From NCBI RefSeq assembly GCF_000758525.1, contig NZ_CP009241.1, positions 310,001 through 374,000 on the forward strand: a DNA stretch of 64,000 nucleotides, written 5' to 3'. The position numbers were made by a program, and so were the translations under genes. Of the stretch, positions 1 through 64,000 are shown one piece after another (positions within the stretch are counted from its first letter, which is position 1; every line of letters starts with the position of its first letter). A model generated the notes under the pieces. The model saw only the letters and a program-made list of their open reading frames with translations, was not told the DNA's origin and searched no databases. This DNA comes from Paenibacillus sp. FSL H7-0357. Lineage in GTDB: Bacteria; Bacillota; Bacilli; Paenibacillales; Paenibacillaceae.

Positions 1-109
1 TTGCGATCTTATCCGTGCTGGTGGATCCTGCGTCCGCGCTGACAACAGCTGCATTAACACTTACCAAAGCGACCACAATAAAGATGAGCGTAAACACTTT
101 TTTCTTCAT
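1..109 (-). CDS. Secreted Phr-like signalling peptide precursor (partial)
   Basis: Only the first 36 codons lie in the window; the gene runs off the left edge. It starts with MKKKVFTLIF, then a hydrophobic core and a probable signal-peptidase site after VVSA (about residue 25), followed by a polar tail DAGSTSTDKIA. The ATG has a strong GGGAGGA ribosome binding site and lies 13 bp downstream of the stop codon of a TPR protein on the same strand. A short exported peptide directly behind a TPR regulator is the standard layout of Rap/Phr-type quorum-sensing cassettes, in which the C-terminal few residues are re-imported as the signal. Those residues are outside the window. It could instead be the start of an ordinary secreted protein. 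Confidence 0.55.
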   Translation of the reverse strand, partial: MKKKVFTLIFIVVALVSVNAAVVSADAGSTSTDKIA

Positions 110-122
110 TTTGAAATCCTCC

Positions 123-971
123 CTAGTCTTGTATTTGTTCCATCAAGCAGAGGTACTCGTCCAGTTGCCCGGAAGTTGTTTGATTTCGGAGTTTCTCAAA
201 GAGAACCGCTGACTTACGGAACCCTGTATCATCTTTAAGCTTAACTGATGATGCCAAAGAACATAGAAGCGAATTTATAGAATCATATATATTTCCATTT
301 ATGTAATAATATTTCGCCTTTAAATAAATGTAATCTATGTAATACCGGATGTTCCTTTTTGTTATGTAGTATTCCCCCATCGAGTCGATCTGCTCTTTGA
401 ACTCGATCAGCACCTCATCGACGTTGTACTTATGCTTGATTGCTGACTCCAGGATGTATATCATGCCTGGCAAGATTTCCTCTTCGTTATGCCGCAGGAA
501 AACCAGGTAATCCGGAAGTGCGGTGGTGTTCCCCTCGTTCAGTTCGATCACGTGCAGATTAGCTAGGGCAATTTCACGATAATATTCAACCTCGGCCCAG
601 CCCTCGGCGTTCATACCGTTAATCCATCCCAAATCCTCATACTTCGAGATGCACTCTCTCGCCTCGTCATATCGGCCCAGCTTCTCGAGCGCGATTCCTT
701 TCAAACACATAGAATAGCCGAAGTAATAGACGATGCTTCGGTTTAATCCGAAATTGCACACCTTCTGGCCGTCGGCATACTCCCGCCGATATATGTTGTA
801 GAATTGATTAATCTCGCTGTATAGCCTATCGGCGATTTGGAGGATACCGTCCCAATTTTCAAGGGTAAATGATGCCCTTAGCATCTGAACCAGTGAATCA
901 GCATTGATCCCGTTAAGATCCAACTCCAATATGATCCATCCTTCCGTAAAAAGCGAAAAAAGTTTCTCCAT
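123..971 (-). CDS. TPR-repeat regulator, Rap-like
   Basis: A 282-residue, mostly helical protein with several TPR-like helix pairs, the clearest around KGIALEKLGRYDEARECI and again in the last third (YLKAKYYYINGNIYDSINSL). No signal peptide, no membrane segment and no N-terminal helix-turn-helix are visible. Family knowledge: TPR proteins of Bacillota paired with a small exported peptide bind the re-imported peptide and switch a regulator or phosphatase. At 282 residues it is shorter than classical Rap proteins (about 380). A TTG four codons upstream (983) is an alternative start; ATG 971 is preferred because it fits a start MEKLFSLFTEGW, though no strong ribosome binding site favours either. 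The exact family is not recognised. Confidence 0.65.
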   Translation of the reverse strand: MEKLFSLFTEGWIILELDLNGINADSLVQMLRASFTLENWDGILQIADRLYSEINQFYNIYRREYADGQKVCNFGLNRSIVYYFGYSMCLKGIALEKLGRYDEARECISKYEDLGWINGMNAEGWAEVEYYREIALANLHVIELNEGNTTALPDYLVFLRHNEEEILPGMIYILESAIKHKYNVDEVLIEFKEQIDSMGEYYITKRNIRYYIDYIYLKAKYYYINGNIYDSINSLLCSLASSVKLKDDTGFRKSAVLFEKLRNQTTSGQLDEYLCLMEQIQD

Positions 972-1469
972 GATATTCCACAAAATACAAAATAAGAATT
1001 TCTTTGTCTAATCATTGTTCTTTATTTCACCCTTATTAGTAAGTGACCCATGTCACATTTAAAGGTATTTTTATACAAAAAAATTCATTATATGGAAAAT
1101 ATGCAGGGCGTCCGATACGCGTCATACAAAAACGCCTGAAATAAGCTCAGACGCTGCAATATCGCAACAAAGCTACGTCTGAATTAGTTAAATCTATAAA
1201 GGAAAAGAGACACCTCTAAAAGAGACATCTCTTGAATAAAACGGAGTTTATGTCACAGATAATCAAAGTTGTATATTCAGGATTAGACTTGAGAATAAAT
1301 AATATTTTCCAAATAAAGCTGATAATTAGTAATCCGTGGTTGTAAATCCTCCTCCTCTAACTCCCTATTAATAGAAGGCGGTTGATGCAGAGCACAATGA
1401 TATGGAGTTATCTATTAGCCTCTGCCACTCCATCAGCTAACCCTTCAAAAACAATTGGAGGTTTTATAA
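972..1469. other. AT-rich intergenic region, no gene
   Basis: About 500 bp between the divergent TPR gene and the L,D-transpeptidase. No open frame with a ribosome binding site was found. It holds a short tandem repeat (1203-1232) and a weak inverted repeat CAGACG...CGTCTG near 1150-1185. Promoters for both divergent genes must lie here, but I could not pick a convincing -35/-10 pair. Confidence 0.6.
1203..1232. repeat. 15-bp tandem repeat, two copies
   Basis: Two adjacent 15-bp copies, AAAAGAGACACCTCT and AAAAGAGACATCTCT, differ at one base. Each copy is itself a small inverted repeat (AGAG...CTCT). It could be a protein-binding site upstream of the transpeptidase gene; this is only an inference. 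Confidence 0.6.
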
Positions 1470-1937
1470 ATGGGATACCACATTCGGGTTAACTTGAATG
1501 CAAACCGGACAAAACTGGGTTCATTGAAAATGTATAATGATAGCGGGGCTTTAGTATTTGGTCCTGTACAAGCACTTGGCCGCTCAGAATACGGTTATTC
1601 TTGGTCTCAGACTGACGGACATACACCAACCGGGGTATATTCAGCAGCAATATCGAAAGAGCCAATGCCCCAAACGGTTAAAAATAAACGTTCTTATGGC
1701 CCGTCGAAATATATCATAATGGACCCTGTTAGTGGCAATGCGTTAATTGCAGAACAAAATGGCCGCTCAGGTCTATGGATTCATGGTGGAGATCCAGCAG
1801 ATACAGGTGCCCCTTCTTATCCACTACGTCCAACACATGGTTGCGTAAGACTTTCGAATGAGGACCAACACAGCTTGATTTATGTTCTATCCACATTAGG
1901 TGGCGGTACTGGAAAGGTAACTATCGCCGAAGTTTAA
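1470..1937 (+). CDS. L,D-transpeptidase catalytic (YkuD) domain protein
   Basis: A 155-residue protein made almost only of a YkuD fold. The active-site signature is present: HG at residues 105-106 followed by PTHGCVRLSN with the catalytic Cys125 and Arg127. YkuD enzymes form 3-3 cross-links in peptidoglycan or attach proteins to it, using a cysteine acyl-enzyme. Unusually, there is no signal peptide, membrane anchor or LysM domain, so as read it would stay in the cytoplasm. The start has a clear TTGGAGG ribosome binding site. The gene stands alone, closed by a strong terminator at 1998-2046. It may act after cell lysis, be exported by another route, or be a remnant of phage or plasmid origin. 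Confidence 0.85.
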   Translation: MGYHIRVNLNANRTKLGSLKMYNDSGALVFGPVQALGRSEYGYSWSQTDGHTPTGVYSAAISKEPMPQTVKNKRSYGPSKYIIMDPVSGNALIAEQNGRSGLWIHGGDPADTGAPSYPLRPTHGCVRLSNEDQHSLIYVLSTLGGGTGKVTIAEV

Positions 1938-1997
1938 TCTAAGGAACAAAATCAACATTTGTTCAAGCCGTTTCAAACGGGGTACTTAAATACAGAT

Positions 1998-2046
1998 ACA
2001 GGCCATGGCTGCCTGCCTATGGAAGGGCAGGAGCCATGGCCTGTTT
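1998..2046 (+). terminator. Rho-independent terminator
   Basis: A long perfect stem with arms CAGGCCATGGCT and AGCCATGGCCTG, plus an inner GCCTGCC/GGGCAGG helix, is followed by a run of six T. It ends transcription of the transpeptidase gene. Confidence 0.9.
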
Positions 2047-2047
2047 T

Positions 2048-2473
2048 TTACCGTGGCCGCTTGGTGAAGATTTGAAAGGTCACACCGAACTTGTCGGTGA
2101 TCATGCCGTAGGCTGGGCTGAAATAGACCGGACCGAGTTCAACGTCAACCTGCCCGCCTTCCTTAAGGGTGTTGTATAACCGTTCCGCTTCCCCGGCGTC
2201 CTCCGTCGAAAGGCAGATGTTGATGCCGTTGCCTGTTTGCAGTACCTGTCCGATGTCAAGATCGGCTACAAAAATATCCGTGTCTCCCACACTCAGGACA
2301 GAATGGGCGATACGCGCTTTTTCTTTGTCCGACAATGGTGAATCCGGATTCTGCGGACCTTGGCCTACGGTTTGCTTAAACTGAAGTTTTGCTCCCAGAC
2401 TCTCCTGATAAAAAGCAATGGCTTCCTCTGCCGTTCCGTCAAGCAGGATAAAAGGATTTAATTGGATACTCAT
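2048..2473 (-). CDS. VOC (PhnB/glyoxalase-fold) family protein
   Basis: A 141-residue protein with the two beta-alpha-beta-beta-beta modules of the vicinal-oxygen-chelate fold, starting SIQLNPFILLDGTAEEAIAFY and ending near GVTFQIF. It resembles the PhnB-like subgroup, often annotated as bleomycin-resistance or 3-demethylubiquinone methyltransferase-like, whose substrates are mostly unknown. It is transcribed away from a WYL-type repressor gene with a palindromic operator between the two, so it is probably that regulator's target. I cannot assign a substrate. Confidence 0.85.
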   Translation of the reverse strand: MSIQLNPFILLDGTAEEAIAFYQESLGAKLQFKQTVGQGPQNPDSPLSDKEKARIAHSVLSVGDTDIFVADLDIGQVLQTGNGINICLSTEDAGEAERLYNTLKEGGQVDVELGPVYFSPAYGMITDKFGVTFQIFTKRPR

Positions 2474-2544
2474 TTCTAATTCGCTCCTTCAAGCTGTATT
2501 TGCCCTTTGCGGCTGGGCTTTGATTTCATTGTAGTCTATAATAG

Positions 2545-2559
2545 TGACAAGTATTGTCA
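2545..2559. promoter_or_regulatory. Palindromic operator between VOC and WYL genes
   Basis: A perfect 6-3-6 inverted repeat, TGACAA-GTA-TTGTCA, in the divergent intergenic region. It sits 2 bp downstream of a TATAAT (2537-2542) that could be the -10 box of the regulator gene, so a bound protein would cover the start of transcription. TGACA...TGTCA half sites are typical of WYL/YafY regulators. Confidence 0.65.
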
Positions 2560-2613
2560 TGAATAGAAAAGTAAATGAAGCCAATTTCAAATCATCTGAA
2601 TGGAGGCTGGCGC

Positions 2614-3573
2614 ATGTCCAAATCGAAAAGGCTGCTGGACCTGATGATGACCGTCAACCGCAGGCGGAAATTTACCGTCAGGGAGCTGGCCGACGAATTC
2701 GGGGTCTCTACACGGACAATTCTCAGGGATTTACAGGAGCTTGGCGAGCTTGGGGTTCCGCTGTATTCCGAAGTAGGCCCCCATGGAGGTTATCAGGTGC
2801 TGAACGAACGGATTCTTCCGCCGATTGCTTTTACGGAAGCGGAGGCGGTGGCGATTTTTTTTGCCAGCCATGCCTTGCGCCACTATCAGTATCTGCCCTT
2901 TAAAGAAGAGTCCCTATCAGCATTGCACAAATTTTATAATTATATGTCGGGTGATGTCCGCGACCGGATTGATGAGATGAAGAACCGGATTGATTTCGTG
3001 ACTCCGTCAAGGCAGGCAGAGTTTCCTTATTTGTCGATCCTGCTGGAGGCGGCTACCGATCAGAAAGTACTACGGATCGACTATGAATCCAAAGGGCAGC
3101 AGTCGTGCAGAGCAATACAGCCTGTCGGCATTTATGCCAGCAGCGGCTTATGGTACTGCCCGGCTTATTGTTTTGTGCGCGGGGATATCCGCGTGTTCCG
3201 CTGCGACCGGATCCATTCGGCGGACTATGACCATTCGGGGCTGGCGCCCCTAGATTTGCGGCATATCCATCTGGGAAATAAGGAGATTTACAGCGCCATG
3301 GAGCAGGTGCCTGAAGAGGAACGGGTCAAACTTCACGTAGAGCTTGGGAAAGCGGGGGTCCAGAGCTGTGAGGCCGAGCTGTGGTCGGCATCCCTGCTGC
3401 ATAGGCGTGAAGACGGGACCGGATGGCTGGAAGGCAAGGTATCTGGAAGCGATCTTCGCTTTTTTGCCAGATTTGTTATGGGGCTCGGAAACGGGGCGAC
3501 GGTCCACGAACCGCCGGAGCTGGTGGAGGAACTAAAGGGTATGCTTGCCGAAATACTGGAGAAATACAGCTGA
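2614..3573 (+). CDS. HTH-WYL family transcriptional regulator (YafY-like)
   Basis: A 319-residue regulator. Residues 5-60 form a DeoR-like winged helix (TVRELADEFGVSTRTILRDL) and residues about 135-205 a WYL domain, where the usual WYL signature reads LWYCPAYC and is followed by VFRCDRI. The C-terminal third is the WCX extension. WYL domains bind small ligands or nucleic acid and tune the HTH. The ATG at 2614 is chosen over 2575 because TGGAGG lies 7 bp before it. It is divergent from the VOC gene, and the palindrome at 2545-2559 suggests autorepression and control of that neighbour. Confidence 0.9.
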   Translation: MSKSKRLLDLMMTVNRRRKFTVRELADEFGVSTRTILRDLQELGELGVPLYSEVGPHGGYQVLNERILPPIAFTEAEAVAIFFASHALRHYQYLPFKEESLSALHKFYNYMSGDVRDRIDEMKNRIDFVTPSRQAEFPYLSILLEAATDQKVLRIDYESKGQQSCRAIQPVGIYASSGLWYCPAYCFVRGDIRVFRCDRIHSADYDHSGLAPLDLRHIHLGNKEIYSAMEQVPEEERVKLHVELGKAGVQSCEAELWSASLLHRREDGTGWLEGKVSGSDLRFFARFVMGLGNGATVHEPPELVEELKGMLAEILEKYS

Positions 3574-3636
3574 CAGGAAATGCTGCGGCTGTTTCTGGGG
3601 ATTAGCATACCCCAGCGGGCCGGGGGATTAACTTCG

Positions 3637-3771
3637 CTATTTGGTCACGCGGATGAATTGCTTATCCGCCAGGTCAAAGGAGCCTTCCGGCGGCAGTGGT
3701 CTGTCCGAGCCAAGGTAATGGTCAAGGGTCGTTGGGATTCACCTTCCTGAATGGTCTGCTGAATAACTTCG
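3637..3771 (-). pseudogene. Possible decayed gene remnant
   Basis: Directly behind the MocR gene on the same strand, two frames give protein-like text: NEVIQQTIQEGESQRP in one frame, and after a shift HYLGSDRPLPPEGSFDLADK ending in FIRVTK and a TAG stop at 3637-3639. There is no start codon or ribosome binding site. It looks like the frameshifted 3' end of a lost gene; the parent family is not recognised. Confidence 0.3.
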
Positions 3772-5190
3772 TTAAATCAAGGGCAGCCATACCTCAGCCA
3801 GACGGCGGATTCCCTCTTCGATCAGGTTTTCAGGGATGCCCCCGAATCCAAGGATAAACTCAGGGTCATCGTTTTCGGGCTGCTCCCACCAGGTATAAGA
3901 CATCGGGGTAACCCGAATGCCGGCCTTTTCTGCCACAGCCGCAAGCTGCCGGGCACTGCCGCCGGATTTCAGTGTGAGCAGAATGTGAAATCCGGCGTCC
4001 CTTCCGCTTACGGCTGCCTGGTCTCCGAAATAGCGCTGAATGGAGCGGAGGAGAAGGTCATGTTTTTTCTGGTAGAGCAGCCGCATTCTCCGCAGATGCT
4101 TCTCGAAATGCCCTCTTTCCATAAAATAATGCATCGCGATCTGATTCAGCCGGGAGGCTGAATGCTCCAGATACAGCTCCCTCGTCAAATGGTGATACAG
4201 CGGCAGCAGTGCTTTCGGCAGAACCATGTAGTGAATGCTAAGGGCAGGGGCTAGAGACTGGGCGAAGCTGCACATGTAGATTACGGGGCTGTCTTCCAGA
4301 AGTCCCTGCAGTGCGGGAATCGGCCTTCCGTGATAGCGGAACTCACCGTCGTAGTCGTCTTCAATGATTATGCTGTCCGTTGAACGGGCCCAGTCCAGCA
4401 AAGCGTGGCGTTTGGCAATCGGCAAGGTCATGCCTCTGGGGAACTGGTGGGAAGGCGAGATATACACGCTGCTGGCCCTGCTGGTATAGAGCTTCTCCAC
4501 ATCTATTCCGTCTTCCTGTAAAGGAATGGGAATCATCTCAAATCCGTGCCTGCGGAATGCTGCCGGCAGCAGATGATAGCCCGGATCTTCAATGCCGAGC
4601 CGTTTGCTGCTGCCCTGCAGTATGAGGCAAAGCAGAGAACATAGCGTATATTGATCCCCGCCGATTACAACCTGCTCCGCCGTGCAGCGCAGCCCGCGGA
4701 ATTGCCGCAAATGGGCGGCGATGCTCTCGCGGAGGGCAGGCTCACCCTGCGGATCGCCATATTGCAGCAGATCAGGGTTGGCGAGCTGTTCCTGATAGAG
4801 GCTGCGCCATATTTTGTGGGGAAACAGGGAAAAGTCGTTTTTCGACATATGGAAATCATAAGCATACGGCCGGGAGTCGCGGGCTGTTATCGGGCGGCTG
4901 GGCAGCGGCGGAGCGCCTGCGGCGGCTGTCAGCCCGCTGAACATATGCATAGGCTGAACATAATAGCCGCTGCGCGGCTTGCTTGCGATGAAGCCCTCGG
5001 ACAGCAGCTGCTGGTAAGCAAGCTCGACCGGTGTAGCGCTGAGGCTTAGCTGGGCGGCAAACACACGGATTGATGGCAGACGGGTACCGGCCGGCAAGGA
5101 GCCGCTGATGATTTCTTTTTTGAAATAATGATATAGCTGAATATAGTAGGGAACTTCATGGTTCTCGCTGAGAGCGGGGACAAGCAGCAT
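3772..5190 (-). CDS. MocR/PdxR-type regulator with altered PLP site
   Basis: A 472-residue fusion typical of MocR regulators: an N-terminal GntR winged helix (residues about 12-80, GTRLPSIRVFAAQLSLSATP) and a fold-type-I aminotransferase domain (about 115-470). The aspartate motif EDDYDGEFRY is present. The segment that normally carries the Schiff-base lysine (consensus FSKSLAP) reads FAQSLAP, so residue 311 is Gln (codon 4258-4260). The protein therefore probably cannot hold PLP covalently. MocR proteins usually control a neighbouring gene; here the divergent acetyltransferase 105 bp away is the likely target. Confidence 0.85.
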   Translation of the reverse strand: MLLVPALSENHEVPYYIQLYHYFKKEIISGSLPAGTRLPSIRVFAAQLSLSATPVELAYQQLLSEGFIASKPRSGYYVQPMHMFSGLTAAAGAPPLPSRPITARDSRPYAYDFHMSKNDFSLFPHKIWRSLYQEQLANPDLLQYGDPQGEPALRESIAAHLRQFRGLRCTAEQVVIGGDQYTLCSLLCLILQGSSKRLGIEDPGYHLLPAAFRRHGFEMIPIPLQEDGIDVEKLYTSRASSVYISPSHQFPRGMTLPIAKRHALLDWARSTDSIIIEDDYDGEFRYHGRPIPALQGLLEDSPVIYMCSFAQSLAPALSIHYMVLPKALLPLYHHLTRELYLEHSASRLNQIAMHYFMERGHFEKHLRRMRLLYQKKHDLLLRSIQRYFGDQAAVSGRDAGFHILLTLKSGGSARQLAAVAEKAGIRVTPMSYTWWEQPENDDPEFILGFGGIPENLIEEGIRRLAEVWLPLI

Positions 5191-5295
5191 ATTATCCTCT
5201 CCATCTGTCCTTCGAAATTGAATGATTTTGTCTATTTTATAGTATACAGTCTTGCAATATCATAGAGCTACACTAAGAGACAGGAGTTGGCAGCA

Positions 5296-5850
5296 ATGAA
5301 TAAGCAGTCCGGGCTATTAAATGGAGACAAAGTGTATCTGCGTCCGCTTAACGGGGAAGATGCCGAACTGTACTACCACATGTTCTACGATAAGGAGACC
5401 CGCTACCTCACAGGCACCCAGAAGCATATCAACAAGGAACAGATCACGGGGTATATTGAGCGAAAAGCCGGGGATGACAGCGCAGTGCTTCTGCTGATTG
5501 CCCTTCAGGAGAATGACGAGGTGATCGGCGACATTGCGATTCAGGATATCGACCGGAACAACCGGAATGCAAATCTGCGGATCGCCATCGGCGACGGGAA
5601 ACATCAGGGACAGGGCTACGGCCGGGAGTCTCTGCTGCTCATGCTGGACTATGGCTTCGGGATTCTGAATTTGCACCGGATCGAACTGGAAGTCTTTAGC
5701 TACAACAGCCGTGCAATACATGTATATGAGAGCATCGGCTTTGTCCGGGAAGGCGTGCAGCGGGAGGCGCTTTTTTATAACCATGAATACCATGATGTGA
5801 TCAAGATGGGCATGCTGGAGCAGGAGTACCGGGAGCGTTATTTACGATAA
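5296..5850 (+). CDS. GNAT family N-acetyltransferase (RimJ/RimL-like)
   Basis: A 184-residue protein of the acetyltransferase fold used on ribosomal-protein N-termini, amino sugars or small amines. The acetyl-CoA loop is visible as GDGKHQGQGYGRESLLLML, followed by the conserved NLHRIELEVFSYNSRAIHVYES. The start at ATG 5296 follows AGGAG by 9 bp; a TTG at 5287 has no suitable spacing. It is divergent from the MocR gene and probably under its control. The acceptor substrate cannot be told from sequence. Confidence 0.85.
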   Translation: MNKQSGLLNGDKVYLRPLNGEDAELYYHMFYDKETRYLTGTQKHINKEQITGYIERKAGDDSAVLLLIALQENDEVIGDIAIQDIDRNNRNANLRIAIGDGKHQGQGYGRESLLLMLDYGFGILNLHRIELEVFSYNSRAIHVYESIGFVREGVQREALFYNHEYHDVIKMGMLEQEYRERYLR

Positions 5851-5851
5851 A

Positions 5852-5868
5852 GGTCAAACAAGGTCAAA
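5852..5868 (+). promoter_or_regulatory. CtsR operator, distal copy
   Basis: GGTCAAA-CAA-GGTCAAA is a perfect match to the CtsR heptad operator (RGTCAAA-NAN-RGTCAAA). It begins 2 bp after the GNAT stop codon, about 100 bp upstream of the hsp20 -35 box and 118 bp upstream of its -10 box, with a stem-loop in between. Confidence 0.85.
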
Positions 5869-5898
5869 TCGTTAAAAAAGCTAAAATTTGTAATATAA

Positions 5899-5940
5899 AA
5901 TAAGCCGAAACGCCGGGATTTGCCGGATTTTCGGCTTATT
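5899..5940 (+). terminator. Stem-loop, probable terminator
   Basis: Arms AATAAGCCGAAA and TTTCGGCTTATT enclose a GC-rich loop. No clean T run follows, so it may be a weak terminator for the GNAT gene. Confidence 0.5.
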
Positions 5941-5946
5941 CCGGTT

Positions 5947-5975
5947 TTGTCATCCAGCGGTAGCCGGACTATAAT
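5947..5975 (+). promoter_or_regulatory. Sigma-A promoter of hsp20
   Basis: TTGTCA (5947-5952), a 17-bp spacer and TATAAT (5970-5975). Transcription would begin near 5982, just ahead of the proximal CtsR box. Confidence 0.8.
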
Positions 5976-5985
5976 AAAGCCATAA

Positions 5986-6009
5986 GGTCAAATAAAGTCA
6001 AAGTCAAAA
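5986..6009 (+). promoter_or_regulatory. CtsR operator, proximal copy
   Basis: GGTCAAA-TAA-AGTCAAA (5986-6002) fits the CtsR consensus exactly, and a third heptad-like GTCAAAA abuts it. Its position at the transcription start is right for repression of the hsp20-led heat-shock locus. Confidence 0.9.
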
Positions 6010-6048
6010 TCGAGTTCAAAATTGAAGACATTGAGAGGAGAATGGATC

Positions 6049-6516
6049 ATGTTTGATTTGGTGCCTTTTGGAAAACGCAGAGATGATGTGTTTGGTGTGC
6101 TGGCTAAGTCTTTAAACGAAGTGTTTAATGATGAGTTTTTTGCTCCGATGACCGGCGCTGCCCAGTCCTTCCGGACGGATATCCGCGAGAGCGGTCAGGC
6201 CTATCTGATCGAGGCCGAGCTTCCCGGCTTCAAAAAAGAGGAAATCGACATTGATTATACCCGTCCTTATTTGACGATCAAAGCGGTACGCAAGGAAGAG
6301 GACGCTCAAGAGAACGAAGAGCATCAGGTAGTGCGCAGAGAACGCCGGTACGGGGAGTATGTGCGCCGCTTCTATGTGCAGGATATTGCCGAAGACGAAA
6401 TCCGGGCTTCCCTAAAAGACGGCATGCTGTCGCTGGAAGTACCGAAGCAGCAGAAATCTCAGGGCAAACGCATTGAGATCCAGGATAATGGTTCATCCGG
6501 AGAACAGCTTCAGTAA
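6049..6516 (+). CDS. Small heat-shock protein, Hsp20/alpha-crystallin
   Basis: A 155-residue small heat-shock protein. The alpha-crystallin domain spans about residues 40-135 (FRTDIRESGQAYLIEAELPG ... LKDGMLSLEVPK), with a short N-terminal arm and polar C-terminal tail. Such proteins form oligomers that hold unfolding proteins until ClpB and DnaK/DnaJ rescue them. The start at 6049 has GAGAGGAG 8 bp upstream. It is the first gene of a heat-shock locus with a DnaJ-like protein and ClpB, and its promoter carries CtsR operators. Confidence 0.93.
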   Translation: MFDLVPFGKRRDDVFGVLAKSLNEVFNDEFFAPMTGAAQSFRTDIRESGQAYLIEAELPGFKKEEIDIDYTRPYLTIKAVRKEEDAQENEEHQVVRRERRYGEYVRRFYVQDIAEDEIRASLKDGMLSLEVPKQQKSQGKRIEIQDNGSSGEQLQ

Positions 6517-6915
6517 CATATTCCAAGGCTATAACATCCGGGGGAAGCGGAGAGTCCCGCACGCGGATGGAAGGTGAAGTGAGACTTTCAAGCCTGGAGG
6601 AATGAGCAGTGTAAAAAGGGATCCCGGGCAGGGCGGCCTATGCCGCATGCCTCTCTGATCCCTGCAGTTGCAGCGGCTTCACCGGGCTTTTCATATAGCA
6701 GTAACCATAGAAGGCGCATTGTAGTGGGATTTCCGGCTATGGTGCGTCTTTTCTGAGAGTATATCCCCTGTGGGCAGCAGCAGAGACAAGGTAAAGCAGC
6801 ACAGGGCTGACCCGGCTGACGAATTACCAGTTGATGGGACGGGAAGAATATATTTAAGAATACAAGCGGAAAGCGCCGGAGGATGGGTGCAGCCAGCAGA
6901 AAGGAAGAGGTTCGA
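6517..6915 (+). other. Structured 399-bp spacer between hsp20 and dnaJ-like gene
   Basis: No credible gene. Several inverted repeats are present: CATCCG...CGGATG (6535-6568), AGGGATC...GATCCCT with an inner GCGGC/GCCGC helix (about 6618-6664), and ACCATAG...CTATGGT (about 6704-6748) followed by GCGTCTTTT. These could attenuate or process the message between hsp20 and the downstream genes. No clear separate promoter for the dnaJ-like gene was found. Confidence 0.5.
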
Positions 6916-7866
6916 TTGGCGGCAAAAAACTATTACGAGGCCTTGGAGGTAGGCAAGCAGGCTTCCAAGCAGGAGATTAAAAAAGCCTATCAAAAGCTCG
7001 CCAAAAAGTGGCATCCCGATGTTAATAAATCTCCTGGAGCGGATATGAAATTCAAGGAAGCGGCAGAAGCATACGAGGTGCTGGGCAACGAGGAAAAGCG
7101 CAAAGCCTACGATGAAGAGCTCCGCTACGGATTTGGCGGCGCAAATACGGGCGGCACGCAGCATTCGGGTTCCGGGAGCGGCGGTATTTCCGAAGAGGAT
7201 TTGTTCGGCATGTTCTTCGGCAGCCGTGGTGCGGCGGACCGGGCCGGATTTGATTTCTTCTCCGGCAGCGGCGGTGCGCGGCAAGGCGGGGGAGGAACGT
7301 GGGGGCAAGCGCAGGGCACCATGCAGGCTCAGCTGGAGATTACGCTGGAGCAGGCTTACAAGGGCGGGAAAGTAAGGGTGCAGGTCGCTGGCAAAGACGT
7401 GAACGTTAGCATCCCGGCGCGGTCACCCGAAGGTACGGTCCTGCGGATTCCCGGCGGCGGGAATGCTGCTGCGCAGGGTAGGGACGTGCTGATTACGCTG
7501 CATATCCTGCCGCATGAGATTTACGAGCCCGAAGGCGGCGATCTGTATGGGACGGTGGAAATTGCCCCATGGCAGGCCGTGCTGGGCGGAGAAGCCAAAG
7601 TGCCGCTGCCCGATGGCAGCAGTGTCAAATTGAAGATCCCCGCCGGGATCACGGGCGGGAAAACGCTGCGGATTCCGGGCAAGGGGCTGAAACGCCCGAA
7701 CGGCACAAACGGTGACATCCTGTTCGCGATTGAGATTGTCATCCCGCCCGGAACTACGGAAGCGGAGAAGAACATTTATCGCCGTCTGGCCGAGGGTGCA
7801 AGCTTTCAGGCCGGAGCCAAACGCCAAGGCTCCGGAGCGCAGCGGCGCACAGCCGCCAGAGGGTAA
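6916..7866 (+). CDS. DnaJ-class co-chaperone (CbpA-like, no zinc finger)
   Basis: A 316-residue J-protein. The J domain (residues 3-68) carries HPD at 33-35; a glycine-rich and Phe-rich linker (about 75-135) follows, then two C-terminal substrate-binding beta domains and a dimerisation tail. The four CxxCxGxG zinc motifs of canonical DnaJ are absent, so it is a class B/CbpA-type protein. It would stimulate DnaK ATPase and hand substrates over. TTG at 6916 (AAGGAAGAGG 5 bp upstream, giving [10 protein letters not shown]) is preferred to ATG 6883, whose GGAGG abuts the start codon. ClpB follows 34 bp downstream. Confidence 0.9.
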
Positions 7867-7900
7867 CTAGATATAGGAGCGATGAAGAAAGGGAAAGGTG

Positions 7901-10552
7901 ATGAAGGAGATGGACTTCAACAAACTAACACAAAAACTGCAGGAAGCCGTTGCAGCCGCACAATCGCTGGCGGGTGCGGGCGGACATCAGGAGATCGATA
8001 ACCTCCACCTGCTTAAGGCGCTGCTCCAGCAGCAGGATGGACTGCTGCCGCGGCTGCTGCAGAAGATGAATATTCCCGCTGCCGAGCTGCTGCAGGGTAC
8101 GGATGAGCTGCTTCAGCGGAAGCCCAGTGTCAGCGGATCGGGGGCCGGCACGATGCGGCGGTATGCTTCGCCATCGCTGATTGCCGTACTGGAGCAGGCC
8201 GAGAAGGAAGCGGCAGGGATGCAGGATGAGTTCGTTGCCGTAGAGCATGCCGTACTGGCCATGGTGTCTGTTTCCGGCAGCGGAAACCGCGAGCTGCGCG
8301 AACTGTTTGCCAGCCGGGGGATTACACGTGACAAGCTGCTGGCTGTGCTTGCGGATATCCGCGGGCACCAGCGGGTGACGAGCCGGGAGCCGGAAGCCAC
8401 CTACGAGGTGTTGGAGAAATACGGCCGCGATCTGGTGGCCGAAGTGCGGGCCGGCAAGATTGATCCCGTCATTGGACGTGACGGGGAGATTCGCCGGGTC
8501 ATCCGCATCCTCTCCCGCAAAACCAAGAATAACCCGGTGCTGATCGGGGAGCCGGGCGTAGGGAAGACGGCTATCGTCGAAGGGCTGGCTCACCGGATCG
8601 TCCGCAAGGATGTGCCGGAGGGACTGAAGGACAAGACGATTTTTTCGCTCGATATGAGTGCGCTGGTCGCTGGAGCCAAATACCGCGGGGAATTCGAGGA
8701 GCGGCTGCAGGCGGTTCTGAAAGAGATACGCGAGAGTAACGGGCGGATCATTCTCTTCATTGATGAGCTGCATACGATTGTCGGAGCAGGCAAAACCGAA
8801 GGAGCGATGGACGCCGGCAACATGCTGAAGCCGATGCTGGCCCGCGGCGAGCTGCACTGTATCGGAGCGACAACGTTGGATGAGTACCGCAAGTATATCG
8901 AGAAGGACCCGGCGCTGGAGCGCCGTTTCCAGCAGGTGCTGGTCAGTGAGCCGGATGTGGAGGACACGATTTCCATTCTGCGCGGGCTGAAGGAACGTTT
9001 TGAGGTGCATCACGGGGTCAAAATCCATGACAGCGCACTTGTAGCAGCGGGCGTGCTGTCGAACCGCTATATCACGGACCGGTTCCTGCCGGATAAGGCG
9101 ATTGATCTGGTGGATGAGGCCTGCGCAATGATCCGCACGGAGATCGACTCCATGCCGGGTGAAATGGATGAGGTGACCCGTCGCCTGATGCAGATGGAGA
9201 TTGAAGAAGCCGCGCTGAAGAAGGAAACAGACGATGCCAGCAAGCGCAGACTGGAATCCTTGCAGCGTGAATTGGCTGACCTTAAGGAGAAACATCTCGG
9301 GATGACTGCGCGCTGGGAAAAGGAAAAGTCAGCTATTCAAGGCATCCGTGAGCTGAAGAAAAAATTGGAGCAGGCGCGCAAGGACCTGGTGGATGCGCAG
9401 GAAATCTACGACCTCAACAAATCGGCGGAGCTTAGCTACGGCATCATCCCGGATCTGGAGCGGCAGGTGAAGGCTGCGGAGGAAGCGGCGCAGCAAGATC
9501 AGGAGACCCGGCTGCTGCGCGAGGCCGTGACTGAGGAAGAAATCGCGGATATCGTCTCCCGCTGGACAGGAGTTCCCGTGAGCAGACTGGTCGAAGGCGA
9601 GCGGGATAAGCTGCTGCGGCTGGAGGATACGCTGCATGAGCGGGTTGTCGGGCAGGAGGAGGCGGTCCGGCTGGTGGCGGATGCCGTACTCCGGGCCCGG
9701 GCAGGCATCAAAGACCCGAACCGGCCCATCGGCTCCTTCCTGTTCCTCGGGCCGACCGGTGTTGGCAAAACCGAGCTGGCAAAGGCGCTGGCCGTATCGC
9801 TGTTCGACCGTGAAGACGGCATGATCCGTATTGATATGTCGGAGTACATGGAGAAGCACAGCGTCTCGCGCCTTGTCGGCGCGCCTCCGGGATATGTCGG
9901 CTATGAGGAAGGCGGCCAGCTTACCGAAGCGGTACGCCGTCAGCCCTACACCGTTGTCCTTCTGGACGAGGTGGAGAAGGCCCATCCCGATGTGTTCAAC
10001 ATCCTGCTGCAGCTGCTGGATGACGGGCGGCTGACCGATTCGCAAGGCCGGGTCGTCGACTTCAAAAATTCGATTATCATTATGACCTCGAATATCGGCT
10101 CGCCGCTTCTGATCCAGGGTACCGATGATAACGGGGAGCTTACCCAGGCGGTCAAGGACAGAGTCATGAAGGAACTGAGCGGTCATTTCCGTCCCGAGTT
10201 CTTGAACCGGGTTGACGATATCGTAATGTTCAAGCCGCTGACATTGGCTGAAATTGAACAGATCGTTGTCAAGCTGGTCGACGGCTTGCGTCTGCGTCTG
10301 AGCGACCGGGGGGTTGGCCTTAAGCTAAGCGAGGCGGCGGTGCGGTTCATCGCCAAGGAGGGTTTTGATCCGGTGTACGGAGCAAGACCGCTCAAGCGGT
10401 TCATCCAGCGCAGTCTGGAGACACCTGTTGCGCGCGCCCTCATTGCCGGGGAAGCGCCGGAGGGATCCGTCCTGGAGGTTCACCATGCGGGCGGTGAGCT
10501 GAAAGTTTCCATTGCCAAGCCGGAGCCGGCGGAGAAAATAAGCACAGTGTGA
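7901..10552 (+). CDS. clpB: ATP-dependent disaggregase ClpB
   Basis: An 883-residue Hsp100 with the full ClpB order: N-terminal double Clp repeat (about 1-150), first AAA+ module (Walker A GEPGVGKT near 216), the long middle coiled coil (about 410-530) that docks DnaK, and second AAA+ module (Walker A GPTGVGKT near 617) with the C-terminal ClpB domain. The middle coiled coil separates it from ClpC and ClpE. It pulls proteins out of aggregates with DnaK/DnaJ. Starts GTG 7898, ATG 7901 and ATG 7910 are possible; 7901 has AAAGGG 7 bp upstream. It ends the CtsR-controlled heat-shock locus. Confidence 0.95.
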
Positions 10553-10678
10553 GAAGCTGGCAGATAAGTTGTGTCTGGCAGGGAGCAGCGGCCTTGATGC
10601 GCTGCTTTCTGAGCTGCGAAGCAGCTTGTGGTGCGCTGTGTTCCGCGCCAAGAAGAAACTCGCGATACGAGGCGTTCT

Positions 10679-10844
10679 GCGCTGCCTAACACTACTGGTG
10701 CGCACTCTGCGCTGCGAAACACTACTGGGTGCGTACTCCGCGCTGCGAAACACTACTGGTGCGCACTCTGTGCTGCGAAACACTGCTGGTGCCGAACTCC
10801 GCGCTGCGAAACACTGCTGGTGCGTACTCTGTGCTGCGAAGCAG
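10679..10844. repeat. 30/31-bp tandem repeat, about 5.5 copies
   Basis: Units start at 10679, 10709, 10740, 10770, 10801 and 10831 (partial), each reading like GCGCTGCGAAACACTACTGG then TGCGCACTCT. Units alternate between 30 and 31 bp and vary at a few fixed sites (ACTACTGG or ACTGCTGG; CGCACTCT or CGTACTCC). Diverged copies seem to extend left to about 10600. Confidence 0.9.
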
Positions 10845-10954
10845 GGCGCTGGTACTTTGCGTTCCACATCGTGCACCGCTCAGTTCAGACTATGCGATGC
10901 CCTGCCTTGGCTGGAATTGGCCGCCAAGGCAGTTCTTCCGATGTGATCAGCAGA

Positions 10955-11140
10955 TAGCTGCACTTCGTACAACTAAATGGACCCGTTATCCATGCGGTGG
11001 AGGTTTAATTGTATTTCGTGCAGCTATTTTTTTGATTTCCCGCCCATTCAGCCTTGTGACGGTTTTTTAATTGCAGGAACTGCAACTATAAGCCGCTTCT
11101 GGCCTTTTTGGCTGGGAATAGTTGCACGAAATACAGCTAT
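10955..11140. repeat. Dispersed/inverted repeat zone
   Basis: GTATTTCGTGCA (11011-11022) recurs inverted as TGCACGAAATAC (11123-11134), each followed by CAGCTAT-like sequence. Related forms are GCACTTCGTACAACTAAATGG near 10960 and GAACTGCAACTATAAG near 11080. The pattern suggests a family of intergenic elements. Confidence 0.6.
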
Positions 11141-11300
11141 AGATCTGGAATTGAAATTCTGTACTTCACAATTCCGCAATTCCGCAATCAATCTGCTTAC
11201 GGCAGGCATCCATATATTGCACTTGGTGAAGCAGAGTAACTGGAACAGATTAAGGGTAGCTGTTGCTATCTGCTGCATCAAATCGTCCAAGTCCGGCACA

Positions 11301-11344
11301 AAAAGAGCGTCCACCAGCTATGTATGGCTGAGGGACGCTCTTTT
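11301..11344. terminator. Bidirectional intrinsic terminator
   Basis: Arms AAAAGAGCGTCC and GGACGCTCTTTT with an inner AGC/GCT pair form a strong stem flanked by A and T runs on both strands. It sits between clpB and the convergent glycosyltransferase gene. Confidence 0.9.
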
Positions 11345-11401
11345 GTGCTATTGGAAGTGTATAGGCTAGTGGTGCAGCTTTTAACTAAAAATGCTCTTTA
11401 C

Positions 11402-11674
11402 TCAAGAAAACTGAGGGCAACAGCGCCCTAGAGCAGTTGACCGCGTTTCTTTAAATGGCGGTAGAGTAATCAGCGGTGCTACTGTCGAGCTGAGGCCGTA
11501 GAAGAAATGGGACAGATTCATCATCGTGCCCGAAACGGCCATCCAGCCGAAGATCAGAAAGCCGGCGAACACGGTCAGCAGCTGCAGAATACAGTTTCGT
11601 TTAGTTGATGCGTGCAGTAAAATTTGCATGAAAAACCGCATAGGGTCCAGTATACTACCACTCACTCTATCCAA
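11402..11674 (-). pseudogene. Possible membrane-protein fragment
   Basis: An open frame of 90 codons overlapping the 3' end of the glycosyltransferase gene by 13 bp. Its centre (LLTVFAGFLIFGWMAVSGTM and SHFFYGL) would make one or two membrane helices, but there is no ribosome binding site and the tail is low in protein-like character. It may be the remains of a transporter gene or a chance frame. Confidence 0.2.
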
Positions 11675-13554
11675 GGAACCAAATTGGGGTGCTGCTCAAG
11701 GATGGAGGCATATTGCTCTTTCCAACCGTATATTCCATCCGGATCAAGCAGCATATAGCGCAAATATTTATCCAGCCGGAATTCTGGCCGGGACCAGCCG
11801 AGATGCTTAAGCCGCAAATTGCTTAATTGATGGGGCAGCTCAAAAATATTCTCCGGCAGCCGTCCGCAATGCTGCGGCGATTCATTCCAGATATAGGGGA
11901 AACCCTCGCGGTAGCGGAGCAGAAACGGACGATAGCTGTGGTGGGAACGCCAATACCTGTCTTCACGGTAATGATGATCATCCCAGAAATCATAGAGCCG
12001 GAAGCAGAACAGGTCGCAAGCATCCTCCCGCAGCAGGGCCTCGATGTCCCCGGCAAACCTTTCTTCAAAAATCTCATCCGCATCCAGGCTTAGGATCCAT
12101 TCCGGCCCACTCTTAACAACCTCATCCCACTGCTGCTTGCGCAGCTCCGCCTCATTGCTGAACTTGGAGACGGTGTTGTGTATAAGACGGAGTGGAATGC
12201 CCTGAAGGGCTTCCCGGCAAATATCGGCCGTGTTATCCGTGCTGCCATCGTCAATAATGACGGCTTCGTCGATATACTTGCGATGTTCTTGCAGAATCTG
12301 CTGCAGGAAGCGCTGGCTCTCATTCTTGACGACCATCGTCAAGGTCAGCTTTGGTCGTCTGACAGCCGGGGAAGCAGTGGCAGCAGACGCCGACGGGACG
12401 GCATTGGCGGCACGATCCTCTGCCTCAGCGGGTTCATCTCCCGGCAGTGCCGGCAGGTCTTTGCTCAGGCGTACCTTCGCCTCAGCCGCTGTCCACGGAG
12501 CAGAATGCGGCTGCGAATCCTGTTGAACCGACGTTTCCCCGGATTCAGCTTCCGGGTCTGCGGTCTTTGCAGCTTGGCCAGCCTCCGCCTCCGTTTCTTC
12601 TACGACTCCCGGAACCGCCTCCGCTTCTTGTACGCCTCCCGGTGCAGCGGCAGCTTTTATTTCATGTGCGCCTCCCATCGTTCCCGCCGTATCCGCTGCA
12701 TCTGCCCCGTCATCCGTCCCGTCCACAGCTGCTTCCGGAGCGGGTGACGTCAGCCGGATATAATCATCCACCTTACTAAGGTCGCTGTCCCTGTAGAGAT
12801 GCAGCGCAGGATAATGGGTGTCGACATATAGCGGAATGCCCAGAGCGGCGGCACGGATGCAGAAATGGCGGTCTTCGCCCCAGTAGGAGATATTCCGGAT
12901 CACATCATAGCTTACCCCGGACTCGATAGCCCGGCGGCTGATCAGCGTGCAGGCGCCAAGTCCGCCAACCTCATAGATTCCCGGCTGCTGCAGCTTGGCC
13001 AGAAAGGCGTGAAATCTGTGGTTGATCTCCTCGTGGGTAAGCTTCTCCCCCGGAAGTGCCTCCCACTGGTTGTACTCGTCATGCATCCAGACCTGCGGCT
13101 GCAGCATCGTGTTCGGCTGCCACTGTGTCCAGAAGACCTCCGAGATAATATCTTTTTGCGTCTGGATCAGGTGGAGTAACGTGTCCGGATGTAAGATCAA
13201 ATCCGAATCGATCAGGAACAGATAATCATAGCCGAAGGCTTCAGCCCGCCGGATCATCAGGTTCTTGAAGCCAGCCACCTTCCAGACCAGGCCCGAATTC
13301 CAGAAATGGGTATGGTCATCCCGGACATAGGTATCGCGGAAGCCGGAGGACTGCAGGAATACATTATTGGCGCTTTTGGAGAATTCCTGCAGCAGCGAAC
13401 TGGACGCTTCATCCTCATTGTCATCAATGAAATAAAAATCCAGCTCAACACCGTCAAGCCGCAGGCGCAGCAGTGATTTTAGAAATTGGTGCAGGATCAG
13501 CGGTTTTTGGTGGATCGGGCTGCCGAGCAGTACGCGTGTCTGGGGTCCGCTCAT
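11662..13554 (-). CDS. Tandem two-domain glycosyltransferase (family 2 type)
   Basis: A 630-residue protein with two GT-A folds. The first (about 1-275) opens RVLLGSPIHQKP and has the donor-binding LIDSDLILH and a late YWGEDRHFCIRA motif. The second (about 410-630) reads LTMVVKNESQRFLQ ... IIDDGSTDNT ... SLDADEIFEERF, a textbook family-2 start with DxD. An Ala/Glu/Pro-rich linker of about 120 residues joins them. No membrane segment is seen, so it probably works in the cytoplasm on a cell-surface glycan or glycoprotein. ATG 13554 gives the usual start; the frame stays open upstream to a TTG at 13638 without a good ribosome binding site. Confidence 0.85.
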   Translation of the reverse strand: MSGPQTRVLLGSPIHQKPLILHQFLKSLLRLRLDGVELDFYFIDDNEDEASSSLLQEFSKSANNVFLQSSGFRDTYVRDDHTHFWNSGLVWKVAGFKNLMIRRAEAFGYDYLFLIDSDLILHPDTLLHLIQTQKDIISEVFWTQWQPNTMLQPQVWMHDEYNQWEALPGEKLTHEEINHRFHAFLAKLQQPGIYEVGGLGACTLISRRAIESGVSYDVIRNISYWGEDRHFCIRAAALGIPLYVDTHYPALHLYRDSDLSKVDDYIRLTSPAPEAAVDGTDDGADAADTAGTMGGAHEIKAAAAPGGVQEAEAVPGVVEETEAEAGQAAKTADPEAESGETSVQQDSQPHSAPWTAAEAKVRLSKDLPALPGDEPAEAEDRAANAVPSASAATASPAVRRPKLTLTMVVKNESQRFLQQILQEHRKYIDEAVIIDDGSTDNTADICREALQGIPLRLIHNTVSKFSNEAELRKQQWDEVVKSGPEWILSLDADEIFEERFAGDIEALLREDACDLFCFRLYDFWDDHHYREDRYWRSHHSYRPFLLRYREGFPYIWNESPQHCGRLPENIFELPHQLSNLRLKHLGWSRPEFRLDKYLRYMLLDPDGIYGWKEQYASILEQHPNLVPWIE

Positions 13555-13786
13555 AGCTTTCCATTCCAGTACAGGGTCATCATTAATAGAACATCCCCTT
13601 GGATTTACAAATAGATGATATAGGTTATATGTATTCAATATATTTAGAGAGGTACTAGACTAACCCTTATTTTTTAAAGGGGGTGGGAATTTATGGATTG
13701 GTGTCTGGAGACGGCCTGTTGTACAATACCGCTTAAAGACTGCAACGGGCAGTCGGCAGGCTGACGGGAGGAGTGGCACTATCGCT

Positions 13787-13999
13787 ATGGATAAATCACC
13801 GCTGAAAGTACAACAGCTGATCAATCTGCTGCTGGCAATGAATCCGCGTGCCGAGGTGTTCTGGCATGATGCGGAGGGGAACTACCGTCCGCTGCGGGAC
13901 GAGGATGTACAGGAGATCTATGCGCCGGAGGAAGCTGCCAAGACGGTTGCCCATATTGGCGGCCCTTATAGAAATGAAGAGCCGGAGGGGAGATCATGA
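13787..13999 (+). CDS. Small conserved-looking hypothetical protein
   Basis: A 70-residue soluble protein, [20 protein letters not shown] then an acidic, aromatic middle ([20 protein letters not shown]). Its stop overlaps the start of the cyclophilin gene in ATGA, so the two are translationally coupled. A GGGAGGAG lies 13 bp before the ATG. Family not recognised. Confidence 0.7.
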
Positions 14000-14427
14000 A
14001 GCAGGCATCCATCAGACTGGAGCAAGGACAGGTTATTGAGCTTGAGCTTCATGAGCAGGAAGCCCCGGGTACCGTAGCCAATTTTGAAAAGCTGGCGAAC
14101 AGCGGCTTTTATAACGGCCTGACTTTTCAGCGTGTAGTCCGCGGGTTCGTAGCTCAAGGCGGGTGTCCCGAAGGCACGGGGCGTGGAGGCACCGATAAAA
14201 TCCCCTGTGAAACGCAGAATAATCCCCATAAGCATGTGCGTGGCGCCTTGTCGATGGCTCATTTCGGGCCTAATACCGGCAGCTGCCAGTTTTTTATCTG
14301 CTATGATACGTTTGATTATTTGGATCCCTGGCATACGGTGTTCGGAAGAGTCACGGCAGGAATGGAGCATGTGGACGCCTTGAAGCGCGGGGATGTCATG
14401 TCAGAGGTTAAGGTGTGGAATCGTTAG
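13996..14427 (+). CDS. Cyclophilin-type peptidyl-prolyl isomerase
   Basis: A 143-residue cyclophilin. The core motifs are visible: [37 protein letters not shown] and [13 protein letters not shown]. It catalyses cis-trans isomerisation of Xaa-Pro bonds to help folding. There is no signal peptide, so it is cytoplasmic, like PpiB. It is coupled to the small upstream gene through a four-base overlap. Confidence 0.93.
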
Positions 14428-14488
14428 ATGCCCTACCCGTCTTTACAGGCGATTCCCTCGAACTCCCATTATTGTGAATTTGCATCCA

Positions 14489-14517
14489 TTGTAATCCCGA
14501 GTATTCCGATATATAAT
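14489..14517 (+). promoter_or_regulatory. Sigma-A promoter of the oligopeptide ABC operon
   Basis: TTGTAA (14489-14494), a 17-bp spacer and TATAAT (14512-14517), about 50 bp before the binding-protein gene. Confidence 0.7.
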
Positions 14518-14565
14518 TCTTATCAGAAGTAGTGAAGTTGCTCATAGACATGGAGGAGAAACATA

Positions 14566-16179
14566 ATGCGTAGAGGATTATCAGGGGTTATTGTTCTAAT
14601 ATTGTTAACGGTTATGATCAGTGCGTGCTCCGGGGGGAATAACGCAGCATCAACAAATGCAAGCCAGTCACCGGACGCCTCGCAGCAGCCTGCGGCAGGT
14701 GAACCCAAAGACGGCGGGAACTTGATTATCGGGGTGGCTTCCGATCCGGTAGTGCTTAATCCGAACTATGCAGGTGACCGGGTCAGCCTGACGATTGACC
14801 AGGCGCTGTATGCCCCGTTGTTCCAGGTTAATAACGGAGAGAAAACATTTTATCTGGCGGACAGCCTTACGCCTTCGGCCGATAATCTTACTTATACACT
14901 GAAGCTGAAAAGCGGACTCACCTGGCATGACGGAGAGAAGCTGACAGCGGACGACGTAGTGTTTACGATTGACAGCATTTTGGATGAGGCACAGAATAGC
15001 TTCCTCAGAGCCAGCTTTGTCATCGGCGACAAGCCGGTCAAAGCGGTGAAAGTGGATGATGTGACTGTAGAATTCCAGCTGCCGCAAGTCAGCCCGGCTT
15101 TCGAAGCTGCGCTGGTGCAGGTATTCCCGATTCCAAAGCATATCTTTGAGAACGAAACTGATCTGGAGAAAAGCACCAAAAATGCCTCTCCTGTAGGTTC
15201 GGGCCCATTCAAGTTCAAAGAATATAAAGCCGGTGAGTATCTTACACTGGAAAGATTCGATAACTACTTCGGCGGCAAGCCGCACCTGGATTCTGTAACT
15301 TACCGGATTGCCAAGGATACCAACGCTGCCAACCTTGCCCTGCAGAATGGCGAGATCAACGTGCAGTACCTGGATCCAAAGGATGTAGCGACTATCCAGG
15401 CTACAAATAATTTTCAGATCCTGCCTTACAGTGAAGGCCGCCTGGCTTATCTGATGTTCAACGCCAACAGCGACACAGGTGTTCTGGCTAAAAAAGAAGT
15501 ACGTCAAGCTTTGTCCCTGGCGCTCAGCCGTGATGAACTGATTCAAACGGCATACACTTCCAGTGAATATGCCGATCCGGCGAAGTCATTCCTGACTCCG
15601 GACGCGCTATACTTCACCAATGACGTGACTACGTATGACAATGATGTCGCCAAAGCAAAGGAACTGCTGAAAGCGGCTGGGGTCAGCAACCTCAAGCTGA
15701 GATATATTGTGCAAAGCGGAAACAAAACACAGGAAGCCATCTCCCTGTATGTACAGCAGAAGCTTAAAGCGGTCGGCGTAGAGGTTGAACTGCAGAATAT
15801 GGATTCCTCAGCCTGGGTGCAGAAGTTTATTGACCTGAAGGCTAAGGACTACGAGCTGGCATTGACCGGATATATCATGGGATATGATCCCGATGCTTAC
15901 CGCATCCTGTTCACTTCGGGCGCTTCCTCCAACTATTCGCATTATGCGAATCCAGAGGTTGACCAGTTGCTGAAGGATGGAGCCGGCGAGGCTGATACAG
16001 CCAAACGCGGCGAGATCTACAAGAAAGCACAGCAAATTGTTGCTGAAGATGCACCGATCTACCCAATCGCTTATACTAAAACTGTCGTAGCCGTGTCCAA
16101 CACCTATGGCGGAATTGAAGAAGCTGTTCTGAAGCCTGTCGTTATTTTCGAAGATTTGTCCAAAATCTATTTGAAATAA
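14566..16179 (+). CDS. Peptide/nickel ABC transporter substrate-binding lipoprotein
   Basis: A 537-residue SBP_bac_5 family protein. A lipoprotein signal peptide ends in ISAC (Cys21), so the mature protein is anchored outside the membrane. The family pattern is clear (LTWHDGEKLTADDVVFTI, SPVGSGPFKFKEYKAGEYL, KEVRQALSLALSRDELI). It delivers di- or oligopeptides to the permeases encoded just downstream. A terminator follows the gene, so the binding protein is likely made in excess over the membrane parts. Exact ligand unknown. Confidence 0.92.
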   Translation: MRRGLSGVIVLILLTVMISACSGGNNAASTNASQSPDASQQPAAGEPKDGGNLIIGVASDPVVLNPNYAGDRVSLTIDQALYAPLFQVNNGEKTFYLADSLTPSADNLTYTLKLKSGLTWHDGEKLTADDVVFTIDSILDEAQNSFLRASFVIGDKPVKAVKVDDVTVEFQLPQVSPAFEAALVQVFPIPKHIFENETDLEKSTKNASPVGSGPFKFKEYKAGEYLTLERFDNYFGGKPHLDSVTYRIAKDTNAANLALQNGEINVQYLDPKDVATIQATNNFQILPYSEGRLAYLMFNANSDTGVLAKKEVRQALSLALSRDELIQTAYTSSEYADPAKSFLTPDALYFTNDVTTYDNDVAKAKELLKAAGVSNLKLRYIVQSGNKTQEAISLYVQQKLKAVGVEVELQNMDSSAWVQKFIDLKAKDYELALTGYIMGYDPDAYRILFTSGASSNYSHYANPEVDQLLKDGAGEADTAKRGEIYKKAQQIVAEDAPIYPIAYTKTVVAVSNTYGGIEEAVLKPVVIFEDLSKIYLK

Positions 16180-16206
16180 AGCGCAGCGAAAAATAAGTAC
16201 GGCAAA

Positions 16207-16236
16207 AAATAAGCTGGACATCCAGCTTATTTTTTG
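16207..16236 (+). terminator. Intra-operon terminator after the binding protein
   Basis: ATAAGCTGGA and TCCAGCTTAT form a 10-bp inverted repeat ending in six T. It lies between the binding-protein stop and the first permease, where partial read-through would set subunit ratios. Confidence 0.85.
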
Positions 16237-16263
16237 CTGATCAAGAGCTGGGAGAATATGCGT

Positions 16264-17214
16264 ATGAGACAACTCATTCTTCGTAGACTGCTGCAAACGA
16301 TCCCGATGTTGTTTTTCGTGTCGGTTGTCTGCTTTACGATGATCAAGCTGGCTCCGGGAGATCCGGTGCTGTCCTTTGTAACACCGAATATGCATGCCGA
16401 TGATATCGAGCGCATCCGCCATAACCTGGGGCTGGATAAGCCGGCGTATATTCAATATTTTATCTGGATCAAAGAAATCGCCCAGGGCGACTTCGGGTAT
16501 TCCCTGGTCAACCATCAGCCGGTATTGGATCAAATACTGGACCGTTTGCCGGCGACAGCCGGACTCATGGGCAGTGCGATCCTGCTTGCGGTACTGCTGG
16601 CGATTCCCCTTGGCCTGATTGCCGGTGCGAACCGCAACCGCTGGGCCGACAAGCTGATTAATTTTATCTCCTACATCGGGATTTCGGTGCCATTATTCTG
16701 GCTGGCCATTTTGCTAATGTACTTATTTGCCATTAAACTGCATCTGCTGCCGAGTATGGGGATGCGTACGATTGGCGTGGAATCGGCAGTTGATGTGCTG
16801 AAGCACGGGATTTTGCCTTGCTCTGTTCTGGCTTTTGGTTTTCTCGCCACATACGTGCGCTACATCCGCTCCAGCACCATCGGACAGCTTAAAGAGGAAT
16901 ATGTGCAGATTCAGTATGCTTTTGGCTCGAAGAAGTCGACGATACTGTTTCGTCATGTTATGAAGCATGTACTGCTGCCTGTAATTACGCTGCTCGGCAT
17001 GTCCATGGGCGATCTGGTGGCAGGGGCGATCGTGACGGAGACGGTATTTTCCTGGCCGGGCATCGGGTCGCTGGGAATGACGGCAGTCAAGGGAATGGAT
17101 TACCCGGTCATTATGGGGATCACGCTATTCTCTTCCCTGATGCTGATTATCGGCAATCTGGTGGCAGATATTCTCTATAGCTTCGTTGATCCGAGAATTA
17201 AATTAAAGGGGTGA
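16264..17214 (+). CDS. Peptide ABC transporter permease, DppB/OppB type
   Basis: A 316-residue inner-membrane permease with about six helices. The N-terminus MRQLILRRLLQTIPMLFFVS and the LAPGDPV motif are typical of the first subunit of dipeptide/oligopeptide importers; the cytoplasmic EAA-type loop (about YVQIQYAFGSKKSTILFRHV) contacts the ATPases. ATG 16264 is preferred because GGGAG stands 9 bp upstream; ATG 16258 is only 3 bp away. Second gene of a five-gene operon. Confidence 0.92.
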   Translation: MRQLILRRLLQTIPMLFFVSVVCFTMIKLAPGDPVLSFVTPNMHADDIERIRHNLGLDKPAYIQYFIWIKEIAQGDFGYSLVNHQPVLDQILDRLPATAGLMGSAILLAVLLAIPLGLIAGANRNRWADKLINFISYIGISVPLFWLAILLMYLFAIKLHLLPSMGMRTIGVESAVDVLKHGILPCSVLAFGFLATYVRYIRSSTIGQLKEEYVQIQYAFGSKKSTILFRHVMKHVLLPVITLLGMSMGDLVAGAIVTETVFSWPGIGSLGMTAVKGMDYPVIMGITLFSSLMLIIGNLVADILYSFVDPRIKLKG

Positions 17215-17218
17215 CCTC

Positions 17219-18064
17219 ATGAATCGCAGTAAATGGAAAAATCTAAAATCAGAGCTGTTTACGAACGGTCTGGGTGTCGCCGCTCTCGTAATATTGATTG
17301 TATTTACCCTTGGAGCCATTTTCGCCTTCCTGTCCGGCTATGATCCCAATGCAATGGATGCGATGGCGAGACTAACTCCGCCGGGGGCCGCCCATTGGTT
17401 TGGAACGGATGACTATGGACGGGATTATCTGGCCAGAGCGTTGTACGGCGGCCGCGTGTCCCTGCTGGTTGGCTTCGCCTCGATGGTTGTGGCAACCGTC
17501 ATTGGGGTAACAGTGGGCGTAATCAGCGGCTATTTCGGCGGCTGGCTGGATAATCTCCTGATGCGTATGCTGGACGTTATCATGTCGATTCCTTCCTTCC
17601 TGATTCTGCTGCTGCTCAGCGTGTTTCTGAAACCAAGCGTCAGCAACATTATCATCATTATTGCGCTCCTGATGTGGATGAATGTAGCCCGGGTTATCCG
17701 TGCGGAGGCGATGACGATCAAGGAACGCGAATATGTGCTGTACGCCAAGGCGTCGGGACAAAGCGCCACAGGCATTATCTGGCGGCATATTCTTCCCGGT
17801 CTGGTGCCGGTCATTATTGTAGGGGCAACGAACAACATTGCTTCGGCCATTATGATGGAATCCTCGCTTAGCTTTCTCGGCTTCGGCGTACAGCCGCCGA
17901 ATGCCACCTGGGGCAGCATGCTGAACAGCGCGCAGGGCTATATTGCCCAGGCGCCTTACTTGGCGCTGTTTCCCGGGCTGATGATTTTGTTAACCGTACT
18001 GAGCTTTAATGTGCTGGGTGATATTTTGCGGGTTGGCTTTGAACCGAAGCTGATCCGGAGATAG
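17219..18064 (+). CDS. Peptide ABC transporter permease, DppC/OppC type
   Basis: A 281-residue partner permease, starting 4 bp after the previous stop. The N-terminal helix is followed by the HWFGTDDYGRDYLARALYG motif that marks this subunit, and by an EAA loop (EYVLYAKASGQSATGIIWRH). With the first permease it forms the translocation path. Confidence 0.93.
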   Translation: MNRSKWKNLKSELFTNGLGVAALVILIVFTLGAIFAFLSGYDPNAMDAMARLTPPGAAHWFGTDDYGRDYLARALYGGRVSLLVGFASMVVATVIGVTVGVISGYFGGWLDNLLMRMLDVIMSIPSFLILLLLSVFLKPSVSNIIIIIALLMWMNVARVIRAEAMTIKEREYVLYAKASGQSATGIIWRHILPGLVPVIIVGATNNIASAIMMESSLSFLGFGVQPPNATWGSMLNSAQGYIAQAPYLALFPGLMILLTVLSFNVLGDILRVGFEPKLIRR

Positions 18065-18079
18065 GAGAGTGAAGACATC

Positions 18080-19093
18080 ATGACGCAGAGGCTGCTGTCT
18101 GTTGAGGATTTGCAAGTATCGTTCTCTACCCGCGATGGGGAGAATCAGGCGGTCCGGGGAGTCAGCTTTCATATAGATGCCGGTGAAACTGTGGGAATCG
18201 TCGGGGAATCCGGGAGTGGTAAAAGTGTCACGGCCAAGGCGATTATGTCCCTGATTACGCCTCCGGGCCGCATCACCGCCGGAAATATTGAGTTCCGCGG
18301 CGAGAGTTTGAACGGGCTCTCGGAGAAGCAGTGGCGCAAGCTGCGCGGCAACCGGATCGCCATGGTCTTTCAGGACCCGATGACCTCGCTGAATCCGGTT
18401 AAGCGAATCGGGCAGCAATTAACGGAAGTCATCCGCAGACACCGCGGATTGAATAAAGAAGCGGCTTATGCCGAAGCGGCGGACATGCTGCGCCAAGTGG
18501 GCATCCGTGATCCGGAGCAGCGGCTGAAGCAGTATCCGCATGAGTTCAGCGGAGGAATGCGGCAGCGGGTGATGATCGCCATGGCGCTCTCCTGCCAGCC
18601 GGAGCTGCTGATTGCCGACGAGCCGACAACCGCGCTGGATGCAACGATCCAGGCGCAGATTCTTGACCTGTTTAAAGAGCTGAAGGGAAGATCGGAGACC
18701 GCTGTCGCGCTAATCACCCATGATCTCGGTGTGGTGGCGCAGGTCTGCACCCGGGTTATCGTGATGTACGGCGGGCTTATTATGGAGGAGGGGACGGTTC
18801 AGGATATCTTCTACCGCCCCCAGCATCCCTATACCCAAGGCCTGCTGCGCTCGATTCCGAAACGTGGCGGCGGCTCGCGCGAGCGGCTTATTCCGATTGA
18901 AGGCACGCCGCCGGATCTGCTGGATCCGCCGCCGGGCTGCCCGTTCATGGAACGCTGCCCGCATGCCTTTGCCCGCTGCAGCGAGCGGCCTCCGGTAACC
19001 GAGCTGTCTCCGGGCCACCGCTCAATGTGCTGGCTGGCTGAAGGCGCGCCGGAAGCTGCTGCAGTTCGTGCGGAAGGAGGGGAAGCCCTGTGA
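18080..19093 (+). CDS. Peptide ABC transporter ATPase, DppD/OppD type
   Basis: A 337-residue ATPase with Walker A GESGSGKS (about 42-49), Q-loop [11 protein letters not shown], signature [10 protein letters not shown] and Walker [13 protein letters not shown]. The C-terminal oligopeptide-transporter extension, rich in Cys ([15 protein letters not shown]...RC), is the region that in related proteins carries an iron-sulphur cluster. The next ATPase overlaps it by four bases (GTGA). Confidence 0.93.
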
Positions 19094-20007
19094 GTAAAAA
19101 CGATGTGCTGGTGGATGTGAACAATCTCAAGAAGCATTTCTCCAAAGGCAAAGATATGCGCGGACGCGACACCGCCGTGCTGAAAGCAGTCGACGGCGTC
19201 AGCTTCCAAATCCGCCGGGGGGAAACCTTCGGATTGGTCGGAGAATCGGGCAGCGGAAAGTCGACAGTAGGACGCTGCCTGCTCCGGCTATACGATTATA
19301 CAGGCGGCGAGGTGTCATTTGACGGCCAGTCGCTCGGCTCTCTTAGCGAGAAGCAGCTGAAGCCTTTCCGCAGACGGATTCAGTCGATCTTTCAGGATCC
19401 GTATTCCTCGCTGAATCCCAGTCTGAATGTGCTGGAGCTGATCAGCGAGCCGATGAAAATCCATGGCGTGCACCAGGGTGAAGAACGCAAAGAAGCGGTG
19501 GCTTCGCTGCTGGAGAAGGTAGGACTCAAGAGAGAGCATCTGTACCGCTTCCCTCATGAGTTCAGCGGCGGCCAGCGCCAGCGGATATCCATCGCCAGAG
19601 CGCTTTCCGTGCGGCCTGAATTTGTCGTCTGTGACGAGCCGATTTCGGCGCTCGACGTCTCCGTCCAAGCTCAAGTCGTCAATATGCTGGAGGATTTACA
19701 GTCCGAATTCGGACTGACGTATCTCTTCATCGCCCATGATCTGTCGATGGTCCGGCATATTTCCGACCGGATCGGCGTCATGTACGGCGGACGCCTTGTC
19801 GAGGTTGCGGAGAGCGATGAGCTGTACGACAACCCAATTCATCCGTATACCAAAGCGTTGCTGTCTTCCATTCTGGAGACAGACCCAATGAAGGTGAATC
19901 AGAGAATTCATCTCGACGGCTTCTCTGTCTCGCGCGGCGAGGGCGAAGCCGTCAAGCTGCAGGAAGTGAGCCCAGGCCACTTTGTGGCCTACGACTTCGC
20001 GGAATAA
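19090..20007 (+). CDS. Peptide ABC transporter ATPase, DppF/OppF type
   Basis: A 305-residue second ATPase. Walker [10 protein letters not shown]-loop [11 protein letters not shown], signature [10 protein letters not shown] and Walker [12 protein letters not shown] are intact. It starts with GTG overlapping the end of the previous gene, which points to coupled translation. The C-terminal extension is short and lacks the multiple cysteines of its partner. Confidence 0.93.
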
Positions 20008-20080
20008 AGGCCAGCTGTGCTATGATTTGAAATAAGGATAGGCTGAGTTAATGGTGTTATTACTGGAGGGAGGTCATACA

Positions 20081-20518
20081 ATGACAGAAACATCGGGCAA
20101 AGTTAAATTATCGCAATGGGATGCGCTGCTGCTGGAATCGCTGCGGTCCTTGGGGTGGGAGAGCGGGCAGCTGCTCGGAATAACCTCCGGGGGAGAACTG
20201 CCGGTGGACGAAAGTGAATTCCATTTTGACTATCAGCAATTGGCAGCATTCGCTGCGGAGCAGCCGGAGGAGTACCGCCGCGCGGTAACGGATGGCTACC
20301 AGATCAAGTACAATACCATTCGTGGAATCCGCAGCTGGATTGCCGTAGCCCTCGGCAAAGAGGCGCAGCTTGAGCTGGAGGAAGGCAAGGAAGCGGTGGA
20401 ATTGGCTCTGACGGACGCTGAGAAAAGCCGTCTGGAAGCGGTGCTCTCCTTCGGATGGCATATTATTTCAGGACAGGCTGAGGCGGGAGTATACCGGATT
20501 GAGCCGATCCAGCGGTAA
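20081..20518 (+). CDS. Hypothetical protein
   Basis: A 145-residue soluble, acidic protein (KLSQWDALLLESLRSLGWES ... FGWHIISGQ). The start is set by GGAGGGAGG before ATG 20081. It lies 73 bp behind the ABC ATPase with no terminator between, so it may be co-transcribed with the oligopeptide operon. Family not recognised. Confidence 0.7.
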   Translation: MTETSGKVKLSQWDALLLESLRSLGWESGQLLGITSGGELPVDESEFHFDYQQLAAFAAEQPEEYRRAVTDGYQIKYNTIRGIRSWIAVALGKEAQLELEEGKEAVELALTDAEKSRLEAVLSFGWHIISGQAEAGVYRIEPIQR

Positions 20519-20559
20519 ACGGGGTACAAGGCATTCATAAAGTTCTATCGACATCAGAG

Positions 20560-20598
20560 AAGATTGTGCCTGGCGCTGCCGGGGCAATCTTTTTTTAT
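20560..20598 (+). terminator. Rho-independent terminator
   Basis: AGATTGTGCC pairs with GGGGCAATCT (one wobble), followed by seven T. It ends the transcription unit of the gene at 20081-20518, possibly of the whole peptide-transport operon. Confidence 0.85.
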
Positions 20599-20693
20599 TG
20601 AAATATAAGTATTTATATGTGAACTTATAAGGTAGACATAAGAATTTTGCTGGTGTGAAATAGAAACGTTGATCCGGGCTAGGAGGGGAATCG

Positions 20694-21530
20694 GTGTTAA
20701 AATCGAAAAGCGCAGGGGTTACACTATTTCAGAGTGATCTCTATGAGACCAATTCGCTTGTAGTGGAGACTGTAGAATGTGTGCTGGTGGTGGATCCATG
20801 CTGGCTGCCGCGTGAAGTGGAGGAAATCCGGCTGTATGTAGAGAATATCCTTGCCGGCAGACGGCTGCTGCTGTTATTCACGCACTCTGATTATGATCAT
20901 ATTATCGGGTATGGGGCTTTCAAGGAGGCCGAAGTTATCGCCAGCAGAGCATTTGCCGGCAAAAGCGAAGAAGAGCGGAAGGCGATTATCGAGGATCTCC
21001 GGACCTTTGATGACAATTACTATCTGAGAAGGCCTTACGAGACAAATTATCCGGCAGTGGATCATATCATAGAACAGGATGGGCAAAGGCTAGTATTCGG
21101 AGATATGGTGCTGACCGGCTATGTTGCGCCGGGGCATACGGATGATGGACTGTTTACCTTGGTTGAACCGCTCGGACTGTTCATTGCCGGAGACTATTTG
21201 TCGGACGTGGAGTTCCCCTATATTTATGACAACAGCCGTTCCTACGAGCAGACGCTGGGCAAACTGGAACTGATCCTTGCCAATCATGCCATCACGCTGC
21301 TGGTTCCCGGACATGGAGAAGTGGCCGACAGTCTGCCCGAAATCTCGCGGCGCAAAGCCGCAGGTCTCGCTTATATTGATAATCTGCGGACAGCTATAGC
21401 TGAAGGCAAGCAGGAAGACATCGAACGCCTGATCGACGGCTGTGCGTTCCCGCGTAATATGGCCAAATTCCACCGGAGCAACAGGGAGCTGATAGAGAAG
21501 GAGCTGGCCGAAACTGCCGGTGAGACTTGA
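20694..21530 (+). CDS. Metallo-beta-lactamase-fold hydrolase
   Basis: A 278-residue MBL-fold protein. The metal motif reads THSDYDH, that is H-x-D-x-D-H instead of the usual H-x-H-x-D-H, followed by later ligands in APGHTDDG and AGDYLSD and by VPGHGE. Such a change occurs in some MBL subgroups and may alter metal content. The GTG start has AGGAGGGG 5 bp upstream. Substrate unknown; members act on thioesters, lactones, phosphodiesters and others. Confidence 0.85.
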   Translation: MLKSKSAGVTLFQSDLYETNSLVVETVECVLVVDPCWLPREVEEIRLYVENILAGRRLLLLFTHSDYDHIIGYGAFKEAEVIASRAFAGKSEEERKAIIEDLRTFDDNYYLRRPYETNYPAVDHIIEQDGQRLVFGDMVLTGYVAPGHTDDGLFTLVEPLGLFIAGDYLSDVEFPYIYDNSRSYEQTLGKLELILANHAITLLVPGHGEVADSLPEISRRKAAGLAYIDNLRTAIAEGKQEDIERLIDGCAFPRNMAKFHRSNRELIEKELAETAGET

Positions 21531-21572
21531 AGACCGGAAACGCAGTTTAGAGCCAGCTCCTCTTTCAAGCCG

Positions 21573-22412
21573 TTATAGATTAAGCTGGATCTTGCGGGTG
21601 TTGAGCACACCTTCGAGTCCGGTAGGGTCTGTGCTTATCTTGCGGGAGACGAAGGCCTCCGCCTGTTCCGAGGTGCGGATCCGCAGCGGCTTAGTTTCCA
21701 TATGCACCAGGTCCCACATGACGTCCGCTACAGAAGCAGCGGTCTGCGGCACCACGTTCCGCTGCAGGAATGTCGCGGTATAGGCATCAAGAACCGGCTT
21801 ATATTCGTCCTCCAGAATTCCTCCAGTGTCGGCTACATGACCGAGCACGGTCTTGTTGAATTCAGTGGCGATGGCTCCCGGCTCAAGCAGCGTGACATCA
21901 ATATTGAACTGCGGCTTGTAGTAGGTAGCCAGACTTTCCAGCAAGCCCTCCACCGCGAACTTGCTGGCGCAGTAGATCTCGTTCATCGGCTGGCCAACCA
22001 GTCCGCCGACGCTTGAAGTGGCTACAATGTGTCCATATCCGGTGCGGCGCAGCAGCGGCAGCGCGGCCCGAATCGTATGCATGACGCCATATACGTTAGT
22101 GTCGAACACCTTTTGAATGTCCTCCAGCGGTGCTTGTCCAAGCGCCCGGAGATAGCCAAAGCCCGCATTGGCAAACAACACATCAAGTTGGCCCTGCTCC
22201 TGATCAATCCGCTCGATCACAGCCTGAACCGATTCCGGCTTCGTAACCTCCAGCTCTACAAAATGAAGATTGCTCTCTCCACGGTACTGTTCCTGATCAC
22301 GTGCGGGGTTTCGTGTACCAGCGTAGACGATCCAGCCTTCACGCGCGAACTTCAAGGCCGAGGCCAGGCCAATTCCGGATGAGGCTCCGGTAATACAGAT
22401 GATTTTTCCCAT
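21573..22412 (-). CDS. Short-chain dehydrogenase/reductase
   Basis: A 279-residue classical SDR. It has the cofactor motif TGASSGIG near residue 8, NAG (FANAGFGYL), the catalytic Ser in ATSSVGG, and YCASK with the Tyr/Lys pair. Arg after the second strand (GTRNP) favours NADP(H). Length and the C-terminal part fit the oxidoreductases often annotated as retinol-dehydrogenase-like, with unknown substrate. It converges on the MBL-fold gene. Confidence 0.9.
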   Translation of the reverse strand: MGKIICITGASSGIGLASALKFAREGWIVYAGTRNPARDQEQYRGESNLHFVELEVTKPESVQAVIERIDQEQGQLDVLFANAGFGYLRALGQAPLEDIQKVFDTNVYGVMHTIRAALPLLRRTGYGHIVATSSVGGLVGQPMNEIYCASKFAVEGLLESLATYYKPQFNIDVTLLEPGAIATEFNKTVLGHVADTGGILEDEYKPVLDAYTATFLQRNVVPQTAASVADVMWDLVHMETKPLRIRTSEQAEAFVSRKISTDPTGLEGVLNTRKIQLNL

Positions 22413-22617
22413 AAGATAAAGACCTCCAGTGGCAGAAATAATTCTGCATATTTAGCGATTATTTTCCACATTATAGCATAATATAGGCTCGGCTCTGATA
22501 AGTTGACATAAAGTTTGTATTTCCGCGTATTTTAGGGGCCCTCCAAGTTGCTATAAGTGATTTCATTACTGTAGACTATAAATAAAAGTCCTAATTGCAA
22601 GCGAATGGAGAGGAACA

Positions 22618-23658
22618 ATGGAAGTATTCAAGCGTTACTACGCGAATTTAACAGCCCGGCGGTTTTTGATTCTGGCGCTGATCGCACTGTTGCTGTACAG
22701 TATTCGAGACATGCTGAATTTGGTGCTGCTGACGTTTTTGATTGCTTATGTAATGAACAGCTTTCAGGTATTGCTGACCAAGCGGACCAGTAGATTTGTT
22801 AAGGTGAACAGTAAGGTTATTATTATCATCTTATATCTTGCTTTAATCAGCATGATCGTGATGGCCCTCGTCAAATATCTGCCCAAGGTTTTTGAGCAAA
22901 TTAAGCAATTAACCAATTTTCTCAGCACCTTAACCTCTGAAGATATTCCGCAGAATGAGATTATGCAGTATTTATTCAACATGCTGAAGGATTTGAACTA
23001 TGAGTCCTATATGAAGAGCGGCATTGATTATGTGCTCAAGATCAGCAATTGGGGCACAACCTTCGTATTGTCAACCATTCTGAGCTTTGTTTTCATCCTG
23101 GAGAAGAACCGGATTGTCAGTTTTACCTCCCGCCTGAGAGAGAGCAAGATTTCCTGGTTCTATGTGGAGCTGGAGTATTTCGGAAAAAAATTCATCTCCT
23201 CCTTCGGCAAAGTCATTGAAGCCCAAATTTTGATAGCATTGTTCAATACTTTCTTCACGGTCATCGGGCTGTGGATTCTTGGCTTCCCGTACCTCTTCGC
23301 GCTGTCGATCATGATCTTCATGCTCAGCCTGATCCCGGTTGTCGGCTTTGTCATCTCCCTGATTCCGCTCTGCATTATCGGCTATAGCATCGGCGGGCTG
23401 GAAATGACGATCTATGTGCTGGCGATGATTGCAGTACTGCATTTTGTCGAAGGCTATTTCCTCAACCCGAAGCTGATGTCTTCCAAAATGAACCTGCCGA
23501 TGTTCTACACCTTTATCGTGCTGCTGTTCTCCGAGCATTATATCGGCGTATGGGGACTTATTCTCGGCATTCCGATCTTCGTCTTCTTCCTGGATATTCT
23601 GGATATTACCCGGGAGAAGCAGGTACCTCTGGATATTGAAGCGAAAAAGATTCAATAA
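22618..23658 (+). CDS. AI-2E family transporter (PerM/YdbI-like)
   Basis: A 346-residue membrane protein with about seven to eight helices and a large central extracytoplasmic or amphipathic part (about 95-150). The family hallmarks PVVGFVISLIPL and HFVEGYFLNPKLMSSKMNL are present. Members have been linked to autoinducer-2 export, to sodium/proton antiport and to metal or acid stress; the role here is open. A strong terminator follows. Confidence 0.88.
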   Translation: MEVFKRYYANLTARRFLILALIALLLYSIRDMLNLVLLTFLIAYVMNSFQVLLTKRTSRFVKVNSKVIIIILYLALISMIVMALVKYLPKVFEQIKQLTNFLSTLTSEDIPQNEIMQYLFNMLKDLNYESYMKSGIDYVLKISNWGTTFVLSTILSFVFILEKNRIVSFTSRLRESKISWFYVELEYFGKKFISSFGKVIEAQILIALFNTFFTVIGLWILGFPYLFALSIMIFMLSLIPVVGFVISLIPLCIIGYSIGGLEMTIYVLAMIAVLHFVEGYFLNPKLMSSKMNLPMFYTFIVLLFSEHYIGVWGLILGIPIFVFFLDILDITREKQVPLDIEAKKIQ

Positions 23659-23684
23659 CCTGTCAGATTCCTTAGCGGCATAAT

Positions 23685-23730
23685 AAAAAGTGGCATTCCT
23701 ACTTAACGAAAGTTGGAATGCCACTTTTTC
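23685..23730. terminator. Bidirectional intrinsic terminator
   Basis: Arms AAAAAGTGGCATTCC and GGAATGCCACTTTTT flank a 15-base loop. Confidence 0.92.
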
Positions 23731-23791
23731 TTTGTTCAAATATAATGAATTTATATGCTGCACGCTATAAATTATCCTTCTATTTCTCGCT

Positions 23792-23829
23792 GAAACGGAT
23801 ACCGTCCTTTTGAGGACGGCATCCGTTTC
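23792..23829 (-). terminator. Stem-loop after secreted protein gene
   Basis: GAAACGGATACCGTCC pairs with GGACGGCATCCGTTTC (one mismatch) around a short loop. There is no T run on the minus strand, so it may protect the 3' end of that message or terminate weakly. Confidence 0.5.
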
Positions 23830-23855
23830 CACTTGCGATTGTTATGTAGTTCCCG

Positions 23856-24293
23856 TTAATCGAATGAGGTAAGAACACTTTGAGCCACAAGCTCGCTGAG
23901 TTCGGCTTTCTGAGCGGTATATTGCTCCGAAGTAATGCTTCCGCTTGCCAGTCTGGCATCAAGCTGCTGGGTTAACTGGGCAACCTGCAGGTGAATAACA
24001 CTGTCAATATTCCCGCCGTTCTCTACAGCGATATCATGTAAGGACTTCCCGTCATAGAGTGCCTCGTACAACTCCTCGTCAGAGGATTGATTCAGTGCCT
24101 CCAGTAATTCATCCTTGTCTGCCACATTGGTAGAAGTGGACCATTTTGCTACCGGAGCGGCTGCTGCTGCTACTGCTGCAGGCTTGCCCCAGGTGGTTCC
24201 TCCAAAGGACATGGCCACAATCATTGTTCCGACAATCATCACCCGTTTAATGTTCATGCGTTTAATGTTCATGTTCATATGTTTTATATTCAT
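23856..24293 (-). CDS. Small secreted protein of unknown function
   Basis: A 145-residue protein with an unusual N-terminus (MNIKHMNMNIKRMNIKR, made by small direct repeats in the DNA), a hydrophobic signal segment and a probable cleavage after an Ala-rich stretch (about residue 45). The mature part is acidic and helical, with KSLHDIAVENGGNIDSVI and a final LDARLASGSITSEQYTAQK that resembles short-linker helices found in SHOCT-like proteins. ATG 24293 has GTGAGGA 8 bp upstream. It is divergent from a two-component operon and shares its regulatory region. Confidence 0.7.
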   Translation of the reverse strand: MNIKHMNMNIKRMNIKRVMIVGTMIVAMSFGGTTWGKPAAVAAAAAPVAKWSTSTNVADKDELLEALNQSSDEELYEALYDGKSLHDIAVENGGNIDSVIHLQVAQLTQQLDARLASGSITSEQYTAQKAELSELVAQSVLTSFD

Positions 24294-24365
24294 CAGTGTC
24301 ATCCTCACTTTAAGTGTAATGTTATATCAATCAAGGGGCGTAGGTTACGGCAATTAGGACTTTAG

Positions 24366-24418
24366 CTTAAGCTTATTGTAAACGGTGAAGCTGAGGCTAA
24401 GCTTAAGTCTGGTTTAAG
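24366..24418. promoter_or_regulatory. Inverted repeat and OmpR-type direct repeat
   Basis: CTTAAGCTTA (24366-24375) and TAAGCTTAAG (24398-24407) form an inverted repeat. CTTAAG (24402) and TTTAAG (24413) are spaced 11 bp, the spacing used by OmpR/PhoB regulators. It lies between the secreted-protein gene and the response regulator. Confidence 0.5.
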
Positions 24419-24498
24419 ATAACCTAAAAATTGGGCTCCTGACGAATACTACGTTTAAATTGGCAAGCGGGTTCGTTTTTTTGGAAGCAGGCAAGGAT

Positions 24499-24528
24499 TT
24501 TGGTCAAACAGGCGAACAAAGGTATACT
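24499..24528 (+). promoter_or_regulatory. Promoter of the two-component operon
   Basis: TTGGTC (24499-24504), an 18-bp spacer and TATACT (24523-24528), about 60 bp before the response regulator. Confidence 0.5.
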
Positions 24529-24586
24529 ACAAATAGAACAATTGGCCAAGAAATAATTAAACCGGAAGCGGGAAGGTGAACCGAAG

Positions 24587-25282
24587 ATGGCTAAAAAAGT
24601 GCTTGTTGTCGATGACGAGCCGGGCATTGTAAGTGCGATTGCCTATGCGCTCCGCCGTGAAGGTTACGAGGTGGACACCGCCGCTGACGGCGAAGAGGCG
24701 CTTGGCAAGGTATTGACCTTCCGGCCGAATGCCATGGTGTTGGATGTGATGATGCCGAAGCTGAGCGGATACGATGTATGCCGCAGGCTGGAGAACCGGA
24801 AGGACATCGGGATTATTCTGTTGACCGTCAAAAATGATATCGTTGATAAAATCGTCGGCCTGGAGCTGGGCGCGGATGATTATATGACCAAGCCGTTCGA
24901 AATCCGTGAGCTGCTGGCCCGTGTCAAGGCACTCTTGCGCAGGCTGGACAAACAAGGCGGGGAGGCACCGGCCGAGATTATCGAATATGGGGCGCTGCAC
25001 GTGTACCCCGGAAGGCGCAGTGCCGAGCTCGACGGGCAGCAGCTTGAGCTGACACCGAAGGAATTTGATCTGCTGCTCCTCCTGCTCTCCCACCCGCAAC
25101 GTGTCTATATGCGCGAAGAGCTGCTGGAACAGGTGTGGGAAATGGATTATGCCGGAGGCACACGTACGGTGGACATCCACATCCAGCGGCTGCGCAAAAA
25201 GCTGGGTGAGCCGTACCAGAATGTGCTGCAAACCGTCTATGGGGTCGGCTATAAAGCCATTTCTGCCGGGAGTTACCCATGA
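24587..25282 (+). CDS. OmpR-family response regulator
   Basis: A 231-residue regulator: receiver domain (about 4-118) with acidic pocket D9/D10, phospho-acceptor D53 in VLDVMMPK and the switch Lys in MTKPFEIRELL; then a winged-helix DNA-binding domain (about 130-228, LTPKEFDLLLLLLSHPQRVY ... VDIHIQRLRKKLG). The kinase gene overlaps it by four bases. Its target could include the divergent secreted-protein gene. Confidence 0.95.
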   Translation: MAKKVLVVDDEPGIVSAIAYALRREGYEVDTAADGEEALGKVLTFRPNAMVLDVMMPKLSGYDVCRRLENRKDIGIILLTVKNDIVDKIVGLELGADDYMTKPFEIRELLARVKALLRRLDKQGGEAPAEIIEYGALHVYPGRRSAELDGQQLELTPKEFDLLLLLLSHPQRVYMREELLEQVWEMDYAGGTRTVDIHIQRLRKKLGEPYQNVLQTVYGVGYKAISAGSYP

Positions 25283-26748
25283 GGATCAGCATCAAGCTGA
25301 AATTCAGCCTGTTCCTGGCCGTACTGCTCATTCTGGCTGTAAGTGTGCTGAGCTATTTTGTGCTGCAGGGTGTAGCCAGGAATCAGCAGCTACAGGCTGA
25401 AGACTACCTGGACCAGCATGTCAAAACAGTGAATCTGCGGGTGAAGCAGACGTATTATACGGGTGCCCGTCTCGAACCGCAGGCATTCATGCAGCAGCGG
25501 GGCAGATCGCTGGCTGTGGAGCTGGCCGGGTTCACCGGCCTGGAAGTTACACTTTACGATGCGGCGGGGCAGGTCGTTGGCAGCTCGGTCCAAGGAGAGA
25601 CTGCCCCGGAAGGGCAGGATGTCTCCGGTGCGCTGGCCTATGCGTTGCAGAATAAAATTGCCTACCAGAACGCAGCGGATGATAAGCTGCTTTATCTGGC
25701 TCCTGTGCAAGGACCGGAGAAGCAGATGGGAGTTGTGCAGCTGCAGTATTCGCTGAAGAGCGCCCAAAGCTTTCAGCAAACCTTACAGAACCTGTTTCTG
25801 ACGATCGGTGCGGCCGTGCTGGTGCTCAGCTTCATCGTCGGCTATCTATATTTCAACCGCGCCGCTGCGGTGATCGGGCGGCTTAAGAAGGCGGCAGAGT
25901 CGATCCGCCGCGCCGAATATATCTCTGCTCCACCGGTAAAGCGGAAGGATGAGCTGGGCGAGCTGGCTGAAGGCATTTACTTTATGAGCCGCGAGATTGA
26001 GAGCAGTATTGCCGCAAAGGATGAGGAGCAGCGCAAGCTGCAGCTGGCCGTCACCAAGCTGCAGGCGCTGGAGCAGCAGCAGAAGCAGTATATCGGCAAT
26101 ATCAGCCATGAATTCAAGACGCCGCTGACCTCTATAAAAGCTTATGTAGACCTGCTGAATATGTATGACGATGATCCCAAGCTGTTGTTTGATGCCAAGC
26201 TCAATATTGCCAAAGAGACTGGGCGGCTGTATGAGATGGTTGAGAAGGTACTGCAGCTGACGGCGCTGGAGAAATACGATTTCGAGTCACAGGCTGAACT
26301 GCTGGAGGTGGCTGAGGGCCTGGAGGATATTTGCGGACGCATGAACGGCAAGGCGGAGCGCTACGGGATTACGATTATGCTGGATGCCGAGCCCGCCCAT
26401 ATCTGGATTGATAAGGAGAGCTTTATGCATATCTTTATCAATCTGCTCGACAATGCGATCAAATATAATGTTCCTCAAGGGAGCGTTCATCTTCATAGCG
26501 AGGTCCGGGACCAGCGGGTATGGATCACCATCAAGGATTCCGGTATTGGGATTCCTCCCGAGGCCCGCGACAAGATTTTTGAACCCTTCTTCACGGTCAA
26601 CCGTGACCGTTCCAGAGCCTCAGGCGGGACTGGACTGGGCCTATCCTTGGTGCGCAATCTGGTGGAGAAGCAGAACGGAACCATTACCCTGCTGGAGACA
26701 GAAGGGGAAGGCACGGCATTTGAACTGTCTTTTCCGAGGGTCTCTTAA
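25279..26748 (+). CDS. Membrane sensor histidine kinase
   Basis: A 489-residue kinase: membrane helix 1 (about 9-31), an extracytoplasmic sensor of about 140 residues, membrane helix 2 (about 172-191), HAMP linker, HisKA with His277 in NISHEFKTPLTS, and an ATPase domain with N-box NLLDNAIKYN and G-boxes DSGIGIPPE and GGTGLGLSL. It phosphorylates the regulator encoded upstream (ATGA overlap). The sensed signal is unknown; the lipoprotein encoded next may help sense it. Confidence 0.94.
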   Translation: MRISIKLKFSLFLAVLLILAVSVLSYFVLQGVARNQQLQAEDYLDQHVKTVNLRVKQTYYTGARLEPQAFMQQRGRSLAVELAGFTGLEVTLYDAAGQVVGSSVQGETAPEGQDVSGALAYALQNKIAYQNAADDKLLYLAPVQGPEKQMGVVQLQYSLKSAQSFQQTLQNLFLTIGAAVLVLSFIVGYLYFNRAAAVIGRLKKAAESIRRAEYISAPPVKRKDELGELAEGIYFMSREIESSIAAKDEEQRKLQLAVTKLQALEQQQKQYIGNISHEFKTPLTSIKAYVDLLNMYDDDPKLLFDAKLNIAKETGRLYEMVEKVLQLTALEKYDFESQAELLEVAEGLEDICGRMNGKAERYGITIMLDAEPAHIWIDKESFMHIFINLLDNAIKYNVPQGSVHLHSEVRDQRVWITIKDSGIGIPPEARDKIFEPFFTVNRDRSRASGGTGLGLSLVRNLVEKQNGTITLLETEGEGTAFELSFPRVS

Positions 26749-26833
26749 TTTACAATTTGGAAACATCCGGAGGCGCTTTGGAAACACTCTTCCGGTATGC
26801 TTGGAGCAACTTAAGCTTGTAGGGGGAACGATC

Positions 26834-27955
26834 ATGGCTGCAAAGATAGGCGGAAAGCCGGGCAAGGCGGCGCTGTTTCTGTTGTGCACGGCAGTACTGT
26901 TGTGCACGGCGGCTTGCAATACGGGAGAAACGGAGTCCCGGCAGGTCATAGAGAAATCCGGCCAGAAGATCACCGTTCTGGACAATACCAGCGAATCGGT
27001 CTACACGAAGCTGGAGCTGGAGGGCATTGACAAGGTGGAGAATGTCCGTGGAATGGATTTTGTCAGTGAAGACAGCCTTGTTGTGGATAAGGAGAATCGT
27101 CAGCTGCCTCCACAGACGGTTGAGGGCCAGAAACGTTATCCGCATAATCTCTATCTGCACAACCTATCCACGGAAGAGGAGACTCCGCTCCTGGTAGGGG
27201 AGAAGAATTACGGCTCGGCCCTGCTGTCTCCCGACAAGAAGCATCTTCTCTACAAAGAGTTGGAGGATTTCACCGGCTTTGGCTACATTATGAATCTGGA
27301 GACCGGAGTATCCGTACAGGTGGACGATACGCAGTTCAGGAGCGAAGAGGGGAAATGGATCGACAACGGGCAGGTTCTTTTTCCCGATATGGAAGGCAAT
27401 ATCCTAAGAGTCGATCTAAAAGGTGATCAAGAAATTGTGGTTAAACCCGGTGCGGCGTATGTTCATGAGGTGGTGCAGTCGGGAAACCTGATCTATTACG
27501 TCACAGGTGAAGAGGCGGAGTTGAACGCTTACAATACCGAAACGAAGCAATCCAAGCTGCTGAAGAAAAGTGTCATGTGGGTCATTCCTTCACCGGACGG
27601 GAGCAGGCTGGCTATTGTAAAACGGACCAAGCCGGGAGAGATGGTCCTGGTTCTCTGCGACACGGAGGGCAATGAGCAGTCAACACTAGCTTCGGCGCAG
27701 CAAATATTCGGAACCAGCTGGTCCCCGGACGGGAGCAAGCTGGCTTATGCACTAACTGCCGGAAACGCTGCTTCGGGTCAGGACGGTTTATTTATCACCG
27801 AAGTGGAAACGGGCGAACAAACACCGGTTCTGGCTGACATTGAAGTGGCCGACCAGCTGCGCTGGAGCCCTTCCGGCAAGAAGCTGCTCGCTTCTTCCGG
27901 CATTTTGAAGGATAATGCTTACCAGTTCATAACTTATGTGATCCGGTTAACTTAA
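26834..27955 (+). CDS. Beta-propeller (TolB/WD40-like) lipoprotein
   Basis: A 373-residue lipoprotein: signal peptide with lipobox TAAC (Cys at about 25), then repeated blades with the PD40 pattern (LLSPDKKHLLYKE, IPSPDGSRLAIVKR, SWSPDGSKLAYALT, RWSPSGKKLLASSG). Such propellers bind proteins or glycans. The start is ATG 26834 after AGGGGG; the frame is open far upstream inside the kinase gene but without a start site. It follows the two-component genes by 85 bp and probably belongs to their operon, perhaps as an accessory sensor. Confidence 0.85.
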   Translation: MAAKIGGKPGKAALFLLCTAVLLCTAACNTGETESRQVIEKSGQKITVLDNTSESVYTKLELEGIDKVENVRGMDFVSEDSLVVDKENRQLPPQTVEGQKRYPHNLYLHNLSTEEETPLLVGEKNYGSALLSPDKKHLLYKELEDFTGFGYIMNLETGVSVQVDDTQFRSEEGKWIDNGQVLFPDMEGNILRVDLKGDQEIVVKPGAAYVHEVVQSGNLIYYVTGEEAELNAYNTETKQSKLLKKSVMWVIPSPDGSRLAIVKRTKPGEMVLVLCDTEGNEQSTLASAQQIFGTSWSPDGSKLAYALTAGNAASGQDGLFITEVETGEQTPVLADIEVADQLRWSPSGKKLLASSGILKDNAYQFITYVIRLT

Positions 27956-27966
27956 GATGAAGATAC

Positions 27967-27999
27967 GGGGCATCCTGCGGGATGCTTTTTATTTTTTCT
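27967..27999 (+). terminator. Rho-independent terminator
   Basis: GGCATCC-TGC-GGATGC stem followed by TTTTTATTTTTT. It closes the two-component operon. Confidence 0.85.
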
Positions 28000-28009
28000 A
28001 AATACACAC

Positions 28010-28039
28010 TTGACAGGTTGGTTTAAGGGGGTTTATGAT
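28010..28039 (+). promoter_or_regulatory. Promoter of the MarR-arylsulfotransferase operon
   Basis: TTGACA (28010-28015), an 18-bp spacer and TATGAT (28034-28039). The message would start near 28046 and carry a leader of about 140 nt. Confidence 0.7.
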
Positions 28040-28045
28040 TACTGC

Positions 28046-28157
28046 AATAATTCACCAGTCATTAAATGAACAGTGAAATAATTACCTGAGCCGATTGGAC
28101 CGCCAAAGGCTCCCGCATGATCTCCCTATGGGGGGAGTGTGCCGGGAGTCTTTTTTT
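28046..28157 (+). promoter_or_regulatory. Leader RNA ending in a terminator (candidate attenuator)
   Basis: Between the promoter and the MarR gene lies a leader whose last part is a terminator: GGCTCCCG (28108) pairs with CGGGAGTC (28143) around an inner CTCCC/GGGAG helix, followed by seven T. The 60 nt before it include GATTGGACCGCCAAAGGC, which could compete for pairing. No known riboswitch consensus was recognised. Confidence 0.5.
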
Positions 28158-28187
28158 GTTGGCTGATGGAAGGGAAGTAGGGAGAGC

Positions 28188-28733
28188 ATGACGGAAGAAC
28201 AATGGGAGCAGCTGGAAGAGGCGGATTATCTGTTCCGCAAAATGGTGCGCAGGTTTGTGAAGGAGCGTGACCGTGTAAGTGTTGCGGGGATTACCTTGCC
28301 GGGTATGCTGATTCTGCACAAAATCATCCGCGAGGGTGAGCAGCGGCTTGGCGATCTGGCCGGGCAGCTCGATTTCACCTCCGGTGCGATTACTGCACTA
28401 AGCGATAAGCTGGAGGCCGGCGGGTATACAGTGCGCAGGCGCAAGGAAGATGACCGCAGAACCGTATTACTCGATATTACAGCCAAGGGCAGGGAAGTGG
28501 CCGAGCGCAACAGCAACATCGGGGCCCGATGTATCACGCTTCTGTTCGAGGGCTTCACGGAGGAGGAGCTTGAGCTGCAGAGCCGCTTTTATGAACGGAT
28601 CATCAGCAATCTGGAGGGGTTCTCGGATACGCTGCTGGAGCTGGCGCAGCAGAATGCCGAGCCCCCCGTTCCTGCCAGCCCTGAACAGAAGCCGCCGAGA
28701 ACCGCGACAGAGAGCAAATATCTTAGTTACTGA
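28188..28733 (+). CDS. MarR family transcriptional regulator
   Basis: A 181-residue winged-helix regulator: LGDLAGQLDFTSGAITALSD is the recognition helix region and RRRKEDDRRTVLLDIT the wing, with flanking dimerisation helices and a Pro-rich tail. MarR proteins are usually repressors relieved by phenolic or other small ligands. It is the first gene before an arylsulfotransferase and a sulfonate-type ABC transporter, with only an 87-bp gap, so it probably controls that operon. Confidence 0.88.
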   Translation: MTEEQWEQLEEADYLFRKMVRRFVKERDRVSVAGITLPGMLILHKIIREGEQRLGDLAGQLDFTSGAITALSDKLEAGGYTVRRRKEDDRRTVLLDITAKGREVAERNSNIGARCITLLFEGFTEEELELQSRFYERIISNLEGFSDTLLELAQQNAEPPVPASPEQKPPRTATESKYLSY

Positions 28734-28820
28734 GAAAATAATCTCTATGCTTCCGAAGCGAGTTTTGTTCGAAGCCGATTCAGGAAGCCAATACACACAA
28801 AACTTTAAGGAGAGATGATT

Positions 28821-30275
28821 ATGGGACATTCAACAGTTTATCCAACAGGAGCAACAGTGTACAATCCGGCCAAGGCGTGGAGCGGCTATACGGTATTTCA
28901 GGCGGGTGAAGAAGGTGTAGTGCTGATCGACATGAACGGCAAAGAGGTTCATCTGTGGCAGGGGCTGCTCGGCTTTCCGGCCAAAATCCTCCCCGGCGGT
29001 TATGTACTAGGCAGCACGGGCCGGAGAGATCCGAAGTTTGGCATTCAGGATAATGTGGATCTGGTGCAGGTCGATTGGGATGGCAATATCGTCTGGAAGT
29101 ACAACAGCTATGAGCATATTGAAGATCCCGGCTATGAGCCGCTGTGGTATGCCCGTCAGCACCACGATTACCAGCGGGAAGGTAATCCGGTCGGCTATTA
29201 CGCTCCGGGGCTTGAGCCTAAGGTAAGCAGCGGCAAGACATTAATTCTCGCCCATAAGAACCTGCACAACGAAATCATCTCCAACAAAGAGCTGCTGGAT
29301 GACACCATTCTTGAAGTGGACTGGGAAGGCAAAATTATTTGGGAGTGGAAGGCCAGCGATCACTTTGCTGAACTGGGCTTTGACGAAGCGGCCCGTAATG
29401 TCCTGTTCCGCGACCCTAACACACGTTCCTTCGGTAATCTCGGCGGCGGCGTAGGCGACTGGCTGCATATCAACTCTGCATCGTACGTGGGGCTGAACAA
29501 GTTCTATGATAATGGAGACGAACGGTTTCACCCGGATAACGTCATCTGGGATGCCCGGGAAGCGAACATCATCGCGATTACGGACAGGAAAACAGGTGCT
29601 ATTGTCTGGCGGCTCGGACCGGACTATTCTCTCCCTGAAGTGAAGCATATCGGATGGATTATTGGCCAGCATCACGCTCACATTATTCCAAAAGGGCTGC
29701 CGGGTGAAGGCAATCTGCTCGTATTCGACAACGGCGGCTGGGGCGGTTACGGTCTGCCGAATCCGGCATCACCTTTCGGGCAGAAGAATGCGGTGCGCGA
29801 CCACTCCCGTATCCTGGAGATTGATCCCGTAACGTTAGAGGTCGTATGGCAATACACTTCGGCAGAGGCCGGATTCTCAGTTCCGACGGACTCCTATAAA
29901 TTTTACAGTCCTTATATCAGCTCGGCCCAGCGGCTAGCCAATGGGAACACGTTGATTACAGAAGGATCGAACGGCAGATTGTTTGAGGTTACTCCGGAGT
30001 ATGAGCTGGTCTGGGAGTATGTCTCGCCATTTACCGACCGCCGAAACACGAATATGGTCTACCGCTCCTACCGGGTGCCGTATGCATGGGTGCCGCAATT
30101 GGAGAAGCCGAAGGAAATTGCGATTGAACCCATAGATGTGACCACCTTCAGAGTGCCTGGTGCAGCGCCGAAGGGCTCGGATTCTGTAGTAAGTGTAGCG
30201 ACAACCCTGCCGTTTGTAGAAGGAGCTGCTTGTGTGGCTACCGCTGATGAGAGCGCTGTTCAGAGAGCGAGATAG
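28821..30275 (+). CDS. Arylsulfotransferase (ASST) family protein
   Basis: A 484-residue beta-propeller protein. Repeated strands carry WDGNIVWKYNSYEH, WEGKIIWEWKASDHFAELGF, TGAIVWRLGPDY and LEVVWQYTSAEAG, the pattern of the ASST family; histidines in ARQHHDY, DWLHINSASY and IGQHHAHIIPKG match the positions of active-site residues. ASST enzymes move sulfate between phenols without PAPS. Known members are periplasmic, yet this one has no signal peptide. ATG 28821 has AAGGAGAG 6 bp upstream; ATG 28815 abuts it. Neighbours point to uptake of an organosulfur or aromatic compound. Confidence 0.85.
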   Translation: MGHSTVYPTGATVYNPAKAWSGYTVFQAGEEGVVLIDMNGKEVHLWQGLLGFPAKILPGGYVLGSTGRRDPKFGIQDNVDLVQVDWDGNIVWKYNSYEHIEDPGYEPLWYARQHHDYQREGNPVGYYAPGLEPKVSSGKTLILAHKNLHNEIISNKELLDDTILEVDWEGKIIWEWKASDHFAELGFDEAARNVLFRDPNTRSFGNLGGGVGDWLHINSASYVGLNKFYDNGDERFHPDNVIWDAREANIIAITDRKTGAIVWRLGPDYSLPEVKHIGWIIGQHHAHIIPKGLPGEGNLLVFDNGGWGGYGLPNPASPFGQKNAVRDHSRILEIDPVTLEVVWQYTSAEAGFSVPTDSYKFYSPYISSAQRLANGNTLITEGSNGRLFEVTPEYELVWEYVSPFTDRRNTNMVYRSYRVPYAWVPQLEKPKEIAIEPIDVTTFRVPGAAPKGSDSVVSVATTLPFVEGAACVATADESAVQRAR

Positions 30276-30305
30276 ATTAATTCCAAAATGAAGAGGTGTG
30301 TTTAC

Positions 30306-31334
30306 TTGAAAAAATCCTGGTATGGTTCTGCTTTTCTGCTCTTATCCTTATCTTTCGTAATTTTTATGTCAGGCTGCAGTTCCAAGGGGGATGCCGCCGC
30401 GTCTGAGGGATCATCCGGCAGCAAGGAGAAGACCGTGAAAATCAAGATTGCCGACACGAATTCCAATCCGACCTTCCGTGTAGCTCTAAATAAAGGTTTC
30501 TTCAAAAATCATGGAATCGACGCGGAAATTGTCAACTTTGGCACCCCCGCAGAGGGTGTGAATGCTCTTTTCATCAAGCAGGTGGATGTATCCTACGGCG
30601 CTGATTTCCCGCTGCTGAACGCTGTTTCCAAAGGCGAATATTCGATCATTGCTTCTGCCGGTCTGGCTACCGATCAGGCTGCGGCGGCGTGGAAGCTGTA
30701 CGTGAGGGATGAGATCCAGAGTGCCGCCGATCTGAAAGGCAAGAATCTTAGCTTCCTGCGCGGAACCTTCCTACCGTATCTGTGGGATGAATACCTGCAG
30801 GAGCAGGGCATCGCGTTAAGTGATGTGAAGCTTACCGGGCAGGGGGCTTTTGACGAAGCCTTTATTGCCCTGAAGCAAGGAGATATTGATGCCGCCTGGG
30901 TCATCGGTTCAGCATTGGAAGATAAGCTGAATGCCTTAGAAGGTGTGCATCAGTTAACTGACATGTCCAAAACTCCAGTGCGGCTGGGTACAGGAATTGT
31001 GGCCGGCAATGAGCTTCTGAAGGCAAAGCCGGATGTGATCGGAGGATTCCTGGCGGCTGTTGCTGAAGCGTCAGCCTATGCCCAGGAGCATCCAGATGAA
31101 GTGGCGGATCTCATGTACGAGGAAGTGAAGCAGCCGAGAGAAAATACGCTGAAGGATCTGCCTGTTAACCCATGGGAGGTTGGCTTTACACAGGCTGCCT
31201 ATGACAGCTTGGCAGGCCAGAAGAAATACATGGTCGAGACGGGTATCATCGCACAGGACTTTGACCTGGACAGCAAGCTGAATCTGGAGCCGCTGAAGAA
31301 GGCTTTGCCGGATACAGTAACCTACGGCAAATAA
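30306..31334 (+). CDS. NMT1/SsuA-like ABC substrate-binding lipoprotein
   Basis: A 342-residue binding protein. The lipoprotein signal ends MSGC (lipobox Cys24), and the mature part follows the NitT/TauT pattern (GFFKNHGIDAEIVNFGTPAEG, ADLKGKNLSFLRGTF, ALKQGDIDAAWVIGSA). Family members bind sulfonates, taurine, nitrate, thiamine precursors or guanidine-like compounds. The start is TTG 30306, with AAGAGGTG 7 bp upstream; ATG 30288 has no ribosome binding site. ATPase and permease genes follow. Confidence 0.88.
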   Translation: MKKSWYGSAFLLLSLSFVIFMSGCSSKGDAAASEGSSGSKEKTVKIKIADTNSNPTFRVALNKGFFKNHGIDAEIVNFGTPAEGVNALFIKQVDVSYGADFPLLNAVSKGEYSIIASAGLATDQAAAAWKLYVRDEIQSAADLKGKNLSFLRGTFLPYLWDEYLQEQGIALSDVKLTGQGAFDEAFIALKQGDIDAAWVIGSALEDKLNALEGVHQLTDMSKTPVRLGTGIVAGNELLKAKPDVIGGFLAAVAEASAYAQEHPDEVADLMYEEVKQPRENTLKDLPVNPWEVGFTQAAYDSLAGQKKYMVETGIIAQDFDLDSKLNLEPLKKALPDTVTYGK

Positions 31335-31424
31335 CATGCTCTTATGAAGCGGGTTCCGAAGCCAGTTCTGACCAAGGCTGACCGAGGAGCCCTATGCTAT
31401 ACAAAACTTTTAGGAGGTGTCCAT

Positions 31425-32201
31425 ATGGCCTTAACTGCCAAGCAGAATGCCATTCATATCGAGCAGCTTCGCAAAAGCTACAGCGAGCCTGCAGCCGGAA
31501 ACGTCCATTACATTATCAAAGATGTGAATCTGGTCATTAAAGGCGGGGAGTTTTTTGTTCTGCTCGGACCGAGCGGCTGCGGGAAATCGACGCTGCTGAA
31601 TATGATTGCCGGGTTTGTCTCCAAATCCGGAGGAAACCTCAGAGTGGATAATGTTGAAGTGGATAGACCTGGCCGGGACCGCGCAGTTGTATTCCAGCAG
31701 GCAGACTCCTCCTTGTTCCCGTGGCTGACGGTGCGGGAGAATGTGGAATTTGGGCTGCGGATGAAAAAGACACCGAAGCCGGAGCGGCGCACAATTTCGG
31801 ACCGCTATATCGGGCTTGTCGGATTGAAGGGTCATGAGGAGAAGTATCCCAAAGAGCTCTCGGGCGGGATGAAGCAGCGGGTGCAACTGGCACGTGTGCT
31901 TGCGAACGATCCTGCCATCCTGCTGATGGATGAGCCGTTCGGTGCGCTGGATGCAATGACCCGGCGGACGATGCAGAAGGAACTGGTCAATATTTGGCGT
32001 GAGACGCACAAGACCATTATTTTCGTCACCCATGATATTCAGGAGGCGCTGCTGCTCGGTGAACGGATCGGCATTATGTCCGTAGGTCCATCCTCCAATA
32101 TTACGGATATTTACGACAACACGCTCTCCTATCCGCGAGATGTGGCATCACCGGAGTTCTACTCGCTGTACAACCAAATTCAAGGCCATTTCGAAGAATA
32201 G
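31425..32201 (+). CDS. SsuB/TauB-like ABC transporter ATPase
   Basis: A 258-residue ATPase: Walker A GPSGCGKST, Q-loop VFQQADSSLFPWLTV, signature ELSGGMKQRVQLA, Walker B ILLMDEPFGALD and the switch His in VTHDIQEAL. This set is typical of nitrate/sulfonate/taurine importers. The start at 31425 is fixed by TAGGAGGTG. Confidence 0.92.
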   Translation: MALTAKQNAIHIEQLRKSYSEPAAGNVHYIIKDVNLVIKGGEFFVLLGPSGCGKSTLLNMIAGFVSKSGGNLRVDNVEVDRPGRDRAVVFQQADSSLFPWLTVRENVEFGLRMKKTPKPERRTISDRYIGLVGLKGHEEKYPKELSGGMKQRVQLARVLANDPAILLMDEPFGALDAMTRRTMQKELVNIWRETHKTIIFVTHDIQEALLLGERIGIMSVGPSSNITDIYDNTLSYPRDVASPEFYSLYNQIQGHFEE

Positions 32202-32216
32202 GATAGGGTGTGAAGC

Positions 32217-32996
32217 ATGATGAAATGGATAGAGAAAAAATGGGTCTCCGTCACTTTGCTGTGGTTGGCCGCACTGGCGATCTGGCAATTGGGTGCAGTG
32301 CTCTATGGACCTGATGTGATCCCCGGACCGTGGGCTACACTTAAAGGCGGGCGGGAGCTGATTAGTGACGGTACCTTGATGAAATATATCGGCATCAGCT
32401 TCTACCGGGTGCTGGTCGGCTGGGTGCTGGGCAGTCTGATTGCCATCCCTGTAGGACTTGTAATCGGCAAAGTCCATGTAATCCGTATTTTTGCGGAGCC
32501 GTTTCTGAATTTTATCCGTTTTATTCCGCCGATCGCCTTCATTACGCTGTTTCTAGTCTGGTTCGGCATCGGAGAGCAATCGAAGATCGCGCTGATCATG
32601 TACGCGACATTTTTTATTGTGGTGTTGAATACGCTGACCGGGGTGGTGTCTGTGGAAGAGGATAAAATCCGTTCGGCACGCAGCATGGGCGCAAGTGAAT
32701 GGCAAATCCTGCTGCATGTTATCGTTCCGGCTACGACTCCGTATATTTTTACCGGCGTGCGTCTGGCGATGGGAACCTCCTACATGGCGATTATCGGCGC
32801 TGAAATGATCGCTTCGAACGAAGGCGTAGGCTATCTGATCTGGAATTCGCGGCTGTTTTTCCGCACGGACTGGATTTTTGTTGGGCTGTTCTGCCTTGGG
32901 TTTATGGGATTTTTCACCGACCGGTTGTTCAACTGGTTCGGGCGTAAGGTGCTGTATCGCTACGGTGTGGTCAGCGTGGCAGTGCGGAAGCGGTAG
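32217..32996 (+). CDS. SsuC/TauC-like ABC transporter permease
   Basis: A 259-residue membrane permease with about six helices and the EAA loop ARSMGASEWQILLHVIVPAT. It pairs with the preceding ATPase and binding protein; the operon ends at the strong terminator 33020-33053. Confidence 0.92.
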   Translation: MMKWIEKKWVSVTLLWLAALAIWQLGAVLYGPDVIPGPWATLKGGRELISDGTLMKYIGISFYRVLVGWVLGSLIAIPVGLVIGKVHVIRIFAEPFLNFIRFIPPIAFITLFLVWFGIGEQSKIALIMYATFFIVVLNTLTGVVSVEEDKIRSARSMGASEWQILLHVIVPATTPYIFTGVRLAMGTSYMAIIGAEMIASNEGVGYLIWNSRLFFRTDWIFVGLFCLGFMGFFTDRLFNWFGRKVLYRYGVVSVAVRKR

Positions 32997-33019
32997 CTAT
33001 TTCCTTCATATTGAATCGT

Positions 33020-33053
33020 CAAACAACCGCCCGGTTCTCCGGGCGGTTGTTTG
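33020..33053. terminator. Bidirectional intrinsic terminator
   Basis: CAAACAACCGCCCGG and CCGGGCGGTTGTTTG around TTCT, a perfect 15-bp stem between convergent genes. Confidence 0.9.
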
Positions 33054-33083
33054 ATCTTCTATAGTAATGACGAATAGGCGGGG

Positions 33084-33455
33084 TTACGGGCGGTCAGCCG
33101 TTCTTTGGCTCCATATGGAATGGGCCGACAGGACAATAAATGAAGCATAAAGGCTGAGCAGGAACCACTCATGAAAATGATAGGCAGGCAGTGCAGTCAA
33201 TAAAAGCCCCGCAGCATTAAAGACAATAAGCCGTACGGCCAATAACTTACAGAGCTTGGTCAGGATGAAGTTCAGTACACTCACGATCAGATTATATAAA
33301 TATATAAACAGAAAAATACCGAGGAAATTAAACCCCCAGGAGAACCCCAGCGGGGACTCATCGTTAACTGTCGCTACTATACCTGCAAAAACCGCACTGA
33401 TTCCAAGGGAGAGATATACCGTATTCAGAAATAACTCTTTGTACGCTTTATTCAT
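33084..33455 (-). CDS. Small four-helix membrane protein
   Basis: A 123-residue protein with four likely membrane helices (about 10-30, 42-62, 70-90, 95-112) and a short polar tail. A good GGAGGAAC precedes the ATG. No family recognised; it stands alone between terminators. Confidence 0.75.
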   Translation of the reverse strand: MNKAYKELFLNTVYLSLGISAVFAGIVATVNDESPLGFSWGFNFLGIFLFIYLYNLIVSVLNFILTKLCKLLAVRLIVFNAAGLLLTALPAYHFHEWFLLSLYASFIVLSAHSIWSQRTADRP

Positions 33456-33629
33456 TTTCAGTTCCTCCGGAAGATCGGAATCTTACTTTCAGTAAATACT
33501 GACGCAGTGAAGTGATATAAGTTTCATCTGGACACTTACACCCGATCCGGACGTTTCCAGGATTCGGCGCTGTTTATGCTATAATGGGGGAACATTGAAA
33601 TAGAGGATGATCGAAAGGGGCAACACCTG

Positions 33630-33866
33630 ATGGAAGTTACTGCGCAAGAGGTTGCGGAGTGGATGGTCAAGGAGATCCAATTTACCGGAACCTTGTACCA
33701 GACTGCTGCGATTGAATATGTGAAGGCGAATTTCGGCGAGCAATTTGTATTTGTAAACGAGAACGGAAATGCTTCGCTGTCCAAGGACGTGAAGAAGGCT
33801 TTCCGCAAGCTGCATGCCGGAAGGATTGCCTGGGACCGCGACGGCTTCCTGTGGGCATGGACCTAA
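33630..33866 (+). CDS. Small conserved protein (DUF6953-like)
   Basis: A 78-residue soluble protein: TAQEVAEWMVKEIQFTGTLY then VNENGNASLSKDVKKAFRKL and an aromatic end RDGFLWAW. It resembles a small Bacillota family of unknown function. A TATAAT (33580-33585) and AAAGGGG ribosome binding site precede it and a terminator follows, so it is a single-gene unit. Confidence 0.75.
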   Translation: MEVTAQEVAEWMVKEIQFTGTLYQTAAIEYVKANFGEQFVFVNENGNASLSKDVKKAFRKLHAGRIAWDRDGFLWAWT

Positions 33867-33902
33867 TTGCGGGAACCACGAACATATATAAATGAATTCG
33901 TG

Positions 33903-33943
33903 AAAAAGTGACCGTTGCTATTAGAGCAACGGTCACTTTTTTT
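33903..33943. terminator. Bidirectional intrinsic terminator
   Basis: AAAAAGTGACCGTTGC pairs with GCAACGGTCACTTTTT, with extra T. It separates the small gene from the convergent mannose cluster. Confidence 0.92.
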
Positions 33944-33999
33944 GAAATAAATTATCTAAATAAGCCGGGAGCCACAGCCATTCTTACATTTTGCGGAAT

Positions 34000-35082
34000 T
34001 TAGATATATGAAGTCATGCCCTTTTCCTTGAGCAGATCGACGATGTCCTTGACGGATTGAGCTTTGTCCTTGGGGCAGATGAGGACCGCATCCCCGGTAT
34101 CGGCAATGATAAATCCGTCTACACCTATCGTGGTGATCAGCCGCCCGTTTCCGTAAATGATCGAATTGCGGGTATCAATGCCTATATGGTTGGCTTTAAT
34201 AATGTTGCCGGACTCATCCGGAGGGAAGATAGCGCCGAGCGCATCCCAACTGCCGATATCATTCCATCCGAATTGGCCGGACAGGACTACCACCTCGTCA
34301 GAACGCTCCAGGATTCCGTAATCAATCGAAATATTTTGAAGCAGGGGATAAATGCGGTTAATCGTCTCCGCTTCCTGATCTGTGCCAAGCGCCTCGCTGA
34401 TCGGCAGCATGGTGTTGTACAGCCGGGGCAGGTAACGCTTGAAATTATCAAGGATTACGGATGTCTTCCAGATGAAAATCCCGCTGTTCCATAAATAATT
34501 GCCTGACGCGAGATAACCCTGGGCTTTCTGGAAGTTCGGCTTCTCCACAAATTCAGCCACATCATAGACCGCTACCGGACTTGCTGAGATGGGGTCTTTG
34601 TCATAAGCGATGTAACCATAACCTGTAGAAGGAAAGGTAGGCTTGATGCCGATCGTGACAATCCGGTCACTTTCCATGGCTACCGTACAGGCCTCATCCA
34701 GCGTAAGCCGGAACTGCGGTTCATCAGTGATATAGTGATCGGAGGGCAGGACGACCATCAAGGAATCCTCTTGGGCCATATGCTGTATAGAGAACGCAGC
34801 GAACAGGATACTGGCGGAGGTATTGCGGGCCACAGGTTCAATCAGAATATTGCTCTTCTGCACGCTGCTGTGCATAATGCTCTCCAGCAGCACGGCCTGG
34901 GTGCGGTTTGTCACGATGACGGTGTTCTCCTGGGGAATAATGCCCTTGAAGCGTTCAATCGTATCGTTGAGCATGATGTCATTGCCGCTGATATTGAGCA
35001 GCTGTTTGGGAATTTCCTGTCTGGACAGCGGCCAGAACCGGGTGCCCCCTCCGCCCGCAAGGATGGTCGCGTATTTATCCAT
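34000..35082 (-). CDS. manC: Mannose-1-phosphate guanylyltransferase
   Basis: A 360-residue nucleotidyltransferase. It opens with the GTP-binding signature LAGGGGTRFWPLSR and QIPKQLL-like (EIPKQLLNI), and has the mannose-type motifs VLPSDHYI, FVEKPN, NSGIFIW and FGWNDIGSWD. It makes GDP-mannose from mannose-1-phosphate and GTP. The usual C-terminal isomerase domain is absent, so it is the single-function form. It is the last gene of a three-gene unit with a GT4 enzyme and a six-hairpin protein, overlapping the latter by 8 bp. Confidence 0.9.
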   Translation of the reverse strand: MDKYATILAGGGGTRFWPLSRQEIPKQLLNISGNDIMLNDTIERFKGIIPQENTVIVTNRTQAVLLESIMHSSVQKSNILIEPVARNTSASILFAAFSIQHMAQEDSLMVVLPSDHYITDEPQFRLTLDEACTVAMESDRIVTIGIKPTFPSTGYGYIAYDKDPISASPVAVYDVAEFVEKPNFQKAQGYLASGNYLWNSGIFIWKTSVILDNFKRYLPRLYNTMLPISEALGTDQEAETINRIYPLLQNISIDYGILERSDEVVVLSGQFGWNDIGSWDALGAIFPPDESGNIIKANHIGIDTRNSIIYGNGRLITTIGVDGFIIADTGDAVLICPKDKAQSVKDIVDLLKEKGMTSYI

Positions 35083-36184
35083 GATGGGTCACCAGATGGG
35101 CAATGGAGAAGGAAATGATGCTTTCCGACCCTTGATTCAGATTCAGTCCGCTGCTGTGGATACCGTCATAACAAGCCCCGGATTGAGGATCAATCAGCGG
35201 CAGATTTAAGGAATTATGCCCTGTGTACCATGCGTAGCATAAGTCAGCCTGCTGCAGATAAGACGGGTCCTGAAGCACGGACGCAGCCTCCCGGCAGGTC
35301 AGCAGCATTTCGCAGGCTTCAATTGGCTGCTCGTCGTAGAGAGCCGGCTCCCCGCCGCGCAGCAGCCAGCCGTGGCTGCCGATGGGCTTGTAATAGCCCT
35401 CCCGGGCAAAAGTCCGTGAAGCAAGGAAATCAAGGCTTTCTTTGGCTGTATGCTTAAGCGCAGCATTTCCGGAAAGCTTGAAAGCCCTCAGCAGCGCCCA
35501 GGGAAGCATGGAATTTCCGTACGTAAGGCTGTCTTCGTACCAGTTCCAGCCGTCTCCCTTGGTGCGGTTATACTGATTATGCAGCCGGACAGCGATGCGC
35601 TCAATCAGGCCGGTGATGAAGTCTTTGGACAGAAATGCCTTTTCCTCTGCCGTACTTGGCGTATGGGGATAGGGAAAGGAGTAGGTTAACGCGCCGGGCG
35701 TTTTGATCAGATAACTGAGGCCTACGACGGCATAAGCTACGGCACGGGGCGAACCAAGCTTTTCTATATGCGGCAGCGCCTGATTGATCAGATAACGGCA
35801 GGTATTCAGCAGGTTGTCGGGCAGAATCGACGAGTAGGAGAGTGCGAAGCCAAGCGCCCAAAGCGTACGCCCCTGGCAATCCTCGGAGCCGTTGTCCTCG
35901 AGAAATGAACGGCTATAATCCATGAAGTTCCGGAAGTTGCCCTGCTCATTTTGTGCGTGATGTATGAAGGAGAGATACGTGTGAATCAGGTCTAGCGAGA
36001 CGGTATCCTGATCCTTTTTATACAACAGAACGGCTGCAATTAAAGCACGGGCGTTGTCATCGGTCGTATAGCCCTTCGAACGGTCGGGGACGCCAAACTT
36101 GGTATGCTGGAAAATCCCCGTATCATCGGTTATTCTGCGCATGTAATCCGCCTTGAACGTTACAGCAACGGAGGTTTGCATCAA
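35075..36184 (-). CDS. Six-hairpin glycosidase-like protein
   Basis: A 369-residue protein of repeated helical hairpins with glycan-enzyme style motifs: FGVPDRSKGYTTDDNARALI near the start, WNWYEDSLTYGNSMLPWALL in the middle and GSHGWLLRGGEPALYDEQPI later. The (alpha/alpha)6 fold is used by several glycoside hydrolases and is often encoded beside GT4 enzymes in mannose-related loci. It overlaps both neighbours (4 and 8 bp), so it probably acts in the same step series. Reaction not known. Confidence 0.75.
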   Translation of the reverse strand: MMQTSVAVTFKADYMRRITDDTGIFQHTKFGVPDRSKGYTTDDNARALIAAVLLYKKDQDTVSLDLIHTYLSFIHHAQNEQGNFRNFMDYSRSFLEDNGSEDCQGRTLWALGFALSYSSILPDNLLNTCRYLINQALPHIEKLGSPRAVAYAVVGLSYLIKTPGALTYSFPYPHTPSTAEEKAFLSKDFITGLIERIAVRLHNQYNRTKGDGWNWYEDSLTYGNSMLPWALLRAFKLSGNAALKHTAKESLDFLASRTFAREGYYKPIGSHGWLLRGGEPALYDEQPIEACEMLLTCREAASVLQDPSYLQQADLCYAWYTGHNSLNLPLIDPQSGACYDGIHSSGLNLNQGSESIISFSIAHLVTHHG

Positions 36185-37365
36185 ATCACACTCCGGTCTG
36201 CCAGGCTCGCTTGCGAAATTTTCTCCTGGAAAATCGCAGCGTAGGATTTAGCGACTTCATTCCACATCATCGTTTGTCCCAGCTCATGGGTCCGTTTCTC
36301 CATGGCCTCCACTTTGGCCGGATCATCCAGCAGTTCGAGGATGCAGTCTTCCAGCGAAGCTGAATCACGGAATTTTGCCAGCAGGCCTCTGCCTTCGGCA
36401 AGCATTTCTTCGGCATAACGGTAAGGGGTGGAAACAATTACTCTTCCATAACCAACGCCATAGGCAAGTGTGCCGCTTACGGCTTGATCCTTGCCGAGAT
36501 AGGGGGTCAAGTAGATGTCGGACATCACCAGCGACTCAATAACTTCTTCCTGGGTCAACAGCTTATCGACAAAGAGCACATTATCGGACAGACCGAATTC
36601 GCTGACGAGGTCTGTCAGTTTTTGCCGGTACACTTCACCCGTTTCCAGCTTGACCACCGGATGGGTTTTGCCCCAGATGATATATAGCGCATCCGGGTGC
36701 TGCTTCACCACTCCGCGCATGGCCTGAATAGCATATTCAATCCCCTTGCCGGGACTTAAAAAGCCGAAGGTAGAGAGGATTTTGCGTTCTCCGAAACCAT
36801 ACTGTACTTTAAGCTCCGCTCTAGGGGCTGTTTTTACATAAGGTACACCGTGATGGATACAGGCGATCTTCGAATCCTCGATATTATAGATGGAGGTCAG
36901 ATCGTGCAGGGTGGATTGGGCCATCGTTACTACCTTGACACTTCCCTTTGCAATCCGGCTGATAATAAGGTGCTGCTTGGCTGTAGGTTCTCTTAATACG
37001 GTATGAAAAATAGCTACATACGGCAATTCGAGCCTTTCGATCAATGACAGCAGATATTCTCCGCTTTCCCCGCCGTAGATGCCGAATTCATGCTGGATAA
37101 CGAGCAAATGGGCGTCTGATTTGTTAAGCTCATCGGCGGCCTCTATATAGTCAGACAACTTATCTTGGTTAATTTCCCTCATGACCTGGTCGCTGTACTG
37201 GTAAGTTTCATTGTTGTTCATGGCGATAACCTGAGGCGTATTGAAGCCCGGCAGCCCGGTAAATTGATCTAATAAATCCTGGGTAAACGTAGCAATTCCG
37301 CATTCTCTAGGCAGGCTTGTAGATAGAAAAACAATGTTTCGGTTGTTGTTGTCATGATTCAACAT
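36181..37365 (-). CDS. GT4 family glycosyltransferase
   Basis: A 394-residue GT-B enzyme. The N-terminal half starts NIVFLSTSLPRECGIATFTQD and includes QHEFGIYGGESGEYL; the C-terminal donor half has STFGFLSPGKGIEYAI and SGTLAYGVGYGRVIVSTPY, the place of the E-x7-E type motif. With ManC in the same unit, GDP-mannose is the likely donor. No membrane segment is seen. TTAGGAGG precedes the start, and the message carries a hairpin leader. Confidence 0.85.
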   Translation of the reverse strand: MLNHDNNNRNIVFLSTSLPRECGIATFTQDLLDQFTGLPGFNTPQVIAMNNNETYQYSDQVMREINQDKLSDYIEAADELNKSDAHLLVIQHEFGIYGGESGEYLLSLIERLELPYVAIFHTVLREPTAKQHLIISRIAKGSVKVVTMAQSTLHDLTSIYNIEDSKIACIHHGVPYVKTAPRAELKVQYGFGERKILSTFGFLSPGKGIEYAIQAMRGVVKQHPDALYIIWGKTHPVVKLETGEVYRQKLTDLVSEFGLSDNVLFVDKLLTQEEVIESLVMSDIYLTPYLGKDQAVSGTLAYGVGYGRVIVSTPYRYAEEMLAEGRGLLAKFRDSASLEDCILELLDDPAKVEAMEKRTHELGQTMMWNEVAKSYAAIFQEKISQASLADRSVI

Positions 37366-37389
37366 AGAGAGCCTCCTAAGAATTTTTAT

Positions 37390-37423
37390 GAAAAAAAAAG
37401 AAAATAAGGAGTTCTTATTTTCT
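37390..37423 (-). terminator. Hairpin plus T9 in the leader of the GT4 operon
   Basis: On the minus strand AGAAAATAAG-AACTC-CTTATTTTCT is followed by nine T, 75 nt after the expected transcription start and 25 nt before the GT4 gene. It looks like a weak, AT-rich terminator or attenuator. Confidence 0.5.
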
Positions 37424-37472
37424 AAAGGGAAGTGGTATAAAATTTGACTTCTGCAATTTATTTCCTGCCCAT

Positions 37473-37501
37473 ACTATAACATGACCATTTTTTCTTGTCA
37501 A
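37473..37501 (-). promoter_or_regulatory. Promoter of the GT4-ManC unit
   Basis: Minus-strand TTGACA, 17-bp spacer, TATAGT. Its -35 box adjoins that of the divergent XRE promoter. Confidence 0.75.
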
Positions 37502-37534
37502 TTTATTGACTCTCCTCTGTTCTCCAGATATAGT
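37497..37534 (+). promoter_or_regulatory. Divergent XRE promoter with shared palindrome
   Basis: Plus-strand TTGACT (37506-37511), 17-bp spacer and TATAGT (37529-37534). The two back-to-back -35 boxes create the palindrome GTCAAT-TT-ATTGAC (37497-37510), a possible operator. The start point would leave only a short leader ahead of the ribosome binding site. Confidence 0.6.
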
Positions 37535-37552
37535 GATGTAGGAGGTGAAGGA

Positions 37553-37849
37553 ATGCCGGTTATACGCAGTAAATTAAGTGAGGTTATGGAGAAACATGAC
37601 CCCAAATTATCGATCCGCAAGCTTGCCAAAGAAATTAACTACCATTTCGATTCCGTCCGGCGGATGTACAAAGACGAGATGGTGCAGTATCCCCGGGATC
37701 TGCTGCTGAAGCTCTGTACCTATTTCAATATCCAGCCCGGTGAATTGATCCGGATGGAAGCGGATGAGAACGATTGGGCGATAGATAAAGCAAACGAATA
37801 TGAGGAGGAAGGCAATGACAAGGAGACCGTTCAAGACGGCAACCTGTAA
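37553..37849 (+). CDS. Small XRE/Cro-type HTH regulator
   Basis: A 98-residue DNA-binding protein: LSIRKLAKEINYHFDSVRRM is the helix-turn-helix, followed by YPRDLLLKLCTYFNIQPGEL, typical of Cro/C1 regulators. The acidic tail reads into the next gene. ATG 37553 is set by TAGGAGGTGA. It overlaps the DUF1861 gene by 35 bp and is divergent from the GT4-ManC unit, so it is the likely regulator of this mannose cluster. Confidence 0.85.
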   Translation: MPVIRSKLSEVMEKHDPKLSIRKLAKEINYHFDSVRRMYKDEMVQYPRDLLLKLCTYFNIQPGELIRMEADENDWAIDKANEYEEEGNDKETVQDGNL

Positions 37850-38759
37850 CGAACTGCTGGACACCTTTTATGCTAGGCTCCGTCATGTGAGCGTGGAGAA
37901 GCTGGTTTTTTCCGGTGTTGGAAAACGCGATGTATACAATATAACGGCCCCGTTTGTACATGACGGGGAGGAAGTGATTCTGGGAAGAGTTGAGGAACGG
38001 GACAGTGAGTTCTCTCAAGTCTTCTTTTTTACACTCCGCGATGGCGTCTGGATACCCCGTGCGCATACACATACCTATAATCTGCAGGACCCTTGTGTAA
38101 CCCACATCAAGGGAGAACTGATTGTAGGCGGGGTTGAAGTGATTACCGCAGGGGATGACCCGCAGAAAATCGTCTCGTGGGTTACGCAGTTCTACCGAGG
38201 GTACCGGATTGATTCCATGCGCCACTTCTCGTCCGGGCCGGCAATGATGAAGGATATCCGGCTGATAGAGCTTCAGGACGGCCGGATCGGTGTATTCACT
38301 CGGCCGCAAGGAGAGAAGGGCGGAAGAGGGATGATCGGCTTCACGATTATCGATTCGCTGGAGGAATTAAATGAGCAGACCTTTCTGGAAGCGGAAATAT
38401 TTCAAGATCAGTTTGTTCCCGAGGAGTGGGGCGGGGCGAATGAAGCGCATTTATTGAAGAACGGTCATGTAGGTGTTCTGGGACATATCGCCTGTTTTGA
38501 CCGCTTAGGAAAAAAACATTACTACTCCATGGTCTTCTCGCTTAATCCCGGTACGTTTGAAACTACTCCGGTTAAAATTATTGCCGCCAGGAGTGACTTT
38601 CCGATCGGTCCCGGCAAACGCCCGGATCTTCAGGACGTCATCTTTAGCGGCGGACTGGTACGGGGTGAGCAGGGCCGGGCGGTATTGTCAGTGGGCGTCA
38701 GCGATGCCGAAGCCTACAGAATTGAACTTCCTGACCCCTTTTTGGAGTATGAGCAATAA
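37815..38759 (+). CDS. DUF1861 five-bladed beta-propeller protein
   Basis: A 314-residue protein that fits the DUF1861 family, which belongs to the five-bladed propeller clan of GH43/GH130 glycosidases and phosphorylases. Visible motifs are VYNITAPFVHDGEEVILGRV, DPCVTHIKGELIVGGVE, YRIDSMRHFSSGPAMMKDIR and WGGANEAHLL. The first resembles the start of mannoside phosphorylases. ATG 37815 follows AGGAGG by 6 bp. Placed opposite a GT4/ManC unit, it probably acts on or binds a mannoside. Activity unproven. Confidence 0.8.
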   Translation: MTRRPFKTATCNELLDTFYARLRHVSVEKLVFSGVGKRDVYNITAPFVHDGEEVILGRVEERDSEFSQVFFFTLRDGVWIPRAHTHTYNLQDPCVTHIKGELIVGGVEVITAGDDPQKIVSWVTQFYRGYRIDSMRHFSSGPAMMKDIRLIELQDGRIGVFTRPQGEKGGRGMIGFTIIDSLEELNEQTFLEAEIFQDQFVPEEWGGANEAHLLKNGHVGVLGHIACFDRLGKKHYYSMVFSLNPGTFETTPVKIIAARSDFPIGPGKRPDLQDVIFSGGLVRGEQGRAVLSVGVSDAEAYRIELPDPFLEYEQ

Positions 38760-38770
38760 ATGGGTGAAAA

Positions 38771-38799
38771 TTGACTGGATTCTATGGTCGTGTTATGCT
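38771..38799 (+). promoter_or_regulatory. Promoter of the L25/Ctc gene
   Basis: TTGACT, 17-bp spacer, TATGCT, starting 12 bp after the DUF1861 stop codon. Confidence 0.6.
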
Positions 38800-38843
38800 T
38801 CTAATGACAAGAATTTATGGTCGAAGAGAGCGGGAAAACAAAA

Positions 38844-39431
38844 ATGAGTAAATTTATTCTATTGAACAATCGTACGGAAGAAACACAGTCCAACTTGAAC
38901 GTCGCAAGAAAGCAAGGACGGATCCCGGCTGTGCTGTATGGTATTGGTAAAGATACTCTAAGCCTTGAAGTGGGAGAGAAAGAGCTGTTGAACGTGATTA
39001 GAACCAACCCGCGGGCAATCCTTCAAGGGAAATTGTCCGACGATACGGTGGTTCCGGTAGTTGTTCAACATATCCAGAAGGATTCCATTTCAGGAAAAGT
39101 GCAGCACATCGATTTTCAGCATGTGAATATGTCGATCAGTATGGACAGCAAGGTAACAATCCATTTTGCCGGTGAAGCTGCTGGTGTCAAAGCTGGCGGG
39201 GTACTTCAAGTTGAAATCTATGAAGTAGAAGTTCGCTGCATGCCGGGCGATCTGCCTTCTTCCATGGAAGTAGATATCAGCGGTCTGGAAATTGGCGACC
39301 AGTTGGCTGTCTCCGATCTGATCTTCCAGAAGGGCATTGAGGTGCTGACGGATCCGAGCACAGTAATGATTCAGATCAAAACAGTACATGAAGAAGTTGA
39401 AGAACCGGCGGAGACTCCGGCTCAAGTATAA
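38844..39431 (+). CDS. 50S ribosomal protein L25 / general stress protein Ctc
   Basis: A 195-residue protein with the N-terminal 5S-rRNA-binding L25 domain (about 1-92, RKQGRIPAVLYGIGKDTLSL) and the C-terminal TL5/CTC beta domain (about 95-185, VEVRCMPGDLPSSMEVDIS). In Bacillus, Ctc is induced by stress and binds 5S rRNA. The start ATG 38844 gives MSKFILLNNR; the ribosome binding site is weak. A terminator follows. Confidence 0.92.
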   Translation: MSKFILLNNRTEETQSNLNVARKQGRIPAVLYGIGKDTLSLEVGEKELLNVIRTNPRAILQGKLSDDTVVPVVVQHIQKDSISGKVQHIDFQHVNMSISMDSKVTIHFAGEAAGVKAGGVLQVEIYEVEVRCMPGDLPSSMEVDISGLEIGDQLAVSDLIFQKGIEVLTDPSTVMIQIKTVHEEVEEPAETPAQV

Positions 39432-39443
39432 GAAGACATTAAT

Positions 39444-39519
39444 AGCCCCTTCCGGCAGCAGTGCAGGGAACTCATGGTTTCATGATTCCAGCCAAAGCTG
39501 CCTGAAGGGGCTTTTTTTT
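39444..39519 (+). terminator. Rho-independent terminator
   Basis: AGCCCCTTCCGGCAGC pairs with GCTGCCTGAAGGGGCT (one mismatch) over a long loop, followed by eight T. Confidence 0.85.
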
Positions 39520-39531
39520 GCGAAATATCTG

Positions 39532-41856
39532 TTATACGGGAACCACCCGTGTGCTTTGTTCCATAGGGGAGCTGCAGAGCGGGCAGGGCTTGGAGGATAA
39601 GTGATCCTCGGCTCCGCCGGCTTTCATCCGGGTCCAGCCCGGGCAATTTGTACCGGTGCATTTCCAGACGGCAACGGTATGGGTTCTTCCCGCTGACGTT
39701 CTGGTGGAGTTGTGCTCTGTTCTGGTATACCCGCTTCTTAGTCCCGATACAGCAGGCGCAGAAGAAGCTACGGCAGAGCGGAAGGCGGACAGCATAAAGC
39801 GGGAGACCTCGGCTTTTTTGCCCCGATGCCTTGCCGGCGAGCTGATGAACAACTCTTCCCGTGCTCTCGTGACGGCAACATAGGCCAGTCTGCGTTCTTC
39901 TTCCAGCGCCGCAATGCCGGACTCCGGCCCGGTCTTCAGGGGGCTGCCTACTGTCGATTTTACTGTCTTCCGGTCCTTCAGCCGGTCACCCTCCAGCGCG
40001 GAACTGTGGGGAAGAATCCCCTCAGAGGCTCCGATCAGGAAGACTACCGGAAATTCCAGCCCTTTGGATTTGTGGATGGTCATGAGTGCAATCCGGTTGC
40101 CTTGCTCTTTCAGGCCGGTCTGGCGGCTCAGCTCATTCCGCTCGGTAATGTTATCGATAAAATCAAGGAAGACGGTGATATTGTCGAACCGTTCCGCTGA
40201 GGTTTCCAGCTCGTCCAGCATTTCCTTTAGCGTTTCCCGGTGCAGTGTAGCCTGATGACGCTCATTGGCTTCAATGAAGTAATCATAGAAGTTAATGCGG
40301 ATCTGGCGGATAGCCTGTACTGGAGTTACGCTGCCCAGCCCCCGGATCAGCTCCAGCCGTTCCCGCAGCTTGGTCCCTTTGAAATCCTCCATGCCGGGCA
40401 TCGACAGCAGATGGATCAGCGGCCCCTGCTTGGGCTGGATGGCCTCCATCCGGCGGATATGGTCCATGCCCTTTTCCCGGTTCATGTAGAGCGTCGGCAG
40501 AATATTCTCCATCGCGGCAAAGTTCCGGCGGTTCACGGACAGCCGCAGGTGGTCCAGCACGGGGGAAATCAGCCAATGCTCGTAGAGCAGCTGGCCTTCA
40601 CCGTAATCAATGTAGGGAATATCGCGCAGCAGCAGCAGCTCCAGAATCGCCCGGTTGCTGCTCGACGCCCGGTACAGCAGTGCGAAATCGCGGTATTCCC
40701 GGGAATGGCCGTCAACCTGGCTTACAATATGCTCCACAATTTGCTCGGCTTCCTCGTCCGCCGTCTGCGGGCGCAGGTACCGGGGCGGGCTGCCGCCATT
40801 TTTGGCCGCTTGCAGCGTTTTGGAGCGCCGCCGCGTATTATGCCGGATGATTCCGTTGCCCAGCCCGACAATCGCCGGACCGGAACGGTAATTGATATCC
40901 AGCGTAATAACCTTTGCGCCCGGATAAAGCTTCTCGAATTCAAGAATGAACTCGCTGCGCGCTCCGTTAAATGAGTATATCGTCTGGTCATCATCCCCGA
41001 CGACCATCAGATTATGCTGCGGATGGGCGATCATTTTGACGAGTTCATATTGCAGCGCATTCGTATCCTGAAACTCATCAACCATTACATATTGAAATTT
41101 ATTCTGCAATTCCTGCAGTAGCGCCGGCTGCTCCCGCAGCATCCTGTAGGCAATCAGCAGCACATCGTCGAAATCAATTTTGTGATTATCCCGTTTCCAC
41201 TGTTCATACAGGGCCAGGACGGCCTTCATTTCCTGCTCGGCGGTTGTAGTTTCCGGCAGATTCTCCGGCTCACCCATATTCATCTTGCAGGAAGAGAGCA
41301 GGGCAAGCAGGGTTTCCGGCGGATAAGCATCCTTTGGCAGCCCCAGCTCGCGCATGATCTGCTTCAGCAAAATGTGCTGGCGGCGTGTCTCATGGAAGAT
41401 GTCCTGCCGCAGACCCTGACGCCTCAGGAAATAGAGGAAAAAGGAGTGGAACGTGCGGGCCTGAAGGCGCGCTGCGTCGTTTTCGCTCACGCCCGGCAGC
41501 ACTGCAATGCGTTCGCGCATTTCCGCTGCCGCCTTGCTGGAGAAGGTCAACAGCAGCAGGCGGCTGGGGGATATGCCGCGCACCGACAGCAAATAACCGG
41601 TTCTGCAGATCAGAACCGAGGTTTTGCCGGAGCCTGCCCCGGCCAGTGTCAGCAGCGGACCCTGGTAATGCCGCACTGCGGCGATCTGCGGCTGATTCAG
41701 CAGAATTCCGCCTTCCTCCAGCAAACGGAAATAAGCCGCATCGCCATCCTCCGGCTTCACCATCTCGCGGCTGGTCCGGGCTGAGGCGATTGCCGCCTGG
41801 GGAATCCGTTCGCCGGTAGCGCCCAGCGGTATATTATGAAATAAGAGCTTGTTCAT
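39532..41856 (-). CDS. UvrD/Rep-family DNA helicase with C-terminal zinc ribbon
   Basis: A 774-residue superfamily 1A helicase. Motifs in order: LTLAGAGSGKTSVL (Walker A), VMVDEFQDTNALQYEL (Walker B), VVGDDDQTIYSFNGA, LDINYRSGPAIV, LMTIHKSKGLEFPVVFLIG and YVAVTRAREELFIS. A basic linker leads to a small CxxxxC/CPLC zinc ribbon at the end (WKCTGTNCPGW ... KPCPLCSSPM). It resembles Bacillus YjcD more than PcrA. It likely acts in DNA repair or replication restart. ATG 41856 has GAAGGTGA upstream. Confidence 0.9.
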   Translation of the reverse strand: MNKLLFHNIPLGATGERIPQAAIASARTSREMVKPEDGDAAYFRLLEEGGILLNQPQIAAVRHYQGPLLTLAGAGSGKTSVLICRTGYLLSVRGISPSRLLLLTFSSKAAAEMRERIAVLPGVSENDAARLQARTFHSFFLYFLRRQGLRQDIFHETRRQHILLKQIMRELGLPKDAYPPETLLALLSSCKMNMGEPENLPETTTAEQEMKAVLALYEQWKRDNHKIDFDDVLLIAYRMLREQPALLQELQNKFQYVMVDEFQDTNALQYELVKMIAHPQHNLMVVGDDDQTIYSFNGARSEFILEFEKLYPGAKVITLDINYRSGPAIVGLGNGIIRHNTRRRSKTLQAAKNGGSPPRYLRPQTADEEAEQIVEHIVSQVDGHSREYRDFALLYRASSSNRAILELLLLRDIPYIDYGEGQLLYEHWLISPVLDHLRLSVNRRNFAAMENILPTLYMNREKGMDHIRRMEAIQPKQGPLIHLLSMPGMEDFKGTKLRERLELIRGLGSVTPVQAIRQIRINFYDYFIEANERHQATLHRETLKEMLDELETSAERFDNITVFLDFIDNITERNELSRQTGLKEQGNRIALMTIHKSKGLEFPVVFLIGASEGILPHSSALEGDRLKDRKTVKSTVGSPLKTGPESGIAALEEERRLAYVAVTRAREELFISSPARHRGKKAEVSRFMLSAFRSAVASSAPAVSGLRSGYTRTEHNSTRTSAGRTHTVAVWKCTGTNCPGWTRMKAGGAEDHLSSKPCPLCSSPMEQSTRVVPV

Positions 41857-42022
41857 TAGATTCACCTTCGTTTGTTTACAATACGGGTTTGGTTTAATTT
41901 TTAGCCAGTTTACACTATACCACTGTATTTCCCTTTCTGTATAGAACAGCCGATTTATGAGATAAAAGATCAAATATCCGTTTGGCCGCTATGTTATTTT
42001 TGGAACAGAGGAGGGAACACCA

Positions 42023-42904
42023 ATGAGCGATAAAATGCACTTCAAAACGGTGAGAAGCTCACTGGATTATATAGAGAGGAACCTCACAGAGCGGATTACC
42101 CTAAGGGAAGTATCGGTGCACAGCAAATTTTCTACCCACCATTTCTACCGGATTTTCTATGCAGTAGTAGGGCAAACCTTGGCAGATTACGTAAGGCGGA
42201 GAAGACTTGCGAAAGCGGCAGGGGAACTGATCTACAGCAATAAGCGTATTCTCGATATCGCCCTGGAGTACCATTTTCAATCTCAGGAGGCCTTCTCCCG
42301 CGCTTTCAAAAAAGCATACCGGCTCACCCCCGGACAATACCGGACCTATTCGAGAGAACTTAATAAAGGAGAGATCAGGATGAGTACAGAAAAGGCATTG
42401 CAGGGCTGGACCATAACCGGCATGAACGGCGGCGGCTATGATGTTAAGGTGGACAAGTCGGAAGTGCATATGGGCAAGGCATCGGCGTTGCTGCAATCCG
42501 GTAATGCAAGCGAAAACGGATTTGTTACAATCATGCAAATATTCAGCTCGGAAGCCTACCGCGGGCAGAGGCTGAAGCTGTCTGCTTTTGTCAAAGCAGG
42601 GGATATCTTCGGATGGGCCGGCTTATGGATGAGAGTTGATGCCGCGAACGGGGAAATGCTGAAATTTGATAATATGGCCCATAGGCCAATTAAAGGTTCC
42701 AGAGAATGGAATCAATACAACGTCATTCTGGATATTCCGCAGGACAGCCATGCGATAGCTTTCGGGGTCCTGCTGAACGGCTCCGGCAAGGCCTGGGTCG
42801 ATCAGTTCCGCTTCGAAGTCGTAGATGCCAAGACGCCCACGACAGATGAAGGCGGGGAAGATACCCTGCCGCTTGCGCCGGTCAATCTCGATTTTGAACA
42901 ATAA
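42023..42904 (+). CDS. AraC-family regulator with carbohydrate-binding-like domain
   Basis: A 293-residue protein with the AraC double HTH at the N-terminus (residues 1-112; LREVSVHSKFSTHHFYRIFY and DIALEYHFQSQEAFSRAFKK), the reverse of the usual order. The C-terminal half (about 118-290) reads like a beta-jelly-roll module of the kind found in carbohydrate-binding domains (GWAGLWMRVDAANGE, KAWVDQFRFEVVDA). It may sense a sugar or glycan. ATG 42023 lies near GAGGAGGG. Confidence 0.85.
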   Translation: MSDKMHFKTVRSSLDYIERNLTERITLREVSVHSKFSTHHFYRIFYAVVGQTLADYVRRRRLAKAAGELIYSNKRILDIALEYHFQSQEAFSRAFKKAYRLTPGQYRTYSRELNKGEIRMSTEKALQGWTITGMNGGGYDVKVDKSEVHMGKASALLQSGNASENGFVTIMQIFSSEAYRGQRLKLSAFVKAGDIFGWAGLWMRVDAANGEMLKFDNMAHRPIKGSREWNQYNVILDIPQDSHAIAFGVLLNGSGKAWVDQFRFEVVDAKTPTTDEGGEDTLPLAPVNLDFEQ

Positions 42905-42966
42905 TAGGCTTCTGCAGCCCCTGCCCATGCGAAGTGAAGTATCCTGGGAAAGGGGTTTTGCTGTGC

Positions 42967-43422
42967 TTACTTTAATTTTCCCAGAATAGAATTGGCTCTG
43001 CGCTCGAACAGCCGCGGCTTGTCTTCCTTGATTTCTTCCAGCAGAAACGCCAGGCATCTCTTGATCCGCAGGGGCATGCCGGCGGCGATGTCGGCAAATT
43101 CCTTACGGTAGATATCATCGCCCAGTATTCTCTGGATCAGAATAATCGCCCAATTACGGCCTGTCTCCAGCAGCTCCGGCAGCGATTCCAGCAGTTGGGT
43201 CAGGTACATCTCCATTTGGTAGCTCTCCAGAAAATGAACAAGACCGAACATAACCTCCTCCTGTTCGGTATCATCATCGAACACCTTGAAAACCTGCTGG
43301 ATCACAGCGTCCTCCGTATCCCCAGCCAGGCCTTCCAGGGCCTGCTCAAACTGTTCGCATTCCAGCTCCGTGCGCAGCAGCCGATTGTCATACAGCAGGG
43401 CAATGCCTGGATACATGTTCAT
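42967..43422 (-). CDS. Imm30-like immunity family protein
   Basis: A 151-residue helical, acidic protein. The stretch EEVMFGLVHFLESYQMEMYL followed by ETGRNWAIILIQRILGDD matches my recollection of the Imm30 immunity family, which neutralises polymorphic toxins. No toxin gene is near; it follows a HAD phosphatase by 11 bp on the same strand. It could be an orphan immunity protein. Moderate certainty on family. Confidence 0.55.
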   Translation of the reverse strand: MNMYPGIALLYDNRLLRTELECEQFEQALEGLAGDTEDAVIQQVFKVFDDDTEQEEVMFGLVHFLESYQMEMYLTQLLESLPELLETGRNWAIILIQRILGDDIYRKEFADIAAGMPLRIKRCLAFLLEEIKEDKPRLFERRANSILGKLK

Positions 43423-43433
43423 TTAGATTCCCC

Positions 43434-44297
43434 CTACGCCTTGTCCAAAAGATGGCGGATTCCCGCTGCCACACCATGTTCTGCATTGCTGAGCGTGATG
43501 AAATCGGCCGTTTCCTTGAGGATTGAAGCAGCATTCTCCATGGCGATCCGGTAGCCGGCCACCTCAAACATCGGCAGATCGTTGTAACTGTCGCCCATTA
43601 CAGCTACCTGCTCCAGAGCCATGCCGAAATGCTTAGCCAGCATGCTTACACCGGCCCCTTTATTAGCGTCCTGATGGTTAATCTCAATATTGTTGGGATG
43701 AGAAGCGGTGATAATGAGTCCGGGAATGGCGGCGAAACGTGTAGAGGCTTCTTTCAGAAGCTCAAGGTTCAGCGAGAACGCCAGCGTCTTGTAGATGACT
43801 TTGTCCGCTTTGCCCCAGATCTCCTCCATGTCCTCCACATAGGTCACGGCAGCCTGCTGAAACTGCTGGTCGATCATGGCCTTAAGCAGCCAGCGGAGTT
43901 CTTCCGGCACCTCGTCATCTTTAAGCTCCGATATTTTCTCCAGATGCACCCGTTTATCGAGCTCTACATACACGTTATCCTCTGTGTATACCTCATAATA
44001 CAATTCAGGAATTTCGTTCATCCAGCGCAGCGCGGGAATAATATTCTCTTTGTTCAGCGGCTTGCTTGCCACAAGCGTCCCGTCAGCCAGCGTCACTACG
44101 GCTCCATTCAGACTGACTACCGGACATTCCAGCTCAGCCAGCCGCAGCTGCCGCTCGGCATCCATGTAAGAGCGTCCTGTGGCGATGATTACAATATGTC
44201 CCTGGTTTTGGGCGTGTACTATCGCTTCCCGGTTCTCCGGGCTAATGATTCCTTCTTCGTTAAGCAGTGTTCCATCCATATCGAGTGCTATCAGCAT
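43434..44297 (-). CDS. Cof-type HAD phosphatase
   Basis: A 287-residue HAD hydrolase of the Cof/YidA group: ALDMDGTLLNEEG holds the nucleophile Asp, then ATGRSYMDAE, NGAVVT, and at the end INHQDANKGAGVSML, VMGDSYNDLPMFEVAG and AMENAASILK. These enzymes remove phosphate from sugar phosphates or cofactors. ATG 44297 follows AGGAAGG. It precedes the Imm30-like gene in a probable two-gene unit. Confidence 0.93.
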   Translation of the reverse strand: MLIALDMDGTLLNEEGIISPENREAIVHAQNQGHIVIIATGRSYMDAERQLRLAELECPVVSLNGAVVTLADGTLVASKPLNKENIIPALRWMNEIPELYYEVYTEDNVYVELDKRVHLEKISELKDDEVPEELRWLLKAMIDQQFQQAAVTYVEDMEEIWGKADKVIYKTLAFSLNLELLKEASTRFAAIPGLIITASHPNNIEINHQDANKGAGVSMLAKHFGMALEQVAVMGDSYNDLPMFEVAGYRIAMENAASILKETADFITLSNAEHGVAAGIRHLLDKA

Positions 44298-44596
44298 ATC
44301 GTTTGCATTCCTTCCTGTACCGCAGGTTGTCCCCTTCAAGGGCAATGAGATCGTTCCTAGTATCTTATCATTAATGTTCTGAAAATAAAAAATCCATTTT
44401 CATGAAAAGAAACTAACCGTAGAAAATTGTGCAGTGTACTGCATTTTCAGAAAGGAGTTTACTCGTGGTACAATGAAAGGCAGACTAACAAGTGAACGGC
44501 CGCCGTAATCGTCAGCTCATAGGGTCACAATGTGATTGGCGGTATTTCCCTGTCCAGGGAAACAGCTGTCCGACGCTTTAGGTAAGGGGGATAAAG

Positions 44597-45838
44597 ATGA
44601 AATCCAGAAATTTAGCTACGATATCGCTGGCTGTCATGGCCTGCGGTTTTCTGCTTACACTGTTTTTGCCGGATAATCTGGCTGTTGTTCTGCTGAGAGG
44701 CGGCTTCGAAGCCGGGCTGGTAGGGGGGATTGCCGACTGGTTTGCGGTTACCGCACTGTTCCGCCATCCGCTGGGCTTGCCGATTCCGCATACCTCGCTT
44801 CTGCTGAAGAACCGGGATAAGATCATCCAGTCTCTTATCTCCGCTATGGAGAATGAGCTGCTGAACAAAGAGAGCATCGAGAACAAGCTGCGCAAGATCC
44901 GCTTCGTGTCGCTCGGCAGCGGACTGCTGACGAAGTTTGTAGCAAGGAAAAAAGCAAGAGCCGACATGCTGGAGCAGCTCAGCACCTTTGTTCAGCGGCT
45001 TCCGGTAGATAAGGCGGTTCCTTATCTTCAGACGGCGGTTGCAGATTACATCCGTGAAGCGGAGCTTGGTACCGCCGCCGACAGCATCGTCACCAAACTA
45101 ATGAACGACGGCAAGGATATTGCCGCGCTCGATTATGCGCTTGAAGGCATCTCCGGCTGGAGCAGCCGCCCTGAGACGCGGGCGATGCTGGGCAAGATCG
45201 CCAGTGAGAAACTGGCCGAGGTGAAGCTGGGGGGGCTGAAAGGCATGGCCTTTCAGGCATTTGTCGGATTTGTGGATGCCGATATGCTGGGAGAAATGCT
45301 CCAGGGCATGCTGCAATCCGGTATCCGGGATTTCCGTGAAGCGGATAATCCTTACCGTGAGCAGATCATCCAGGAAATCCGCGTCGCCCTGTTTCAGCTT
45401 GTGAACGACGAAGCGCGGATCCTTTCACTGAAGGAATGGGCGCTGGAGGAGCTGCAAGGCGAAGCGGCTTCAGCGTTTCTGCATAAGCAATTGGAAGCTC
45501 TGCGCGGCAAGGCGGTTGCCATGCTGGAAGAGGACCGCAGCTGCGGAGGACGCAAGCTGTTTGCGCTGTATGCCTTGTTGGCCCGGCGCATCAGTACGGA
45601 AAAAGAGTGGACGGAGAGCTGGGAGGAGCGGATTCGCGCTTCATTAATCGCCTTCGTGGAAGCTAACCATTACCGGCTTGGCGTATTGGTCAAGGAGAAC
45701 CTTGATCAAATGGATGATGCAAGCCTGGTGAACATGCTGGAGGACAAGGTGGGCAAGGATCTGCAGTGGATTCGTGTCAACGGCGCGGTATGCGGCTTTG
45801 TCGTGGGACTTGTGCTTACAGTCATCCAGATGATCTAA
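44597..45838 (+). CDS. DUF445 family membrane protein
   Basis: A 413-residue protein with one N-terminal helix (about 7-26) and one C-terminal helix (about 395-412) bracketing a long helical region. The DUF445 mark AGLVGGIADWFAVTALFRHPLGLPIPHT is clear (only part shown by family: IADWFAVTALF). Function unknown; relatives include YjiN and YheB. A terminator follows. Confidence 0.9.
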   Translation: MKSRNLATISLAVMACGFLLTLFLPDNLAVVLLRGGFEAGLVGGIADWFAVTALFRHPLGLPIPHTSLLLKNRDKIIQSLISAMENELLNKESIENKLRKIRFVSLGSGLLTKFVARKKARADMLEQLSTFVQRLPVDKAVPYLQTAVADYIREAELGTAADSIVTKLMNDGKDIAALDYALEGISGWSSRPETRAMLGKIASEKLAEVKLGGLKGMAFQAFVGFVDADMLGEMLQGMLQSGIRDFREADNPYREQIIQEIRVALFQLVNDEARILSLKEWALEELQGEAASAFLHKQLEALRGKAVAMLEEDRSCGGRKLFALYALLARRISTEKEWTESWEERIRASLIAFVEANHYRLGVLVKENLDQMDDASLVNMLEDKVGKDLQWIRVNGAVCGFVVGLVLTVIQMI

Positions 45839-45860
45839 AGTCAGAAGACTACAACATCAA

Positions 45861-45925
45861 GAGGCAGCAAAGCGTACCCTTGAACCGGAACAGCCGGAAC
45901 CGGGGGATGTTTTGCTGCCTCTTTT
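45861..45925 (+). terminator. Rho-independent terminator
   Basis: GAGGCAGCAAA and TTTTGCTGCCTC form an 11-bp stem over a long GC-rich loop, then TTTT. Confidence 0.8.
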
Positions 45926-45955
45926 CTATTGACCTATTGATCAAAGGGACAAGGG

Positions 45956-46282
45956 TTACAGTTGGTTTTTACCGTTGCTGATGGTGAAGGTTTCCAGTAC
46001 AGGAAGCACGAAGATTTTACCGTCACCGAAGGAGCCGTGCTCACCGGTTCTTGCCGTTCTCATAATAATGCTGATTACATCATCCTTCTCATCATCCTGG
46101 ATGACAATCATCAGCAGCTTCTTGGAAATTTGATTGTAATAGTTGGTTCCGACCTGAATTCCCTTTTGTTTCCCGCGGCCGAGCAAATCCATCTTGCTGA
46201 TGGAGGGGAAGCCGGCAAGCATTAATTCAGCCATGACTTCATCCGCTTTCTCGGGTCTAACTATAGCTTTGATCATTAACAT
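45956..46282 (-). CDS. PII signal protein, NifI1-like
   Basis: A 108-residue PII protein: MIKAIVRPEKADEVMAELML, T-loop start LLGRGKQKGIQVG, and GDGKIFVLPV at the end. The GRGKQKG stretch and the YYNQISKKLLM segment match NifI1-type PII proteins, which control nitrogenase, rather than GlnB/GlnK with RGAEYVVDFLPK. No nif genes lie here. It probably senses ATP/ADP and 2-oxoglutarate and acts on an unknown partner. GAAAGGGTG precedes the start. Confidence 0.85.
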   Translation of the reverse strand: MLMIKAIVRPEKADEVMAELMLAGFPSISKMDLLGRGKQKGIQVGTNYYNQISKKLLMIVIQDDEKDDVISIIMRTARTGEHGSFGDGKIFVLPVLETFTISNGKNQL

Positions 46283-46457
46283 AACGATGCACCCTTTCTA
46301 CAGCCAATAGTGTGTGTTGTAGGGGGTTGCCAATTTCATGATAGCGGTATAAGCAATACATTTCGTTAATGGCAACGCTTACAATATGAGTATAATATTT
46401 ACTGCAGGCCATATCCTGCGAATAAGATCACTAATTTCTTGTTACACATTGTCGCAT

Positions 46458-46492
46458 AGCAGAGGAGCGCCCCTGCGGCAGACTCCTCTGCT
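46458..46492 (-). terminator. Stem-loop at the end of the GT4 gene
   Basis: AGCAGAGGAG and CTCCTCTGCT form a 10-bp stem overlapping the stop codon. No T run follows on the minus strand. Confidence 0.45.
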
Positions 46493-47591
46493 ATTGCGGC
46501 AAAAGCGAGCGGTACAGCTCCTCCAATTGTGCTGTGGTATGCCTCCACTCAAAAGCCCGCAGGGCATCACTCCGCCCTTGCATCCCGATCTTTGCCGCCT
46601 TGGCCGGATTGCGTCCGATCATCAGCAGACGTTTGGCAAAGGGGGCGGCCTGACGGTAACGGTCCACCAGGTAGCCGTTGTGGCCTGACGTGATGATCTC
46701 ACGGATGCCGCCGTTATTCGAAGCAATAACCGGAAGCCCGGAGGCCATGGCCTCCACATTGACCAGTCCAAAGGATTCATGCCCTTGGGAAGGGCAGACG
46801 AGGCAATCGGCCATCTGATACAGGCTGTGAATATCCTCATGGGCGATGTTTCCAACGAAAGATACAGATACACCCAGTCTCCGCGCGAGGGTTTTGAGCC
46901 GCTGGATATATGGAGGTTTACCCCGGCCGGCTATGATCAGATGGGAGGGCAGGCGTTTATTGAGAATGTGCATGGCCTGCAGCAGTACGGGCACTCCCTT
47001 ACGGGGGATCACCCGCCCGACGAACAGCACCGTGAACACTTGCGGGAGCCTGTATAACCGCCGGAGACGCTGCCGTTCCGGTTCTTCGGCCGGTATGAAC
47101 CGGGACAGGTCCGCTCCCAGCGGAATAACACTGAGTTTCTTGTCCAGGCCGGGAAAACGCCGGGAAATTCTTTGCTGCAGGGAGCGGCTGTTGGCAGCGA
47201 TGCCGTCAGCCTTCGCCAGGCTGCGGGCAATTCGGCGTTCTGCCGGTACGAACGTCAGAGAGTGCAGATACAGCAGTACCGGAGTCAGGGGATGCTGGTG
47301 TTTCACGGCGGCCATCAGCAGCGGCCGGTTATCGATCTGAATCATATCGAAGGACGTCTTCTCAAGATATTTGAGTACCGAGGCAAGATAACGGGAAGGA
47401 CTGCCTGAAGCCAGACGGATAATCCGGACCTGTTCAAGCTCTGCGGAGTCGGGCAGTCCCGGTGACTTGCGGCTTAGTACCGTTACCATATGCCGCCGGG
47501 CCAGCCTTCTGGCAATCGCCCAGATGCAGATCTCCACTGAACCGTTCCCCGGTACCGGGAACTGCTCCGGTGCAATAATACAGATATGCAT
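46491..47591 (-). CDS. GT4 family glycosyltransferase (CotSA-like)
   Basis: A 366-residue GT-B enzyme: GNGSVEICIWAIARRLARRH at the N-terminus, VLFVGRVIPRKGVPVLLQAM at the domain joint, and the donor E-x7-E motif in ESFGLVNVEAMASGLPVIAS. It resembles spore-coat-type CotSA glycosyltransferases. It stands apart from other cell-wall genes, so acceptor and donor are unknown. Confidence 0.88.
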   Translation of the reverse strand: MHICIIAPEQFPVPGNGSVEICIWAIARRLARRHMVTVLSRKSPGLPDSAELEQVRIIRLASGSPSRYLASVLKYLEKTSFDMIQIDNRPLLMAAVKHQHPLTPVLLYLHSLTFVPAERRIARSLAKADGIAANSRSLQQRISRRFPGLDKKLSVIPLGADLSRFIPAEEPERQRLRRLYRLPQVFTVLFVGRVIPRKGVPVLLQAMHILNKRLPSHLIIAGRGKPPYIQRLKTLARRLGVSVSFVGNIAHEDIHSLYQMADCLVCPSQGHESFGLVNVEAMASGLPVIASNNGGIREIITSGHNGYLVDRYRQAAPFAKRLLMIGRNPAKAAKIGMQGRSDALRAFEWRHTTAQLEELYRSLLPQ

Positions 47592-47679
47592 AATATAAGC
47601 CTCCTCAAGGCCCGCTGATGGATATTGTCTCTACCTACCATATGCGGACCAAGAGTCGGAAGACACATTCCTTCAGCAA

Positions 47680-48498
47680 TCATGCTGCGATTTGCTTGGC
47701 CGCGTCCGCAATCACACCGGCAATTTTTTGCTCAAGCTCAACGATCTTCAGCTTGCTGGCTGCCATTTGACGGTAGCCTGAGATAAGGGATGACAGGGAT
47801 TGGGCAGTCAAAGCCTGATTTTGCTTGCGGATAGCTGATTTGAAGTCGCTGAAATCCGCCGATATCCGTTTGTTCAAGGAGGTTGCCACACTTTTCTGGG
47901 ACTTGATCGAGGCCTGCGGGCTTTCAAGCCCCGCCAAGGTTTTACGTGCGGCGGCCATCTTTTTGGCGCGGGTTTCTTTGGCCGCTTTCAGCAGGGCTTC
48001 TTTATTGCGGATATCCTCACGGGCGAATTGAACGAGAATTTTCATAGCATCAGCCTGTGTGCGGAGCACATCCTTCAAGACCTTGTCCTTCAACCCTCTG
48101 AGTAGGTTAATCCGGCGGTTGAGCGCGCTGTATTGATCAAAGAGAGGCTGGTAACGTTCTTTGGTGCTGCTTACGGCCGTGGACAGCCGGGCCACGGTGG
48201 ACTGATCTATTTCCTTGATTTGGTTTCGGACAATGATCAGCGCTTGCGTATTGCTGTCATGCAGCCGGCGGATTTGCGCCTCACGGCTGTCATACTGGGC
48301 GACCAGGACGGAGAAATCACTGTAATACCCTTTAAGCCTAGTCCTTGTCGTATCGTCCGCAGTGGCGGCAGTCAGTTCAAACGAGGCTTGAATCGAAGGG
48401 GTCAGCGCTGTTCCGGATGCGTTTACCGCGCCTGCTGAAGATAATACTGCAAGCAGAAGCGCCAGCATTGCCAGGGGAATCTTCTTAAGCTTGTTCAT
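47680..48498 (-). CDS. Secreted coiled-coil protein
   Basis: A 272-residue protein with a signal peptide (KLKKIPLAMLALLLAVLSSA, cleavage near AVNA) and a long helical mature part rich in Lys, Gln and Ala (RLSTAVSSTKERYQPLFDQY and later repeats), which should form a coiled coil. No catalytic motif is seen. ATG 48498 is set by AAGGAGG. The leader upstream ends in a terminator-like hairpin. Confidence 0.75.
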   Translation of the reverse strand: MNKLKKIPLAMLALLLAVLSSAGAVNASGTALTPSIQASFELTAATADDTTRTRLKGYYSDFSVLVAQYDSREAQIRRLHDSNTQALIIVRNQIKEIDQSTVARLSTAVSSTKERYQPLFDQYSALNRRINLLRGLKDKVLKDVLRTQADAMKILVQFAREDIRNKEALLKAAKETRAKKMAAARKTLAGLESPQASIKSQKSVATSLNKRISADFSDFKSAIRKQNQALTAQSLSSLISGYRQMAASKLKIVELEQKIAGVIADAAKQIAA

Positions 48499-48537
48499 CT
48501 TTTTCCTCCTTAATCTCATCCCTTATTCCGCAACAAC

Positions 48538-48586
48538 AAAAAAAGCACCCGCAGTAAAGGCTACTAAGCCTTTATTACGGGTGCTT
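48538..48586 (-). terminator. Terminator-like hairpin in a leader (candidate attenuator)
   Basis: On the minus strand AAGCACCCG...AAAGGC pairs with GCCTTT...CGGGTGCTT, followed by seven T, between the promoter at 48622-48650 and the gene it serves. This would stop most transcripts at about 75 nt unless refolded. Confidence 0.65.
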
Positions 48587-48621
48587 CCGTCGTAATAGGT
48601 CACGAATGAAATATTATCTAA

Positions 48622-48650
48622 ACTATAAGGGAAGGACAAAACCCCGTCAA
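48622..48650 (-). promoter_or_regulatory. Promoter of the secreted coiled-coil gene
   Basis: Minus-strand TTGACG, 17-bp spacer, TATAGT; the transcript would start near 48615. Confidence 0.7.
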
Positions 48651-48784
48651 TATTTGTATTTTAAACTTTTTTTTGATGGAAACCAGGCTGCGCGTTTATT
48701 CCGGACTTTTCTTAACGTATACTGGGTAATAAGACAACAGAGAGCTGCATACGAGCCGGCTCGTGACGAAGGGGGCCTTGTTTG

Positions 48785-51700
48785 ATGGAATTGGCATATA
48801 ATAGCGATATTTTGGATCAAGCCTTCATGATGTCTCCGGTAGGAATGGCCGTCCTGGCCTCAGAAAAGGACAAATGGATCAAGGTTAATTCCGCTTTTTG
48901 CAATATCCTCGGCTGCAGTGAACCGGAGTTTCTAGCTGGAGCTTTATTGAGAAGCAAGAGTGCGTCACAGCCAGAACAGGAAGACCGGGAAGGGCTCACA
49001 CTAATGAGTGTATTGGAGGGGCTTTCATACACCCCCGGTGATACCTTAAAGAGTGAACAGAGGTTTCTTAATCGTGCAGGACATTCTGTTTGGGTTTCCC
49101 TTACATTCGTGCGGGCTGATGCAGGACAAGACTCTTCACATATTATTGTATACGCGCAGGATATTACTGACCGGAAAATCGCTGATCAGCTGACAGTAGA
49201 CAGCCGTGATTTGTACGATTTATTTCTAAAAGACGATCAGAGTATGATTTCGTTCACATTGCCCGACGGCACACTAAGCTTCATCTCCCCCTCATCTCTT
49301 TCGTTAATCGGATTTACCCCTCAGGAAATGATCGGCAAAAACCGGCTGGAATTTTATCATCCTGATGATATCGAGGGCATGGACAAGTCTGACGCTCTTC
49401 TGAAGAATGACATCTATGTCCGCCGTTTACGCCATAAAGATGGGCATTATCTGTGGTTCGAAAGCTCTTTTCATGTGATCCGGGGGAAAGACAATGAAAT
49501 TATCCGGATCATGGGTATTGGCCGCAACGTGACGGGCCGCAAACATAATGAGGAGGCTTTGGCCACGGCGCAAAGAGTCGCCAGAATCGGTTCCTGGGTA
49601 TGGGATTTGACGAAAGGCAAGCTGTCCCTCTCGGAAGAGCTGCAGCGTATGCTGAAGCTTGGTATTGGGGCAGCCGAAGTCGATTACCGGACATTCCTGG
49701 AGCTGGTTCATCCGGATGACATCAACGACATATTTACAAGGGTGCGCGAGACGCTGGAAAACGGGAAGTCCGGTGAGAGTACCTACCGGCTGGTTCTTGC
49801 AGATGGAACTCTGCTTGCGGTGCATATTCAGTGGGATACGGTACTGGGACCGGCCGGCAAGCCTGTTCAGCTTATCGGAATGATGCAGGATATCACTGAA
49901 CGCCAGCAGATGGAGCAGAAGCTTAGAGAAAATGAGCGGAATTACCGGCTGATGTCGGAAAATTCACTGGATCTGATCTCGCGCCACGCGATAGAAGACA
50001 GCATATTCTTATACTGCTCTCCGGCCAGCCGCTCTCTGCTCGGCTATGAACCGGAGGAGATGGTCGGTACCAGTGCTTTTGATTACTTGCATCCCGATGA
50101 TTTGATAGTAATGAAAGAAATGATGGCAAAAAGTGAGCAGACCGGCTTCATCCCGGCGGCGGTCTACCGTTACAGGCGCAAGGACGGCGGCTATGTCTGG
50201 TTTGAGACGAACAGCAGGTATATTTTAGATGAGCAGGGCGGGATTGTGGAGATTATTGCCGTCGGCCGTGACATAACGGAGCGCAAGCAATTTGAGTCCA
50301 AGCTTCAAGAGAACGAACAGCGCTATAAGTCGCTGTTTGAATATAATCCGTCAGCCGTATACTCCATGAATCTGCAGGGGGATTACTTAACCTGCAACTC
50401 CAATCTGGAGGTGCTGAGCGGATATTCAATGGAGGAGCTGGTGGGCAGCTATTTCGGCCCCCTGGTGCATGAGAAGGATAGGGCAAAGACGCAGTATCAT
50501 TTTAATCTGGCTTGCCAGGGAATGCCTCAAAGCTATGATCTGACCCTTATTCATAAAGATGGCCATCTGGTAGAAATCAGTACGACCAACATTCCGATTA
50601 TTCTCGGGGACAAGGTTGTCGGCGTGTACGGGATTTCCCGTGACATTACGGACCGTATCCGGTATACCGAGCAGATCGAGAAGCTGGGCAATGATTACAC
50701 ACTAATCTTAAATGCAGTCTCCGAAGGCATATTTGGTCTTGATACGGAGGGGAGGGTAACCTTCATCAATCCGGCGGGGGCGCAGATGCTGGGCTTCGCC
50801 TACGGTGAAATTATGGGCCATCCTTATCTGGATCACATACAGCACACAGCGCTGGATAGTCTTCATTACCGGCCGGAGGATTCTCCGCTGATGCAGGCCG
50901 TCCGTGCCGGGGAATCCCATCAGAGCAAAGATGCGGTATTGTGGCGCAAAGACGGTTCAAGCTTTCTGGCCGAGTATCAGGTTACTCCGCTGTTTGATAA
51001 AGGAGACCGTAAGGGTGCGGTTGTTGTGTTCCGTGATATTACGGATGAGAAAGAGATTATCCGCGCCAAGGAATCGGCAGAGAAAGCGGATCAGGCGAAA
51101 TCAGAGTTTCTGGCGATTATGAGCCATGAGCTGCGGACGCCGATGAACGGAATTATGGGGATGACGGATCTCCTGTCAGAAACCGAGCTGGATGAAGAGC
51201 AGCGCGGATATGCGGAGATTATTAGCCAGAGCAGTACTTCTCTGCTGTATATCCTCAATGAAATTCTGGATCTCAGCAAAATAGAAGCCGGAAAAATGAT
51301 CCTCGTGCATGAGCCGGTAAGTCTTGAATGGGTCTTGGAAAGCGTAACCGAGCTGTTCTCGCCGAAAGCGAAAGAGAAGAACCTGGAATTGAGCTGCCAG
51401 GCTGCTTCCAATGTTCCGGAGTTAATCATGGGCGATGCGGCCCGGCTGCGCCAGATATTGGTGAATCTGGTCAGCAACGCAGTGAAATTCACTGAAGAAG
51501 GTCATATCTCTATTGAGGTGGGGACGGAATTCTGTCCTAACCAGAATAAGCTGACTCTGAAGTTTAATGTTAGGGATACGGGAATCGGAATTCCGCCGGA
51601 GAAACAGTCTCTGCTATTCCAATCGTTCTCCCAGCTGCACCCGTCCATTAACCGCAAGTATGGCGGAACCGGACTGGGACTTTCCATCTGCAAGCGGCTG

Positions 51701-52330
51701 GTTGAGCTTATGGGCGGAGCGATTGCAGTGGACAGTGTGGAAGGCGAAGGCTCGAACTTCTACTTTACCTTGCCCTTGGATATTGATCATGATCCTAGTG
51801 ATTTGGAGGAGGAGCCGGTACAGGTGCAGACTCCATCAGTACCGGTGATTAGCCTTGATGATGCCGAGCCCGATGATAATTCCCGGATTGAGGAGGAAGG
51901 AAGTGGCCTTCTGCTTACTGGAGGTCTTCCTCAGTTGGAGCCGAAATACGGTCCGCTGCGGATTCTGGTCGCAGAAGATCATCCCGTTAATCAAAAGCTT
52001 CTATTGATCATGCTGGAGAAACGCGGATATACTGCGGACCTGGTGGAGAACGGCCAGCAGGCGCTGCAAGCCGTTTTGCAGCAGCCCTATGATCTGGTAT
52101 TTATGGATGTGCAGATGCCGGAGATGAGCGGGCTTACCGCAGCGGCCAGAATCAGAGACCAGCTCCCCCAGGCCAAGCGGCCCTTTATGGTGGCTGTGAC
52201 TGCTTATGCCAGACGGGAGGATCGTGAAAGATGCCTGGCTGTAGGTATGGAGGATTTCATCAGCAAGCCGTTTCTCACCTCCGACATTGAACGGATACTG
52301 CAGCAGCGTCAGGAGAAGATATCCTTATGA
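48785..52330 (+). CDS. Six-PAS hybrid sensor histidine kinase
   Basis: A 1181-residue cytosolic kinase. About six PAS/PAC units fill residues 10-765 (each ending like IIGMMQDITERQ or IIAVGRDITERK). HisKA follows with His781 in FLAIMSHELRTPMNG, an ATPase domain (NLVSNAVKFT, DTGIGIPPEKQ, GGTGLGLSI) and a C-terminal receiver with Asp1108 in VFMDVQMPEMSG. There is no membrane segment and no HPt domain, so a separate phosphotransfer protein is needed. ATG 48785 is used; a TTG one codon earlier is also possible. The downstream C39-like gene overlaps by four bases. Confidence 0.92.
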   Translation: MELAYNSDILDQAFMMSPVGMAVLASEKDKWIKVNSAFCNILGCSEPEFLAGALLRSKSASQPEQEDREGLTLMSVLEGLSYTPGDTLKSEQRFLNRAGHSVWVSLTFVRADAGQDSSHIIVYAQDITDRKIADQLTVDSRDLYDLFLKDDQSMISFTLPDGTLSFISPSSLSLIGFTPQEMIGKNRLEFYHPDDIEGMDKSDALLKNDIYVRRLRHKDGHYLWFESSFHVIRGKDNEIIRIMGIGRNVTGRKHNEEALATAQRVARIGSWVWDLTKGKLSLSEELQRMLKLGIGAAEVDYRTFLELVHPDDINDIFTRVRETLENGKSGESTYRLVLADGTLLAVHIQWDTVLGPAGKPVQLIGMMQDITERQQMEQKLRENERNYRLMSENSLDLISRHAIEDSIFLYCSPASRSLLGYEPEEMVGTSAFDYLHPDDLIVMKEMMAKSEQTGFIPAAVYRYRRKDGGYVWFETNSRYILDEQGGIVEIIAVGRDITERKQFESKLQENEQRYKSLFEYNPSAVYSMNLQGDYLTCNSNLEVLSGYSMEELVGSYFGPLVHEKDRAKTQYHFNLACQGMPQSYDLTLIHKDGHLVEISTTNIPIILGDKVVGVYGISRDITDRIRYTEQIEKLGNDYTLILNAVSEGIFGLDTEGRVTFINPAGAQMLGFAYGEIMGHPYLDHIQHTALDSLHYRPEDSPLMQAVRAGESHQSKDAVLWRKDGSSFLAEYQVTPLFDKGDRKGAVVVFRDITDEKEIIRAKESAEKADQAKSEFLAIMSHELRTPMNGIMGMTDLLSETELDEEQRGYAEIISQSSTSLLYILNEILDLSKIEAGKMILVHEPVSLEWVLESVTELFSPKAKEKNLELSCQAASNVPELIMGDAARLRQILVNLVSNAVKFTEEGHISIEVGTEFCPNQNKLTLKFNVRDTGIGIPPEKQSLLFQSFSQLHPSINRKYGGTGLGLSICKRLVELMGGAIAVDSVEGEGSNFYFTLPLDIDHDPSDLEEEPVQVQTPSVPVISLDDAEPDDNSRIEEEGSGLLLTGGLPQLEPKYGPLRILVAEDHPVNQKLLLIMLEKRGYTADLVENGQQALQAVLQQPYDLVFMDVQMPEMSGLTAAARIRDQLPQAKRPFMVAVTAYARREDRERCLAVGMEDFISKPFLTSDIERILQQRQEKISL

Positions 52331-52962
52331 GGAAAGCACTGCGGGAGCACAAGCTGCTCGCTGAACCTTATACGCAGTGGGACCCGGGTGTTGCTTCGCC
52401 CGGCTCGGCCTGCGGTCCGGCGACCATCGCCGCATTGATGGAATATTGGCGCACGCGGAAGGGCCGGGCTTTTATTCCCGGAGCAAGTCATTTTGCTTCC
52501 AAAGCGGCACATATTAATCACGTATACAGCCATCATGGCGGAACACCTTGGGGAATGAGCGTGCGCAGCTTTACCAAAGGCGTCAAAGCTTATATCCGGT
52601 CTTCTGCTCCTCTGGAGGCGAAGGAACGCGGACTCTTCTCCGTAAGTGTGTTTAATGATATAGACCGGTACAAAGCAGAGATTGACGCGGAGCGGCCGGT
52701 GGCGCTCAAATTCGATAAATGGCTTACGTTTCGCTGGCGGGGAAAATACGCTTATGATTACCATTGGGTGCTGGGAATCGGTTATCAGGAGCCTGAGGGC
52801 GGAGGAGGCCCTGTACTTATTGTTCATGATAACGGGATGCGGCATAAGCACGGCGGGTTCACTCCCGGCCAGGCACGCCTTATCCCTTATAACGTCAATA
52901 AAAATGTTATAACCATGGTGGCTTTGGATATCAAGGAAGCTTCCATAGGGCATCAGCTGTAG
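52327..52962 (+). CDS. C39-like cysteine peptidase family protein
   Basis: A 211-residue protein with the papain-like arrangement of peptidase C39: Cys in GSACGPATIAALMEYW (about residue 29), His in YDYHWVLGIGY and Asp/Asn in VHDNGMR. No signal peptide is seen. C39-like domains cut bacteriocin leaders or other peptides. It begins inside the end of the hybrid kinase gene (ATGA), so the two proteins are made together; a role in signalling or peptide processing is an inference. Confidence 0.75.
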   Translation: MRKALREHKLLAEPYTQWDPGVASPGSACGPATIAALMEYWRTRKGRAFIPGASHFASKAAHINHVYSHHGGTPWGMSVRSFTKGVKAYIRSSAPLEAKERGLFSVSVFNDIDRYKAEIDAERPVALKFDKWLTFRWRGKYAYDYHWVLGIGYQEPEGGGGPVLIVHDNGMRHKHGGFTPGQARLIPYNVNKNVITMVALDIKEASIGHQL

Positions 52963-53002
52963 CCTTCAGGCGGCAGGAAGGGCAGCTTGATGAAACCGTT
53001 GA

Positions 53003-53018
53003 GTACAAACGTTTGCAC
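53003..53018. promoter_or_regulatory. cre-like/LacI operator at the pullulanase promoter
   Basis: GTACAAACGTTTGCAC contains the 10-bp palindrome CAAACGTTTG. On the minus strand TGCAAACGTTTGTA fits the CcpA consensus TGNAANCGNTTNCA with one mismatch. It covers the -35 box, so it should repress. Confidence 0.65.
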
Positions 53019-53041
53019 AAAATCTGTAATAAGGATATAAT
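53013..53041 (+). promoter_or_regulatory. Sigma-A promoter of the pullulanase gene
   Basis: TTGCAC (53013-53018), 17-bp spacer, TATAAT (53036-53041). Confidence 0.75.
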
Positions 53042-53069
53042 TCCAATTATTAAAGGGTAAAGGAGACAG

Positions 53070-55034
53070 ATGGCCTTGTCCGTACAAAAGGAATTGAAAG
53101 AACCGATTTATTATGGTGATCCGGCGGCTACCGGAGGAATATCCGTGTTCGCCCAGGAATTTGATGAGCTTTTCAGTTATGACGGGGATGACCTTGGCGT
53201 GACGTATACGCCTGCTTCCTCGGCCTTTTGCTTGTGGGCACCTACTGCGCAGGAAGCAGCGGTTGTGCTTTATGGCTCATGGCACGAAGCCGCCGGAGAT
53301 ATCTTGCCGATGATCCGTGATGTCAGGGGGACATGGCGTTTGAGCGTGGCCGGGAACTTGGAGGGCAAGTTCTACACCTATCGTGTGCGCATCGGGGAGC
53401 AGTGGAATGAAGCGGCCGATCCTTACGCCCGGGCTGTCGGCGTGAATGGAGATCGAGCGGCGATTCTCGATTTGCGCAAGACCGATCCCCAGCGCTGGAC
53501 AGAAGATAAGCCACCTCTGGCTGACCCTGTGGACGCGGTGATTTACGAGCTTCATCTGCGGGATCTGTCTGTTCATCCGGCTAGCGGCATTGCCCATAAG
53601 GGACAATATCTGGGTCTGGCCGAAGAAGGGACGCGCGGACCGGGCGGGATTCTTACCGGACTGGATCATATATCCGATCTCGGAGTGACCCATGTGCAGC
53701 TGCTCCCTATTTATGACTATGCTACTGAAAGTGTTGATGAGACCAAGCTGGACCAGCCTCATTACAACTGGGGTTATGACCCCAAAAATTTCAATGCTCC
53801 GGAAGGCTCCTACGCTACGGATCCGTATGATCCGGTTCTGCGGATCCGCGAGCTGAAGACAATGATCCAGACACTGCATGACCGCGGACTGCGCGTAATC
53901 ATGGATGTGGTCTACAATCATGTTTATGACGGCTACCTTGTTAATTTCACTAAGCTTGTTCCCGGCTATTATTTACGTTATAAGGAGAACGGCAGTCTGT
54001 CGAACGGCTCGGGCTGCGGCAATGATGTCGCCTCTGAGCGGATCATGATGACCCGGTTTATTGTGGAGTCGGTGCTGTACTGGGCCCGGGAATATCATAT
54101 CGACGGTTTCCGCTTTGATCTGATGGGACTGCTCGACATAGAAACCATGCAGGAGATCCGCCGCCGTCTGGATGAAATTGACCCTTCACTGATGACTATC
54201 GGGGAAGGCTGGATCCTGGATACGGAGCTTCCGGCGGAGCGCCTTGCCAGCCAGAGCAATGCGGATGCGCTTCCGGGCATCGGACAGTTCAACGACGGGT
54301 TCCGCGATGCAGTAAAGGGGAATATTTTCCGCTATGAAGAGCCTGGATTTATCGGCGGCAAGACTGGCCTCGAGCAGGCGGTGAAGACGGGGATTACCGG
54401 AGGCGTCGTGTACGGTCAATCCATGGGGGCGTTTGCTGATGAGCCGCAGCAGTGTGTGAACTTCGTTGAATGCCACGACAACCATACCCTCTGGGATAAA
54501 ATTGTAATTTCCACCAAAGGGGAAAGCGATGAGCGGCGCAGAGAGATGCATCGTCTGGCTTCGGCTATGGTAATGACGAGCCAGGGGATTCCGTTTCTTC
54601 ATGCAGGACAGGAATTTATGCGTACGAAGGACGGGGTGGAGAACAGCTTTAAGTCTCCCGTTGAGATCAACCGTATGGACTGGGAACGCGCAGCGGCACA
54701 TGTGGAGGATATTGCTTATATGAAGCAGTTGATTGCGCTAAGGCAAGCCCACCCGGCATTTCGCCTGCGCAGCGCGGAGGAAATTCGCGCACAGCTGATG
54801 TTTGAGAAGGCGCCTGCCGGGGCAATAGCCTATACACTCCGGGATCACGCCGGAGGCGATCCGGCGCTGCACTTATACGTGCTTTATAATTCAAATACAG
54901 CCGAAGTGTCATTGGATGTGCCGCAGCTTGGCGAGTGGAGCATCCTGTTCGGCGAGGATCTGGTCTCGAAGCTTGCCGGGGGCAAGCTGACCGCCAAGGG
55001 CATTGGAATGGTTGTATTGGCCGTCCGGCAATAA
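53070..55034 (+). CDS. Type I pullulanase (GH13)
   Basis: A 654-residue enzyme: N-terminal CBM48-like domain (about 45-130), then the GH13 barrel with the pullulanase signature YNWGYDPKNF, regions VMDVVYNHV, GFRFDLMGL (catalytic Asp), TIGEGW (catalytic Glu) and FVECHDNHTLWDK. It hydrolyses alpha-1,6 branches of pullulan, glycogen or limit dextrins. No signal peptide, so it acts inside on imported maltodextrins or glycogen. A cre-like site on its -35 box suggests repression by glucose. A terminator follows. Confidence 0.93.
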   Translation: MALSVQKELKEPIYYGDPAATGGISVFAQEFDELFSYDGDDLGVTYTPASSAFCLWAPTAQEAAVVLYGSWHEAAGDILPMIRDVRGTWRLSVAGNLEGKFYTYRVRIGEQWNEAADPYARAVGVNGDRAAILDLRKTDPQRWTEDKPPLADPVDAVIYELHLRDLSVHPASGIAHKGQYLGLAEEGTRGPGGILTGLDHISDLGVTHVQLLPIYDYATESVDETKLDQPHYNWGYDPKNFNAPEGSYATDPYDPVLRIRELKTMIQTLHDRGLRVIMDVVYNHVYDGYLVNFTKLVPGYYLRYKENGSLSNGSGCGNDVASERIMMTRFIVESVLYWAREYHIDGFRFDLMGLLDIETMQEIRRRLDEIDPSLMTIGEGWILDTELPAERLASQSNADALPGIGQFNDGFRDAVKGNIFRYEEPGFIGGKTGLEQAVKTGITGGVVYGQSMGAFADEPQQCVNFVECHDNHTLWDKIVISTKGESDERRREMHRLASAMVMTSQGIPFLHAGQEFMRTKDGVENSFKSPVEINRMDWERAAAHVEDIAYMKQLIALRQAHPAFRLRSAEEIRAQLMFEKAPAGAIAYTLRDHAGGDPALHLYVLYNSNTAEVSLDVPQLGEWSILFGEDLVSKLAGGKLTAKGIGMVVLAVRQ

Positions 55035-55065
55035 GTGCCAGCTGCACTGTATATAATAGTTTGAT

Positions 55066-55106
55066 AAAAATGGATGCCACTCGGTTGAGAGTGGCATCCA
55101 TTTTTT
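55066..55106. terminator. Bidirectional intrinsic terminator
   Basis: AAAAATGGATGCCACTC and GAGTGGCATCCATTTTT around a 6-base loop. Confidence 0.92.
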
Positions 55107-55132
55107 GCGTCGATCCCTATCGTCCCAATTTG

Positions 55133-55265
55133 GCGGACTCCGTGGGCGTTATCTGCCCGTTAGGGAAGAACGCAGGTGGCAATCTGGAGAGATAACGCCG
55201 TTAGCGTCCGCAAACCGTAATAAACGGACCGCAGCCACCCAATAAGGACACTGGAGTCCGACGTC
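55133..55265. repeat. Nested inverted-repeat intergenic element
   Basis: GGACTCC (55135) pairs with GGAGTCC (55253), and GGCGTTATCT (55145-55154) with AGATAACGCC (55190-55199), with smaller pairs (CCGTAATAAACGG) inside. It fills most of the 330-bp gap before the PadR gene and holds no gene. Confidence 0.55.
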
Positions 55266-55287
55266 CTATTTTTTCCAAAACTACTTT

Positions 55288-55331
55288 ATCTGTCGTAGTA
55301 ATTATGCTACAATGCAATTACTACGACAGAT
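55288..55331. promoter_or_regulatory. Long operator palindrome over the PadR promoter
   Basis: Perfect 16-bp arms ATCTGTCGTAGTAATT (55288-55303) and AATTACTACGACAGAT (55316-55331) flank 12 bp that contain TACAAT (55308-55313), a probable -10 box. This is a strong candidate for PadR autoregulation. Confidence 0.8.
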
Positions 55332-55364
55332 GAAGTAATGAGGGATAGGTTAGGAGGATGAATT

Positions 55365-55691
55365 GTGATCAGCAGTGATGTCATACGGGGATATAACGAT
55401 ACGCTCATCCTCTATATGCTTCTGGACGGAGAGTCCTATGGCTATGAGATTTCCAAGAACATCCGGAAGCTGTCGGAGGAGAAGTACATCATGAAGGAGA
55501 CTACGCTTTACTCCGCATTCACTCGGCTTGAGAAGAATGGGTACATCGATTCCTTTTTTATGGATGAGACCTTTGGGAAACGACGCACCTATTACCGTAT
55601 AACTCCGCAAGGTCTGGCTTATTATCTGGAAAAATGCGAGGAATGGAAAGTTACGCAAGAGGTCGTCAACAAATTCATAAAGGAGCTGTGA
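55365..55691 (+). CDS. PadR-family transcriptional regulator
   Basis: A 108-residue winged-helix regulator: LYMLLDGESYGYEISKNIRK, ETTLYSAFTRLEKNGYIDSF and the wing GKRRTYYRITPQG. It starts at GTG 55365 after AGGAGGATGA. The downstream HAAS-type membrane gene begins 5 bp after its stop, the usual partner arrangement. Confidence 0.92.
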   Translation: MISSDVIRGYNDTLILYMLLDGESYGYEISKNIRKLSEEKYIMKETTLYSAFTRLEKNGYIDSFFMDETFGKRRTYYRITPQGLAYYLEKCEEWKVTQEVVNKFIKEL

Positions 55692-55696
55692 TCAGG

Positions 55697-56668
55697 ATGG
55701 ATACCATTAGGGGCTATTTGAACAACATGTTTACTTCCCTGCCCAGGACAGAGCAAACATATAAGCTGAAGCAGGATCTGCTGGCTAGTATGGAGGAGAA
55801 ATATTACGAACTGAAGAAGGAAGGCAAATCAGAGAATGAGGCGGTAGGCATTGTCATATCCGAGTTCGGCAACATCGATGAGCTGATTGACGAGCTTGGG
55901 ATTACAGTGGGGGGAGAGGATACGCTGCTTCCTGTACTTGCTCCGGAGGATACATGGGGGTATCTGGCTGCCAAGAAGACTAGCGGTTTTATGGTGGGGA
56001 TTGGTGTAATGCTGTGCATCATCGGCCCGGCACTGCTGATTCTGCTTGTTACCCTGGCGGAATTTGGTTTTCTCCGTGGGGTGATTTCGGAAGACACTGC
56101 CGGAATTATTGGCGTGATCGTGCTGCTGCTGCTGGTGGCGCTGGCGGTTGGGCTATTCATATTCAGCGACACAAAGCTGGAGCGATACAAATATCTGCAA
56201 AAGGGTTTTAATCTGCCCTATTTTTTGCGGACCGAGATCGAGCAGCGCAGCCGTGCATTTGCCCCTACCTATACCCTGTCTCTGACTCTGGGTGTATCCC
56301 TGTGTGTACTCTCTCCGGTTCCTGTCCTTGTCTGGTCTGCAATCAATGAGGATGCCAGCGGCTACGGGGTCACTATTCTGCTTGCGCTCATTGCGCTGCC
56401 TGTCTTCCTGTTTATCTACTATGGGAGTATCAAGGAAAGCTTTGGCTTTCTGCTCAAGGAGAAGGAGTACACCGAAGTTCCTGAAGAGAAAGAGGAAAAA
56501 CGCTTTAAGAGCTCTATCGCATCCATCGTTTGGCCGCTGGCTACCGGCTGTTTTCTGATCAGCGGATTTATTTTTGAGCGCTGGGATATCAACTGGGTGA
56601 TCTTCCCGGTTACAGCGATTTTGCTGGAAGTATTAAATGCTGTGTATAAAATGATTAAGGTGAAATAA
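55697..56668 (+). CDS. HAAS-domain membrane protein (PadR partner)
   Basis: A 323-residue protein: a helical N-terminal domain (about 1-75; LKQDLLASMEEKYYELKKEG then VIVISEFGNIDELIDELG-like) typical of HAAS/DUF1700 proteins, followed by about six membrane helices. Such genes sit behind PadR regulators and often guard envelope stress or antibiotic response. ATG 55697 is chosen; the frame is open into the PadR gene but without a start site. Confidence 0.82.
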   Translation: MDTIRGYLNNMFTSLPRTEQTYKLKQDLLASMEEKYYELKKEGKSENEAVGIVISEFGNIDELIDELGITVGGEDTLLPVLAPEDTWGYLAAKKTSGFMVGIGVMLCIIGPALLILLVTLAEFGFLRGVISEDTAGIIGVIVLLLLVALAVGLFIFSDTKLERYKYLQKGFNLPYFLRTEIEQRSRAFAPTYTLSLTLGVSLCVLSPVPVLVWSAINEDASGYGVTILLALIALPVFLFIYYGSIKESFGFLLKEKEYTEVPEEKEEKRFKSSIASIVWPLATGCFLISGFIFERWDINWVIFPVTAILLEVLNAVYKMIKVK

Positions 56669-56961
56669 CGCTTTCAGCCAGCTCCGCCCATTCTCCGGAA
56701 TTTTATCTAAAAAAGTGACATTGCTCATTTAGGGTATAGTGGAACAATGATAATATTAAGGCATTTCAATCCACGACAGTACCTGGCAGGACCTGTGAAG
56801 GAGGGAGAACTTGGCCTCCTCGCAGTTTTTCACTTTGCTGCTTTACAGTGACAAATGATCAGTCGGTGACAGAGAGTAACTGCCTTTTTGGAGCCGAATG
56901 GGCAACATGCCGCCCTTGAAGTTTTCGGCGGTCAATCAGAGAGACTCGGAGGATGACAGGA
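56669..56961 (+). other. Leader region before gltD-like gene
   Basis: About 290 bp with no gene. A weak GGAGG/CCTCC hairpin lies near 56805-56822, followed by GCAGTTTTT. No known riboswitch, T-box or firm promoter was recognised. Confidence 0.4.
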
Positions 56962-58446
56962 ATGGGTAAAGCAACCGGATTTTTGGAATATCAGCGGCAG
57001 ACTCCTGCGGAGTGTGAGCCTTTAGAACGGATTAAGAACTGGAATGAATTTTCGGTGCCCTTGGAAGAGGAGAAGCTGCGGGAGCAGGGAGCGCGCTGTA
57101 TGGATTGCGGAACACCGTTCTGCCATGTAGGACGGCTGCTGTCCGGGATGGCCTCCGGCTGTCCGCTGCATAATCTCATTCCGGAATGGAATGACATGGT
57201 CTACCGCGGCAATTGGGAAGTTGCGCTGAAACGGCTGCACAAGACCAATAACTTTCCTGAATTTACAGGACGCGTGTGTCCGGCTCCTTGTGAAGGCGCT
57301 TGTACCGTGGGCCTTCATGGTAATCCCGTAACGATTAAATCCATTGAAAAGTCGATTGTAGATAGAGGATTCGCCGAGGGCTGGATTGTTCCCGAGCCGC
57401 CTTTGACCCGTACGGGCAAAAAAGTAGCCGTAGTTGGCTCCGGACCGGCCGGCCTTGCCTGTGCCGCACAGCTTAACAAAGCAGGCCATAGCGTAACCGT
57501 ATATGAACGGGCTGACCGGATCGGAGGTCTGCTGACCTACGGCATTCCGAACATGAAGCTGGATAAGAAAACCGTGCAGCGTCGGGTGGATTTGCTGGCG
57601 GAGGAGGGCATTACCTTTGTAACCCGGACAGAAATCGGCAGAGACATTGCTGCTTCGCAGCTCAAGGAAGATAATGATGCTGTAGTGCTCTGCGGCGGCT
57701 CGACACAAGCCCGCGATCTTCCGCTGGAAGGCCGCGAGCTTCGGGGAATCCATCAGGCGATGGAATTTCTGACGCTGAATACGAAGAGTCTGCTTGACTC
57801 TGATTTGGCTGACGGTGAATATTTGTCTGCGGCCGGCAAGGATGTTGTTGTGATCGGGGGCGGAGACACTGGCACCGACTGTGTAGCTACCTCGATCCGG
57901 CACGGCTGCCGCAGTGTCATCCAGCTGGAAATTATGCCACAGTCTCCATTAACCCGCCAATCCAACAATCCTTGGCCGGAATGGCCAAAGGTACTCAAAG
58001 TGGACTACGGCCAGCAGGAAGCCGCTGCTTTGTATAAGGAAGATCCGCGCCGTTACCTCGTTTCCACGAAACGTTTTGTTGGTGATGACGGCGGACATGT
58101 GCAGGAGCTGCACACGGTGCGCATCGAATGGACGCGCAATGAGCAGGGCCGGATGGTTCCGGTAGAAGTTCCGGGCAGCGAAGAGGTGATTAAGGCACAA
58201 CTGGTGCTGCTGGCGCTGGGTTTCACCGGTCCGGAAGAAACGGTGCTGAATGAGCTTGGGATAGAACGTGATGAACGCTCCAATGCCAAAGCGGAATTCG
58301 GTGCGCAGGCGACCAACGTCGAGGGTGTATTTGCCGCAGGAGACATCCGCCGCGGCCAGAGTCTTGTGGTCTGGGCAATTAATGAGGGACGCCAGGCTGC
58401 ACGCGAAGTCGACCGCTTCCTGATGGGAGCCTCCAATTTGCCTTAA
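56962..58446 (+). CDS. gltD: Glutamate synthase small subunit-like oxidoreductase
   Basis: A 494-residue GltD-type protein: N-terminal cysteine motifs CMDCGTPFC and [10 protein letters not shown] and [12 protein letters not shown] for iron-sulphur clusters, FAD-binding [13 protein letters not shown], and NADPH-binding [13 protein letters not shown]. It passes electrons from NADPH to the large subunit, which makes glutamate from glutamine and 2-oxoglutarate. No large-subunit gene is beside it, so it either acts with a distant one or serves another oxidoreductase. ATG 56962 has GGAGG 9 bp upstream. Confidence 0.9.
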
Positions 58447-58573
58447 GTATATCTTGGATAGGTGCTTCATGTGGACGTCCCGGTGGGGCGTTCGCTTTGC
58501 GTTCCGGGGCCAAGGAAAGTTAAGATAAAAGATAAGCTATTTAAACGGGTTGAACAGAAAGGGAGATTATACG

Positions 58574-59116
58574 ATGAAGCTGATGTTTATTTCCGATATT
58601 CATGGATCGTTATTTTGGCTGGAGCAGGCTTTGGCAAAAGTAGAGGAGGAGCAGCCGCATACGCTAGTGATTCTGGGGGACTTCTTATATCACGGTCCGA
58701 GAAATCCGCTGCCGGACGGTTATAATCCCCAGGGAGTCGCAACGAAGCTTAACGCGTACGGGAAATCTCTGGTGGCTGTTAGAGGCAACTGCGATGCCGA
58801 GGTCGATCAGATGCTGCTGGAGTTCCCGATGATGGGGGATTATGTACTGATTCTCCACGAAGGCCGGAAGATCTATGCCACTCACGGGCATGGCTTCAGC
58901 ATTGACCATTTGCCTGCACTTGCTGAAGGGGATGTATTTATCCAAGGACATACCCATCTGCCGGTAGCCGATATAAAAGAAGGCATCTATGTGCTGAATC
59001 CAGGCTCCATCTCGCTGCCAAAAGAGAATAACCCGAATTCCTACGGAATTCTTGAGAACGGGGAGTTCACGGTTAAAGATTTTACGGGCAACGTCGTTAA
59101 GCATCTCAAATTGTAG
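58574..59116 (+). CDS. YfcE/MJ0936-type metallophosphodiesterase
   Basis: A 180-residue calcineurin-fold enzyme: FISDIHGSLFWLEQAL, GDFLYHGPRNPLP, VRGNCDAEVD, THGHGF and GHTHLPVADIKEG give the metal ligands in order. Such enzymes cut phosphodiesters of small or cyclic substrates in the cytoplasm. The start is set by AAAGGGAGA. It follows the gltD-like gene by 127 bp. Confidence 0.92.
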   Translation: MKLMFISDIHGSLFWLEQALAKVEEEQPHTLVILGDFLYHGPRNPLPDGYNPQGVATKLNAYGKSLVAVRGNCDAEVDQMLLEFPMMGDYVLILHEGRKIYATHGHGFSIDHLPALAEGDVFIQGHTHLPVADIKEGIYVLNPGSISLPKENNPNSYGILENGEFTVKDFTGNVVKHLKL

Positions 59117-59138
59117 GGTGACCTTATTCTGCGCGGCA

Positions 59139-59167
59139 TTGAGCGTAATGGCGGTTTATTGTATGAT
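59139..59167 (+). promoter_or_regulatory. Promoter of the agmatine operon
   Basis: TTGAGC (59139-59144), 17-bp spacer, TATGAT (59162-59167). Confidence 0.65.
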
Positions 59168-59227
59168 GGGTAAGGAGCTTTCAGGGATCTTCCCGCTTCA
59201 AATATAAACAGCAGAGGTAAACAACAA

Positions 59228-60256
59228 ATGTATCCTAAAGATTTGAACTATACAATGCCGGCGGAATGGGGCAAGCATGAGCGGACCTTCATCTCCTGGC
59301 CGGTTCAGGCGTCCATGGTTTTTCCGGACAACCATAAATCCGTTTGTGACGGCTATGCTGAAATCATCCGTGCCATCGCTGAGTTCGAGCCGGTTACCGT
59401 AGTTGTCAATCCGGACGATCTGGGGATGGTAGAGGAACTAGAACTCGGGGCGAATGTAACGCTGCTGCCGATCCGGCATAATGACGCCTGGCTGCGTGAT
59501 AACGGGCCGACGTTTGTTCTAGGTGAAGACGGCGTGCTCGCCGGTGTGAACTGGAAATTTAACGCCTGGGGCGGCAAATATTCGCCGTGGGATCTGGATG
59601 ATGAGGTGGCTCCGCAAATTCTGGAGCAGCTGAAGATGAAACGTTTTGACGCACCGCTGGTAATGGAAGGCGGCTCTATCCATACCGATGGTGAAGGCAC
59701 ACTGATCACCACGGAGGAATGTCTGCTGAACACGAACCGCAATCCGGAGCTGGACCGGGCAGACATTGAGGAATATGTACGGAAATATACCGGCACCGAG
59801 TCGATCATCTGGCTGAAGCGCGGCCTCAGCGGTGACGAGACTGACGGCCATGTAGATAATATTGCCTGCTTCGCCGCTCCGGGCAAAGTCATCATTCAGG
59901 TCTGCGGCGACCCGCAGGATGAGAACTTCGGCATCACTCAGGAGAATCTCCGTATTCTGGAGAATGCGGTGGATGCCAAAGGCCGGAAGCTGGAGATTAT
60001 CCAGATTCAGCAACCACCCCGCGTGGACTATGAGGACAGCCGCCTGACGCTTAGCTATTTGAATTTCTATTTCGTCAACGGCGGCATTATACTGCCGGTA
60101 TTCGGCGGGACGGCTTCCGAGACAGATCAGCTGGCGGAGCAGAGTCTGGCTGCCTTGTTCCCGGACCGCAGAATCCGTAAGGTGAACGGTATGGCGGTCA
60201 TCGGCGAAGGCGGAAACGTACACTGCACGACCCAACAGATGCCTGCCACAAAGTAA
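59228..60256 (+). CDS. aguA: Agmatine deiminase
   Basis: A 342-residue enzyme of the peptidyl-arginine-deiminase fold. The start MPAEWGKHERTFISWP, the middle RHNDAWLRDNGPTFV and the catalytic GEGGNVHCTTQQMP (Cys near the C-terminus) are diagnostic. It converts agmatine to N-carbamoylputrescine and ammonia. The next enzyme of the pathway follows 25 bp downstream. Confidence 0.93.
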   Translation: MYPKDLNYTMPAEWGKHERTFISWPVQASMVFPDNHKSVCDGYAEIIRAIAEFEPVTVVVNPDDLGMVEELELGANVTLLPIRHNDAWLRDNGPTFVLGEDGVLAGVNWKFNAWGGKYSPWDLDDEVAPQILEQLKMKRFDAPLVMEGGSIHTDGEGTLITTEECLLNTNRNPELDRADIEEYVRKYTGTESIIWLKRGLSGDETDGHVDNIACFAAPGKVIIQVCGDPQDENFGITQENLRILENAVDAKGRKLEIIQIQQPPRVDYEDSRLTLSYLNFYFVNGGIILPVFGGTASETDQLAEQSLAALFPDRRIRKVNGMAVIGEGGNVHCTTQQMPATK

Positions 60257-60281
60257 TTTACTCGCTAGGGAGGACAGAAGC

Positions 60282-61157
60282 ATGAGAAAAGTAAAAGTAG
60301 CCGCTACACAAATGAGCTGTTCCGGCGACATTGATGAGAATATTCGCAAGGCTGACAGTCTGGTCAGAGAAGCAGCGGCTCAAGGCGCGCAGATTATTTT
60401 GCTGCAGGAGCTGTTCGAAACCCCTTATTTCTGCCAGAAGGAGAAATCTGATTATTACGTCTACGCCACTGAGCTAGAGCAGAATAAAGCAGTGAATCAT
60501 TTCAAGGCTGTAGCCAAAGAGCTGCAAGTCGTGCTGCCGATCAGTTTCTACGAGAAAAAGAACTATGCCCGTTACAACTCGCTGGCGGTAATTGATGCCG
60601 ACGGCACGGTGCTGGGCAAATACCGCAAGAGCCATATTCCTGACGGTCCCGGCTATGAAGAGAAATTCTATTTCAATCCGGGGGATACCGGGTTTAAGGT
60701 ATGGAATACCCGCTATGCCAAGATCGGTGTCGGCGTCTGCTGGGACCAGTGGTACCCGGAAGCCGCCAGAGTCATGAGTCTAATGGGCGCGGAGATTCTG
60801 TTCTATCCGACAGCCATCGGTTCGGAACCGCAGGACGGATCCATTGATTCCAAAGATCACTGGCAGACCTGCATGCTGGGCCATGCGGCGGCGAATTTGA
60901 TTCCTGTCGTGGCCTCCAACCGGATCGGCGAGGAAATTGATGAGGATTCCAGCATTAACTTCTACGGCTCCTCGTTCATTGCCGGCCCGCAGGGCAACAA
61001 AATCGTCGAAGCCGGGCGGGATGAGCAGACGGTACTGGTCAGCGAATTCGATCTGGATGCGTTGGAAGTGGGCCGGATTGAGTGGGGCATTTTCCGTGAC
61101 CGCCGTCCGGAGCTGTACAGAATGATATCTTCGTATGATGGGGACTTAACCTTTTAA
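60282..61157 (+). CDS. aguB: N-carbamoylputrescine amidase
   Basis: A 291-residue nitrilase-fold amidase with catalytic Glu in LLQELFETPYF, Lys in GKYRKSHIPDGPGY and Cys in GVGVCWDQWYPEAAR. It releases putrescine, carbon dioxide and ammonia from N-carbamoylputrescine. With the upstream deiminase it makes putrescine from agmatine. A terminator follows. Confidence 0.93.
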   Translation: MRKVKVAATQMSCSGDIDENIRKADSLVREAAAQGAQIILLQELFETPYFCQKEKSDYYVYATELEQNKAVNHFKAVAKELQVVLPISFYEKKNYARYNSLAVIDADGTVLGKYRKSHIPDGPGYEEKFYFNPGDTGFKVWNTRYAKIGVGVCWDQWYPEAARVMSLMGAEILFYPTAIGSEPQDGSIDSKDHWQTCMLGHAAANLIPVVASNRIGEEIDEDSSINFYGSSFIAGPQGNKIVEAGRDEQTVLVSEFDLDALEVGRIEWGIFRDRRPELYRMISSYDGDLTF

Positions 61158-61194
61158 GGAATAATCGAACAGAAGTATATAACATGGAATAAGA

Positions 61195-61240
61195 GGGCAC
61201 TGCCAGGGAGAATCATGATCTCTTGGCCGTGTCTTTTTTG
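61195..61240 (+). terminator. Probable terminator
   Basis: GGCACTGCCAGGGAGA pairs imperfectly with TCTCTTGGCCGTGTC across a short loop, followed by six T. Confidence 0.7.
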
Positions 61241-61343
61241 CCCTTATGGCATGTTCATGGGAGATATGGGACTGTGTCTAGCGATAAATGTTACAATCTA
61301 TGAATTTAGTGTTATATAACATTACATAATGGAGAAAAGTTAA

Positions 61344-61372
61344 TTGTCATCACCACTGTGATCTGTTAAAAT
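61344..61372 (+). promoter_or_regulatory. Promoter of the amino-acid ABC operon
   Basis: TTGTCA (61344-61349), 17-bp spacer, TAAAAT (61367-61372). A palindrome TGTTATATAACA (61310-61321) lies 22 bp upstream and may be an operator. Confidence 0.6.
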
Positions 61373-61411
61373 CTACTTAAGTATTTTACAAAATGAGTGG
61401 GGGATTGGAAA

Positions 61412-62227
61412 ATGGGGATCAGAAAAAAGTGGGCAATGTCAGCTTTGGTGGCATTTTTGGTCTTGTCTATGGTGGGCTGTGGTTCCAACAATAACGCCAA
61501 AAGCGGAGATGCGGCAGAAGAGTCGATCAAATTCGCAAGTGACGCCAGCTACGCGCCAATGGAGTATATGGACACGGACACCATCAAGGGCTTTGACATT
61601 GATTTCATCAAGGCAGTTATGGAAGAAGCGGGTATCGATTATACAGTGACTAATACGGGATGGGACACGATGCTTTCCAGTGTGAAGCAGGGCACGGAAT
61701 ATCAGGCAGGTCTATCCTCGGTATCCATTACGGACGAACGCAAGGAAACCTATGACTACTCTATCCCCTACTTTGAATCCACTAATATGATTATGGTTAA
61801 AGAGGGCAGTGACATTAAGAATGCGCTGGACCTGAAAGATAAAACCGTAGCGGTACAAGGGGCTACAACGGCCGATGATCTGATGAGCGGGATTATGGGT
61901 GTCGACAACACCAAACTGAGACGTTTTGAAAGCAATGCGGTAGCGCTGATGGAACTGAAAGGCGGCGGAGCCGACGCGGTTGTGGCTGATATCGCTATTG
62001 TGAATGAATACATTAAGAACAATCCGAAAGAGAAAGTAACGGGCATCCTCGATAAGGAGAACTTTGGTTCCGAATATTACGGCATTCTATATCCTAAGGG
62101 TAGCGAGTGGAAAGCCAAACTGGATCCGGCAATCAAAGCTGTTATAGAGAACGGAAAGTATGCCGAGATCTACAAAACCTGGTTCGGGGAAGAACCGGAT
62201 ACAGCCACTCTTCTTAGCGCGGAGTAA
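61412..62227 (+). CDS. Amino-acid ABC transporter substrate-binding lipoprotein
   Basis: A 271-residue SBP_bac_3 protein: lipobox MVGC (Cys23 of MGIRKKWAMS...), then FASDASYAPMEYMDTDTIKG, FDIDFIKAVMEEAG and ALDLKDKTVAVQGATTADD. The family binds polar amino acids such as glutamine or cystine. ATG 61412 is preferred to the upstream GTG at 61397. A terminator lies between it and the permease. Confidence 0.92.
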   Translation: MGIRKKWAMSALVAFLVLSMVGCGSNNNAKSGDAAEESIKFASDASYAPMEYMDTDTIKGFDIDFIKAVMEEAGIDYTVTNTGWDTMLSSVKQGTEYQAGLSSVSITDERKETYDYSIPYFESTNMIMVKEGSDIKNALDLKDKTVAVQGATTADDLMSGIMGVDNTKLRRFESNAVALMELKGGGADAVVADIAIVNEYIKNNPKEKVTGILDKENFGSEYYGILYPKGSEWKAKLDPAIKAVIENGKYAEIYKTWFGEEPDTATLLSAE

Positions 62228-62245
62228 GCAAGCAGGGAGACAATA

Positions 62246-62287
62246 AAGCGTGCGTAATGATTGCTATTGCGCATGCTTCTTTTTTTG
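62246..62287 (+). terminator. Intra-operon terminator
   Basis: AAGCGTGCG and GCGCATGCTT form a stem with one bulge, followed by seven T after a C. As in the peptide-transport operon, it lies between binding protein and permease. Confidence 0.75.
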
Positions 62288-62319
62288 AAATTTAGAGCAG
62301 AAGAGAAGGGAAGAATTCT

Positions 62320-62967
62320 ATGGACTTCAGATTCGACATCATCGTTCATTATTTGCCGGTCTTACTGAAGGGAACGCTATTCACAATTGGAGTATCTATT
62401 GTATCTATTCTTTGCGGCTCGATCCTGGGCTTGGGGATGGGCTTTGGCAAAATGGCTCCGAAATGGTATTTCCGCTGGCCGTTCCATTCCTATATTAACT
62501 TCTTTCGTGGCACACCGCTGTATGTACAGATCCTGATCGTGCATTTTGGGGTAATTCCACTTTTTTACGGCACGACCAACGTCCTGATGACCTCATTTGT
62601 CGCACTTTCGCTGAATTCTGCCGCCTATTCCGCCGAGATTTTTCGTGCCGGTATCCAGTCGATCGATCCTGGGCAGCGGGAAGCCGCGTTGTCGCTTGGA
62701 ATGAGCAAATGGCAGGCGATGCGTTTTATCATTCTGCCGCAGGCGATCAAACGGATGGTTCCGGCGTTCGGGAATGAATTTATTGTCCTGGTTAAGGATT
62801 CCTCCTTGCTTGCGCTTATTGCCGCCCCGGAGATTATGTATTGGAGCAATACGATGAAAGGCCAATACTTGCGGATATGGGAGCCTTATTTGACCGCTGC
62901 CTTTATCTATTTCATTCTTACCTATTCACTCAGCAAGCTGCTCAATTATATTGAACGGAAGGTGTAA
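62320..62967 (+). CDS. Amino-acid ABC transporter permease
   Basis: A 215-residue His/Glu/Gln-type permease with about five helices: FFRGTPLYVQILIVHFG, AYSAEIFRAGIQSIDPGQRE, and AALSLGMSKWQAMRFIILPQ (EAA loop). It carries polar amino acids with the adjoining ATPase. Confidence 0.93.
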   Translation: MDFRFDIIVHYLPVLLKGTLFTIGVSIVSILCGSILGLGMGFGKMAPKWYFRWPFHSYINFFRGTPLYVQILIVHFGVIPLFYGTTNVLMTSFVALSLNSAAYSAEIFRAGIQSIDPGQREAALSLGMSKWQAMRFIILPQAIKRMVPAFGNEFIVLVKDSSLLALIAAPEIMYWSNTMKGQYLRIWEPYLTAAFIYFILTYSLSKLLNYIERKV

Positions 62968-62973
62968 CCTTAT

Positions 62974-63705
62974 ATGGAGCCTATTATTTCGGTACGACAT
63001 TTACATAAATCATTCGGTGCCCATCAGGTGCTGAGCGATATTAACGTGGATATCTACGGCCGGGAGGTTGTGGTGGTAATCGGGCCTTCGGGTTCGGGAA
63101 AATCGACCTTTTTACGCTGCCTTAATCTGCTGGAGGAGCCGCAAGAGGGCGATGTTATCATTGAAGGAACTTCCTTGATGGCCAAAAGCACAAGAATTAA
63201 CGATATCCGTACAGAGGTCGGCATGGTGTTTCAGCAATTTAATCTGTTTCCGCACAAGAAGGTCATTGAGAACATTATGCTGGCCCCGATGCAGGTCCGT
63301 AAATGGCCTGCGGACAAAGCGCGGCAGAAGGCGCTGGAACTGCTGCAAAAGGTCGGCTTAAGCGAGAAGGCGGAGATGTATCCGGCATCCCTGTCGGGCG
63401 GGCAGGCCCAGCGGGTCGCAATTGCCAGGGCGCTGGCGATGGAACCGAAGATTATGCTCTTCGATGAGCCGACATCGGCGCTGGACCCGGAAATGGTCGG
63501 TGAGGTGCTGGCGGTAATGAAGGATTTGGCCCGCGAAGGTATGACTATGGTTGTAGTCACGCATGAGATGGGTTTTGCGCGCGAAGTAGGCGATCGTGTC
63601 TTGTTTATGGAACAGGGCGTGGTGGTTGAGGAAGGTATTCCGGAACAGTTGTTTGGCAATCCTTCACATGAACGAACTAAGGGATTTTTGTCGAAAGTAC
63701 TGTGA
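62974..63705 (+). CDS. Amino-acid ABC transporter ATPase (GlnQ-like)
   Basis: A 243-residue ATPase: Walker [11 protein letters not shown]-loop [10 protein letters not shown], signature [15 protein letters not shown], Walker [15 protein letters not shown] and the switch His in [12 protein letters not shown]. It is encoded 6 bp after the permease. Confidence 0.94.
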
Positions 63706-63860
63706 AATTGTGGCAAACTAGAATATTGTTTTTCTATCGGTTATATTAGAATAGTAAACTTACGGATCGACAAATACTAAGAATATCTGTCGAATAGAAG
63801 GAGAGGAGGCTCTGGGATATCTTTATTTATCATACTCTATAATGATAGAAGGAGAATACG

Positions 63861-64000
63861 ATGAGCACATTTAAAAATTGGTTGAATACAACAAAGAGCG
63901 GGTTAACGGAACAAGTTAAGAAATTTAAAAATAAAGATTTCATGAACGCGGTAGTTGCAGGCTGCGCGCTGGTTGCGGCGGCTGATGGCAAGATTGAAGA
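63861..64000 (+). CDS. TerB-like tellurite-resistance family protein (partial)
   Basis: The first 46 codons are in the window. After a polar start (STFKNWLNTTKSGLTEQVKK) it reads FMNAVVAGCALVAAADGKIE, the conserved opening of TerB. The ribosome binding site AGAAGGAGA is strong. TerB proteins act with TerC and TerD-type proteins in stress and tellurite tolerance; other ter genes would lie to the right. Confidence 0.8.
   Translation, partial: MSTFKNWLNTTKSGLTEQVKKFKNKDFMNAVVAGCALVAAADGKIE

Follow-up and report, generated by a model that had tools for sequence, protein, structure and literature searches.

A DUF1861-containing gene cluster of Paenibacillus with a predicted cytoplasmic beta-1,2-mannoside cycle

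The window analysed here, a stretch of 64,000 nucleotides from the genome of Paenibacillus sp. FSL H7-0357, carries two divergent sets of genes (Table 1). On the minus strand the transcriptional order, as read from the ORFs, is GT4, SIXH and ManC; GT4 and SIXH overlap in TGATG, and SIXH and ManC by 8 nt, as an earlier note on this DNA had described for the glycosyltransferase, the six-hairpin protein and ManC. The five ORFs of that note exist, and its family assignments (ManC-like, six-hairpin fold, GT4, XRE and DUF1861) agree with Pfam matches and with the barrel model of SIXH. Three starts have been moved on account of ribosome-binding sites and of a promoter. XRE translation most likely begins at 37553, since the TTGACT-N17-TATAGT promoter falls within the longer ORF; AGGAGGTGAAGG precedes its ATG. 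DUF1861 most likely begins at 37815, downstream of GAGGAGGAAGG, and SIXH at the ATG at 36181. With the corrected starts the XRE and DUF1861 genes still overlap, by 35 nt, and the XRE start given before (37481) is probably too far upstream. Among the 28 named loci with both genes called on one strand, 25 have overlaps of 4-71 nt from longest-ORF starts, which are possibly overlong because the gene caller is a longest-ORF heuristic that may miss or lengthen genes; in the remaining three (L120, L121 and L126) the two genes are 4.4 kb apart. When a strict pattern of the two promoter boxes and a ribosome-binding site is applied to 23 intergenic regions, 14 conform, that of the window among them.

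Table 1. Genes and promoter of the cluster, in positions of the window
Feature	Position	Strand	Remarks
ManC-like mannose-1-phosphate guanylyltransferase	34000..35082	-	360 aa, without isomerase domain
SIXH, (alpha/alpha) barrel protein	35075..36181	-	368 aa from ATG; ORF to 36184 from TTG
GT4 family glycosyltransferase	36181..37365	-	394 aa
Sigma-70-like promoter TTGACT-N17-TATAGT for XRE-DUF1861	37506..37534	+	read in sequence
XRE/HTH_26 regulator	37553..37849	+	98 aa; longer ORF from 37481 probably too long
DUF1861 (PF08950) protein, GT108-type five-bladed propeller	37815..38759	+	314 aa; predicted beta-1,2-mannoside phosphorylase/mannosyltransferase
bL25 (Ctc) gene, conserved neighbour	38817..39431	+	TIGR00731 149.6 bits; module membership unproven

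The ManC-like protein matches Pfam NTP_transferase (131.7 bits) and ManC_GMP_beta-helix (78.6 bits) and scores 333.5 bits with TIGR01479, under its cut-off of 372.95; three distant relatives (28-31%) are encoded at other places in the genome. The XRE protein matches HTH_26 (E 2.1e-11) and the GT4 protein Glycos_transf_1 (E 3.3e-14). The best solved relative of the latter by sequence is the GDP-mannose-dependent PimB', a weak match (E 1.5e-4), and a PDB sequence comparison for its donor with profile A2 gave no match at 1e-10. GT4 enzymes usually carry the glutamates of an EX7E motif; these are not seen in the alignment with PimB', where S297 stands at the place of the first and a gap at that of the second. 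GT4 enzymes are also retaining, so this one cannot itself form a beta link from GDP-mannose, and synthesis of that link would be left to DUF1861. Clusters for surface or secreted mannan and for glycan decoration of proteins, which would draw on ManC-made GDP-mannose, commonly include ManC and GT4. Such a role is very improbable here, since none of the five proteins has a membrane-like hydrophobic stretch (by hydropathy only) and, besides the five genes, only bL25 and a UvrD-type helicase recur beside the module in most of nine close relatives, whose flanking genes are mostly without annotation.

The SIXH protein of the window matches no Pfam or NCBIfam family, PF03663 (GH76) included. It is modelled with confidence (pLDDT 94.1) as an (alpha/alpha) barrel, to which 7tem, named only as a 'putative exported protein', comes nearest. 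In the SIXH alignment ten acid columns are conserved at 95% or more and a His pair is lacking; D42, D43, D284, D340 and E354 are candidate catalytic acids. GH76 enzymes have a catalytic Asp-Asp pair and AGE enzymes a catalytic His pair. SIXH was rejected as an AGE-type 2-epimerase, as it lacks the invariant His pair expected of such enzymes and has a single His column at 80% or more (H27, 53 of 60). Thirteen of the 60 aligned members match PF03663 weakly (best 2.5e-5), and the profile match reaches 95.9% over 112 columns, but its register is shifted and the Asp-Asp pair of the GH76 alpha-mannanases is not conserved at the aligned place, so that this assignment was rejected as well.

The DUF1861 protein matches PF08950, which Pfam still labels as a domain of unknown function, with 384.4 bits (gathering cut-off 28). 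Its predicted fold is a five-bladed propeller resembling MPT-1, -2 and -4, and it is 33-37% identical to the Leishmania MPT/MTP enzymes. The catalytic Asp of MPT-2, D94, aligns with D97/D92 in a column that is conserved in 88 of 88 sequences and is Asn in the 6q4z D94N chain; R168 is of the phosphorylase type. By sequence, DUF1861 belongs with the Leishmania GT108 enzymes and is not of the GH130 type that the earlier note had proposed. This predicted fold is also that of the GH130 beta-1,2-mannoside phosphorylases (7fip, 9fj8, Lin0857) and mannosidases (BT3780), and Asp, Lys, Arg, His and Asp active-site columns correspond in a weak profile alignment; however, PF04041 is not matched at E 0.1, and hhalign against 15 module GH130 proteins gives a probability of 7.4%, which is not significant. 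A search for module-specific residues found just N249, Asp in other members, which is not useful.

In a midpoint-rooted tree of 88 DUF1861 sequences, those linked to the module form a first clade of 40 (support 88), mostly in divergent order, and a second of 8 (support 100), in the orders GT4-SIXH-ManC-DUF1861 or GT4-SIXH-DUF1861. The DUF1861 of L057 sits within a mostly non-module group with weak internal support. Either DUF1861 was joined to GT4-SIXH repeatedly or an old link was followed by losses; each of these histories speaks for a shared substrate. The two Leishmania segments group apart from the module lineages, with ABC-linked bacterial paralogues (L069, L062, L077 and others; joint group support 100). 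The bacterial protein, whose activity is predicted, also differs from the Leishmania enzymes of mannogen turnover (CAZy GT108) in adjoining GT4, SIXH and ManC. Family GT108 was reportedly defined on the Leishmania enzymes by Sernee et al. 2019, who are said to have proposed a transfer of these genes from Gram-positive bacteria; part of the evolutionary idea is thus not new. Three proteins (L058, L060 and L065) entered the tree from other frames, no DUF1861 ORF being called in their neighbourhoods. With these three left out, 17 of 21 non-module DUF1861 loci in relatives have a LacI, solute-binding, GH130 or GH2 gene within six genes, and for them plain breakdown fits as well.

A neighbourhood survey of the kind that the earlier note had proposed finds the two half-clusters conserved together. 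Close SIXH orthologues (at least 76%) occur in nine of 60 searched genomes, that of the window included. By the survey the window genome is closest to Paenibacillus species, the SIXH of P. helianthi being 85% identical. All nine keep the divergent arrangement with ManC, GT4 and DUF1861; XRE is called in eight (it is missing from the calls in L055), and bL25 adjoins the module in eight. An accidental meeting of two half-clusters would suit their opposite strands and the absence of DUF1861 beside GT4-SIXH-ManC in some Cohnella and Paenibacillus. The survey contradicts it, as colinear orders occur besides the divergent one: DUF1861-GT4-SIXH (L057), GT4-SIXH-DUF1861 (L127, L129 and L151) and GT4-SIXH-ManC-DUF1861 (L118, L120, L121, L125 and L126). 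Accident is therefore scarcely credible. The earlier idea of a cluster that makes and recycles a mannoside is supported by this linkage and by the joint conservation of both halves; its suggestion of a surface mannoside has become the less likely part, because of the hydropathy result.

The named loci are the best 80 of at least 567 confirmed SIXH loci, picked by SIXH similarity, and several come from the same genomes as the close relatives. Among these 80, GT4 lies directly beside SIXH on the same strand in every one, a guanylyltransferase-type gene (our own ManC or hexapeptide-type profiles, at least 100 bits) lies within five genes in 73, and a propeller gene within five genes in 65, namely DUF1861 in 40 and GH130 in 25. 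The DUF1861 form is found in Paenibacillus, one Cohnella, two Saccharibacillus, two MAGs named Bacilli or Bacillota and two strains named Bacillus; the GH130 form in Thermoanaerobacter, Caldanaerobacter, Clostridium, Sporomusa, Pelosinus, Propionispira and others. Two propeller families, GT108 and GH130, between which there is no significant sequence match, thus alternate next to the same set of partner genes. Fifteen of the 80 loci have no propeller within five genes, and seven of these belong to Paenibacillus, Cohnella or a strain named Bacillus, so that the GT4-SIXH-ManC core can do without DUF1861. DUF1861 is present elsewhere in nine of the 11 genomes searched for these 15, those seven included, and in two of the 15 a GH130 gene lies at a greater distance within the locus. 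For a rough null expectation, the window genome, a single contig of 7.69 Mb, has one DUF1861 place and six GH130 places, so that a randomly chosen point would have a propeller within 10 kb about 2% of the time; its GH130 matches, seven at six places, all lie outside the cluster.

A phylum sample of 398 genomes contains SIXH in 92, of which 60 were fetched (G000 and G001 excluded); a simple ORF caller calls SIXH in 55, and L223, L229, L235, L244 and L256 are left out of the counts. In the 55 readable loci, GT4 lies within five genes of SIXH in 53 and adjoins it or is fused to it in 52 (fused in 11); GH130 is within five genes in 29 and a guanylyltransferase-type gene in 40. Ten proteins scanned from these loci include four phosphomannomutases, one ManC-phosphomannomutase fusion and one mannose-6-phosphate isomerase. 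A GH130 protein matching the beta-1,2 model NF052550 at 1e-40 or better occurs in 89 of the 92 SIXH genomes and in 50 of the 306 others, related genomes not being independent; the curated cut-off of this model is passed by 32 of the 398 only. DUF1861 exceeds its cut-off in 12 of the 398 genomes, two of which (the window genome and G001) carry the module. The 55 other SIXH neighbourhoods that were read yielded no DUF1861, so that this form seems to have its centre in Paenibacillus and relatives of that genus. A storage role complementary to glycogen was considered and found no support: glgA is present in 43 of the 92 SIXH genomes and 177 of the 306 others (Fisher p 0.07, with no phylogenetic correction), and the window genome carries it.

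The bL25 gene, within five genes of SIXH in 40 of the same best 80 of at least 567 loci, bears on the nature of the product, as bL25/Ctc is a general stress protein. Together with the lack of membrane-like stretches it would suit a small mannoside solute, a protectant or signal, made by GT4 and remodelled or recycled by SIXH and DUF1861. This is rather improbable: Leishmania relatives of DUF1861 act on beta-1,2-mannan chains (PMC8950772), and the description of Teth514_1788 is that of a 1,2-beta-oligomannan phosphorylase (PMC4264767).

The GH130 form has already been published for Thermoanaerobacter, where the Teth514_1785-1796 cluster is presented as a GDP-mannose salvage pathway with a GT4, a guanylyltransferase, two proven beta-1,2-mannoside phosphorylases, hypothetical proteins and its own ABC genes (PMC4264767). 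Teth514_1788 and 1789 are shown there to act on 1,2-beta-oligomannan (PMC4264767). The Teth514 cluster shares with ours GT4, a mannose-1-phosphate guanylyltransferase and five-bladed-propeller mannoside enzymes; it differs in having two GH130, GH5 and an ABC transporter where ours has DUF1861 and XRE, and a hexapeptide-type nucleotidyltransferase in place of ManC. In the window cluster GH130 phosphorylases and a sugar ABC transporter are absent. Loci of other Thermoanaerobacter strains (L147, L148 and L154) have the order GH130-GH130-guanylyltransferase type-GT4-SIXH, which in L147 is the published order, and by position Teth514_1785 is thus probably SIXH. For five of seven module-type GH130 proteins the top-scoring model is that of beta-1,2-mannobiose phosphorylase, and for two (L131 and L152) it is BtaManbiosPhlase, only the L147 pair passing a cut-off; the GH130 part of a fused protein (L245) is nearest to 7fip and 9fj8. 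These models, the Teth514 activities and the GT108 relation of DUF1861 make both propeller families point to beta-1,2-mannosides. For the DUF1861 form, the GT108/GH130 exchange and the breadth of GT4-SIXH, no published description was found in a literature search outside of which most subscription journals lie. The earlier statement that this set of genes had not been described thus holds, within that literature, for the DUF1861 form and fails for the GH130 form, at least in Thermoanaerobacter (PMC4264767).

The main rival is salvage only: DUF1861 would phosphorolyse imported beta-1,2-mannosides, ManC would turn the mannose 1-phosphate into GDP-mannose, and GT4 and SIXH would spend it on an ordinary glycan, with no endogenous mannan. 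It is how the Thermoanaerobacter cluster, with its own ABC genes, is read in the publication (PMC4264767); the phosphorylase-type R168 suits it, and an ABC transporter of unspecified substrate flanks the module, with a phosphodiesterase-like gene, in four of the nine close relatives (L052, L054, L055 and L056; scanned in L052 only). However, the nearest ABC genes in the window (30288-32996) have an NMT1-type binding protein and are found at that place, among the nine, only in the window genome and L053. Sugar-ABC-like genes (blastp with five query proteins) occur within five genes of SIXH, the span covered, in just four of the best 80 of at least 567 loci. We consider salvage alone unlikely.

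With modest confidence, we take a cytoplasmic beta-1,2-mannoside (mannogen-like) cycle to be the probable function of the cluster. ManC, by its family, would convert mannose 1-phosphate to GDP-mannose, which GT4 would spend to start or extend an oligo-mannoside. SIXH, which is paired with GT4, may share this glycan as its substrate and perhaps trim or rearrange it. DUF1861, with the fold and active-site set of an inverting GT108-type enzyme, would use phosphate to release terminal beta-1,2-mannose as mannose 1-phosphate, which would return to ManC; in the reverse direction it may add mannose from GDP-mannose or mannose 1-phosphate. The XRE protein is the probable regulator of the divergent promoter. 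In many other Bacillota a GH130 of the beta-1,2-mannoside phosphorylase kind takes the place of DUF1861.

A wider idea, tentative and possible rather than probable, is that Bacillota synthesise a cytoplasmic beta-1,2-mannan of their own as a bacterial mannogen, with a GT4-SIXH core and an exchangeable GT108/GH130 propeller by which it is built as well as phosphorolysed, and that the Leishmania mannogen enzymes descend from bacterial genes of this family. The exchange of GT108 and GH130 beside the same partners is an argument that many bacteria may produce beta-1,2-mannosides internally instead of only consuming them. The neighbours of the bacterial GT108 genes point to the chemistry of the Leishmania enzymes; the cycle would also suggest a function for the common SIXH family and bear on the origin of the parasite pathway.

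The GT4 glycosyltransferase of the module carries, at about residues 287-308, the sequence PY.G..Q..SGTLAY..G.GR, which is invariant across its family and occupies the site of the EX7E motif of other GT4 enzymes. Because this sequence stands in place of EX7E, the family may be unusual in its donor use or chemistry.

The surroundings of the module recur in part (see table). The gene for bL25/Ctc lies near the pair of GT4 and SIXH, the predicted (alpha/alpha) barrel protein, in half of the 80 named loci (40, these being the best 80 of at least 567 by SIXH similarity); L130, L131, L134, L136, L139 and L142 are examples, and some clostridial loci have it there with another gene order. The adjacent UvrD-type helicase matches YdjO (PF14169) in its C-terminal stretch, a combination for which we know of no precedent. 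In the close relative L053 the module is flanked by an arylsulfotransferase-like gene and NMT1-type ABC set equivalent to those in the window. In L052 a different ABC and phosphodiesterase-like set flanks it downstream of ManC, and genes resembling these scanned L052 genes lie at the module flank in L054, L055 and L056.

Features of the module and its neighbourhood
Feature	Location	Strand	Remark
Arylsulfotransferase-like gene, then NMT1-type ABC transporter operon	window 28815-32996	+
GT4	window 36181-37365	-
bL25/Ctc	window 38817-39431		recurring neighbour
UvrD-type helicase	window 39532-41973	-	813 aa
Two ABC permeases, ATPase with TOBE_2 domain, type I phosphodiesterase-like gene	L052 2324-6066		domain scan
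DUF1861 fragment	L096 about 8219-8329		provided record coordinates agree
GH130 fusion	L245 8569-12057	+	GH130 C-terminal

In P. baekrokdamisoli (L096), DUF1861 matches 37 residues of a 68-aa frame that abuts the XRE ORF, with bL25 on its other side, apparently the relic of a module gene since lost. In 17 of 21 loci outside the module (L059, L061-L064, L066-L076 and L080; L065 is outside the 21), the DUF1861 paralogue lies at most six genes from one that encodes a LacI regulator, a solute-binding protein, a GH130 or a GH2 enzyme; these paralogues probably serve external beta-mannoside breakdown.

The L245 protein joins GH130 to a conserved region of about 850 aa, and similar fusions of about 1,160-1,210 aa occur in L238, L241, L242, L249, L251, L254, L257 and L209. 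A Pfam scan of four fusion proteins assigned this region to no family; its N-terminal start looks GT-A-like by eye (GIPFYNE...GDPAG...LEADL). The region may be an unrecognised glycosyltransferase, which would place synthase and phosphorylase on a single chain.
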